Shown here: one piece after another, positions 1 to 45,506 of the stretch | Position numbering within the stretch: position 1 is the stretch's first letter | How the letters are laid out: every line of letters begins with the position of its first letter | Assembly: GCA_902756345.1 (NCBI GenBank) | Contig: CACVQR010000020.1 | Location: 1-45,506 of the forward strand | Source: Fibrobacter succinogenes | GTDB taxonomy: Bacteria > Fibrobacterota > Fibrobacteria > Fibrobacterales > Fibrobacteraceae | Direction: 5' to 3' | Length of the DNA stretch: 45,506 nt | Position numbers and translations under genes: made by a program | Notes under the pieces: model-generated | Told to the model about the DNA's origin: nothing | The model's input: the letters and a program-made list of their open reading frames with translations, nothing else | The model's database searches: none

Positions 1-353
1 AAACCAGTCGCTTCATTATATCTTGTAACAGATTTTCCCTCCTCTTTACAAGTCCACGCCTTACTTGACGAAGATTTTGCATTCGAGCTACTGCTAGATC
101 GTACCGTTGTTGCGGAACTAGAATTTTTCTGCGAGCCATTCGAATCAGGCTTCACAGAACTAGAGGACCTCGAACTGCCACCGGAAGATGTTCCTTTGTC
201 CGTAACGGAACTCGAGGAGATTACTTCGTCGCCACTAGAGGACGAAACTTCCGCTACCGGGTCCGGTCCGGCACCGCTGGAACTGTCATCACAGGCGACA
301 ATCGCCATAACGGTCATCAAGACTTCGCAAAAGTAAAGACTTTTTGTTTTCAT
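1..353 (-). CDS. Serine-rich lipoprotein, 3' end outside the window
   Basis: This reading frame starts at ATG 353 and stays open to the window edge, so only about 117 codons are visible. It begins with a lipoprotein signal peptide: a basic start (MKTK), a short hydrophobic stretch, and a lipobox ending in Cys21 (AIVAC). From about residue 35 to 97 it is a linker rich in Ser runs, then a segment with WTCKEEG begins. AAGGAAG lies 5-11 bases before the ATG as a ribosome binding site. Serine linkers after a lipobox are typical of Fibrobacter surface proteins that carry FISUMP or carbohydrate-binding domains downstream. The functional domain is missing, so the role is open; a FISUMP paralogue of the next lipoprotein is the likeliest guess. 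Confidence 0.75.
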   Translation of the reverse strand, partial: MKTKSLYFCEVLMTVMAIVACDDSSSGAGPDPVAEVSSSSGDEVISSSSVTDKGTSSGGSSRSSSSVKPDSNGSQKNSSSATTVRSSSSSNAKSSSSKAWTCKEEGKSVTRYNEATG

Positions 354-368
354 TCTAACTTCCTTTTT

Positions 369-396
369 ATTCTAATACCACAACAGTGCACATCAA
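369..396 (-). promoter_or_regulatory. Candidate sigma-70-type promoter of the first lipoprotein
   Basis: On the minus strand TTGATG (396-391) and TAGAAT (374-369) are spaced 16 bases apart. The -10 lies just upstream of the AAGGAAG ribosome binding site and the ATG at 353. The spacing equals that of two better promoters in this window (27929 and 42309). Confidence 0.35.
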
Positions 397-488
397 GAGC
401 CTCGGTTCAAGAGACTCAGTAGCGTGCAAGCGAGTGCCGCGACAGACTGCTTGCAGGCTGGCATGGCCGAGCGCAGCCACAGACGCCG

Positions 489-560
489 TCAGGCGTCCAT
501 TTTGTAATTTTTACGGTTGTTTTTCTTGGACTTTTTGTTCTTCTTGTTGAGTTTAGACAT
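489..560 (-). CDS. Possible 23-residue lysine/asparagine-rich small protein
   Basis: An ATG at 560 opens a 23-codon frame ending in TGA at 489. The product starts MSKLNKKNKKSKK and 14 of its 23 residues are Lys, Asn or Arg. An AGGGG ribosome binding site sits 5 bases before the ATG, unusually good for a chance ORF. The last codons and the stop lie in a perfect hairpin (GACGCC, loop GTCA, GGCGTC at 482-497). It lies between two lipoprotein genes on the same strand. No family is recognised; such a basic peptide could bind RNA or membranes, but that is speculation. Confidence 0.4.
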   Translation of the reverse strand: MSKLNKKNKKSKKNNRKNYKMDA

Positions 561-619
561 ATAACCCCTATAGCCTTTTTCCAAAAGACATTGTTAATTT
601 GTTTAAAATCTTGTTATAA

Positions 620-1759
620 TTAGTAGTTTTTTACACAGCGGACGGAAAAGCCCTGCGTTTTTAAACCTCTAAAGGTTCTATTGAACTCATTCGTCCGAAC
701 GGCCACTCGATATGAACAATCATCATATTCTGGATACTGTTGCGGTAGCCAATATAATGCAGCACTCGAGAAGTGGCCATACTCAAGAGTTACAGGATTC
801 CAATATCCTGCAGGCAATATAGATAACCCGTAGCTGTTATTGCCGAAACCGGCAACCTTCGAACTCATGGAGGAATGACTACTCTGTTCGGACACTTCAA
901 CCCACTCGTTCTCATTCATAATATGCCAGCCTTCCGGGCATATTCCTTGATGCTGGACAAAATAATACTTCCCATTAAATTTTTCATTATCACTTTCTAG
1001 ATTAAACTTATCCGGACATTTTTCCGAAGCGATGGAGACGCTGTCACATACTTCGGGGAAATTCATGGCTCTGCTCCAGGTATAGAGCCCTCCCCAGCCG
1101 TTTTCGCAATACCACGGGTCATCATCGTAACAATATTTGGTAGAATCGCCCTGTACAGAGCCTCCAGGAATCATCTTGCCGTAATTCAAGTTCTCAGCGA
1201 AAACCGTATAGGACTCCATAAACACACCATTTTTCACTTCCATCGTGCGGTACTTCTGCCCGTCGCGCGGGTCGGTGAACTCGCCGTAAGACACCTTCTC
1301 GTTAAACTGGTTTGTCATGTCGAAATAGCTGCTGGTAGGTACTGCCGAGCTGGAGGATACCGGAACCCAATACCCGTCATGACAGATAACATCGACTCCA
1401 TTAAGTGTTGCCGATTCATCTTCTTCAGAGCAAGGGATTCTCGCTTTACTAGAGCTACTGTTCGTCCCCACAGACGTTCCCGAACTGCTCGATGTTACAG
1501 AAGAACTGCTCTTGGAGTCCGTGGACGAGCTTGATTTTGCAGAAGACGAACTGTTCTTCGACGAAGATTGGGCGCTGCTACTGCTGGAGGAAGGACTGGA
1601 TGGATTCCCTCCGCTGCGCTCCGAGGATGACTCGGCAATGGAACTGCTCGTCTCCTTCTCCGGACTCACGAAGCTACCGCTGTCGTCGTCACCGCAGGCG
1701 GTAAAAGCAAGAACTAGGCAAGCGATTGCTGCGGTCACTACGATCTTTCGAAATATCAT
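620..1759 (-). CDS. FISUMP-domain lipoprotein with poly-serine linker
   Basis: This 379-residue protein starts at ATG 1759 behind a GAGGG ribosome binding site. A lipoprotein signal peptide ends at Cys22 (LAFTAC). Residues about 27-105 are a Ser-rich linker, then a small Cys-containing module (PCSEEDES to CHDGYWVPV), a second short Ser stretch, and from about residue 150 a FISUMP-type domain (Fibrobacter succinogenes major paralogous domain). Its usual words are visible: DGQKYRTM, FAENLNYG, YTWSRAM, CPEGWHIMNENEW, LPAGYW, and the end GFSVRCVKN. FISUMP proteins form a large paralogous family on the Fibrobacter surface, with no settled biochemical role. Outer-membrane anchoring is inferred. A TATATT box lies at 1791-1786 on the minus strand. 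Confidence 0.9.
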   Translation of the reverse strand: MIFRKIVVTAAIACLVLAFTACGDDDSGSFVSPEKETSSSIAESSSERSGGNPSSPSSSSSSAQSSSKNSSSSAKSSSSTDSKSSSSVTSSSSGTSVGTNSSSSKARIPCSEEDESATLNGVDVICHDGYWVPVSSSSAVPTSSYFDMTNQFNEKVSYGEFTDPRDGQKYRTMEVKNGVFMESYTVFAENLNYGKMIPGGSVQGDSTKYCYDDDPWYCENGWGGLYTWSRAMNFPEVCDSVSIASEKCPDKFNLESDNEKFNGKYYFVQHQGICPEGWHIMNENEWVEVSEQSSHSSMSSKVAGFGNNSYGLSILPAGYWNPVTLEYGHFSSAALYWLPQQYPEYDDCSYRVAVRTNEFNRTFRGLKTQGFSVRCVKNY

Positions 1760-1860
1760 CTATCCCTCAACTTCCGTTTTGCTGAAATATACATTTTTGA
1801 AAAAGAATTGGGGGTGTTAGGGGGCGGGGCCACCTAGGCGAGGGGGTGGCGGAAGACTTG

Positions 1861-1896
1861 CCCTGGACCCTATCGCTGCGCTCCAGGGTGACAGAA
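1861..1896 (-). repeat. REP-like dispersed repeat, 'GTCACCCTGGAGCG' family
   Basis: Read on the minus strand the sequence begins TGTCACCCTGGAGCGCAGCG and ends in GGGTCCAGGG, with self-complementary ends (CCCTGG and CCAGGG). A relative begins GTCATCCTGGAGGTCGCG at 32603. Similar palindromic repeats are widespread in bacterial intergenic DNA. Confidence 0.55.
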
Positions 1897-1942
1897 GGGC
1901 AAGGCTGAAGCCAGGGGGATTCCTCCCCCACCCTTTCATGGA

Positions 1943-2027
1943 GTGTTTTAATATGAAACACGCCGTTTTTGCCCTTTTCCAAGCCGTTTTCTTGTTTCAG
2001 AACGAAACGAAATGGCCGTTTTTTGCC
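1943..2027. promoter_or_regulatory. Candidate upstream activator sites for dnaK
   Basis: Three direct copies of GCCGTTTT start at 1962, 1983 and 2015, so they are 21 and 32 bases apart, close to two and three helical turns. Two inverted repeats accompany them: GTGTTT-N7-AAACAC at 1943-1961 and GTTTC-N5-GAAAC at 1994-2008. They lie about 40-125 bases before the predicted start site, where enhancer-binding proteins bind at sigma-54 promoters. The binding protein is unknown. Confidence 0.4.
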
Positions 2028-2040
2028 AGTTATTAGCATT

Positions 2041-2056
2041 TGGCACGGGTTTTGCT
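2041..2056 (+). promoter_or_regulatory. Sigma-54-type -24/-12 promoter upstream of dnaK
   Basis: TGGCACGGGTTTTGCT matches every fixed position of the sigma-54 consensus TGGCACRNNNNTTGCW, with GG and GC correctly spaced. The predicted start is near 2067, about 65 bases before the dnaK ATG. No CIRCE element (TTAGCACTC-N9-GAGTGCTAA) was seen. Sigma-54 control of dnaK would be unusual. Confidence 0.55.
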
Positions 2057-2131
2057 TATGTATGGGCGTAAAAATCGCCCCCTTTCGGAATGATTCGCGG
2101 GCGGCAAGAATTTAAAAATAGGAGACTCATT

Positions 2132-4033
2132 ATGAGCAAGATTATCGGTATTGACTTGGGAACGACCAACAGCTGCGTGTCCGTGATGGAAGGCGGCAAG
2201 CCGGTCGTGATCGCTAACGCGGAAGGTTTCCGCACCACCCCGTCCATTGTCGCTTTCGGCAAGAACGGCGAACGTCTGGTGGGCCACGTGGCAAAGCGTC
2301 AGGCTATCACCAACCCCGAAAAGACTATCTACTCCATCAAGCGTTTCATGGGCCGTACGGCTGGCGAATGCTCCGCTGCCGAAAAGAACATGCCCTACAA
2401 GCTGGTGGGCTCGGGTTCTGACCCGGTCCGCGTGCAGGTGGACGACAAGCAGTTCGCTCCTCCCGAGATTTCCGCCATGGTGCTCCAGACCATGAAGAAG
2501 ATTGCCGAAGACTACCTGGGCCAGCCGGTGACGCAGGCCGTGATTACGGTCCCCGCCTACTTTAACGACTCCCAGCGTCAGGCTACGAAGGATGCCGGCA
2601 AGATTGCGGGCCTCGAAGTGCTGCGTATCGTGAACGAACCGACGGCTGCCGCCCTTGCCTATGGTCTTGACTCCAAGAAGAGCGAAAAGGTCGCCGTGTA
2701 TGACCTCGGTGGCGGTACGTTCGATATCTCTATCCTGGAAATCGACGACGGCATGTTCAGCGTGAAGGCCACCAACGGCGATACGATGCTTGGCGGTGAC
2801 AACTTCGACGAAGTGATTATCGACTGGATCAACGACGAATTCAAGAAGGACAATCCGGGCATCGACCTGAAGAAGGACAAGATGGCCCTGCAGCGTTTGA
2901 AGGACGCCGCGGAAAAGGCGAAGATCGACCTTTCTGCCACGACTTCCACGAACATCAACCTCCCCTTCATCACTGCCGACGCTTCGGGCCCGAAACACTT
3001 GGACCTCACGCTCAGCCGTGCAAAGTTTGACCAGCTGACCGCCCACCTGGTGGAACGCTCCATGGAACCCTGCCGCAAGGCTATCGCCGACTCCGGCCTC
3101 TCCCTGAGCGAAATCGACGAAGTGATCCTGGTCGGTGGTTCTACCCGTATCCCGGCCGTGCAGGAAGCTGTGAAGAAGTTCTTCGGCAAGGAACCGAACA
3201 AGACTGTGAACCCGGACGAAGTGGTGGCTATCGGTGCCGCCGTCCAGGGTGCCGTGCTTAGCGGCGACTCCTCCGTGAAGGACGTGTTGCTCCTCGACGT
3301 GACCCCGCTTTCCCTGGGTATCGAGACTCTCGGTGGCGTGATGACCAAGCTCATCGACCGTAACACCACGATTCCGACCAAGAAGAGCCAGGTGTTCTCT
3401 ACCGCCGAAGACAACCAGCCGGCCGTGACGATTCACGTGCTGCAGGGCGAACGCGAATTTGCCCGCGACAACCGTACGCTCGGCAAGTTCGACTTGACCG
3501 ACCTCCCGAAGAAGCCGCGTGGCGTGCCGCAGATCGAAGTGACCTTCGATATCGACGCGAACGGCATTGTGCACGTGTCTGCCAAGGACAAGGAAACCGG
3601 CAAGGAACAGTCCATCAAGATTACTTCTTCCAGCGGCCTTTCCGAAGACGAAATCAACAAGATGGTGAAGGATGCCGAAGCCAACGCTGCCAAGGACAAG
3701 GAACAGCGCGAACTGGTGGACATCAGGAACCAGGCCGAACAGATGGCTTACCAGGCCGAAGGTCAGCTGAAGGAATTTGGCGACAAGCTGCCGGCCGACA
3801 CCAAGAGCCAGCTGCAGGCTGCCATCGACGACATCAAGGCCAAGAAGGACAACGGCACCAAGGAAGAGATCAAGGCCGCTATGGACAAGCTCCAGGGCAT
3901 GATCAGCTCCATGGCTCAGGCCGCCGGTGCAAACCAGGCCCAGCCGGGTCCGCAGCCGGGCGCTTCTGAACAGCCGAAGAACGACAAGAAGGGCGACGGT
4001 CCGGAAGTCGTCGACGCGGAAGTGGTTGACTAA
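2132..4033 (+). CDS. dnaK: Molecular chaperone DnaK (Hsp70)
   Basis: DnaK binds unfolded protein segments in the cytoplasm and releases them through an ATP cycle driven by DnaJ and GrpE. The 633-residue length is normal. The nucleotide-binding domain (about 1-385) opens with [10 protein letters not shown], carries [20 protein letters not shown] and [12 protein letters not shown], and later LVGGSTRIP. The linker and substrate domain follow ([14 protein letters not shown]), then the helical lid and an acidic tail ending EVVDAEVVD. The frame could extend back to 2090, but ATG 2132 with GGAG seven bases upstream gives the conserved start MSKIIGID. dnaJ follows after a terminator and a repeat array; grpE is not next to it. 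A sigma-54-type promoter lies upstream. Confidence 0.98.
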
Positions 4034-4037
4034 CTAG

Positions 4038-4104
4038 TTAGAAGTAGGAAGTAGGAAGTAGGAAGGAAAAATTTGAAATTGACCTTCCTGCTTCTACAGA
4101 CTAC
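4038..4104. repeat. Heptad repeat element, GTAGGAA type, inverted arms
   Basis: The left arm has three perfect GTAGGAA copies at 4044-4064. The right arm at 4084-4104 is CTTCCTG CTTCTAC followed by AGACTAC, roughly the reverse complement. The arms can pair as a long imperfect hairpin around a 16-base spacer. The element starts 5 bases after the dnaK stop. Confidence 0.8.
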
Positions 4105-4117
4105 TATTTAACAAGGC

Positions 4118-4151
4118 AGGATTGATTCCTTTTTTAGGGGCAATCCTTTTT
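4118..4151 (+). terminator. Terminator after dnaK
   Basis: AGGATTG (4118-4124) pairs with CAATCCT (4141-4147), with an inner TCC/GGG pairing, followed by TTTTTG. It separates dnaK from dnaJ. Confidence 0.65.
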
Positions 4152-4175
4152 GCGTAAATAAAGGTAATAGGAATC

Positions 4176-4210
4176 ACTGTTTACTGTCTACTTCCTACTG
4201 TCTACTAATG
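4176..4210. repeat. Heptad repeat array, ACTGTCT type, before dnaJ
   Basis: Five units with an exact 7-base step: ACTGTTT, ACTGTCT, ACTTCCT, ACTGTCT, ACTAATG. The array ends 14 bases before the dnaJ ATG and runs into a small hairpin, ATGCC-GAA-GGCAT. Confidence 0.8.
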
Positions 4211-4223
4211 CCGAAGGCATATT

Positions 4224-5372
4224 ATGGCTGAAAAAAGAGATTATTACGAAGTTCTAGGCGTCGGCAAGGACGCGAGTGCTGACGAGATCAAGCACGCCTA
4301 CAAGAAGCTTGCCATCAAGTACCACCCGGACAAGAACCCGGGCGACAAGGAAGCCGAAGAGAAGTTCAAGGAGGCTGCCGAGGCCTACGATGTGCTCAGC
4401 AACCCCGAGAAGCGTAAGCAGTATGACCAGTTCGGCTTCAACGCCCCCGGTGGCGGTTTTGGTGGCGGCGGATTCGGCGGCCAGGGATTCAGTTTCGAGG
4501 ATATCTTCGCGAACTTTGGCGATATTTTCGGTGGCGGATTCAGTGGCTTTGGCGGCGGTGGCCGTCGTGGTGGCGGTCGCAAGGCCGGGCCTCCGCGCGG
4601 AAACGATTTGCAGATCAAGGTGGCGCTCAGCTACAAGGAAATCTTTGAGGGTTGCACCAAGAAGGTTCGCCTGAAACGCTACACGCCGTGTACGGAATGT
4701 AACGGCAAGGGTGGCCAGGACATCAAGGAATGCAGCACCTGTCATGGAACGGGTCGTGTGCGCCGCTCTACAGGCGGATTTTTCCAGATGATTACCGAAA
4801 GCGCCTGCCCCACCTGTAACGGCATGGGCGAAGTCATCGCGAAACCGTGCCCGCATTGCCACGGCGAGGGCCGCGTGCAGGAAACCGAAGAAATTTCCAT
4901 CAAGATTCCGGCGGGCGTTGCCGAGGGCCAGTACCTGAACCTGCGTGGCGAAGGCAACTGCGGGCCTCGCGGCGGTGCCTGCGGCGACTTGCTGGCGGTC
5001 ATTGCCGAAAAGCCCGACGACTTCTACACCCGCGAAGGCGACGATTTGCACTGCGAAATCAAGGTGCCGGTCCACAAGCTGGTGCTCGGCGGAACGCAGC
5101 GAATCCCGACGCTGGACGGTAGCGAAGTGCAGATCAAGATTGCGGCCGGCACTCAGGCCGGGAGCATCTTGCGCCTGCGCGAACAGGGCCTGTACCCGCT
5201 GAACAAGCGCGGCGACCGTGGAAGCCTCTACGTGAACATCGGCGTGGAAATCCCGAAGGACATCTCCCGCGAAGAGAAGGAACTCTACCAGAAACTCGCG
5301 GAACTCAGGCACGACAAGGAAACCGCCCAGGAAGAATCTTTCCTTGAAAAGATGAAGAATCTGTTCAAGTAG
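4224..5372 (+). CDS. dnaJ: Co-chaperone DnaJ (Hsp40)
   Basis: DnaJ delivers unfolded clients to DnaK and stimulates its ATPase. At 382 residues it is a full type I protein. The J domain (about 1-70) has the HPD motif at residues 34-36. A Gly/Phe-rich stretch follows (about 75-120), then a zinc-binding domain with four CxxCxGxG motifs ([32 protein letters not shown]), then the C-terminal client-binding domains. The start ATG 4224 has GAAGG six bases upstream. dnaK lies upstream on the same strand, but a terminator and repeats intervene, so separate transcription is possible; no clear promoter was seen. Confidence 0.97.
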
Positions 5373-5373
5373 A

Positions 5374-5411
5374 TGTGAGGTCGGCGCCCGGCGCCTCTGA
5401 GGTATGAGGCC
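5374..5411. repeat. Degenerate heptad element with GC-rich palindromic core after dnaJ
   Basis: GATGTGAGG and GAGGTATGAGG words flank a core GGCGCC-C-GGCGCC (5383-5395). The GAGGTAT word is the reverse complement of the CCTCATA units near 34099, where a similar GC-rich hairpin lies next to heptads. The heptad pattern here is weak. Confidence 0.4.
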
Positions 5412-5442
5412 GTTCGCGCGTTGCGCTCACTTTGAGAATATC

Positions 5443-5480
5443 GCCCCCGGCATTTGCGTGTCGGGGGTGTTTTTTGTTTT
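5443..5480 (+). terminator. Terminator after dnaJ
   Basis: GCCCCCG (5443-5449) pairs with CGGGGG (5462-5467), followed by a T-rich stretch TGTTTTTTGTTTT. It lies 70 bases after the dnaJ stop. Confidence 0.8.
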
Positions 5481-5560
5481 AAAAGTGACATTTTCTAGAT
5501 TCTGGGGTGTTTAACAAGGGAAAGTTTTATAGAAGAACATTTCTTTTGGATGGAGACACG

Positions 5561-6145
5561 ATGAGAAAAGTGGTCATTTTGAATGCAAGCCCGCGCAAAG
5601 ACGGAAACATCAGCCAGATGCTGAATATCATAGGTGATACCCTGTTTGAAAAAGGCACCGAAGTAACAATCATTGATGTCTGCAAGCTGGAATTTCGTCC
5701 GTGTATCGGCTGCATGAAATGCCGTAGCGCTCACGATTGCGTGATGCCGGAGGACGATGCGAAGCGGATTCTGCGCCTGGTGCAAGAATGCGACGCCCTT
5801 GTGGTCGGTTCGCCTTGCTATTGGGGCAACATGACCGGGCAACTCAAAATGCTATTCGACCGCTGGGTTTACGGCATGATGGACCACAGCGAACGCGATT
5901 ACCCGATTCCACTGTTAAAAGGAAAGAAAGCTGTCATTGTGACGACATGCACTACCCAATGGCCGTTCAACCTCATTTTCAAGCAGTCGGCCGGCACCGT
6001 CCGCGCTCTCAAGGAAATCCTCTGCTGGAGCGGATTCAAGATTGCAGGCGTGATTCAAAAAGGCGGAACCCATAAGCAAAATGGCCTTACGCCCAAAGAA
6101 ATTGCCAAATGCAAGAAGATTGCCTTGTCACTTGGTTCGCATTAA
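5561..6145 (+). CDS. Flavodoxin-family NAD(P)H-dependent oxidoreductase
   Basis: This 194-residue protein belongs to the NADPH-dependent FMN reductase / flavodoxin-like family. The FMN phosphate loop is at the N-terminus (VVILNASPRKDGN, about residues 3-15). A Cys cluster CIGCMKC...DC (about residues 47-58) resembles that of iron-sulfur flavoproteins and related reductases. SPCYWGNMTGQLKMLFDR is the usual flavin-contact segment. The frame is open from 5507, but ATG 5561 has GGAG upstream and gives the family's normal start. Substrate is unknown; electron transfer or quinone/disulfide reduction in the cytoplasm is likely. It is flanked by terminators and converges on the next gene. Confidence 0.85.
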   Translation: MRKVVILNASPRKDGNISQMLNIIGDTLFEKGTEVTIIDVCKLEFRPCIGCMKCRSAHDCVMPEDDAKRILRLVQECDALVVGSPCYWGNMTGQLKMLFDRWVYGMMDHSERDYPIPLLKGKKAVIVTTCTTQWPFNLIFKQSAGTVRALKEILCWSGFKIAGVIQKGGTHKQNGLTPKEIAKCKKIALSLGSH

Positions 6146-6166
6146 AGGCGTGAAAACGCAATCGGA

Positions 6167-6673
6167 TTAAATTATCGGGAAACCTTCGCGGTATTCCTTG
6201 ATGATTTCCGGATGCGTCTTGGCGTATTCAAAGATTTTATCGCCGAGACCGTTTTTTACGAGATTGACGAGAGCCTGACTTGGAACTGCGCCGACGCTCG
6301 GGCAGGTGGGCGTGAGGGCGATGACGAGTTCACCATCTTTACGCATGATGCGCAGCGGCCAGATGGAGCAGTCGAAGGGTTTGTCTTCGGGCTTTAAAAC
6401 GCAGCCTTTGTGCGGGTCCAGGAAGGTGCAGGGAACTTCTTCTTCGGGGTCGGCGGTACGGTAATTGTTTTCGAGGACGAGGCGGCCCACGCAGGATTTT
6501 TGCGGGTCGTCAACAGTGCGAAACTCCCCCACCACGCCGTATTCGTTGGGCTTGCTGAGTTTTTTGGCGACTTCAGGCGGGAAAAGCGGGGTTTCCCAGA
6601 GACTCTGCCTGCGGAAGGAACAGCAGAACTTGCAGGCGGCGCAACTAGATTTAGAGAGGATGGAGGATAGCAT
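6167..6673 (-). CDS. YkgJ-family cysteine-cluster protein
   Basis: A 168-residue protein with Cys pairs typical of the YkgJ / CxxCxxCC zinc- or iron-binding family. An N-terminal cluster CAACKFCC (about residues 11-18) is followed by CxFLDPHKGCxL and PFDCSIWPLR. These proteins are thought to bind a metal cluster; their biochemical role is not established. It is the last gene of a minus-strand run hemA-hemC-tgt-DUF2156-YkgJ, 33 bases after the preceding stop. No strong ribosome binding site is visible. Confidence 0.75.
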   Translation of the reverse strand: MLSSILSKSSCAACKFCCSFRRQSLWETPLFPPEVAKKLSKPNEYGVVGEFRTVDDPQKSCVGRLVLENNYRTADPEEEVPCTFLDPHKGCVLKPEDKPFDCSIWPLRIMRKDGELVIALTPTCPSVGAVPSQALVNLVKNGLGDKIFEYAKTHPEIIKEYREGFPII

Positions 6674-6706
6674 TTGTCTTTAATTGTTATGGATTCTATC
6701 GGGGTT

Positions 6707-7735
6707 TCACCCCTCCAGAATGACGATGTGGGACTTGTCTAATATAGTTTGCGGGTAGTACGAGAGTTTGGCTTTGCGGAGGCCTTCGATGTTGATGTCT
6801 TCTTCGCGGTTGATCAAATGAGCTCCCGTAGACCAGAGCTTTTCGGCGAATAGTTTGTTTATAATCGCATAGCCGCCATTCACGGCGTATTCATCGATGA
6901 CCTTTTCAAAATGCGTGTCCCAGACGCCGGGCAAAATTTCTGACGCCATCGTCATGCCAGCAGGAACACCGCCAACATAAAGTACGGCGCCTTTCATACC
7001 GAGAGCTTCAAAGTTTTCGAGTGCCTCGCGGATAGCGCAGTATTCCGAGAGTCTGGATTTTTCATCTTCGGAGCGTTCTGCCCAGGCGGCTTCGCGACAT
7101 TCGCAGGTGCATTCGCAATCGGTATCGCTGGATTCGCCCAAGGTTTCGATGTTGAGCCAGCTTTTTTCGACCGCAAGCGCATCCGCAAAGTTCGAAGGCG
7201 TAAGCGGGCGGATTTCGTAGTCCGAATAAGTCCTGTTAAATCGGGAAACGTGGTTGCGCTTTTTCTTGTAATGGTTTCCAGCCAAGGTGGCAAGGCTTTC
7301 GGCAGAATAGATGTAGTCGCTGTCGCCGCGATTTTCTTCGAAACGGAGTAGAGGCTCGGCGCATTCCTTGCCAGAAGTTCCATCCGTTTCAACGACGCGA
7401 TTCGTGTTGAAATATTCCCGCAAAATTTGTGCTCGAGGCTCGTCTACAAGGCAAAATTCCAGCGGACGGCCCGATTTGTGGGCATCTTCGACAATAAGTG
7501 CAAACGCCGCCGCTGCATCGCCCTCCCCGAGCGGAAAAGCATAGCCCCTGCGGCTCCCAGCCCCATTGTAATAGCGGAAGAGGAACCCGTCTTGCAGTGC
7601 AATCTGCGTGCCGTACTTTTGCCGTAGCAAGAAAATGTTCGCGAAGCTTGCGTCACTGCCGATATAGCCCGAATCGGCTACGGCCTTTGCCGCTGCAGCC
7701 CGATCAGAAAGTTCTGGGGTCTTAAAGTTTATCAT
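6707..7735 (-). CDS. DUF2156-family protein (phosphatidylglycerol lysyltransferase C-terminal-like)
   Basis: This 342-residue soluble protein resembles DUF2156, the GNAT-fold domain also found at the C-terminus of MprF-type lysyltransferases. Supporting segments are FANIFLLRQKYGTQIALQDGF near the N-terminus, NHYKKKRNHVSRFNRTY mid-protein, and GKYL-like KAKLSYYPQTILDKSHIV at the end. No membrane segments are seen, so it is the stand-alone form, which probably transfers an acyl or aminoacyl group to an unknown acceptor. A Cys-rich patch (DCECTCECREA, about residues 200-211) is unusual for the family and could bind metal. It lies 40 bases after tgt on the same strand. Confidence 0.7.
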   Translation of the reverse strand: MINFKTPELSDRAAAAKAVADSGYIGSDASFANIFLLRQKYGTQIALQDGFLFRYYNGAGSRRGYAFPLGEGDAAAAFALIVEDAHKSGRPLEFCLVDEPRAQILREYFNTNRVVETDGTSGKECAEPLLRFEENRGDSDYIYSAESLATLAGNHYKKKRNHVSRFNRTYSDYEIRPLTPSNFADALAVEKSWLNIETLGESSDTDCECTCECREAAWAERSEDEKSRLSEYCAIREALENFEALGMKGAVLYVGGVPAGMTMASEILPGVWDTHFEKVIDEYAVNGGYAIINKLFAEKLWSTGAHLINREEDINIEGLRKAKLSYYPQTILDKSHIVILEG

Positions 7736-7775
7736 CTTCTAGAAAATACAATTTTTTACGGCTTAAGGTGTGGAT

Positions 7776-9875
<2,100 letters not shown>

Positions 9876-9883
<8 letters not shown>

Positions 9884-11204
9884 TGTTCGCCCCCAAGCAC
9901 TTGAGGAACACTTGCACATCTTCGGGCGAATTTTCGGCCTTGACCTTGTACAAGAAATCATTCGCCATCTTTTTGGCAAAACGTTCGTACATCATTTGCA
10001 CGCGGTGGCGGTCTTCTTCGGGCAAATCCGGCATCGAGCGCAGCAATTTTTCGGATTCTTCGTTCGCCGACTTCAACATTCTTTCGGCATGCACGCTAAT
10101 CTGCTTCGAGACTTCGTCCATACGCATCCACTGCAAGAATTCCTCGATGCCTTCTTTCAGAATTTTCTGGGCAGCTTCAAGCTCGATCATGCGCAGGCGG
10201 CGATTTTCAGACACGACCTTTTCAAGGTCATCGACACAAACGTATTGCACGCCAGCAAGTTCACCAATGTTAGATTCTGCATTGCGCGGGCTTCCCAAGT
10301 CAATCACTAGACGCTTGGCTTTAGCGATCACGCCCGGATGTTCCGCCACCTTGCTGCAATGGCGTTCGAATACGACATCAAGCACGCCCTTGGGTGCGTT
10401 ATTTCCTTCAGGAGTCAATACGTCCCCAATTGCCTTCGCATATTCCTCTTTCGTGATAATCGGTTCTTGGCAAGCACTGCAAAGAATCACCACGTCGCAC
10501 TTGCCAATCACCTGGTAGCGGTCTTCAAAGCGCACCGGTGTCAGCACGTCCGCATACTTTTCGGCATTTGCAAAAGTCTTGCTGCTTGCAAAAATCTTGG
10601 TCGTATTTTCTTGCACGTACTTGAGCATAAGCGAGCCCATTTCACCGAGGCCCACAATGTACACCGTTCGATTTTCCAAGTCGTCGAAAGTGTGCTGCAC
10701 CTGTTTCATGGCCAGGAACGGAATATTGCAGCTGAGCTTGCTCAAGTTGGTTTCGGTCTTGATGCGCTTGGTGGTGTGAATGGCACTCTGAAAGAGTTTG
10801 TTCAGGGTATTGCCCGTTGCGTGCAACTGGTGCGCCGTTTCGTAGGCGCGGCCAATCTGGTGCAAGATTTGGTCTTCACCCATTGCCACCGAATCAAGAC
10901 CCGCACACACGTTCATCACGTGGTGCGCCACCTCGTCGCCCGACTTAAAATAAAAGAATTTCGCAAAATCGTCGTAGCTCTGCCCCGCCAGTTTGCAAAC
11001 GTACTGAACAAGTTCGGCATCGGACAGGTCGCGGTCAGAGGCCACGTAAACTTCGGTGCGGTTGCAGGTCGCAAGAATCAAAAGTTCATCAAAAGGAGAA
11101 TTACTCAATGCATTGGTCTTGACATCCATCGGGATGTAGAACTTTTCGCGGACTGCGATTTCGGCCACCTTGTGGCTCATGCCTGCCATGTAGATTTTAC
11201 GCAT
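9876..11204 (-). CDS. hemA: Glutamyl-tRNA reductase
   Basis: HemA reduces glutamyl-tRNA to glutamate-1-semialdehyde, the first step of the C5 route to tetrapyrroles. The 442-residue protein shows the N-terminal catalytic domain with ILATCNRTEVYV and nucleophile Cys47, the GEDQILHQI segment, an NADPH fold (VYIVGLGEMGSLML), LVIDLGSPRN, and a helical C-terminal dimerisation region. The ATG at 11204 has no ribosome binding site; a TAAATT box ends 6 bases before it, so the mRNA may be leaderless. hemC follows with an 8-base overlap. Confidence 0.95.
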
Positions 11205-11207
11205 GGA

Positions 11208-11217
11208 CTAAATTTAG
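11208..11217 (-). promoter_or_regulatory. CTAAATTTAG palindrome / -10 of hemA
   Basis: The 10-base palindrome CTAAATTTAG contains TAAATT, 6 bases before the hemA ATG on the minus strand. The same palindrome occurs upstream of proS (22747) and fba (31347). Confidence 0.4.
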
Positions 11218-11224
11218 AAAAATC

Positions 11225-12523
11225 TCAATAGCCAATTTCTTTGTCAATCCACTGGTAACGTTGTTTCATCCATTCGATCATGGTCTCAACCGCCTCGTCA
11301 TAGGAATCATAAGGATCCTTGAGCGCCCAATTTTCGGTATTTTTCATGACAGGCCAGCGGCGGTATTCGTTTTCAATAGCTTTATCGATAATGGAACGAT
11401 ACAACGGAACGCTGTCAATCAGAGCCTTGAACGTTTCACGGTGTTCTTTCCAATAAACAACGGCAGCGCTATCGACTAGGGGATTCTGGAGAATGTAGTA
11501 ATTCAGGCGGTACCTGCGAATGTACCATTCTTCGGGCGCCTTGTTCTGTTCACGGGAGGCATTTCCAAATGCCAAGTCAAAATCCCACAAAGGGCCAAAG
11601 TGAATCGGTTCACCTTTTTTCCAAGTGAAGTGTACGCTGCGAGCAAAGTTGCCGTCTTCGTTTTTCGAATATTCATGCACCCAATAAAAAAGAAGGTAGT
11701 CGTCGAGATCAATCCATTGCACGATTTCATTGCTGTTGTACCTATACGGGCGCATCGCAAAATTTTCGAAGGCCTTTATATGGTCCAACAAAAGTTCTTC
11801 TGTTTCGGGCGACGGATTTTTCGGAGATTTGATGTGGTAATAATAACCATTATCGCTCTGAACGTAGGGCGGATCAAACTTTTTGGAATCTTCTTTTTCG
11901 ACCAGGAATGTTGTATCGTTTTCTTCGATATTTACGCGATTTTTTGCTACTTTGATTGATTCCGAAAGCAGATAAAGTCCCATATATTTGCGGTTGAGAT
12001 AAAGCTCGACAAATTGCATTCTAGGCGTATACTTGGCACCGAGCCATTCCGAAAGGCGTGTCATCATGTAGTTGCGCAAATGGGTCTTGTCGCCATAATT
12101 AGCAATCAGTGCCCAATCACGATTCTTGGGCATTCCAAGGAGTTTTACTTTGTCTTTGAATTCCAGCTTCAGGCCATACTTGGGCATTTTAAAACTGGAA
12201 TTGCCGCGGCCGCGCACGGTCAGTTCGTAGACTTCGCTTTCGGGGGCTTTTTCGCCGTAAATCTGCAAGTGTGAAGGAATTTCGGTTTCACGGTCCCGAA
12301 CACCTGCAAAGTCTTCGGTTTCAATTACGATTCTCGGGAGTCCGGCATAAGGATACATGGAATCGTCTATAGGAAGACTATCTGGATTGCTTTCGGTTTC
12401 GGCCCAATAACATGCGGACAAAGATATGCAGCAAAGGATTGCAGCAAACAGTTTGAACGAATTTATTTTGCGGGCCATTAAACGCATCAGCTGAAATATA
12501 ATTCTTTTAAAAGTTTCACTCAT
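11225..12523 (-). CDS. CotH-kinase-domain lipoprotein
   Basis: The 432-residue frame contains a CotH-type domain: RGRGNSSFKMPKYGLKLEF, LLGMPKNRDWALIANYGDKTHLRNY, VELYLNRKYMGLYLLSESIKV and the later LWDFDLAFGN. CotH proteins are atypical protein kinases known from Bacillus spore coats and found widely on bacterial surfaces; the target here is unknown. A lipoprotein signal (KLFAAILCCISLSAC) sits near the start. The true start is unclear: ATG 12523 adds 15 residues before a more conventional signal peptide starting at ATG 12478, and neither has a ribosome binding site. A TATATT box at 12560-12555 would suit the longer start. Divergent from the next gene. Confidence 0.8.
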   Translation of the reverse strand: MSETFKRIIFQLMRLMARKINSFKLFAAILCCISLSACYWAETESNPDSLPIDDSMYPYAGLPRIVIETEDFAGVRDRETEIPSHLQIYGEKAPESEVYELTVRGRGNSSFKMPKYGLKLEFKDKVKLLGMPKNRDWALIANYGDKTHLRNYMMTRLSEWLGAKYTPRMQFVELYLNRKYMGLYLLSESIKVAKNRVNIEENDTTFLVEKEDSKKFDPPYVQSDNGYYYHIKSPKNPSPETEELLLDHIKAFENFAMRPYRYNSNEIVQWIDLDDYLLFYWVHEYSKNEDGNFARSVHFTWKKGEPIHFGPLWDFDLAFGNASREQNKAPEEWYIRRYRLNYYILQNPLVDSAAVVYWKEHRETFKALIDSVPLYRSIIDKAIENEYRRWPVMKNTENWALKDPYDSYDEAVETMIEWMKQRYQWIDKEIGY

Positions 12524-12554
12524 GCGATTTCACTGACGCGAAATCTGTTTAAGG

Positions 12555-12581
12555 AATATATTTCACAAAAAAAATTATATT
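12555..12581. promoter_or_regulatory. Divergent promoter region with two TATATT boxes
   Basis: Plus-strand TATATT at 12576-12581 ends 7 bases before the ATG of the 12589 gene, placing transcription start at or beside the ATG. A near-palindrome GAATATATTTC (12554-12564) gives TATATT on both strands and could serve the CotH gene. Confidence 0.4.
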
Positions 12582-12588
12582 TCCTGAC

Positions 12589-13398
12589 ATGAATAAAGTC
12601 TTCGGGTGCGTTCTGTTGTTTACCGCCGTAGCATGCTTTGCTACGGAGAGCCTGCATCCGATTGCTGCCCCAGCGACGAACGTTGGCATTCAAGGGACAG
12701 TTGAATTAGACGATGACGTTTACAGCGGCGACGTGGAACTTTCAGCGGAATATGCAGTGCACCAACGCCTAAGCCTTTATGTTGACGGCGCTTTCCGTTT
12801 TTTGAGTTACAGCTACGAGTATTCCACCGAAGGCTACATTCACAATTACTGCAACCTGCACGTGAACGGCTTTAACGAGACATACATTGGTGCAAAAGGC
12901 ATGATTCTCCCCTATTTGGGGCTGAATCTCGGCTGGCAAATCCCGCCCGGCGAAGGCTCCCAAAAGAACCGCTTCCACCGCCTGAACATAGAGCCATTTA
13001 GCTTGCTGCAGATTTCCAAAAATCTAACCGTTGGCACCGCGATTCGCTATAACACCTTCCTCGAAGACAAAAAATACAAGCCTGGCGACGAAATCGGGTT
13101 CAAGGCCTCCCTTGTGTGGAAACCCGGCTGGAACGATTCTTTAAACACAGGCTGGGAACTCAGCGAAACCTTCTTGTACCAGGCCAGAATCGAAGAATCC
13201 GAAAACAGGAACCTCGACAAGCCCTATCGCGGCATGAAAGACACGTATCGCGGCATGAAAATGAAGCTCGAGGCCATGCGTTACTTTAAAATTGTTAGTA
13301 TTCCTATTGGATTCGGGCTGAACTACGAAATTCACGAAGGAACGCTATACGGCTTTGAAACAGGCCACCGAATCGGAATCAAAGCAAAAATTCAATAG
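12589..13398 (+). CDS. Predicted envelope protein, beta-barrel-like, unknown function
   Basis: A 269-residue protein with a Sec signal peptide (MNKVFGCVLLFTAVACFA, cleavage probably before TESLHP). The mature part alternates hydrophobic and polar residues in short strands, with many Tyr, Phe, Gly and Asn (for example RLSLYVDGAFRFLSYSY), and ends in a strand-like GHRIGIKAKIQ, suggesting an outer-membrane beta barrel. A short near-duplicate, YRGMKDTYRGMKM, lies near residue 215. No family is recognised. There is no ribosome binding site and the -10 box is next to the ATG, so it may be leaderless. The next gene starts 8 bases downstream. Confidence 0.7.
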   Translation: MNKVFGCVLLFTAVACFATESLHPIAAPATNVGIQGTVELDDDVYSGDVELSAEYAVHQRLSLYVDGAFRFLSYSYEYSTEGYIHNYCNLHVNGFNETYIGAKGMILPYLGLNLGWQIPPGEGSQKNRFHRLNIEPFSLLQISKNLTVGTAIRYNTFLEDKKYKPGDEIGFKASLVWKPGWNDSLNTGWELSETFLYQARIEESENRNLDKPYRGMKDTYRGMKMKLEAMRYFKIVSIPIGFGLNYEIHEGTLYGFETGHRIGIKAKIQ

Positions 13399-13405
13399 GG
13401 AACTG

Positions 13406-13987
13406 ATGAAAACTAAAATCATATCACTCATCCTGATTCTGTTTTTCGCGGCCACCACGTTCGCCCATGAAACGGAAAACAACACTGAACTTCCCAGCAA
13501 GGAATCGACGGCTGACACAACAACCCTCGTAAACAAAGATGGGACGCCTTTTAAACGCCACACCATAAGCGTCGGCTACGGCATTCTTACCCTTTCGGAC
13601 TTTTATGGAATGCTTGGTTCTGTAATCGTCAGCATGTTCGACGGAGATGACCCCTTTGGAACCCTGGGCGCTCTATCCATCGATTATGGTTACAAGATCG
13701 GAGAATTTTTTGAAACGGGTCTTGTATTCAACTATGCCGAACCGATTAAAAATACGCCCCTTTACACGATTATGCCCAGGGCAAAAATGAATTTCAATTC
13801 AACCGGATTCTTCAACCCGTTCATGGAAGTGGACTTGGGCGTATCCTTCAACGGAGACGGAGTGATTCCCATGTTTCAACTAACACTGCTCGGCTTTGAA
13901 ATGGGAACGACCATCCCCGTAATAATCAACATCCTAAGCTTTGGCCAGCGAGGCATGTTCTACGGATCTATCGGATTTAAATTCTAG
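13406..13987 (+). CDS. Predicted secreted/outer-membrane protein, unknown function
   Basis: The 193-residue product starts at ATG 13406, preceded by AGGGA at the previous gene's stop; a longer frame from 13355 overlaps that gene and lacks this site. The signal peptide is MKTKIISLILILFFAATTFA. The mature protein has a short acidic, Thr/Ser-rich stretch, then Gly/Phe/Tyr-rich segments and ends GMFYGSIGFKF, with terminal Phe as in many outer-membrane barrels. It probably forms an operon with the preceding gene. No homologue family is recognised. Confidence 0.7.
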   Translation: MKTKIISLILILFFAATTFAHETENNTELPSKESTADTTTLVNKDGTPFKRHTISVGYGILTLSDFYGMLGSVIVSMFDGDDPFGTLGALSIDYGYKIGEFFETGLVFNYAEPIKNTPLYTIMPRAKMNFNSTGFFNPFMEVDLGVSFNGDGVIPMFQLTLLGFEMGTTIPVIINILSFGQRGMFYGSIGFKF

Positions 13988-13994
13988 CTACAAA

Positions 13995-15008
13995 TCAAGC
14001 AAAGAAATTGAAACTTGTCTTTTTGAGTTCTCTTAGGGAATTCAGAACGGCATAACCGGGGTTGCCTATAGACTGGGCAGCCTCTTTTATGTAACGGTCC
14101 AAATCTTCGGCTGACTGGGCATGCATCATGGCGTACAGCGTGTACGGGAAACCTTCAAAAGCAGGGCGATTGTAACAATGTGAAATGTAAGGCTTGCTTG
14201 CAAGAATTGCCCCAGCAGGATTAACCGAGTTCCTGTCTACTGACCACTGTCTACAGTCTACTGTTTCCGCAAAGCAGACCATCGCATTAAAAGCAAAACC
14301 GGCCTCTTGATGTCTAAGAATCGCCCCGAAACGGCGCATCCGTCTTAACGCCAAGTCTTCGCGGAGTTCGTCACACGAAACATCCCAATCCTTGAACGGG
14401 GTGAGGGTGTGAGGAATATCGGTGCAGGCGATACGGATACGGGCTCTGTCATTTGCGGATAAAAATTGGGCAGGAGATTGCTTCGCCTTCGGCTCGCAAT
14501 GACGTTTTTCGTCACCAATTCTGTTTGCTGGTGCGCCAGCACCCCCCATCACCGTGTTAATCTTGAACTTCTCGGTCGCATTTAGGATATGGACATCGTG
14601 CAGTTCCGTATTCGCACAAACTTCATCGACTATCTTTTGAATCTCCGCTTCGGATTGGGCCATGACCGTAAACCACACGTTATATTCGTGGCTGCGCAGA
14701 TAATTATGAGTTATCGCAGGAATTTGATTAACGACTTCAGCGAAAGCCTCTAAGGCTGAATCGTCGGCAGCGCCGGAAACGGTTGACGGCACCTTGCCCG
14801 CGCAAAGGCGTGAAATAAAACCGAGCGCCTTGGAATCATAAACTCCCCCAATACGGCGGATTATACCCGACTGGCGCAAATTCTCGACCGCGGCAAAAAC
14901 GCTCTGTTCGTCGGAGCCAAGCTGCTCCGCCAACACCAGATACGGGCGTTCTTCCAAAGGAAATGCGTCCTGGATGATAGCGAGAAGATGCTGTTCAAGT
15001 TCAGTCAT
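13995..15008 (-). CDS. Siroheme decarboxylase, AhbA-AhbB fusion (Lrp/AsnC-like)
   Basis: This 337-residue protein has two Lrp/AsnC-like halves. The first (about 1-155) has a helix-turn-helix with SGIIRRIGGVYDSKALGF and a ligand-type domain. The second (about 195-337) shows the AhbB/NirD signature LRRMRRFGAILRHQEAGFAFNAMVCF, SHCYNRPAFEGFPYTLYAMMH. AhbA and AhbB together decarboxylate siroheme to 12,18-didecarboxysiroheme. The next gene upstream on this strand is ahbC, the following step. Two repeat-derived segments are translated in frame: residues 169-179 (RHCEPKAKQSP) from a REP-like repeat in the linker, and residues 248-259 (ETVDCRQWSVDR) from a heptad array inside the second half. A NirDL-like role in heme d1 synthesis is the alternative; no other nir genes are seen. 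Confidence 0.8.
   Translation of the reverse strand: MTELEQHLLAIIQDAFPLEERPYLVLAEQLGSDEQSVFAAVENLRQSGIIRRIGGVYDSKALGFISRLCAGKVPSTVSGAADDSALEAFAEVVNQIPAITHNYLRSHEYNVWFTVMAQSEAEIQKIVDEVCANTELHDVHILNATEKFKINTVMGGAGAPANRIGDEKRHCEPKAKQSPAQFLSANDRARIRIACTDIPHTLTPFKDWDVSCDELREDLALRRMRRFGAILRHQEAGFAFNAMVCFAETVDCRQWSVDRNSVNPAGAILASKPYISHCYNRPAFEGFPYTLYAMMHAQSAEDLDRYIKEAAQSIGNPGYAVLNSLRELKKTSFNFFA
14232..14266. repeat. Heptad repeat array, ACTGTCT type, inside a coding region
   Basis: Five units with a 7-base step: CCTGTCT, ACTGACC, ACTGTCT, ACAGTCT, ACTGTTT. It matches the array before dnaJ (4176-4210) but lies in frame within the siroheme decarboxylase gene, encoding residues 248-259. Confidence 0.85.
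14473..14503 (-). repeat. REP-like repeat inside the siroheme decarboxylase gene
   Basis: Minus-strand CGTCATTGCGAGCCGAAGGC followed by GAAGCAATCTCC, the same family as in hemC. It encodes RHCEPKAKQSP in the linker between the two halves of the protein. Confidence 0.8.
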
Positions 15009-15010
15009 AC

Positions 15011-15078
15011 GAATGTGAAATGTGCGATGAGTGATGTGAAATGATCAATTACTCATTCCACATTACACATTTGAAATT
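15011..15078. repeat. Heptad repeat element, GATGTGA type, inverted arms
   Basis: The left arm (15011-15045) has five units such as GAATGTG, AAATGTG, TGATGTG. The right arm (15051-15078) has ACTCATT, CCACATT, ACACATT, TGAAATT. The arms are roughly reverse complements around CAATT. The right arm supplies the last codons and stop of ahbC (SNV, TAA at 15065-15063). Confidence 0.8.
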
Positions 15079-16238
15079 TCTTCGTCGGTCAGGTAGCAGG
15101 CCGGGTCCTCTTCCCAGAAATCGCCCGTTACAGCCTCGGCGCGGGTACGGAAGTTTCCGTTACAGAGATTCAGGTAGGCGCACTTGGGGCAGCGTCCCTT
15201 CAGAATCGGCTTACGGTTCTTGAGGCCCGCCATAATCGGGTTCGACACGTCGCTCCAGATTTCGCCGAAGCTTCGTTCACGCACGTTACCGAGCGTAATA
15301 TACTGCGTAAACTGGTCGGGGTGAACGTTTCCGATGCTATCAATATTACCGAAGGCCATGCCGCTGCGGTTTCCGCCATTACGCTGAATGAGTTCTAAGA
15401 CTTTTTCGGCACGGGCCGGATCTTCGCGCTTCATGCGCAGGTAAAGGTAAACGGCATCGGCGTGGTTGTCGACTGTAAGTATTTCCTTGTTGATTCCGCG
15501 CTTCTTGAAGTCGAGCGTACGGTCAATAATCAAGTCCATTGCCTTGCGGCTTTCATCGTGATTCAAGTCGTTTTGAACCATGGCAGAGCCGCGACCGCTG
15601 TAAACCAGGTGATAGAAGCACACGCGGTCAATATTTTCAGCTTCGAGCAAATCGAAAATAGCGTTCAAGTCTTGCATGTTGTAGCGCGTAATCGTAAAAC
15701 GCAGGCCCACCTTCTGGCCAGTCGCCACACAGTTGCGGATACCGCGAAGAGCAAGTTTGTATGCGCCTTCCTTGCCGCGGAATTTATCATGAGTCGCTTC
15801 GCAGCCGTCCAAACTGATGCCCACGTAGCCCACACCCATGTCCTTGAGTTTCTTTGCAACATCGGGCGTAATGCAGGTACCGTTCGTGCTGATTGTCGGG
15901 CGAATGCCTTTAGAGGCTGCATAATTTGCCAATTCAAAAAAGTCCGGGCGCAAAAGCGGTTCACCGCCGCTAAAGAGAATCACCGGAACCTTGAAATCGG
16001 CCAACTGATCAATTAAAGCCAAGCCTTCTTCGTGGGTCAGTTCGTTCTGGTACTTAATGGCCTCGGATCGAGCATAGCAGTGCACGCAACTCAAGTTGCA
16101 GGTCTTGGTGCAGTTCCACACCACCACAGGGCCACGGCCCGGCGCAACGCCGTTCTTGCATTCATGGGCCTTGGGTTCGTAACGCAGTTGATCCCCGTAA
16201 TTCGGGGTATCCATCAAGAGCTTGGTAATACTGATCAT
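15063..16238 (-). CDS. ahbC: Radical SAM 12,18-didecarboxysiroheme deacetylase (AhbC/NirJ-like)
   Basis: AhbC removes two acetate side chains from didecarboxysiroheme to give iron-coproporphyrin III, an anaerobic step. The 391-residue protein opens with SITKLLMDTPNYGDQLRYE, as in this subfamily, followed by VVVWNCTKTCNLSCVHCYA with the radical SAM cluster cysteines C47, C51 and C54. Further features are the SGGEPLLRPDF motif, ISLDGCEATHDKFRG, and C-terminal Cys (CPKCAYLNLC, DPAC) for auxiliary clusters. NirJ of heme d1 synthesis is the close alternative. It is transcribed with the siroheme decarboxylase gene downstream; AhbD, for the final step, is not in the window. The last three codons lie in a heptad repeat. 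Confidence 0.85.
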   Translation of the reverse strand: MISITKLLMDTPNYGDQLRYEPKAHECKNGVAPGRGPVVVWNCTKTCNLSCVHCYARSEAIKYQNELTHEEGLALIDQLADFKVPVILFSGGEPLLRPDFFELANYAASKGIRPTISTNGTCITPDVAKKLKDMGVGYVGISLDGCEATHDKFRGKEGAYKLALRGIRNCVATGQKVGLRFTITRYNMQDLNAIFDLLEAENIDRVCFYHLVYSGRGSAMVQNDLNHDESRKAMDLIIDRTLDFKKRGINKEILTVDNHADAVYLYLRMKREDPARAEKVLELIQRNGGNRSGMAFGNIDSIGNVHPDQFTQYITLGNVRERSFGEIWSDVSNPIMAGLKNRKPILKGRCPKCAYLNLCNGNFRTRAEAVTGDFWEEDPACYLTDEEISNV

Positions 16239-16251
16239 GGGTCCAAAGATA

Positions 16252-16281
16252 GAAAAATAACCCCGGAGCCCGAGGTTATTT
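16252..16281 (-). terminator. Terminator after the LpoB-like gene
   Basis: AATAACC-CCGG (from 16257) pairs with CCCGAGGTTATT (to about 16281) with one mismatch. On the minus strand the stem is followed by a T-run (ATTTTTCT). It lies about 25 bases after the stop of the 16306 gene. Confidence 0.6.
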
Positions 16282-16305
16282 AAAGGTTACGCATGAAGCC
16301 CTAGA

Positions 16306-16911
16306 TTAAAGCTTCACAGAATCCTTAGAGATGAACTTCTTGATTTTCTTGTCGCCCATCCAGAGCTTCTTGTGGCTCTGCAAATCGGTGAGTTCGAGGT
16401 CCACCTGGTAGAAGATAACGGACTGGCCACCTTCCTGGTCCACGATGGTATTGATGGTACCGGTCAGCATCCAGTCAGCACCGGTTTCCTGGTGAAGTTC
16501 CTTGGCGGTTTCTTCGGTAGCGTTACCCTGCTGGTCTGCAACTTCAGAGCGAAGTTCGGCACGTTCGGCAGAGTTGGCGACGAAGTCAGCTGCACCGGAA
16601 TTCAAGAGGGCACGTTCCATGTCCTTGATAAAGGTTTCGACGCTGATGTGTTCGTGGCTCTTGTTGCGAACCTTACCGATCACGACAGTCGGGGTACGGC
16701 CCATTTCGCCGATAATCTTTTCGATCTTCGGGCTCTGCAAGCAGCTGAGAATCATTTCGTCGGCCACCAAGCGGGAGTCGGTGTCATTCCACTTACCCGA
16801 AAGGTCCGTTGTAGAATTAGTGTCGATACGAGTGACAGTCTTGCCACCGCTGCTGCAAGCGACCATGCAGAGGCTGCAACCGAGAGCGAGAATAGCAAAC
16901 AATTTACGCAT
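16306..16911 (-). CDS. LpoB-like lipoprotein (penicillin-binding protein activator family)
   Basis: A 201-residue lipoprotein starting at ATG 16911 behind AAGGAG; the longer frame to 16947 lacks such a site. The signal peptide MRKLFAILALGCSLCMVAC ends in a lipobox Cys19. The mature part resembles the LpoB family: LSGKWNDTDSRLVADEMI, VVIGKVRNKSHEHISVETFIKDMERALLNSG, ETGADWMLTGTIN and DLELTDLQSHKKLWMGDKKIKKF. In E. coli LpoB reaches from the outer membrane to activate PBP1B; whether this protein does so in Fibrobacter is inference. It is monocistronic, with a terminator downstream. Confidence 0.8.
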   Translation of the reverse strand: MRKLFAILALGCSLCMVACSSGGKTVTRIDTNSTTDLSGKWNDTDSRLVADEMILSCLQSPKIEKIIGEMGRTPTVVIGKVRNKSHEHISVETFIKDMERALLNSGAADFVANSAERAELRSEVADQQGNATEETAKELHQETGADWMLTGTINTIVDQEGGQSVIFYQVDLELTDLQSHKKLWMGDKKIKKFISKDSVKL

Positions 16912-17025
16912 TAGATTTCTCCTTGAAAATTTTTTACAAATGTACAATCTTTCTTTTTATTTGTCTATAAAAGAATCGCAACTTTAAAAATAAAGAAGAC
17001 GAACCGACAAATTCGCTAGACAGAA

Positions 17026-17056
17026 TAAAAAATACCGCAGAGCGAAATCTGCGGTA
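17026..17056 (-). terminator. Terminator after the 17085 gene
   Basis: A perfect 9-base stem, TACCGCAGA (17033-17041) and TCTGCGGTA (17048-17056), with loop GCGAAA. On the minus strand it is followed by TTTTTTATTC. It starts about 30 bases after the stop of the basic small protein. Confidence 0.8.
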
Positions 17057-17084
17057 CTTTTAAATTGTCGAAGAAAATCCGGAA

Positions 17085-17372
17085 TTACTTTTCAGCGAAT
17101 TTCTTAGAGGCAGCCTTGACCTTCGGGTCGTTCTGGGCATCCTTGATCTTCTGCTTGATACCGTCTTCAATCTGCTTCTTGAGCTTGGCGGCGAGGGCGG
17201 GGAAACGTTCTTCCAGGGAATCGCTAAAGACAGCCGGTTTCTTGGGAGCGGGAGCACCCTTACGCTTGGCGTTCAGGGGGCGCTTCTTCTTGGCCGGGGC
17301 CTTCTTTTCTTGGGATTTTGTTTCCTGAGGCTTGACTTCTTCTGTGGATTTGACTTCAGTTTCTTCTGACAT
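17085..17372 (-). CDS. Small lysine-rich protein, acidic head and histone-H1-like middle
   Basis: A 95-residue protein starting at ATG 17372 with AAGAGGT upstream. The first 25 residues are Glu/Lys-rich (MSEETEVKSTEEVKPQE). Residues about 27-52 form a Lys/Pro/Ala-rich stretch (KKAPAKKKRPLNAKRKG) like histone H1 or AlgP-type tails. The rest is a probable helix rich in Lys and Asp, ending KKFAEK. No known family is recognised. Nucleic-acid binding is plausible from the basic stretch but unproven. It has its own terminator, and mnmG lies upstream on the same strand. Confidence 0.7.
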   Translation of the reverse strand: MSEETEVKSTEEVKPQETKSQEKKAPAKKKRPLNAKRKGAPAPKKPAVFSDSLEERFPALAAKLKKQIEDGIKQKIKDAQNDPKVKAASKKFAEK

Positions 17373-17459
17373 AATAGACCTCTTGGAAATATTGTTAATT
17401 TGACGGCGCAAAAATAGTAAAAAATTCGCCTGTTCCTAGGTTTTGCAATTAAAAATTAT

Positions 17460-17481
17460 GCTTTTTTAAGCTAAAAAAGGC
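17460..17481 (-). terminator. Weak candidate terminator after mnmG
   Basis: GCTTTTTTA and TAAAAAAGGC form an A/T-rich hairpin 16 bases beyond the mnmG stop. On the minus strand it is followed by ATAATTTTTAA. Confidence 0.35.
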
Positions 17482-17496
17482 GATTTTAGACTACCA

Positions 17497-19422
17497 CTAG
17501 CCGTTCAATTTCTTGTTTTCGAGCCAATGGGCAAGCACGGTAATGTCGGCGGGGCGTACGCCGGGAACACGGCTAGCCTGGCCGAGCGTCAAGGGCTTGT
17601 GGGCGTTCAGGCGTTGGCGACTTTCGATACTCACGGCGGTCACCTGCATGTAGTCAAAGTCGACGGGCAGGCGCACGGATTCCATCTTCTTCTGGTCATC
17701 AATTTCGCGGGCCTGCCGGTCGAAGAATCCTGCATAGATTTCTTCGGCATACATGAACCACTGGTCGCGGCGAGTCAGATTCAGGTCCGGCAGCGCGGTC
17801 CGGAACAATTGCTCGGGGTCGATTCCCGGACGGCGCAACACATTGATCCAGCGGGTGCGCTCGGTCGAAAGAGCCTGGCCCCCGGCTTCAAGAATCGGGT
17901 TTGCCTGGTCGGGTGTTGCAGATTCTTCGGTCATGCGGGTGCGGGCGGTCGCCATCAGTTCCTGACGGCGTTTCCAGTCGGCATAGTCAGAATCCGAAAT
18001 CATGCCAATCTTGTGGGCGCGTTCCTTGAGGCGAGTTTCGGCGTTATCGCTACGGAGGAACAGCCTGTATTCGGCGCGACTCGTGAACATGCGGTAAGGT
18101 TCGTCGAGCAAAATGTTCACCAAATCATCGGCCATCACGCCAAGGTAACTATCTGAACGGCCTAGAATCAAAGGTTCTTCGCCCTTAATCTTGAGTGCGG
18201 CGTTAATACCAGCCAGGAGTCCTTGACCGGCAGCTTCTTCGTAACCGCTCGTACCGCAAACCTGGCCTGCAAAATAAAGCCCGGGAACCTTCTTGCATTC
18301 AAACGTCGGGTAAAGCTGCGTGGCGTCTACAGAATCATATTCCACGGCATAGCCAATCTGCAATACACGGGCGCGCGTGAGCCCAGGAATCGTATGGATG
18401 GCTGCAAGCTGAATGTCTGCCGGCAAGCTGGAACTAAAGCCGTTAATATAGACGCGACCGATATCCGCCTGTTCCGGTTCAAGGAACAACTGATGACCGT
18501 CGCGGTCGCCAAAGCGGTTGATCTTGTCTTCGATACTCGGACAGTAGCGCGGGCCCTTGCCGTGAATGCGGCCGCTAAACATGGGACTGTCCTTAAAGCC
18601 GCTGCGCAAAATGTCATGCGTCTTCAGGTTCGTGCGCGTAATCCAGCACACGCAGTCATTGCGGACGAATTTGTTCGCAACATCGCCCCAAAAGTAATTT
18701 GCATCGCGGCCAGGAACGGTTTCTGCCAAATGACGGTCGCTCATGGGCCACGGAGAATCGTCTCCGCGTTGCACGTCGCATTCGTTAAAGTCAATGGAAT
18801 CGGGGTCCAGGCGGCTCGGCGTCCCCGTCTTAAGGCGACGGAGCGCAATTCCTTCGCGGGCAAGGCATTCCGAGAGTTTATCTGCACTGGGTTCGCCCAC
18901 TCGCCCACCGATGCTCGTTTCGAGCCCGGTAAACATCTTGGAAGCAAGGAAGGTTCCACTCGTAATCACGAGCGAACGGGTAATATAGCGTTCGCCGTTC
19001 AGGAGCGCAAGTTCCAGGCGACCGTCGGCCATGCGCGTAAAGGCAGCGAGTTCCCCCTGAATCACCGAAAGCCCCGGAAGGCTTGTAATGACTTCGCGGG
19101 CCACTTCGCTGTAGTACTTCATGTCGCACTGGGCACGCGGGCCCCACACGGCCGGCCCCTTGCTCATATTGAGCATGCGGAACTGGATGCCCGCCTTGTC
19201 GGTGAGTAGGCCCATCAGGCCGCCGAGCGCATCGATATCGCGAACAATCTGACCCTTGGCCACCCCGCCTACGGCCGGGTTACAGCTCATACGACCGATG
19301 GCGTTAATATCCATCGTGAGCATGGCTGTTTTTACACCGAGTTTCCAAGCGGCGTGGGTCGCTTCAATTCCAGCGTGCCCACCACCGACAACGACTACGT
19401 CGTATTCTGCGATTAGAGACAT
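17497..19422 (-). CDS. mnmG: tRNA uridine-5-carboxymethylaminomethyl modification enzyme MnmG (GidA)
   Basis: With MnmE, MnmG installs the carboxymethylaminomethyl group on wobble uridine 34 of several tRNAs, using FAD and folate. The 641-residue length is normal. The FAD-binding N-terminus is YDVVVVGGGHAGIEAT, followed by MSCNPAVGGVAKGQIVRDIDALGG, and later VCGTSGYEEAAGQGLLAGINAAL. The C-terminal helical domain ends with the usual SRVPGVRPADITVLAHWLE. The ATG at 19422 is preceded by a heptad repeat element at 19431-19499, which fills the space to the upstream lipoprotein gene. Confidence 0.97.
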   Translation of the reverse strand: MSLIAEYDVVVVGGGHAGIEATHAAWKLGVKTAMLTMDINAIGRMSCNPAVGGVAKGQIVRDIDALGGLMGLLTDKAGIQFRMLNMSKGPAVWGPRAQCDMKYYSEVAREVITSLPGLSVIQGELAAFTRMADGRLELALLNGERYITRSLVITSGTFLASKMFTGLETSIGGRVGEPSADKLSECLAREGIALRRLKTGTPSRLDPDSIDFNECDVQRGDDSPWPMSDRHLAETVPGRDANYFWGDVANKFVRNDCVCWITRTNLKTHDILRSGFKDSPMFSGRIHGKGPRYCPSIEDKINRFGDRDGHQLFLEPEQADIGRVYINGFSSSLPADIQLAAIHTIPGLTRARVLQIGYAVEYDSVDATQLYPTFECKKVPGLYFAGQVCGTSGYEEAAGQGLLAGINAALKIKGEEPLILGRSDSYLGVMADDLVNILLDEPYRMFTSRAEYRLFLRSDNAETRLKERAHKIGMISDSDYADWKRRQELMATARTRMTEESATPDQANPILEAGGQALSTERTRWINVLRRPGIDPEQLFRTALPDLNLTRRDQWFMYAEEIYAGFFDRQAREIDDQKKMESVRLPVDFDYMQVTAVSIESRQRLNAHKPLTLGQASRVPGVRPADITVLAHWLENKKLNG

Positions 19423-19430
19423 AAGATAAA

Positions 19431-19499
19431 TTCAGAATTCTGAATTCGGATTTCGGAATTTTTCTTCCAACTCTGAATTCTGAATTCCGAAATCTGAAC
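19431..19499. repeat. Heptad repeat element, TCTGAAT type, inverted arms
   Basis: The left arm has TTCAGAA, TTCTGAA, TTCGGAT, TTCGGAA (19431-19458). A 13-base spacer follows. The right arm has TCTGAAT, TCTGAAT, TCCGAAA, TCTGAAC (19472-19499). Every unit is exactly 7 bases, and the arms are imperfect reverse complements. It fills the whole gap between the 19499-20782 gene and mnmG. Confidence 0.9.
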
Positions 19500-20782
19500 T
19501 ATTTCTTTTCTTCCGTCTTCGGAGCTTCGGGGTTCCATTCAACCTTCTTGCCAGAGACAAGATCAGCGAGGTCCTTCTTGAGCTGTTCCTTTTCGCTTTC
19601 GAATGCCGTGTACATCTTGTAGGTACCATCCGGATTCACCACATAGACCTTGGGAACGTAGCCGTCGCTGTAGAGTTCGCCGAACTGGCGGGATTCGTCC
19701 CAAACCACGTTGATGGATTCGTCCCACTTGGCATTGTCCATGAACTTGCGGATGCCAACCTTCTGGTTTCCACCGCTTGCCACAGCGAGCGTAATCAAGC
19801 CCTTCGGGGCAAATTCCTTAGCCATGGCAAGAACTTCGGGTGCTGCGTGAGCACAGTGACCGCAAGTGGCGGAGAAATACATAACCAGAAGCGGCTTGTT
19901 TGCAAACGGTTCGAGGTTTTCGAGGTCTGTAGCAATGGCCTTGTCCACGGCAATCTTGGTGGCCTTCACCTTCAGATTGAACTTCTGCGGCATACCGTTA
20001 GCAAGGGTGTCGCCACGGAGCGGTGCAATTTCTTCTTTCAGCTTGGCTTCTTCTTCTTCCTGCTTTTTGATGGCAGCAGCACGCAGGTCCTGCAACTTCT
20101 GCTGGTAGCGTTGGCCAATGGCATTGAGCGAATCCTGCGGGAGCTGGAGCGTGTAAGTAGAATCAGCAACCTTGGCGGCAGATTCCTTGATACCCAAAAT
20201 AAAGTAGTCCACGTCGAATTCGGTCTGGAACTGGTTGCCGATACCAATAAACTGGTGGGCAAACTGAAGACCGAGCAGGTAAGAGAACTTGGTGTTGTCC
20301 GGAGAATCGCCATTAATGGTCACTTCAGCACCCGTAGAAGCCGGAGCCTTGGCAATCGGCTGAGCACGAGCAACAGAGTCAACGTAAGCCTTGATCTTTT
20401 CGCCATTGCCTTCAGCCATCATAGCGCTATCCGGGCGGGTTTCTTCGTAACGCTTACGGGCGATTGCAGAGTAGCGCTGGCTAATAGCCTGCAGGGAATC
20501 AGGAATCATCTGGGGCTTGAAGTTCGTGTCTTTGCTAGACTTCACATCGTCAAGAACACCCTGGATTACGGCGTCCTGGTAAAGTTCTTCGCCCATCTGG
20601 CGCGGAATAATCGTAAAGTTCTGGCCACCGAACTGGGCACCCAGCATATAGGCGAACTTTTCATCGTCAGTCGAATTAGCGGTAATGGCGGCAGGCCCCT
20701 TTTCGATGGGCTTTTCACCACATGCCATAAGACCAAATGCAGCCAATGCCGCAGAACCAAGAGCAATTTTCTTCATGTCCAT
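19499..20782 (-). CDS. Thioredoxin-fold lipoprotein with duplicated FKBP-N-like domain
   Basis: A 427-residue lipoprotein; ATG 20782 lies 7 bases after AAGGAG, while the longer frame to 20905 runs through a repeat. The lipobox Cys is 21 (FGLMAC). Two similar helical segments follow: DDEKFAYMLGAQFGGQ...SLQAISQRY (about 35-115) and DNTKFSYLLGLQFAHQ...SLNAIGQRY (about 140-225), resembling the N-terminal dimerisation domain of FKBP-type isomerases. A charged helix leads to a TlpA/thioredoxin-like domain with MYFSATCGHCAHA (CGHC at 307-310) and a cis-Pro motif GYVPKVYVV near 377. No FKBP catalytic domain is present. A periplasmic thiol oxidoreductase with a dimerising arm is the likely reading. 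Confidence 0.8.
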   Translation of the reverse strand: MDMKKIALGSAALAAFGLMACGEKPIEKGPAAITANSTDDEKFAYMLGAQFGGQNFTIIPRQMGEELYQDAVIQGVLDDVKSSKDTNFKPQMIPDSLQAISQRYSAIARKRYEETRPDSAMMAEGNGEKIKAYVDSVARAQPIAKAPASTGAEVTINGDSPDNTKFSYLLGLQFAHQFIGIGNQFQTEFDVDYFILGIKESAAKVADSTYTLQLPQDSLNAIGQRYQQKLQDLRAAAIKKQEEEEAKLKEEIAPLRGDTLANGMPQKFNLKVKATKIAVDKAIATDLENLEPFANKPLLVMYFSATCGHCAHAAPEVLAMAKEFAPKGLITLAVASGGNQKVGIRKFMDNAKWDESINVVWDESRQFGELYSDGYVPKVYVVNPDGTYKMYTAFESEKEQLKKDLADLVSGKKVEWNPEAPKTEEKK

Positions 20783-20828
20783 ATTGAATCTCCTTAGAGA
20801 AATTTTTTCCGGGGAATAATATAGAAAA

Positions 20829-20863
20829 AGTAGGAAGTAGGAAGTAGACGGTAGGAAGTGTGG
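20829..20863. repeat. Heptad repeat array, AGTAGGA type
   Basis: Five units: AGTAGGA, AGTAGGA, AGTAGAC, GGTAGGA, AGTGTGG. It lies about 45 bases upstream of the thioredoxin-like lipoprotein gene. It is the same word family as at 4038. Confidence 0.8.
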
Positions 20864-20920
20864 GGCGCGACAACTGCGCAAAGCGAAAGACTCAGTTAAA
20901 TTCAATTTACCTTAAACAGG

Positions 20921-20949
20921 AAAAAAACACCTCCGCCGTAGCAGAGGTG
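20921..20949 (-). terminator. Terminator after proS
   Basis: CACCTC (20928-20933) and GAGGTG (20944-20949) form a stem. On the minus strand it is followed by seven T. It lies about 75 bases after the proS stop. Confidence 0.7.
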
Positions 20950-20995
20950 ATTAATAGGATCGTCAGGATAAAACGGACGAAAGTTTAATCCCAAA

Positions 20996-21023
20996 ATTCC
21001 GAATTCTGAAATCCGAAATCTGA
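20996..21023. repeat. Heptad repeat array, ATTCTGA type, single arm
   Basis: Four units with a 7-base step: ATTCCGA, ATTCTGA, AATCCGA, AATCTGA. It ends directly at the proS stop codon (21027-21025). Confidence 0.8.
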
Positions 21024-21024
21024 A

Positions 21025-22719
21025 TTATTCAGCGAAATATTCCTTCGCCTTCTTCACAACGTCTTCGACCTTGACCATGGAGAATTCCTTTTCGTTACGG
21101 AACTTCCATTCGACTTCGCCGTTCGCAAGTCCCTTCTTGCCGATGGCGATGCGCACCGGAGAACCCCACAGGTCGGCGTCCTTGAACTTCACACCCGGGC
21201 GTTCGTCGCGGTCGTCCACCAGCACGTCGATGCCGGCTGCTTCGAGTTCCTTTTCGAACTTCTCGGCGAGTTCCACGAGTTCAGCTTCCTTGCCAATCGG
21301 GACGATTTCCACCTGGAACGGAGCGATGGACTTGGGCCAGATCGGTCCGAAGTCATCGTGGCTGTTTTCCACGACGGATGCCATCAAGCGGCCCACGCCG
21401 ATGCCGTAGCAGCCCATGATGGCCGGAGCGGTGGTCTTTTCGGCGGTGAGGAACTTCGCACCCATGGATTCGGAGAACTTGGTGCCCAGCTTGAAGATGT
21501 TGCCCATTTCGATACCGCGGGTCTCGGTGAGGAGCTCGCCGCAGCAGGGGCACTTGCAGACTTCGGATGCTTCAGCGATGTCGGCCACTTCGAACTTCGG
21601 GAAATCGCGCTTCGGGTTGCAATGCTTGTAGTGGAAGCCTTCTTCGTTGGCGCCCGTCACGAGGTCGAAGGAATCGGCGATTGCTTCGTCCACGATGATG
21701 CGGGTGTCATGAGAATTGATCGGGGACGCAAATCCCGGAACCATGCCGCAGGCCTTGATCAAGGAGTCTTCGGCTGGGTAAAGTTCTTTGGCCTTCAGGA
21801 GGTTGTGGAGCTTGATTTCGGAAACGTCGAGGTTGCCCGGAACCACGACCGTGATGAGCTTGCCTTCGAAGTCGAAGAACACGCACTTGGCGGTAGATTC
21901 GGCAGGCACGTTCAGGAACTTGGTGAGATCTTCGATGCTTGCGCAGTGCGGAGTTTCGACCTTTTCGAGTGCTGCATTTTCGTCGCCCTTGAACGGCACG
22001 CGCTGGAATTTGGCGATTTCGCGGTTGGCCTGGTAGCCGCACTTCTTACAAAGAATCAAGTAGTCTTCGCCGTTCGGGGTGTCCAGCATGAATTCGTGAG
22101 CGACCTTGCCGCCCATGATGCCGGTATCGCTCTGCACCACCACCGGTTCAATGCCCACGCGGCGGTAGATGCGCAGGTAGGCGTCGTATTCTTCCTGGTA
22201 GTGACGGTCGAGGTCTTCCTGGCTGGTGTGGAAGCTGTAGGCGTCCTTCATCAGGAATTCGCGGACGCGGATAAGGCCGCCGCGGGCACGAGCTTCGTCA
22301 CGGTACTTGGTCTTGAACTGGTAGAGCATCACCGGCAGCTGCTTGTAGCTGTTGAGCACGTAGCGCACCAGGTCGGTCATGGCCTCTTCGTGCGTCATGG
22401 CCAGCACCATGTTGTGGTTGTTGCGGTCCTTGAAACGCAGGAGTTCTTCACCAATGGCCTGGTAACGGCCCGATTCGCTCCAGAGTTCGGCGGTCTGCAC
22501 CACCGGCAAATCGACTTCGATACCGCCAATCCTGTTCATTTCTTCGCGGATGATGTTCACGATCTTCTGGATCACGCGGAAGCCCATGGGCATCATGGAA
22601 TAGATACCGGTAGAGACGGGCTTGATGTAGCCGCCGCGCATCAAAAAGATGTGGGAGGGCATGGTGGCATCGCTCGGCGTTTCGCGGAGCGTGACGTAAA
22701 AGTACTTGGAGAGTTTCAT
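21025..22719 (-). CDS. proS: Prolyl-tRNA synthetase
   Basis: ProS charges tRNA-Pro with proline. At 564 residues it is the bacterial form with an inserted editing domain. The class II core appears as TGIYSMMPMGFRVIQKI (motif 1 region), FKTKYRDEARARGGLIRVREFLMKDAYSFH (motif 2) and GCYGIGVGRLMASVVE (motif 3). Between motifs 2 and 3 lies the insertion with CKKCGYQANREIAKF and CPCCGELLTETRGIEMGNIFKLGTKFS. A C-terminal anticodon-binding domain follows (FQVEIVPIG to the end). ATG 22719 has AAAAGG upstream, and a CTAAATTTAG palindrome sits at 22747. The stop codon abuts a heptad repeat. Confidence 0.97.
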   Translation of the reverse strand: MKLSKYFYVTLRETPSDATMPSHIFLMRGGYIKPVSTGIYSMMPMGFRVIQKIVNIIREEMNRIGGIEVDLPVVQTAELWSESGRYQAIGEELLRFKDRNNHNMVLAMTHEEAMTDLVRYVLNSYKQLPVMLYQFKTKYRDEARARGGLIRVREFLMKDAYSFHTSQEDLDRHYQEEYDAYLRIYRRVGIEPVVVQSDTGIMGGKVAHEFMLDTPNGEDYLILCKKCGYQANREIAKFQRVPFKGDENAALEKVETPHCASIEDLTKFLNVPAESTAKCVFFDFEGKLITVVVPGNLDVSEIKLHNLLKAKELYPAEDSLIKACGMVPGFASPINSHDTRIIVDEAIADSFDLVTGANEEGFHYKHCNPKRDFPKFEVADIAEASEVCKCPCCGELLTETRGIEMGNIFKLGTKFSESMGAKFLTAEKTTAPAIMGCYGIGVGRLMASVVENSHDDFGPIWPKSIAPFQVEIVPIGKEAELVELAEKFEKELEAAGIDVLVDDRDERPGVKFKDADLWGSPVRIAIGKKGLANGEVEWKFRNEKEFSMVKVEDVVKKAKEYFAE

Positions 22720-22746
22720 GGTTTTTGCCTTTTAAAATTTTACGGG

Positions 22747-22756
22747 CTAAATTTAG
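22747..22756. promoter_or_regulatory. CTAAATTTAG palindrome upstream of proS
   Basis: The palindrome includes a TAAATT -10-like core 28 bases before the proS ATG. Its context TTTAGCCCGTAA is shared with the copy upstream of fba (TTTAGCCCCGTAA). Confidence 0.4.
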
Positions 22757-22759
22757 AAA

Positions 22760-22794
22760 TTAGACGAGAGACGAGAGGCGAGAGACGAGAGAAA
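22760..22794. repeat. Heptad repeat array, AGAGACG type
   Basis: Five units: TTAGACG, AGAGACG, AGAGGCG, AGAGACG, AGAGAAA. It lies between the peptidase stop (22806) and the proS promoter region. The word is unique in this window but the 7-base period is the same. Confidence 0.8.
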
Positions 22795-22805
22795 CCGATA
22801 AAAAA

Positions 22806-24170
22806 TCAACCTTTCATTAGCTGTTCCAAAACATCAACCGTTTTCGGGATATCTTCAGATATATTCCTGAATCCGTCCTTGGTAATCAGCAGGTCGTCTT
22901 CGATGCGGATACCGATTTTTTCGCGGTAGGTCTTGCCGCCAAGGGTCGCCTTGAATTCGCCGTAGAGCCCCGGCTCGCAAGAAATCAGCATTCCCGGCTT
23001 GAGGACTGTATCCAAGGAGCGGGTTCCCGGTTCGCCTTCATGAATCTGTTCGCCGATAAAGTGGCTTACGCCATGCGGGCGTTTGTCGTACAATAGTTTG
23101 TACGAACCCTTCGCGCCCTTGACCAAGCGGGTTTCCAGTTCCTGCATAATATAGTCCCAAGGGACCATCCCGATTTCCTTGAGAGATACGCCCGGGCGCA
23201 CATGCTTCTGATATTCAACCTGAGAATCAAGCACTATCTGGTACAGCAATTTCTGCAACGGATTGAACCTGCCGTTTACAGGAATGGTGCGGGAAAGATC
23301 GCTGTGCAGACTCCCGATGCGGATACCGAAATCTAACAGCACCAACTCCCCTGCTTTAAGCGGTTCGTCTTTTTTGACATAATGCAAGCAGCAGGCGTTT
23401 GCCCCGCCTGCGACAATCGTCGGAAACGCGAGGTCGCCATCGCTCTTGCGTTGCATTTCGTAATCGAGCTTCAGGCCCAATTCGCGTTCGGTCTTGAAGG
23501 CTCTCATTTCGGCAAGTACCGTGCGGAAGGCGTTATTCGTGACCGCCTGCGCCGCCTCGGCGTCCATAATGCGCTCGGGTTCCAGCGGGAGTCTGAGCGA
23601 CCAATGCAGAGCCGCGGCACTCTTGAGCTTAATGCCGGTTGGCTTTAGTGCCTTGAGCAGCTGGTGCCTGAACCGGTCATTGTGGTCTTCCTTGAACTTT
23701 TCAAAGTAGTAGGTGTAAGCGTAGCCCCCCTTCGGAAGCTTTTTCGCTCGGGCAACCACTGTATCCATGAGTTCATCCACCGGGCGCACATCCTTAATTC
23801 CCGTTACGCGGGCCACCTCGTTATCGCCTTCCAAAAAGCCCAAGCGCTTGCCGTTCCAAAATTCCTTGAACGGGTCCTTGGGCGGAACAAACAAGATTTC
23901 TTCGTCGGTCCTAGGATCGAGCAACAGGTAGCAACCCGCCTGGTTGATTCCCGTCAGGTACATGAACGCCGGTTCCTGCACCATTTTATTCCAGATTTGC
24001 ACGTAGGCTTCTTCTGTTCCGGGGTCCATCGGGATTCCTGCAAAAACGCAGAACGAATCAAGTTCCTTGAGCATGGCCTTGCGGCGTTTTTTATACAAAT
24101 TCTTGGAATCGTAGAGCGGAGACGAGATAAAAACCTGAGAATAAGGATTAAAATTCGACTTTGAACGCAT
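22806..24170 (-). CDS. M24-family metallopeptidase (Xaa-Pro aminopeptidase-like)
   Basis: A 454-residue protein of the PepP type, which removes an N-terminal residue preceding proline using two metal ions. The N-terminal domain (YKKRRKAMLKEL, FMYLTGINQAGCYLLLDP) is followed by the pita-bread catalytic domain. Metal ligands are visible: LLDFGIRIGSLHSDLSRTIPV (two Asp), a HFIG His, CEPGLYG (Glu) and IGIRIEDDLL (Glu). The sequence around the first ligands is IGSLHSD rather than YxGYxxD, a mild deviation. ATG 24170 keeps the family's leading Y..RR segment; ATG 24074 (MLKELDSF) would truncate it. Cytoplasmic, as no signal peptide is seen. Confidence 0.85.
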   Translation of the reverse strand: MRSKSNFNPYSQVFISSPLYDSKNLYKKRRKAMLKELDSFCVFAGIPMDPGTEEAYVQIWNKMVQEPAFMYLTGINQAGCYLLLDPRTDEEILFVPPKDPFKEFWNGKRLGFLEGDNEVARVTGIKDVRPVDELMDTVVARAKKLPKGGYAYTYYFEKFKEDHNDRFRHQLLKALKPTGIKLKSAAALHWSLRLPLEPERIMDAEAAQAVTNNAFRTVLAEMRAFKTERELGLKLDYEMQRKSDGDLAFPTIVAGGANACCLHYVKKDEPLKAGELVLLDFGIRIGSLHSDLSRTIPVNGRFNPLQKLLYQIVLDSQVEYQKHVRPGVSLKEIGMVPWDYIMQELETRLVKGAKGSYKLLYDKRPHGVSHFIGEQIHEGEPGTRSLDTVLKPGMLISCEPGLYGEFKATLGGKTYREKIGIRIEDDLLITKDGFRNISEDIPKTVDVLEQLMKG

Positions 24171-24281
24171 TTTTAGCCTCTAAATAGGTAAAATTTCGGT
24201 ATAAATTTACCTTTTTCGCACCACTTTTGCTTTAAATTATATACATTTGAGGCATCACAGACTAGAATGGAGCCTGATTAA

Positions 24282-24572
24282 ATGTCTCTTTTTAAAAATT
24301 GGAAATTGATCCTTGCAGCATCAACTGTAGCACTGTTCACCGCTTGCGCCGGCTCTTCCGGTGGTTCTTCTAGCGACGACGATTATGGCGACGATAGCGG
24401 TTCCCCGTCCGCTCAGAGATCTGCTCCTAAGGAAAAGATTGACGAAAACAAGCTGAAAAAGACCGAAGACGAAGCTGTCGCCATTACCGAAGAAAACCAC
24501 AAGCTCCGCAAGGAAATCTTCGAAGCCAAGAACAAGCTCGGTATCTCTACAGCTCCTGCTTCCGAGGAATAA
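24282..24572 (+). CDS. Small lipoprotein with coiled-coil tail
   Basis: A 96-residue protein with a signal peptide (MSLFKNWKLILAASTVALFTAC) and lipobox Cys22. A Gly/Ser/Asp-rich linker follows, then a charged helix (KIDENKLKKTEDEAVAITEENHKLRKEIFEAKNKL) with a likely coiled coil. This resembles Lpp-like or cell-wall-spacing lipoproteins in layout only; no family is recognised. GGAG lies 10 bases before the ATG. phoH starts 21 bases downstream, so they may be co-transcribed. Confidence 0.75.
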   Translation: MSLFKNWKLILAASTVALFTACAGSSGGSSSDDDYGDDSGSPSAQRSAPKEKIDENKLKKTEDEAVAITEENHKLRKEIFEAKNKLGISTAPASEE

Positions 24573-24593
24573 TTTATAGCTGACACGTTCTCG

Positions 24594-25550
24594 ATGAACG
24601 AATTACGCTATTCTTTATCGGACGACCTGAAGCGAACGATTTCAGGCGAGAACGAAACGGTTTTCCGCTTATTGGAGAGCCGTTTTTGTGTTGAAATACA
24701 GACAAGACTCCCGGGACTCCGCATTATTCCCAAAGAAAACGGCGATACGACGGGGGTTTTTGCTGTACTCGACCAACTGAAAATGGCGGCCAAGAACGGG
24801 AAAGTCCTAACGGCGCGACAACTTGAAAAGTTGATCGATCCGGCAGATGCGGCCATCAGCGATTTCAACAACCCGGACACCATCCCTGCCACCCCGATTT
24901 TCAGAAACCGCATGGGCGTTTCTGTATTCGCAAAGACAAAAGCGCAGGCCGAACTGGTACGGGCGGTCGAGCAGAACGATATCATTTTTGCCAAGGGCCC
25001 TGCAGGCACCGGCAAGACATTCCTGGCAGTAACGCTTGCGGTCGCAAGCCTTGAACGGCACGAAGCCGAGCGCATTTGCCTGGTCCGCCCGGCAGTCGAA
25101 GCCGGAGAATCTCTGGGCTACCTGCCCGGCGACCTCAAAGAAAAAATCGCGCCCTACCTGCGCCCCATTCACGACAGCCTCGCCGAGCTCCTGCCAGTGG
25201 AAAGACTTCGCAAGTACGAAGAAACTGGCGCTATCGAAGTCGCCCCGCTCGCCTACATGCGCGGTCGCACCCTCAAGCGCGCCTTCATTATTCTAGATGA
25301 AGCGCAGAACACCACGCCCGAACAAATGAAAATGTTCCTCACGCGGCTCGGCCAACACAGCAAAGCCATTATCACAGGCGACGCCACCCAGGTAGACTTG
25401 GGCAAGGGCCAAAAGTCGGGCCTCACGCATGCCATGAAGTTGCTCAAGGGCATCCGCGGCATTGCTCAAGTGGAATTCGAAGCCACCGACGTGCTCCGTC
25501 ACCCGCTCGTCAAAGACATCTTGAAAGCTTATGAAAAGGGGAAGGAATAA
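24594..25550 (+). CDS. PhoH-family ATPase
   Basis: A 318-residue PhoH-like protein, a P-loop ATPase often found beside ybeY and HD-hydrolase genes and thought to act in RNA metabolism. The Walker A motif GPAGTGKT is at 135-142, Walker B FIILDEAQN at 231-239, followed by the conserved TRLGQHSKAIITGDATQVDL and the end region FEATDVLRHPLVKDIL. The N-terminal part (about 1-100) is a KH-like segment as in this family. The ATG at 24594 has no clear ribosome binding site and lies 21 bases after the lipoprotein gene. A heptad array separates it from the PgpH-like gene. Confidence 0.92.
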   Translation: MNELRYSLSDDLKRTISGENETVFRLLESRFCVEIQTRLPGLRIIPKENGDTTGVFAVLDQLKMAAKNGKVLTARQLEKLIDPADAAISDFNNPDTIPATPIFRNRMGVSVFAKTKAQAELVRAVEQNDIIFAKGPAGTGKTFLAVTLAVASLERHEAERICLVRPAVEAGESLGYLPGDLKEKIAPYLRPIHDSLAELLPVERLRKYEETGAIEVAPLAYMRGRTLKRAFIILDEAQNTTPEQMKMFLTRLGQHSKAIITGDATQVDLGKGQKSGLTHAMKLLKGIRGIAQVEFEATDVLRHPLVKDILKAYEKGKE

Positions 25551-25576
25551 CTTCCAACCGTCTACTTTTACTGTCT
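25550..25576. repeat. Heptad repeat array, ACTGTCT type, slightly imperfect
   Basis: ACTTCCA and ACCGTCT are followed by ACTTTT (one base short) and ACTGTCT. It fills most of the 40-base gap between phoH and the PgpH-like gene. Confidence 0.65.
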
Positions 25577-25590
25577 ACTAGAGAATATCT

Positions 25591-27876
25591 ATGAAAAAGA
25601 AACAGACTAGACTTCACTTTATCATCGGCTGGGTTCTTGTTGTTGCCGCGGCAATTTTCATGTTCCCCGACAAGAACATCGCGCTCCAGTCCGAACGCCC
25701 GCACTTGGGCCAGGTAAGTACACGCACGATTGTCGCCCCCATCAACTTTGAAGTTCCCAAGTCCGAACAAGAAATCGAAGCTGAAAAGACTCGCGCCGCC
25801 GAAAAGGTGAACGCCATCTTTGGCTACAACAGCGACGAAACCAACCGCGTCTACGAAGACCTCAAGTCGTTCCTGCACAAGCTCGCCCAGTACGGTTCTC
25901 TGCAAATTCAAATCAACCAGCTTACCGCAAGCGGCGAAAGCGACTCCACCCTGCAGTCCAAGGTGGTACAGGCATCACGCATTTACGAAGTCTTGAAGCA
26001 GCGTATTTCGACTTCGGCGATTAAGCCCCTGAGCCTTAATTCCAAGGCCCGTGACTCGCTCCTGAACGTATTCAACCGCATGCTCCAGGCCGGTGTTTCG
26101 AACACATTCATTGCAAGCACCGAAACGGCCGCACAGCTTTACCGCGATAACTATAACTTGCAAGATTTCAAGTACATCGTTTACACGAAGCCGAACATCA
26201 CGCTCATCAAGGACAACGAAAAGACGACTGTCGAAGCAAGCAACATCCAGCCGCTCCGTCGCCGTATCGATGAAGCTTTCGCCCAACTCCAGATGAGTTT
26301 CCCGAACGAGCAGGGGCTCTTGAGCGCCTTCTACGAAACCTTGTTCGTGTTCATGATGCCGAACGTTTTCTACCTCGAAAAAGAAACCATTGCTAGCCGC
26401 GAAGACGCTCGCAAAAAGGTGACGCTCATCAAGGGTATGGTGCCGCGCGGCATGGAAATCGTGGCACAGGGCGCTCCCATCACCAAGGAAATCCTCGAAA
26501 AAATTGACGCCCTACAGCGCGCCCAGCAAAAAGAAGAAAACTCCAAGACCTTTACCGCCATTTACGGTAACGCCCTTATCTTCATTTTGATTATCACGTT
26601 CTTCTTCTTGTTCCTTTACAACACGCCCTCTAGAGGAATGTTCAAGAATGCCCGCCAGCTTTGGAGTCTTATAGCACTTGCCTTGCTCCAAATTATCGCA
26701 TTCTGGGTCATGCATCACTTGTCCGGAAGCATCAACAACATCAACATTTCCATTATTCCAGAAAATCTGGACCTCATGTGGATTTACCCGTTCGCCTTTG
26801 CCCCGATTACGGCAACCGTACTTTACGACCGACACATCGGCCTTGCATTCACCGTATTTTCGGCCATGATTTTCGGCATCTTGAACGGCTATGATTTAGC
26901 CGCCACGACTTGCGCGTTTGCCGTGACCTTTGTCGCAACCGCCCCGATTGCCCGCATGCGCTACAGGGTGCAGTTCGTGTATGGAATTATCGTCGGCGTC
27001 GTGGCGATGGCTGCCGCCATCAGCGTGATGTTCCTGCTGCGTAACAGACTTTCGTTCGAAGCTTTCTACCAGAACCTGATTGCCGCAAGCATCAATATCG
27101 TGCTTTGCTACGCCCTCACATCAGTTGCTCTCATCCACTTGATGGAACGTATTTTCGGTATCACCACGGTGCTTACGCTCATGGAAATGTCGGACTTTAA
27201 CCGCCCGGCCCTCAAGCGCATTTCGGAATACGCCCCCGGTACATTCCACCACAGCATTCAGGTGTCCAACCTTGCCGAGCACGTGGCAGACAGCATTGGA
27301 GCAAATTCCTTGCTGGTGCGCGTGATGGCGCTTTACCATGACATCGGTAAGACCATGCGCCCCGAATACTTCACCGAAAACCAGAAACAAGGAATCAACC
27401 CGCACAACAACATCGACCCACTCCAGTCTGTCAAAATCATTACTGGGCACGTGGAACAGGGTACGGCCCTTGCCAACGAATACAATATTCCGTCACTGGT
27501 AGCCGCAGGCATTCGCGAACACCATGGTTCTTCGATCATCCAGTACTTCTACCACAAGGCGCTCGAAAACGCCAAGGAAACCGGCGAAGAAGTCAAGGTC
27601 GAAGATTACAGCTACAAGGGCCCGAAGCCGCAGAGCAAGGAAACAGCAATTCTTATGCTTGCCGACATTATCGAAGCGACCAGCCGCTCCATGACCGACA
27701 CTAGCCCCGAAGCACTCTCCGCCATGATCCACAAGACCATCGAAAGCCGCTTTACCGAAGGTCAGTTCAACGAATGTAACTTGTCTATTAAGGAACTGTT
27801 CAAGCTCGAACGGGCTTTCCTGGATAGTTTGGACGGAACGTACCACACCCGCGTCAAGTACCCTGGACAAAAATAG
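25591..27876 (+). CDS. 7TM-HD phosphohydrolase (PgpH-like, cyclic-di-AMP phosphodiesterase family)
   Basis: A 761-residue membrane protein. A first membrane helix (about 10-28) precedes an extracytoplasmic 7TMR-HDED domain (about 30-310). Seven membrane segments follow (from [19 protein letters not shown] to [20 protein letters not shown]). The cytoplasmic HD domain begins with [21 protein letters not shown] and has metal motif LYHDIGK, then REHHG. PgpH of Listeria hydrolyses cyclic-di-AMP; the substrate here is inferred from that. Its position after phoH matches the common phoH-pgpH-ybeY order, but ybeY is not next. A terminator lies 15 bases after the stop. Confidence 0.9.
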
Positions 27877-27890
27877 GACCGCTCGGCCCA

Positions 27891-27915
27891 ATCGCATAAA
27901 AAAAGTGCGATTTTT
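27891..27915 (+). terminator. Terminator after the PgpH-like gene
   Basis: ATCGCA (27891-27896) pairs with TGCGAT (27906-27911), followed by TTTTT. It is preceded by GACCGCTCGGC, which recurs right after fba. Confidence 0.65.
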
Positions 27916-27928
27916 AGGGCAAAATCGG

Positions 27929-27956
27929 TTGACAAGCGCCATAAACTTTGTATATT
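27929..27956 (+). promoter_or_regulatory. Strong sigma-70-type promoter
   Basis: TTGACA (27929-27934) is separated by 16 bases from TATATT (27951-27956). The predicted start is near 27963. It serves the 62-residue membrane protein and probably the two tRNA genes. Confidence 0.75.
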
Positions 27957-27988
27957 TGGCTTCGTAATCTTGAGAAGAGGACTTACTG

Positions 27989-28177
27989 ATGGATAAAAAG
28001 AATATCATTCTGATTGCTCTCGGTGTGCTGCTCCTCGTTATCGGTTTCATTTGCCTCGCCACTGGCCCTGCAGACAATCCGGTTTCACTCACGGTTGCAC
28101 CGCTTATCTTGGTTGCCGCCTACCTCGTGGTCATTCCGCTCGGAATCCTCTGGAAAGGCAAAAAGCAAGACAAGTAA
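27989..28177 (+). CDS. Small two-helix membrane protein (DUF3098-like)
   Basis: A 62-residue protein with two hydrophobic helices (IILIALGVLLLVIGFICLA and APLILVAAYLVVIPLGILW) joined by a short loop TGPADNPVSLTV and ending in a basic tail KGKKQDK. The layout and the IGFxxxATGP...APxxLVAAY pattern resemble the DUF3098 family, whose function is unknown. GAGAAGAGG lies just upstream of the ATG, and a strong promoter is 33 bases before it. tRNA-Val starts 6 bases after the stop, so the mRNA and tRNAs may share a transcript. Confidence 0.8.
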   Translation: MDKKNIILIALGVLLLVIGFICLATGPADNPVSLTVAPLILVAAYLVVIPLGILWKGKKQDK

Positions 28178-28183
28178 AATTTC

Positions 28184-28258
28184 GGGCGATTAGCTCAGTT
28201 GGTTCAGAGCGTCTGCCTTACAAGCAGAATGTCAGCGGTTCGAATCCGTTATCGCCCA
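28184..28258 (+). tRNA. tRNA-Val (anticodon UAC)
   Basis: The acceptor stem GGGCGAT pairs with ATCGCCC. The D arm is GCTC...GAGC, the anticodon stem TCTGC/GCAGA has loop CTTACAA (anticodon TAC), and the T arm is AGCGG-TTCGAAT-CCGTT. The 3' CCA is not encoded; the discriminator base is A. Confidence 0.95.
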
Positions 28259-28281
28259 CTACCGAAAATCGGAAACGATTT

Positions 28282-28357
28282 GGGGTGGTAGCTCAATTTT
28301 GGTTAGAGCACCGGCCTGTCACGCCGGAGGTTGCGAGTTCAAGCCTCGTCTATCCCG
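28282..28357 (+). tRNA. tRNA-Asp (anticodon GUC)
   Basis: The acceptor stem GGGGTGG pairs with CTATCCC, with G-T pairs. The anticodon stem CCGGC/GCCGG has loop CTGTCAC (anticodon GTC). The T arm is GCGAG-TTCAAGC-CTCGT, and discriminator G fits Asp. CCA is not encoded. Its wobble G is a Tgt substrate. Confidence 0.95.
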
Positions 28358-28363
28358 CGAAGA

Positions 28364-28396
28364 AAGCCTCTCAAAAGAGAGGCTTTTTCGTTTTTT
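28364..28396 (+). terminator. Terminator after the tRNA pair
   Basis: AAGCCTCTC (28364-28372) and GAGAGGCTT (28377-28385) form a perfect stem with loop AAAA. It is followed by TTTCGTTTTTT. Confidence 0.9.
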
Positions 28397-28403
28397 CATT
28401 CAT

Positions 28404-28523
28404 TGTCACCCCGGACTTGCCAATAGCCACTTGCAGCATTGCTGCTTAGAGTACCTTGGCATAATACTAACCGAACAAAGTTCGGAGTATTATGAAGCCA
28501 AGTTACATCGGTGGCTGTGTTGT
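28404..28523. repeat. Structured palindromic element, three-way-junction shape
   Basis: An outer stem (AATAGCCAC at 28422-28430 with GTGGCTGT at 28511-28518) encloses two hairpins. One is GCAGC-ATT-GCTGC (28433-28445). The other is a long stem in which TTGGC, ATAATACT and CCGAAC (28456-28476) pair with GTTCGG, AGTATTAT and GCCAA (28480-28501). The left edge, TGTCACCCCGGACTTG, looks like a REP-type repeat end. No ORF is present. It could be a small mobile palindrome or a structured RNA. Confidence 0.5.
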
Positions 28524-28548
28524 CATAATAAATTGGTTCTCCTTTTCT

Positions 28549-29664
28549 CTAATACATCCTGATATAGCGCGGGGTCCTGCGTGCCGGAGCTAGCGTTCTA
28601 CCCATGGCATCGAACTTGGCCTTCTTGATCAAGGCCGGCGGTTCCACCTTACGAGCCAGCGGAATCACTGTCGTCGAGGTATCACTCGTGTCAGCCACTT
28701 CCTCAGAGCTTTCAATCAACTGCCAAATGAAATCGTCGCCGGAGCCCTTCTGGTTTTGCACCACGGTCGTTCCTACCGCTTGCAGATAATGTCCGCTCTT
28801 GTAATTCTTGAGGTAGAAAGCATTCGGCGTATTGACCGGAGCGCCTTCAAATACATACCGCTGGTGAGCACCGCCATTATAACCGTAGGTTGCCGCTCTA
28901 ATGCCAGCCGCTGTGGATTCGTTCGGGATATCCACGACGCGGTTCCCGAGCTGAATGTAGTATGTAACCGGGTTATCGCCCACCGAGAAAATCTTCACGA
29001 AGGTCGCCGTATCTCTACAATCCATCAATTCCAGAGCGTTGGACGAAGCAATCCCCATGCATTTCTTTGTATCGCCGAGAGACTTGATTCTCCCCTCTTT
29101 GAAAAACGCCACCTTGAACAGCTGCTGGTATATGGTCTCAACAAGAATCACGTGGTTGATCAGGTCCTGCTCGGACTTGGCCTCGCTCGCCTGGTTCAGT
29201 CCATACGGCCAGATATGCTGACGATCGCAATGGAGTTCCGCGTTCGGGCCATCCATTTCACGGAGTTTCGCCTGAACCTTGTCATTCCTAAAGACACCGT
29301 CTACACATGTTGCCGCATATTCCGACGTGGTTCCGACACCCATCGTGTGCGCCATCTCGTGCATGGCTGTGGGCACCACCATGTAGCTACGGTTTTCACC
29401 AAAGCGCAAGTCACCGTTACTGCTGGCCTCGGCCGTGGGCACGCCAGGTGCGTAATAGACGTTGATGAACTTCGAGAGGTTCGAATAAGTGTTATACATC
29501 TTAACGGCCGAATCCATGACAGTCGTGATGCGCTTATAGGCATCTTGCTCATCGGAAGTCGGATTCGCCGACTTGTGCAAAGTGTATTCAACGGCTGAAA
29601 AAGCATTGCCCGCAAGGCAAGCAACCAAAGCAAAAGAACATAATAATGGGCTAAGAAATTTCAT
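28549..29664 (-). CDS. Secreted zincin-like protein with C-terminal ricin-like region and basic tail
   Basis: A 371-residue protein with a Sec signal peptide (MKFLSPLLCSFALVACLAGNAFS). Around residue 100 it has AMHEMAHTMGVG, an HExxHxxG zinc-protease signature. No downstream third ligand can be assigned with certainty. Residues about 190-315 (IKSLGDTKKCMGIAS...LELMDC, YYIQLGNRVVDI, FYLKNYKSGHYLQAVG, WQL) look like a ricin-type beta-trefoil, a carbohydrate-binding fold. The end, KFDAMGRTLAPARRTPRYIRMY, is the short basic tail also seen on the GH43 protein and the 33062 protein, and is probably a sorting signal. An extracellular protease or carbohydrate-targeted hydrolase is plausible. Confidence 0.75.
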   Translation of the reverse strand: MKFLSPLLCSFALVACLAGNAFSAVEYTLHKSANPTSDEQDAYKRITTVMDSAVKMYNTYSNLSKFINVYYAPGVPTAEASSNGDLRFGENRSYMVVPTAMHEMAHTMGVGTTSEYAATCVDGVFRNDKVQAKLREMDGPNAELHCDRQHIWPYGLNQASEAKSEQDLINHVILVETIYQQLFKVAFFKEGRIKSLGDTKKCMGIASSNALELMDCRDTATFVKIFSVGDNPVTYYIQLGNRVVDIPNESTAAGIRAATYGYNGGAHQRYVFEGAPVNTPNAFYLKNYKSGHYLQAVGTTVVQNQKGSGDDFIWQLIESSEEVADTSDTSTTVIPLARKVEPPALIKKAKFDAMGRTLAPARRTPRYIRMY

Positions 29665-29732
29665 GCAAGCTCCAATCCAAACACGTGTATAAATTTATAT
29701 ACAAAGTTAGGGTAAATCAAGTAAATTTTTAG

Positions 29733-29795
29733 TTGGAAGATTTAAGTTGGTAGAACTTAGAGATAATCTAAGCACTAAGTTCTAAGCTCTTTGTT
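29733..29795. repeat. Heptad repeat element, CTAAGTT type, inverted arms
   Basis: Nine consecutive 7-base units: TTGGAAG, ATTTAAG, TTGGTAG, AACTTAG, then AGATAAT as spacer, then CTAAGCA, CTAAGTT, CTAAGCT, CTTTGTT. The AACTTAG and CTAAGTT units are exact reverse complements. It lies between two divergent genes, upstream of the TATATT box (29806-29811) of the lipoprotein gene. Confidence 0.85.
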
Positions 29796-29846
29796 CTTTT
29801 TTTTGTATATTAAAAAACGAGTTTTAACCCCCAAAAGGAGATTTTA

Positions 29847-30242
29847 ATGAAATCCAGAATGCTCGTTGCGGGAATGGCCATTATAGCCCTTGCTGCACTT
29901 TCCGGTTGTGCCGGTGGCGTAAATGCGACCAAGTCGATTGAATTTGCCGACTCCAACAAAACCATTGCACAAGAAGCCAATGTCGAAGCCGCCCAGCTCG
30001 AATCTGCCAACATAAAGCTCGATTCCGCAAAGGCCCTGCAGGCCGATGGTGACGAAGAAGAAGCTGCCGCACTTGCCGAACAAAGCACTCTTGAATACAA
30101 GCTCGCCATTGCAAACGCCGAACTTGCCGCCGCCAAGAAAGAAGACGAAAAAGTTGAAAAGGAACTGAGGGGCGATGTCGAACGCAAGCTCCTTTACCAG
30201 AATATCCTTGACCAGGAAACCAAGAACGGAGGTGCCAAGTAA
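29847..30242 (+). CDS. Helical lipoprotein paired with an OmpA-family protein
   Basis: A 131-residue lipoprotein with signal MKSRMLVAGMAIIALAALSGC and lipobox Cys21. The mature part is Ala/Glu/Lys-rich and almost wholly helical, with heptad-like spacing, resembling DUF4398-type lipoproteins. AAGGAG precedes the ATG. The stop overlaps the next start by one base (TAATG), so it is translationally coupled to the OmpA-like gene; the two probably act together at the outer membrane-peptidoglycan interface. The function is inferred from context only. Confidence 0.8.
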   Translation: MKSRMLVAGMAIIALAALSGCAGGVNATKSIEFADSNKTIAQEANVEAAQLESANIKLDSAKALQADGDEEEAAALAEQSTLEYKLAIANAELAAAKKEDEKVEKELRGDVERKLLYQNILDQETKNGGAK

Positions 30243-31264
30243 TGAAGACGAGAAATCTTTTAGTCATTAGCGCCATGGCAGCCACATTCTCTTTTGCTGC
30301 TGAAGAAGCAGAAGGCCCGAACGCTGTAGAATCTTGCCAGACCGCAATTGATAACGCTGCCAAGAATATTCCGGCCAACGCCACCTCTGCCAAGTACACC
30401 CTCGCAGCAGCCAAGGCCAACCTCATTGACCTCGACGCAGCCTTCAACGACGACGCCGAATCTGACCAGACCAAGGCTCTTGCCGCCAAGTGCGACACCT
30501 ACGCAAAGACCATTGCAGCCCAGGCCGAAACCCAAAAAGTTCGCAACAGTACCGCTGAAAAGTGGGAAAAGCGCGCCGCAACGGCCCGTTCTATTGAAGC
30601 CATTCAGGAACAGATCAACAAGGCCCGCACCGGTAAGGTGAACGACCTCGAAGCCGAAAAGGCCAAGATGAAGGACCAGGAAGCCCGCTTGCAGGCCGAA
30701 ATGCAGCAGAACCAGGAAAAGTTCCAGGCCGAAGCCGCCGCCCAGGAAGCCGCCTTGAAGGCCGCCAACCAGCGTGAAGCTGACCTCCAGAAGGCTCTCG
30801 CCGAAGAACGCGCCAAGGCCGAAGCTCGCCAGCAGGAAGCCATGAACAAGCTGAACGAACTGCAGTCCCAGATGATTCAGGTGACCAAGTCCGCCCGCGG
30901 CATTATCCTTTCCATGTCCGACATCTTGTTCGCCGTGAACAAGGCCGACCTCAAGGCCGACTTGAAGACGAGCCTTGCCAAGGTGGCCGGTATTCTTTCC
31001 GTGTACCAGCAGTTCAACGTATCCATTGAAGGTAATACCGACAACACCGGTTCCGAAGAACACAACATGAAGCTTTCCCAGCAGCGTGCTGACAACGTGA
31101 AGGCATTCCTTGTTGAACAGGGCATTGCCGCCGAACGTCTCACGGCCAAGGGCCTCGGTATGACCATGCCGGTCGCCGACAACTCCACCAAGGAAGGCCG
31201 CCAGAAGAACCGTCGCGTGGACCTCGTGATCCAGGACAAGGCTCTTCAGCAGGAAGCGAAGTAA
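30242..31264 (+). CDS. OmpA-family peptidoglycan-binding protein with long coiled coil
   Basis: A 340-residue exported protein with signal peptide MKTRNLLVISAMAATFSFA. Residues about 30-105 are helical with two Cys. Residues about 115-215 are a long coiled coil rich in Ala, Glu, Gln and Lys. Residues about 218-335 are an OmpA C-terminal domain: FAVNKADLKADLKTSLAKVAGIL, IEGNTDNTGSEEHNMKLSQQRADNVKAFL, GLGMTMPVADNSTKEGRQKNRRVDLVI. This domain binds peptidoglycan diaminopimelate. No N-terminal beta barrel is seen, so it is a periplasmic tether rather than a porin. It is coupled to the lipoprotein gene by a TAATG overlap. Confidence 0.9.
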   Translation: MKTRNLLVISAMAATFSFAAEEAEGPNAVESCQTAIDNAAKNIPANATSAKYTLAAAKANLIDLDAAFNDDAESDQTKALAAKCDTYAKTIAAQAETQKVRNSTAEKWEKRAATARSIEAIQEQINKARTGKVNDLEAEKAKMKDQEARLQAEMQQNQEKFQAEAAAQEAALKAANQREADLQKALAEERAKAEARQQEAMNKLNELQSQMIQVTKSARGIILSMSDILFAVNKADLKADLKTSLAKVAGILSVYQQFNVSIEGNTDNTGSEEHNMKLSQQRADNVKAFLVEQGIAAERLTAKGLGMTMPVADNSTKEGRQKNRRVDLVIQDKALQQEAK

Positions 31265-31337
31265 TTTCAGATTTCTGATTTCGGAGTTCGGAATTGTTTT
31301 TTGGAGGTTAATTCTGAAATCTGAATTCCGAATTCCG
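31265..31337. repeat. Heptad repeat element, TTTCGGA type, inverted arms
   Basis: The left arm has TTTCAGA, TTTCTGA, TTTCGGA, GTTCGGA (31265-31292). The right arm has AATTCTG, AAATCTG, AATTCCG, AATTCCG (31310-31337). The spacer has six T followed by GGAGG. It starts directly after the OmpA-like stop and may act as its terminator. Confidence 0.88.
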
Positions 31338-31346
31338 ATTTTTTTA

Positions 31347-31356
31347 CTAAATTTAG
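31347..31356 (+). promoter_or_regulatory. CTAAATTTAG palindrome upstream of fba
   Basis: It is the third copy of the palindrome, 57 bases before the fba ATG, with the same following bases (CCCCGTAA) as at proS. TAAATT is a plausible -10. Confidence 0.4.
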
Positions 31357-31413
31357 CCCCGTAACTTTTAAACCGGCGGCGCAAGTCGCCAATCAAAACA
31401 AGAGGTAAAACAA

Positions 31414-32415
31414 ATGGCAGTTTCTTACAAGGAACTCGGCTTGGTTAACACCAAGGAAATGTTTGCTAAGGCAGTTAAGGGTGGCTACGCCATCCCGGCT
31501 TTCAACTTCAACACCATGGAACAGATGCAGGCCATCGTGCAGGCCGCCGTTGAAACCAAGTCTCCGGTAATCATGCAGGTCTCTAAGGGTGCTCGTAACT
31601 ACGCCAACGGCACCATCCTCCGCTACATGGCTCAGGGTGCTGTTGAATACGCCAAGGAACTCGGCTGCGCAAATCCGCAGATCGTGCTCCACCTCGACCA
31701 CGGTGACTCTTTCGAACTCTGCAAGGACTGCATCGACAACGGCTTCTCTTCCGTGATGATCGACGGTTCCGCTCTTCCGTACGAAGACAACATCGCCCTC
31801 ACCAAGAAGGTTGTTGAATACGCTCACCAGCACGACGTGACCGTCGAAGCTGAACTCGGCGTGCTCGCCGGTGTGGAAGACGAAGTCCAGGCTGAAGAAT
31901 CCCACTACACCAAGCCGGAAGAAGTGATCGACTTCGCTACCCGTACGGGCTGCGACTCCCTCGCTATCTCCATCGGTACCAGCCACGGCGCTTACAAGTT
32001 CAAGCCGGAACAGTGCACTCGCGACCCGAAGACTGGCAAGCTCGTTCCGCCTCCCCTGGCATTCGACGTGCTCCACGCCATCGAAAAGAAGCTCCCGGGC
32101 TTCCCGATCGTGCTCCACGGTTCTTCTTCCGTGCCGCAGGACGAAGTGGACACCATCAACGCCCACGGTGGCAAGCTCCCGGATGCAGTCGGTATTCCGG
32201 AAGAACAGCTCCGCGAAGCTTCTCGCTCTGCTGTCTGCAAGATTAACATCGACTCTGACAGCCGTCTCGCTATGACTGCCGCTATCCGTAAGTATTTCGA
32301 CGAACATCCGGAACACTTCGACCCGCGCCAGTACCTCAAGCCGGCTCGTGAAAACATGAAGAAGATGTACATGCACAAGATCGTTGACGTTCTTGGTTCC
32401 AACGACAAGCTCTAA
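31414..32415 (+). CDS. fba: Class II fructose-bisphosphate aldolase
   Basis: It cleaves fructose-1,6-bisphosphate to dihydroxyacetone phosphate and glyceraldehyde-3-phosphate in glycolysis and runs in reverse in gluconeogenesis. The 333-residue protein has the class II zinc enzyme pattern: AFNFNTMEQMQAIV, VLHLDHGDSFE with catalytic Asp and zinc His, VMIDGSALPYEDNI, VEAELGVLAGVEDEV, SIGTSHGAYKF, VLHGSSSVP and KINIDSDSRLAMTAAIRK. The start ATG has GAGG upstream. Codon use is strongly biased to a few codons, suggesting high expression. A hairpin and a clear terminator follow downstream. Confidence 0.97.
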   Translation: MAVSYKELGLVNTKEMFAKAVKGGYAIPAFNFNTMEQMQAIVQAAVETKSPVIMQVSKGARNYANGTILRYMAQGAVEYAKELGCANPQIVLHLDHGDSFELCKDCIDNGFSSVMIDGSALPYEDNIALTKKVVEYAHQHDVTVEAELGVLAGVEDEVQAEESHYTKPEEVIDFATRTGCDSLAISIGTSHGAYKFKPEQCTRDPKTGKLVPPPLAFDVLHAIEKKLPGFPIVLHGSSSVPQDEVDTINAHGGKLPDAVGIPEEQLREASRSAVCKINIDSDSRLAMTAAIRKYFDEHPEHFDPRQYLKPARENMKKMYMHKIVDVLGSNDKL

Positions 32416-32553
32416 TGAGACCGCTCGGCTCTATCGCAGATTAAAAATGTGATATCGCCTCGCTCTCGCAAAAGCGTGCAAAACGAGCGTCGCGAAATTA
32501 TGCTTGCATAATTTCATGACCGAGTGAAGCCGCGGACGCTGAAAGCGTCAATC
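32416..32553 (+). other. Hairpin-rich intergenic region after fba
   Basis: No gene is seen. GACCGCTCGGC follows the stop, as after the PgpH-like gene, then a weak hairpin ATCGCA...TGTGAT. A perfect palindrome GAAATTATGC-TT-GCATAATTTC lies at 32494-32515, and GACGCT-GAA-AGCGTC near 32536-32550. The chain of hairpins before the final terminator could stabilise the fba mRNA 3' end. Confidence 0.5.
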
Positions 32554-32582
32554 GCGACCGGTTAATACCGGTCGCTTTTTGC
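32554..32582 (+). terminator. Terminator downstream of fba
   Basis: GCGACCGG (32554-32561) and CCGGTCGC (32568-32575) form a perfect 8-base stem with loop TTAATA. It is followed by TTTTTG. Confidence 0.85.
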
Positions 32583-32601
32583 TCACAGACAAGCTGTAAT
32601 C

Positions 32602-32640
32602 AGTCATCCTGGAGGTCGCGCAGCGACCGATAGGATCCAA
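32602..32640 (+). repeat. REP-like dispersed repeat, 'GTCATCCTGGAGG' family
   Basis: The sequence begins GTCATCCTGGAGGTCGCGCA and ends GATAGGATCCAA, with an inner palindrome GGTCGCGCAGCGACC. It is related to the copy at 1861-1896. Confidence 0.55.
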
Positions 32641-32655
32641 GCCAAAAGCTTAAAG

Positions 32656-32683
32656 ACCGCTAGGCAATCGCCTGGCGGTTTTT
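32656..32683. terminator. Hairpin terminator, possibly bidirectional
   Basis: ACCGCTAGGC (32656-32665) pairs with GCCTGGCGGT (32670-32679) with one mismatch, followed by TTTTTA on the plus strand. The stop of the tiny minus-strand ORF at 32682 abuts it. Confidence 0.6.
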
Positions 32684-32777
32684 ACATACCGCCTTTTTGG
32701 CCACCGGACGTTCCGCCTGAATTAGCCAAAAACAGGACGAAAAGCAGGGCACTCCCTACAAGAACCAATCCGGTCAT
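32682..32777 (-). CDS. 31-residue small membrane protein coupled to a lipoprotein gene
   Basis: ATG 32777 opens a 31-codon frame ending in TAA at 32682. The product has one hydrophobic helix (LVLVGSALLFVLFLA) and a Gly-rich tail (SGGTSGGQKGGM). It starts two bases after the TGA of the upstream lipoprotein gene (TGATCATGA), an arrangement typical of translational coupling, and a hairpin terminator follows immediately. No separate ribosome binding site is clear. No family is recognised. The single helix plus operon position suggest a membrane partner of the lipoprotein. Confidence 0.5.
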   Translation of the reverse strand: MTGLVLVGSALLFVLFLANSGGTSGGQKGGM

Positions 32778-32779
32778 GA

Positions 32780-32983
32780 TCAAGACATCGCTTGCTTCAA
32801 CGATCCCCCGGCGCCAAAATTTTTGCTGTCGTCAACGATAACGACTTTTTGCGAAGGATTACCGGGGTTTTGTTTTAGCGAAATCCTTGGCTTGTGAAGC
32901 GTAGACGAGCCCGTCGCAGCACAACCCACAGAACAAACACAGAGGGCTATCGATAAAAGAATTGATATAAACGTCTTGAACAT
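32780..32983 (-). CDS. Small lipoprotein
   Basis: A 67-residue protein with signal MFKTFISILLSIALCVCSVGC and lipobox Cys21. The 46-residue mature part (AATGSSTLHKPRISLKQ, KVVIVDDSKNFGAGG) has one predicted strand, KVVIVDD, and is otherwise polar. No family is recognised. It is divergent from the 33062 gene and shares a palindromic promoter region with it. The 31-residue ORF at 32777 follows directly. Confidence 0.65.
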   Translation of the reverse strand: MFKTFISILLSIALCVCSVGCAATGSSTLHKPRISLKQNPGNPSQKVVIVDDSKNFGAGGSLKQAMS

Positions 32984-32999
32984 TTTAGAACAACCTGTT

Positions 33000-33044
33000 C
33001 CTTAAAATATATAAAAAAAACACGCGTTTTTTTTATATTTAAGG
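33000..33044. promoter_or_regulatory. Palindromic divergent promoter
   Basis: CCTTAAA...TATAAAAAAAAC and GTTTTTTTTATATTTAAGG form a long A/T-rich inverted repeat around ACGC. It gives TATATT on the plus strand (33034-33039) and on the minus strand (33011-33006). Each gene's -35 region would overlap the other's -10, so the two promoters may exclude each other. Confidence 0.45.
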
Positions 33045-33061
33045 CAAATTAAGGAGTTACC

Positions 33062-34030
33062 ATGTTTTCATTCCGTGCCAGCAATTTTTTCTGTTTGATT
33101 CCTGCCGCCATTTTTGCCTTGAATGATGCAGCTTCGGCAAACACATGTACAGATGCCATGTATAAGATTTTTGTAGCCCAAAAAACGTACGCCTATCCCG
33201 AAAGAAAATTCCAAATTGACTCTGTCTATACATATGAATATTGGTACGAATCTGCAAACAAAGAAGAATACAAGAGCGAGACAATACAGAATCATATAAT
33301 CAACGATGGAAAACTCGAGCAAATAACAATTGAGGAAAAAGCAAAAACGACGAATCAAAACAATCCAGACTTGTCAGAAGAAAGACTAGATCAAAACACA
33401 ACGTATTTTTACCACGACACCAATGAAACTGTTTTAAAAAATGTAGAACGTGAACTTATCATTTCTGATTGCAAGACTAACGACAATTTATGCTATATCC
33501 AAAATGCTTACCATAAAGGAAAAAAACTCGGCGAAATAAAGACAAAAATAAATGAATCAAACAACTACACAGGCATAGAAATTTGTGCATACTCATCTAC
33601 AGACAACAACGAGTATCCAAAAGCATTAACAGAATATTTCTTAAAAAAGGACACCGTCATCGAGCAAGAAACAGCCTATTATAATGCAGATTCAGTCCAA
33701 CCAAACATTCCAAAAAAATATGTTGCAGATCCGACAGATGACTTAAAATGCTATAGAATTGTCGAAGTTTACTCTGTGTCTGGAAAAGATACAATTCATT
33801 ACGAATATCAAGCAGACGAGACGTATATTTACCGTCCTTACGCAAAAGGATTCTCTATAAAAAAATACTATAAGAACGAATCTTCCGTAGACAAAGAGGA
33901 ACGCTATACAGAAACATTTGTAATAGATTCCAAGGCAAAAACCTCCATCCGCAAAAACCGCAAACCCGTCAAAATCGCGCCCAAGGCCCGTTACTTCGAC
34001 CTGCTAGGCCGTTATAAATTCACGAAATAA
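33062..34030 (+). CDS. AT-rich secreted protein of unknown function with Fibrobacter C-terminal tail
   Basis: A 322-residue exported protein; ATG 33062 follows AAGGAG by 5 bases. The signal peptide is MFSFRASNFFCLIPAAIFALNDAASA. The mature body (about 27-295) is polar, rich in Tyr, Glu, Lys, Asn and Thr, with recurring strand-like words such as VYTYEYWYES, TYFYHDTNE and IHYEYQADETYIYR; no known domain is recognised. The last 25 residues (KNRKPVKIAPKARYFDLLGR...) are the short basic tail shared with the GH43 protein. Codons in the body are clearly more AT-rich than in neighbouring genes, while the tail switches to GC-rich codons. This suggests an acquired or fast-evolving body joined to a native sorting tail. 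Confidence 0.75.
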   Translation: MFSFRASNFFCLIPAAIFALNDAASANTCTDAMYKIFVAQKTYAYPERKFQIDSVYTYEYWYESANKEEYKSETIQNHIINDGKLEQITIEEKAKTTNQNNPDLSEERLDQNTTYFYHDTNETVLKNVERELIISDCKTNDNLCYIQNAYHKGKKLGEIKTKINESNNYTGIEICAYSSTDNNEYPKALTEYFLKKDTVIEQETAYYNADSVQPNIPKKYVADPTDDLKCYRIVEVYSVSGKDTIHYEYQADETYIYRPYAKGFSIKKYYKNESSVDKEERYTETFVIDSKAKTSIRKNRKPVKIAPKARYFDLLGRYKFTK

Positions 34031-34065
34031 CTCCACACCTCACACTTCTCACTACACACTTCACA
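34031..34065. repeat. Heptad repeat array, CTTCACA type
   Basis: Five units: CTCCACA, CCTCACA, CTTCTCA, CTACACA, CTTCACA. It starts at the stop codon of the 33062 gene. A GC-rich hairpin GGGCC-GCT-GGCCC follows (34084-34096). Confidence 0.8.
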
Positions 34066-34098
34066 TCCCCCCCATACCCCAAAGGGCCGCTGGCCCGA

Positions 34099-34140
34099 CC
34101 TCATACCTCACTTCCTACAGTCTACTTCCTACCGCCTACT
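34099..34140. repeat. Heptad repeat array abutting a start codon
   Basis: Six units: CCTCATA, CCTCACT, TCCTACA, GTCTACT, TCCTACC, GCCTACT, ending on the base before ATG 34141. The word drifts from the CTTCACA type to the CTGTCTACT type while the 7-base step holds. Confidence 0.85.
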
Positions 34141-34392
34141 ATGTATTGTCCTCACTGCCATTCCGAACTCAAAGACAACGCCACATTCTGCCCGCATTGC
34201 GGGAGCGACGCCGATACCGGCTGGAAGGACGGCGCAGAATTTACCGACCTCGAAACGCCGGATTACGATGAAATTTTGGAGAATGAATTCGGGATGGACG
34301 AGTACGGCAACAAGAAGAAAAAGGCGAACCCGCTCGCCATAGCGGCCGCCGTTATCGTGGCACTCGCGTTTATCGCGGCAATGCTTTTCTAA
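34141..34392 (+). CDS. Zinc-ribbon membrane protein
   Basis: An 83-residue protein with an N-terminal zinc ribbon (CPHCHSELKDNATFCPHCG, Cys 3, 6, 19 and 22). An acidic linker follows (about 27-58), then a Lys-rich patch and a C-terminal membrane helix (LAIAAAVIVALAFIAAMLF). This zinc-ribbon plus membrane anchor layout is common in proteins of unknown role. No ribosome binding site exists: a pyrimidine-rich heptad array runs up to the ATG. The gene converges on the histidine kinase gene. Confidence 0.8.
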   Translation: MYCPHCHSELKDNATFCPHCGSDADTGWKDGAEFTDLETPDYDEILENEFGMDEYGNKKKKANPLAIAAAVIVALAFIAAMLF

Positions 34393-34402
34393 ACTTGGCA
34401 AT

Positions 34403-34441
34403 TAAAGATTGCTTCGACTCTGCGAGTCTCGCAATGACGTT

Positions 34442-34444
<3 letters not shown>
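34403..34444. repeat. REP-like repeat acting as a possible bidirectional terminator
   Basis: Minus-strand CGTCATTGCGAGACTCGC followed by GAGTCGAAGCAATC is the same family as in hemC. GACTC-TGC-GAGTC forms an inner stem, extended by ATTGC/GCAAT, with GACGTTTT after it. It lies between two convergent genes. Confidence 0.6.
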
Positions 34445-38413
<3,969 letters not shown>

Positions 38414-38425
38414 GACCACTCCTTT

Positions 38426-39493
38426 TTAAGGATTTTCCTTAAAATGATCGTAAATCTCGGGCAACTTGGATTCAAGCGACATAAAGGCGTCAACGACATC
38501 GGGGTCAAACTGAGTACCCCTACCACCAAGAATTTCTTTAACAGCAACCTCATGTGGGAACGCTTCTTTATACGGGCGCTTCGAAACAAGGGCGTCGTAC
38601 ACGTCGGCTACCGACATCAAACGCGCACCCACGGGAATATCGTCCCCCTTGAGCTTGTTCGGGTAACCGCCTCCATCAAAGCGCTCATGGTGGTTCAGAA
38701 TAATATCGGCACAAATCTTGACCAACGGATGGTCCTTGAGTTCACGCGTGGCATTCACCAGCACATCGTAACCCTTTTGGGCATGCGTACTCATGACCGC
38801 CCATTCTTCTTCGTCCAGGCGGGCCGGCTTGCGCAATATTTCGTCGGGAATGCCGACTTTGCCAATATCATGTAGCGGAGCTGCCGTCGCATAGTAATCG
38901 ATATATTCATTGTTCGGAATCGCATTCTTAAAACGCGGATGGTCTCGCAAGGTTTCGGCAAGCATCTGTACCAGCACCTGCGTACGCTTAATGTGGGCTC
39001 CCGTTTCGGGGTCGCGGTATTCCGCCAATGCGCCAAGACTCGTCAACATCACCTTGAGCGTTTTACGCAAATCAAGGGTCTTTTCTTCGACCAGTTCCTG
39101 CAAATGGTCGCGTTGCTGCTTGAATTCAAGCTGATTCTTGATACGGAGCTGCACCAAATTCGGGTGGAACGGCTTGGTAATGTAATCGACTGCACCTAGG
39201 TCAAGGCCTATTTGTTCACTCTTGGAATCGGCTTTGGCGGTCAAAAACAGTACCGGCGTATTTTCGACCAGTTTTTTTTCGTTCATCTGGCGGAGCGTTT
39301 CGTAGCCATCCATTTCTGGCATCATCACGTCAAGCAAAATCAGGTCCGGTTTGACTTTTTCGGTCAAAAACAGGCCTTTTTTGCCATCCAGGGCAACAAA
39401 AACGTCATACTCGCCGGATAAAATTCCTTCGAGTACTTCGATATTCGTCTTCGTGTCGTCAATTACCAAAATCTTTGCGCGCTTCCGTTCCAT
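38426..39493 (-). CDS. Response regulator with HD-GYP domain
   Basis: A 355-residue RpfG-like protein. The receiver domain (about 1-125) has ILVIDDTKTN and the phosphorylation site LILLDVMMPEMDGYE (Asp55 region). The HD-GYP domain (about 150-345) has TGAHIKRTQ, HDIGKVGIPDEIL, HAQKGYDVL, NHHERFDGGGYP and RLMSVADVYDAL, with all metal-binding motifs present. HD-GYP domains usually hydrolyse cyclic-di-GMP. The histidine kinase gene starts 12 bases downstream on the same strand, so the kinase probably phosphorylates this receiver. The ATG has AGGG upstream and a TATATT box before it. Confidence 0.93.
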   Translation of the reverse strand: MERKRAKILVIDDTKTNIEVLEGILSGEYDVFVALDGKKGLFLTEKVKPDLILLDVMMPEMDGYETLRQMNEKKLVENTPVLFLTAKADSKSEQIGLDLGAVDYITKPFHPNLVQLRIKNQLEFKQQRDHLQELVEEKTLDLRKTLKVMLTSLGALAEYRDPETGAHIKRTQVLVQMLAETLRDHPRFKNAIPNNEYIDYYATAAPLHDIGKVGIPDEILRKPARLDEEEWAVMSTHAQKGYDVLVNATRELKDHPLVKICADIILNHHERFDGGGYPNKLKGDDIPVGARLMSVADVYDALVSKRPYKEAFPHEVAVKEILGGRGTQFDPDVVDAFMSLESKLPEIYDHFKENP

Positions 39494-39642
39494 ATAACCC
39501 TAATATAATGTTTAGTGGTCCAAATAGACCAACTCAACTTATTCCAACTTGGAATATGCCATTTTTTTTGAGAAAAAGCCCTTTTGCAACATTTTTATAT
39601 GTTTCCCCCCTTACAACATGTGATATAATGTACAAAAGGGGT
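39494..39642. promoter_or_regulatory. Divergent regulatory region with two perfect hairpins
   Basis: TGGTC-N6-GACCA (39516-39531) and ATTCCA-ACT-TGGAAT (39541-39555) are perfect inverted repeats between the two-component operon and the GH43 side. They could be operators. TGTGATATAAT with TATAAT at 39624-39629 is an extended -10 on the plus strand. Confidence 0.4.
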
Positions 39643-39759
39643 ATGGAAAAAAAGTCAACATTCTTATTAAAATTGATAAAACGCCCTCTAAAAGTGGAAT
39701 TATATTTATGGATGGTCATTAGCCTATACTTTTACAGGTTTGGAGATTTTTTGAGATGA
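39643..39759 (+). CDS. Possible 38-residue small protein overlapping the GH43 start
   Basis: ATG 39643 opens a 38-codon frame ending in TGA at 39757-39759, which overlaps the GH43 start codon as ATGA. The product is basic at the start (MEKKSTFLLKLIKRPLK) and hydrophobic-aromatic after (VELYLWMVISLYFYRF). An ATG at 39628 gives five more residues. AAGGGG is very close to ATG 39643. The ATGA overlap suggests coupling, but the DNA is AT-rich and the frame may be chance. The pattern loosely recalls the start of lasso-peptide B2 proteins, too short to claim. Confidence 0.35.
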   Translation: MEKKSTFLLKLIKRPLKVELYLWMVISLYFYRFGDFLR

Positions 39760-41558
39760 AGCAAATTATACCGCTGGCAATCGCTTTAGCAGGAGTGTCT
39801 TTTGCACAAGTCGATGTCGCCCCCTTCTGGCGCGCTGTCGACAGCGTTAGCCGGAGCCTGGGCAACTCGGCCAACGACCTGTATACCGACCTCACCCTCC
39901 TCGACACCATAAAGCTTGCCGGGGAAACCTTCCCCATCACCTGGAAAAGCAGCGATACGCTGTTCCTCACCCACGACGGCCATATCAACGGCAGGTTTGT
40001 GGGCGAAAACAAGGAAGTGACCCTCACAGCGACTATCCACGACGGCCTGAGCGCAAAGACGCAGGACGTGCCTTTAAAGGTCTCTATCCATGGGTATGAA
40101 CCCTACTCCAACTACCTTTTCGCATATTTCCCGGCCAACGACAATGAGAATATCTACTACGCGCTGAGCAACGACGGCTACGGCTTTACCGCCATGAACA
40201 ACGGGAAGCGCGTGGTGGCCGCCGACACGGTAAGCATCAAGAAGGGGCTCCGCGACCCGCATGTGCTGCGTGCTCCCGACGGCTGGTTCTACATGGTGAA
40301 TACCGACATGAAGAGCGCCGAGGGCTGGGCGAGCAACCGCGGCATGGTGCTCATGCGCTCCCGCGACCTCATCAACTGGAAGCACAGCACGGTGCACTTC
40401 CCCGATAAGTACAAGGGCAAGAACTTCGCAAACGTGACCCGAGTTTGGGCTCCCGAAACGTTCTGGGACGACACCTACGACAACGGCGACGGCACCAAGG
40501 GGCGCCCGCTCGTGTACTTTTCCCTCTTGACCAACGACGGAACCATCCCCTACGACAAGGTATTCTTCGCCTACTCGAACAAGGACTTTACCGACTTGGA
40601 AGGCGAACCGCAGCATTTCTTTGACCGCGGAAAATCGACCATCGACATGGACATCGTCTACAACCCGGTCGACAAGTTCTACCACGCCTTCTACAAGAAC
40701 GAAGGCGACGGCGGCATCTGCAAGGTAACCGCAAGTTCGCTCATGCCCAAGAGCGGAGCCGCCTCCGGTTCGCAGTGGAGCAAGCCGAGCAAGGCCCTGC
40801 AGCAGACGACCGAGGCCGTGGAAGGTGCAGGAGTCTTCAAGCTCATCAACCAGAATTCCTGGGTGCTCATGTATGACTGCTACATGAACGGGCATTACCA
40901 GTTCACGAGCAGCTCCGACCTCGAAAACTTCAAGTTCGTGCAGGACACCAAGACAAGCGGCGCATTCACGCCCCGCCACGGGACAATCCTCCCAGTTACC
41001 GCCGAAGAGACAGCAAAACTCATGAAGGCCTTTCCCACCCCAGATTTCGAGCCGAGAGTCATCGAGGAGCCTGATTCTATCGACGTTTGCGATGGCAAGA
41101 AGGTCGTTGCCCCGTGCAGCGGCACCAAGATTATCCCCTACAGCAAAGTCAATGACGGCGGCTGGAACGAAACGCTTGACCTGAAGGTCGCGAAGGGCGC
41201 TACGGTGCAGTTCGGCCCGCACCCGTGGGACGGTAAAATCTGGAATTGGGAAGGCCCGAACGGATTCAAGTCCACCACCCGCGAGAACACGCTCAAGAAT
41301 GTGGATGGCGACTTTAGCGGTTACTACACCGTAACCTACACGAACGAGACCGGCTGCAAGAGCCAAGCCAAAATCAAGATTGTAGTGGACGATCCAGACA
41401 AGCCCTACAAGGAACCCGATTCCACGACAACCATCGTATATAAAAGGCTTCGTGACCACAGCAAATCCATGCGTTTGAACCGTAACCCGGTTTACTTCGA
41501 CTTGCTGGGCAATAGACTCAAAGCCAAGCCAAGAAACGCGGTTTATATCCAACGATAA
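39756..41558 (+). CDS. Secreted GH43-family glycoside hydrolase
   Basis: A 600-residue exported enzyme with signal peptide MKQIIPLAIALAGVSFA. Residues about 40-110 form an Ig-like module (ITWKSSDTLFLTHDGHINGRFVG, TLTATIHDG). The GH43 five-blade catalytic domain (about 115-435) shows KGLRDPHVLRAPDGWFYMV with a likely catalytic Asp, TRVWAPETFWDD, DMDIVYN and VEGAGVFKLINQNSW with a likely acid Glu. GH43 enzymes act as arabinofuranosidases or xylosidases on hemicellulose; the substrate cannot be told here. A second Ig-like or lectin-like module (about 440-545, with Cys) precedes the basic tail NPVYFDLLGNRLK, probably a sorting signal. A heptad element follows the stop. Confidence 0.9.
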   Translation: MKQIIPLAIALAGVSFAQVDVAPFWRAVDSVSRSLGNSANDLYTDLTLLDTIKLAGETFPITWKSSDTLFLTHDGHINGRFVGENKEVTLTATIHDGLSAKTQDVPLKVSIHGYEPYSNYLFAYFPANDNENIYYALSNDGYGFTAMNNGKRVVAADTVSIKKGLRDPHVLRAPDGWFYMVNTDMKSAEGWASNRGMVLMRSRDLINWKHSTVHFPDKYKGKNFANVTRVWAPETFWDDTYDNGDGTKGRPLVYFSLLTNDGTIPYDKVFFAYSNKDFTDLEGEPQHFFDRGKSTIDMDIVYNPVDKFYHAFYKNEGDGGICKVTASSLMPKSGAASGSQWSKPSKALQQTTEAVEGAGVFKLINQNSWVLMYDCYMNGHYQFTSSSDLENFKFVQDTKTSGAFTPRHGTILPVTAEETAKLMKAFPTPDFEPRVIEEPDSIDVCDGKKVVAPCSGTKIIPYSKVNDGGWNETLDLKVAKGATVQFGPHPWDGKIWNWEGPNGFKSTTRENTLKNVDGDFSGYYTVTYTNETGCKSQAKIKIVVDDPDKPYKEPDSTTTIVYKRLRDHSKSMRLNRNPVYFDLLGNRLKAKPRNAVYIQR

Positions 41559-41562
41559 AAAA

Positions 41563-41636
41563 GATGTGTAATGTGTGATGTGTAATGTGTGATGTTAATT
41601 AGTCATTTCACATTCCATATTTCACATTAGTCACAT
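41563..41636. repeat. Heptad repeat element, GATGTGT type, inverted arms
   Basis: The left arm alternates GATGTGT and AATGTGT (41563-41597). The right arm has GTCATTT, CACATTC, CATATTT, CACATTA, GTCACAT (41602-41636). It lies between convergent genes and overlaps the last codon and stop of the ThiE-like gene (TGA 41633-41631). The hairpin may terminate both. Confidence 0.88.
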
Positions 41637-42251
41637 TGCTCTGCTGAGCTTGATAAAAGCGTTTACCGGGTCGGCATAATTCCAAATGCCGCCGAGAACA
41701 GAGACTCCCTGCACCGGGAGTTTTTTGATTTCGTCTAGCGTTTCGTGATCGATGCCGCCGAACGCGATAATCTGGGGAATTTTAGCGGAATCAGACGACG
41801 CAATTGTCGTTAATTTATTTGCAAGCGTTTCGACTCCGTGAGTTTTTACCGGTTCATACACCGACTGAGGCTGAAATACCGGCCCGACAAGCGCCCCGGC
41901 CACCCACTGCGGCAACTTTTCCAGCTGGTCCAGACTACGACAAAAGGCAACCGTATTCACGCGTTTCCAGCTTTCAGGAGCATCGCCCAACAAGGAGCCC
42001 GCCTCGGCAACGCACCCGCGCACGTCCAGGCGCTCCGCCAAATCGGGAGTCCCCCGCACCCAGATGCGGTCACGGCATTCCATCGGGAGGGCCATGAGCC
42101 AGCGTTCGTAATCGCTTTCGGTGGCGTAAGGAGAGCCCCCTCGTCCGCGTTTCTGTAAAATCAGGCGCGAAAGCCCGCGCGAAAATATTTGCTCGATATC
42201 GTCAAATTCCGAAGCAAAATCGTCAGGAGATGTCGTAAGCCAAAGCCGCAT
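41631..42251 (-). CDS. Thiamine-phosphate synthase-like protein (ThiE/TenI family)
   Basis: A 206-residue TIM-barrel protein resembling ThiE/TenI. Visible segments are RLWLTTSP at the N-terminus, RLILQKRG, RIWVRGTPDLAERLDVRGC, ALVGPVFQPQSV (as the family's GPVFPT), IAFGGIDHETLDEI and GVSVLGGIWNYADP (as VAVIsaI). ThiE joins the thiazole and pyrimidine halves of thiamine; TenI relatives aromatise the thiazole. Several ThiE signature positions diverge, so the exact reaction is uncertain. ATG 42251 gives the family start; the longer frame to 42293 runs through the promoter. A TATATT box ends 6 bases before this ATG, suggesting a leaderless mRNA. Confidence 0.75.
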   Translation of the reverse strand: MRLWLTTSPDDFASEFDDIEQIFSRGLSRLILQKRGRGGSPYATESDYERWLMALPMECRDRIWVRGTPDLAERLDVRGCVAEAGSLLGDAPESWKRVNTVAFCRSLDQLEKLPQWVAGALVGPVFQPQSVYEPVKTHGVETLANKLTTIASSDSAKIPQIIAFGGIDHETLDEIKKLPVQGVSVLGGIWNYADPVNAFIKLSRAM

Positions 42252-42257
42252 GGAGCA

Positions 42258-42263
42258 AATATA
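42258..42263 (-). promoter_or_regulatory. -10 box of the ThiE-like gene, leaderless arrangement
   Basis: Minus-strand TATATT is followed by TGCTCC and then the ATG, so transcription would begin at or beside the start codon. No ribosome binding site fits in this space. Confidence 0.45.
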
Positions 42264-42308
42264 CAATAAAGAAACACCCCTAGATTTACGCAATTTTTCA
42301 AAAAATCC

Positions 42309-42336
42309 TTGTTCAATTCCCTTTAATCTTTATATT
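42309..42336 (+). promoter_or_regulatory. Sigma-70-type promoter of nifJ
   Basis: TTGTTC (42309-42314) is followed after 16 bases by TATATT (42331-42336). The predicted leader of about 87 bases contains a perfect palindrome TTTTTTCGAAAAAA (42396-42409) and a small GGCTCC/GGGCC hairpin. Confidence 0.6.
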
Positions 42337-42429
42337 TTTCATCTTGGATTTTACGCTTTTGGCTCCAAATGGGCCGAAAGTGCACTTAAATCAGATTTTT
42401 TCGAAAAAACCTAAAAATTGGAGACACAC

Positions 42430-45400
42430 ATGGCAAAAAAGATGATTGCGTGTGATGGTAACGAGGCCACCGCTAGCGTAGCGTTTGCTGTTAGCGAAGT
42501 TGCGGCTATCTACCCGATTACACCGTCTAGTCCTATGGCTGAGCACGCCGACAACTGGAGTGCTGCAGGCAAGAAGAATATTTGGGGACAGGTTCCCCGC
42601 GTGTTTGAAATGCAGTCCGAAGGTGGCGCTGCCGGTACCGTTCACGGAGCGCTCCAGGCCGGTGCTTTGACCACGACCTTCACCGCTTCCCAGGGTCTTC
42701 TGTTGATGATCCCGAACATGTACAAGATTGCGGGCGAACTGACCCCCACGGTCTTCCATGTGACTGCCCGTGCCCTTGCCATGCAGGGCCTTTCTATTTT
42801 CGGTGACCATTCCGACGTGATGGCCTGCCGCCAGACCGGCTTTGCCATGCTCGCCTCCAGCTGCGTGCAGGAATGCCAGGACCTCGCTCTCGTGGCCCAC
42901 GCTTCCACTCTCGAAAGCCGCGTTCCGTTTATGCACTTCTTCGACGGTTTCCGTACCTCTCACGAAGTGATGAAGATCGAAGCTCTCGAAGACGGCGTTA
43001 TCCGTAACGTCATCGACGAAAAGTACGTGAAGGCATGCCGACAGCGCTGCCTCACTCCGGACCGCCCGACCATGCGCGGTACCGCACAGAACCCGGACGT
43101 TTACTTCCAGGGCCGCGAAACGGTGAACCCGTTCTACGCCAAGGTTCCGGAAATTGTCCAGAAGTACATGGACAAGGTCGCGAGCTACACTGGCCGCCAG
43201 TACCACATTGTCGATTACGTCGGTGCACCCGACGCCGAACGCGTGATCATTTCCATGGGTTCTTCGACCTGCACCATCGGTGACACCGTCAAGTACCTCA
43301 ACGGAAAGGGCGAAAAGGTCGGTCTCGTGAACATCCGCCTGTACCGTCCGTTCCCGATGGAAGCCGTGGTTGCAGCCCTCCCGAAGACCGTCAAGAAGAT
43401 TGCCGTCCTCGACCGCTGCAAGGAACCGGGTTCCGCTGGCGAACCGCTCTTCCAGGACGCCCTGACCGCAATCAGCGAAGCCGTGATGGCTGGCAAGATG
43501 GCCATGCCGAAGATGATCGGCGGCCGCTACGGTCTCTCTTCCAAGGAATTCACCCCGGCCATGGTCAAGGCCATCTACGACGAGCTCGCCAAGGCCGACC
43601 CGAAGGCACGCTTCACCGTCGGTATCAACGACGACGTTTGCCACACGAGCCTCACCATCGACCCGAACTTCAAGCTGGAAAGCGACTTCTTCCAGGCTAT
43701 GTTCTTCGGTCTGGGTTCCGACGGTACCGTGGGTGCCAACAAGAACTCCATCAAGATTATCGGTAACGAAACCGACAACTACGCCCAGGGCTACTTCGTC
43801 TATGACTCCAAGAAGTCCGGCTCCATGACCACCTCTCACCTCCGCTTCGGTAAGAGCATCATCGACGCCCCGTACCTGATTGGCGAAAACGAAGCCGACT
43901 TCGTGGCATGCCACCACACTCCGCACCTGGAATCCGTGAACATGCTGAAGTACGCGAAGGATGGCGCTACCTTCCTCGTGAATACTCCGCACTCCGCCGA
44001 CACCGTGTGGGATACCTTCCCGCGTCCGGTGCAGGAAGAAATCATCAAGAAGCACCTCAAGGTGTATGTGATCGACGCCTACGCCGTTGCCGCGAAGACC
44101 GGCATGGGCCGCCGCATCAACACCGTGATGCAGACTTGCTTCTTCTCCAAGCTCGGTAACGTGCTCGATGCTGAAACCGCCATCAAGTACATCAAGAAGT
44201 ACGCCGAAAAGACTTACGCCAAGAAGGGTCAGGAAGTGGTCCAGAAGAACTGGGACGCTATCGACGCCTCTCTTGCTAACCTGTTCGAAGTCAAGGTTCC
44301 TGCTACTGTCACCAGCACCAAGGAATTCCGCGCTCCGATCCACGGCAACGCTCCGAAGTTCGTGAACGAAGTCACCGCAGAAATCATCAAGGGCAACGGC
44401 GAACTCCTCCCCGTTTCCAAGATGCCTTGCGACGGCGTGTTCCCGACCGGTACCACCAAGTACGAAAAGCGCGACCTCGCCCTCAACATCCCGTCCTGGA
44501 ATCCGGACGCTTGCGTGCAGTGCGGCAAGTGCGCCATGGTCTGCCCGCATGCAGCCATCCGCGTGAAGGTCGTTGACGAATCCGCAGTGAAGAACGCTCC
44601 GGAAGGCTTCAAGTACACTCCGGCCAAGGGCTTCAAGCTCGAAGGTTCCGAAAAGCCGGTATTCGCGATTTCCGTGTCCAGCTACGACTGTACGGGTTGC
44701 GGCGTCTGTACGCAGGCCTGTATCGGTAAGGACAAGACCGACGAAACCAAGAAGGCCATCAACATGGTGCCGCAGGAACCCATCAAGGTTCAGGAAGGCA
44801 AGTGCTGGGACTTCTTCGTCGATCTCCCGGAATTCGACCGCACCAAGGTCAACAAGAGCCTCGTCAAGCAGGCCATGCTCCTCGAACCGTTGTTCGAATT
44901 CTCCGGCTCCTGCGCAGGCTGCGGCGAAACCGCTTACGTGCGTCTCGTTTCTCAGTTGTTCGGTGACCGCATGGTTGTCGCCAACGCTACGGGTTGCTCC
45001 TCCATTTACGGCGGTAACCTCCCGACCACTCCGTGGGCAAAGAACAAGGAAGGCCGCGGTCCCGCTTGGGCCAACAGCCTCTTCGAAGACAACGCCGAAT
45101 TCGGTCTCGGTATGCGCCTCGCTATCACAAAGCATGCCAAGCAGGCTTTGAGCCTCCTCGAAGCCGTGAACGTTCCTGCCGAACTCAAGGAAAAGCTCAC
45201 GACCCAGAAGCAGGACGATGAAGCCGGCATCAAGGCCCAGCGTGAAAACGTTGCCGCCCTTAAGGCCGCTCTCGCCGGTGCAACCGACGATGCATCCGTC
45301 AGCCTCCGCGACGAATTCGCCGACTACCTCGTGAAGAAGTCCGTGTGGATCTTCGGTGGTGACGGTTGGGCATACGACATCGGTTACGGTGGTCTCGACC

Positions 45401-45506
45401 ACGTGATGGCAACCGGTGAAAACGTGAACATCTGCGTCCTCGATACCGAAGTGTACTCCAACACCGGTGGACAGGCTTCCAAGGCCACGAACCGTGGCGC
45501 AGTCGC
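42430..45506 (+). CDS. nifJ: Pyruvate:ferredoxin (flavodoxin) oxidoreductase, 3' end outside the window
   Basis: The enzyme oxidises pyruvate and CoA to acetyl-CoA and CO2, reducing ferredoxin, and is central to anaerobic sugar fermentation. About 1,025 codons are visible of a usual 1,180-1,200. ATG 42430 follows TTGGAG. The order is normal: domain I with YPITPSSPMAEHAD and EGGAAGTVHGAL; GTDGTVGANKNS-like LGSDGTVGANKNSIKI; a two-cluster ferredoxin insert (CVQCGKCAMVCPHAAI and CTGCGVCTQAC); and the thiamine-diphosphate part with GSCAGCGETAYVRL, NATGCSSIYGG, FGGDGWAYDIGYGGLDHV and LDTEVYSNTGGQ. The second cluster lacks the usual Pro after its last Cys. Strong codon bias suggests high expression. 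Confidence 0.97.
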   Translation, partial: MAKKMIACDGNEATASVAFAVSEVAAIYPITPSSPMAEHADNWSAAGKKNIWGQVPRVFEMQSEGGAAGTVHGALQAGALTTTFTASQGLLLMIPNMYKIAGELTPTVFHVTARALAMQGLSIFGDHSDVMACRQTGFAMLASSCVQECQDLALVAHASTLESRVPFMHFFDGFRTSHEVMKIEALEDGVIRNVIDEKYVKACRQRCLTPDRPTMRGTAQNPDVYFQGRETVNPFYAKVPEIVQKYMDKVASYTGRQYHIVDYVGAPDAERVIISMGSSTCTIGDTVKYLNGKGEKVGLVNIRLYRPFPMEAVVAALPKTVKKIAVLDRCKEPGSAGEPLFQDALTAISEAVMAGKMAMPKMIGGRYGLSSKEFTPAMVKAIYDELAKADPKARFTVGINDDVCHTSLTIDPNFKLESDFFQAMFFGLGSDGTVGANKNSIKIIGNETDNYAQGYFVYDSKKSGSMTTSHLRFGKSIIDAPYLIGENEADFVACHHTPHLESVNMLKYAKDGATFLVNTPHSADTVWDTFPRPVQEEIIKKHLKVYVIDAYAVAAKTGMGRRINTVMQTCFFSKLGNVLDAETAIKYIKKYAEKTYAKKGQEVVQKNWDAIDASLANLFEVKVPATVTSTKEFRAPIHGNAPKFVNEVTAEIIKGNGELLPVSKMPCDGVFPTGTTKYEKRDLALNIPSWNPDACVQCGKCAMVCPHAAIRVKVVDESAVKNAPEGFKYTPAKGFKLEGSEKPVFAISVSSYDCTGCGVCTQACIGKDKTDETKKAINMVPQEPIKVQEGKCWDFFVDLPEFDRTKVNKSLVKQAMLLEPLFEFSGSCAGCGETAYVRLVSQLFGDRMVVANATGCSSIYGGNLPTTPWAKNKEGRGPAWANSLFEDNAEFGLGMRLAITKHAKQALSLLEAVNVPAELKEKLTTQKQDDEAGIKAQRENVAALKAALAGATDDASVSLRDEFADYLVKKSVWIFGGDGWAYDIGYGGLDHVMATGENVNICVLDTEVYSNTGGQASKATNRGAV

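Follow-up and report, generated by a model that had tools for sequence, protein, structure and literature searches.

Degenerate heptad repeats of a genus-wide family, probably tolerated in frame, in a loop of the Fibrobacter AhbA-AhbB siroheme decarboxylase

The window, by which we mean the whole 45,506-nucleotide stretch of DNA analysed here, from the rumen bacterium Fibrobacter succinogenes, carries on its minus strand a fused ahbA-ahbB gene for siroheme decarboxylase (13995..15008, 337 aa). Its reading frame is open, the NCBIfam models for AhbA and AhbB both score above their cut-offs, and the conserved core is present. Pfam assigns a NirDL-like HTH and AsnC_trans_reg2 to the product, and Foldseek ranks NirDL (4ch7) and AhbA/B (4czd) at the top for its predicted model. 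The gene adjoins a NirJ1/AhbC-like radical SAM gene at 15063-16238. Its codon-bias score is near zero, unlike that of the neighbouring genes. Outside the loop and the linker described below, dN/dS against relatives is 0.07-0.10, and no internal stop was found in 30 orthologue matches; the decay by frameshifts that the earlier note had held out as a contrary outcome was thus not seen. Judged from the sequence, the AhbA-AhbB fusion is intact and under purifying selection.

Within this gene, the recognisable core of a tandem repeat lies at 14232..14266 (plus strand), where the letters read directly as five degenerate heptads, CCTGTCT, ACTGACC, ACTGTCT, ACAGTCT and ACTGTTT. TRF calls the repeat at 14233-14264 with a period of 14, a score of 43 and ~83% matches. 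Three ACTNNCY units followed by ACT, with at most three mismatches allowed, occur 12 times in the window, versus 0.05 expected from dinucleotide shuffles. The word ACTGTCT alone is not enriched in the window (4 versus 3.05 expected), and the enrichment belongs to the array as a whole. The heptad array postulated in the earlier note is therefore borne out by the sequence, by TRF and by the pattern counts. So is its placing of the array in frame at residues 248-259, between NAMVCF and SHCYNRP; these residues are ETVDCRQWSVDR. The strand fold of the coding array is no better than that of shuffles (z +1.24), for which reason we rejected a hairpin role; the array is a direct repeat of 35-42 bp. At the array, neither terminal inverted repeats nor a target duplication was seen.

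Further ACTNNCY arrays are found elsewhere in the window. An intergenic one at 4176..4206 (plus strand; TRF and pattern) precedes dnaJ and is present in G030, a close relative, and missing from G010, G005 and G003; in line with the ACTGTCT words that the earlier note saw in both, it belongs to the same family as the ahbB array, and the identity of DnaJ was confirmed. The pattern search returned another intergenic array in the opposite orientation at 4041..4065 (minus strand), made of ACTTCCT units, and TRF and the pattern search agree on arrays at 20828..20859 (minus strand) and 34110..34140 (plus strand). The units of the family differ at positions 4-7, as in ACTTCCT, ACTGTCT, ACTGCCT and ACTAACC. 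An intergenic AGACGAG array at 22762..22792 (plus strand) represents the heptad family that other species carry in the AhbB loop.

The ahbAB gene holds a second repeat, CGTCATTGCGAGCCGAAGGCGAAGCAATC, at 14476..14504 (minus strand), which is palindrome-like, tagged with CGTC, and codes for RHCEPKAKQS in the linker between AhbA and AhbB; one more copy, intergenic, occurs in a 1.245-Mb sample of the genome. In the AlphaFold2 model, which was built on a 20-sequence alignment and is of modest confidence (mean pLDDT 65), linker residues 152-210 fall below pLDDT 50. So do residues 250-261, between a strand at 240-246 and a helix at 264-270. The segment corresponds to a 9-residue gap against 4czd_B and is likewise missing from 4ch7. 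The suggestion in the earlier note that the insert sits in a loop is thus supported by a predicted, low-confidence strand-to-helix loop that is missing from solved AhbB structures. Nor is the segment conserved in distant AhbB proteins, the other outcome that would have spoken against the note; it is missing there and in some nearer relatives.

How the frame is kept becomes apparent from the lengths between the flanks, which are 81 bp each in the window, G030 and G010, 60 bp in G005 and 39 bp in G003. The net insert is hence 42, 21 or 0 bp, that is, 6, 3 or 0 heptads, with three heptads equalling seven codons. Against the empty relative G003, the window carries a net in-frame insertion of 42 bp at ~14226..14267 (minus strand), six heptads encoding residues 248-261, and this 14-residue insert is common to the window, G030 and G010 with one substitution. 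The earlier note had supposed a 35-base array supplemented by extra bases; the frame is indeed kept, yet there are no odd extra bases, the insert being six heptads in full. This is the only clear 21-bp length series found. YidC was considered as a second clean case and rejected, as other indels contribute to its length differences. For an intergenic array, one example of the step size is 73 bp in G030 versus 80 bp in G005.

Length is one part of frame keeping, and the stop codon inherent in the repeat is the other. Read on the coding strand, a unit is RGNNAGT, and a consensus array accordingly has TAG at each unit junction, one of them in frame per 21 bp. In the window, the in-frame slot at 14244..14246 (minus strand) is TGG (W255) where the consensus has TAG, and derives from one ACTGACC unit. 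Codon inspection revealed a second in-frame slot, TCG (S261), at 14226..14228 (minus strand), which our slot count did not pick up because this end of the array is too degenerate. Across 19 ahbAB arrays, none of the in-frame slots is TAG, versus 39/67 of the out-of-frame slots, in counts that include shared ancestry and one doubtful match (L125). The in-frame slots of the other ahbAB arrays hold TGG, TTG, TTA, CTG or TCG, and this variety of five escape codons points to more than a single event. When intergenic arrays are read over 31 nt, 13/120 frames are open on the ahbAB-type coding strand versus 108/120 on the other, and only 8 of ~209 intergenic units have the terminal CC that gives rise to TGG. 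Frame is thus kept because length moves in three-heptad units (0/21/42 bp) and because the in-frame TAG slot is mutated.

Alignment of ~49 orthologues showed that the AhbB loop varies from 15 to 55 aa and accommodates at least six repeat families, all read through in frame. ACTNNCY heptads occupy it in the window and in orthologues L002-L004, L012, L120, L132 and L134, and AGACGAG heptads in L008, L014, L018 and L115. Palindromes encoding VILS...KD are found in L016, L119, L140, L014, L114, L115 and L134, RHSD...EESS repeats in L011, L129 and L136, a CHPRAGGD palindrome in L127 and VRQAHQP repeats in L017. The linker behaves similarly, with RHCEPKAKQS in the window and L002 and heptads in many other orthologues. 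The array had been presented in the earlier note as a particular insertion; it is indeed absent from distant and some near relatives, but the same loop and linker take other repeat families, and we dropped the reading of a one-off insertion after the alignment. On the protein tree, all repeat labels together need 10 changes, and 100 of 200 label shuffles were as low, indicative of no clustering; the heptad-loop label alone needs 6 changes, no fewer than shuffled labels (mean 6.8). L006, which is empty, and L115, which bears AGACGAG heptads plus a REP palindrome, are sisters with support of 100/97, and L114, with a REP-type palindrome in its loop, is nested among heptad-bearing relatives. By this orthologue comparison, repeats settle recurrently in both the AhbB loop and the AhbA/AhbB linker, where heptads of several families and REP-like palindromes take one another's place from species to species. 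The heptad loop arrays of the window, L012, L120, L132 and L134 may all stem from a single old insertion.

Other proteins show comparable loops. In one loop, RNase HII contains ACTAACC heptads in our genome (G000) and G010; L197 and L204 have AGACGAG heptads there, read from the opposite strand, and L214 and L217 have VILN...NEGS. An RluA-family pseudouridine synthase (G000 C4:193201-194295, corresponding to L158:13201-14295) has three heptad arrays, AGACGAG, TTCGGAA and AGACGAR, in the linker between its S4 and catalytic parts, and G003, G005 and G010 are without them. The N-terminal linker of YidC carries AATTCCG heptads in our genome and L271, not in G003, G005 and G010. RNase HII, YidC and the RluA-family synthase show the same repeat swapping as the AhbB loop. 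Repeats of the VIASEAKQS type occur in linkers of lipoproteins, and also in an ABC transporter and in an Eco57I-like methylase. Separately, a TilS-like gene (G000 C3:38911-40152) holds TCACACC-type heptads in frame (TPHTSHPTPHTPYL).

We surveyed the family by pattern searches and in sampled stretches totalling 1.245 Mb (37% of the genome), with genes called by a home-made caller. Over the whole genome, at up to two mismatches, the ACTNNCY pattern matches 513 times versus 2 for the reversed pattern. Among periods 5-22, no short period unrelated to codons is abundant except period 7 and its multiples 14 and 21. The sample contains 72 intergenic and 4 coding period-7 arrays; of its 61 ACTNNCY arrays, 48 are intergenic, 11 lie at a gene edge and 2 are inside a CDS (ahbAB and RNase HII). 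As ~88% of the sample was called coding, this amounts to strong exclusion of the arrays from genes. Of the 15 sampled genes whose end lies within 3 nt of an ACTNNCY array, 12 use TAG, versus ~26% expected; such arrays seem to provide genes with their stop codons.

The genomes compared are mostly draft and metagenome assemblies, one per species. At up to one mismatch, ACTNNCY is present in 35/37 genus genomes, in neither G029 nor G034, and thinly in a few others; within the genus its abundance runs from 0 in those two up to 707 matches in G006. The reversed control pattern is abundant in G008, G009 and G011, which points to the existence of further heptad families. The AGACGAR family occurs in 36/37 genus genomes and in 0/23 outside, and the GTCATCCTGAG...GAAGGATC palindrome family is distributed over the genus in a like manner. 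A 16-mer search for exact repeat families returned only heptads in our genome; the REP-like families needed degenerate patterns.

Taken together, we consider it probable that the insert is a copy of the genus-wide, mostly intergenic ACTNNCY family, lying in frame in a disordered loop of AhbB and tolerated there. From its replaceability we infer neutrality, so that the insert would be a non-autonomous repeat, tolerated rather than used. Purifying selection would leave coding arrays only in permissive protein loops. Those that survive would change length in three-heptad steps (21 bp, 7 codons), and persistence in coding DNA would need the in-frame TAG, one per 21 bp, to turn into a sense codon. 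A single ancient heptad insertion followed by vertical decay, losses and later overwriting, with no recent spread, seems to us a rather doubtful account, and still the strongest of its rivals. It draws on a GTAGACAG(TCG)GAACTCGG-like sequence common to L012 and the window, and on linker heptads with a GCGCCAGTAGACAGTAG-like start in two deep clades. It fits poorly with the nested position of L114 and with the empty L006 as the sister of L115, and other window sites were clearly gained recently. At 19427-19499, for instance, there are 73 bp in the window versus the 6 bp (AGCGAT) held by G030, G010 and G003, and this comparison clearly marks the site as one where a whole array was recently gained, the relatives being empty. 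This 73-bp stretch is an inverted pair of AATTCTG-type heptads with an RNA fold z of -4.7.

That the peptide has been co-opted, for instance to make a new contact, to regulate the enzyme or to stabilise it, strikes us as improbable. The near-identical 14 residues in the window, G030 and G010 would suit it, whereas sister species carry unrelated peptides at this place in a loop of such variable length, the region is predicted to be disordered, and the same repeats recur in unrelated proteins. We give still less credence to a phase-variable contingency locus in which heptad slippage switches ahbAB on and off. A heptad is not a multiple of three, so a change by one unit would shift the frame, and array length does vary between species; however, the length states differ by 21 bp with none out of frame, the orthologue matches are free of internal stops and the ~49 orthologue loops are in frame, degenerate units at ~83% matches slow slippage, and siroheme decarboxylase is no surface structure. 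An assembly or sequencing artefact can be virtually dismissed: tandem repeats are prone to misassembly, yet an insert of identical size, 42 bp, stands in three separate species genomes and is short relative to the reads.

With a tolerated copy of the family as the preferred reading, the question is how arrays move. At several intergenic sites they have come in as complete arrays or been exchanged. Replacement at existing sites would probably proceed by homologous recombination between relatives. An example may be the intergenic heptad hairpin at 15009..15074 (no strand assigned), between ahbC/nirJ1 and ahbAB, in place of which G010 has an array of the ACTGTCT family. The window and G003 are identical there at 65/66 bases, though G030 is the closer relative. 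Such disagreement with the species tree suggests that alleles pass from one species to another by homologous recombination. Seeding of new sites would need a further process beyond homologous recombination. Polymerase slippage, which has been put forward as a source of heptamers (PMC4692102, PMC4679880), does not by itself account for the recurrence of identical unit families at numerous sites. Origin as RAYT-driven REPs was rejected for our genome, since a search for RAYT (Y1_Tnp, PF01797) gave no match in G000, with 5/14 control genomes positive. We put forward only tentatively, as a somewhat unlikely scenario, that an active Fibrobacter process, perhaps with an enzyme of its own, writes heptad arrays and CGTC/GTCATCC palindromes at fresh places and continuously overwrites permissive loops of essential proteins in frame. 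Elsewhere in the window, inverted heptad arrays at 31264-31345 fold into a strong hairpin with seven T after it and look like a terminator built of heptads.

Several known systems invite comparison. Rickettsia palindromic elements are ~150-bp units that encode a conserved peptide (PMC10969869). Like them, the Fibrobacter repeats are both intergenic and in frame in unrelated housekeeping genes, where they are probably tolerated. In contrast to those elements, one class of the Fibrobacter repeats consists of tandem heptads of 21-42 bp whose encoded peptide is not fixed, and one and the same loop takes different families; the heptad array thus falls outside the definition of such an element as a ~150-bp palindrome with a conserved peptide. 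GTAG/CGTC REPs are short palindromes, some located in coding regions, and the CGTC type has no known transposase (Di Nocera 2013, PMC3733652). In two species of Xanthomonas, recB has different REPs at nearly the same position (PMC3733652). The linker repeat of the window begins with CGTC like the latter type, whereas the heptad arrays are not palindromic, and Di Nocera 2013 (PMC3733652) makes no mention of Fibrobacter. MITE insertions such as QMITE1 of Coxiella contribute coding sequence (PMC10969869), and Fibrobacter repeat DNA likewise adds protein residues, albeit without the terminal inverted repeats or target duplication.

Known heptamers include GGGAATC of Xanthomonas and GGGGAYT of Nostoc (PMC4692102), TAACTGA of Beggiatoaceae (PMC4679880) and the cyanobacterial STRR. 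With the STRR/LSSR heptamers, the Fibrobacter arrays share a period of 7, hundreds of copies, a mostly intergenic location and a variable number of units. They differ in unit sequence, in the coexistence, within a single genus, of several families of degenerate units, and in their repeated replacement at orthologous coding loops with escape at the stop slot. The open literature, subscription journals lying outside this scope, yielded no account of heptads or in-frame repeats from Fibrobacter. As far as that literature shows, in-frame exchange of heptad arrays at orthologous protein loops is apparently new.

These unrelated repeats amount to a natural insertion scan over ~50 species, which marks tolerant loops of AhbAB, RNase HII, YidC and RluA-type enzymes. 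They also show what it takes for a 7-bp repeat to persist in coding sequence, namely three-unit steps together with escape at the in-frame stop slot. The notion of selfish DNA residing in genes, familiar from Rickettsia, thereby reaches a remote phylum and takes in tandem heptads as well. The spread of ACTNNCY abundance within the genus offers a handle for finding the heptad generator, and with close species bearing filled and empty sites at hand, the question of how heptamers are generated in bacteria becomes testable. An active repeat-writing process, if true, would place Fibrobacter beside Rickettsia as another case, independent and larger, in which repeat DNA turns into protein.
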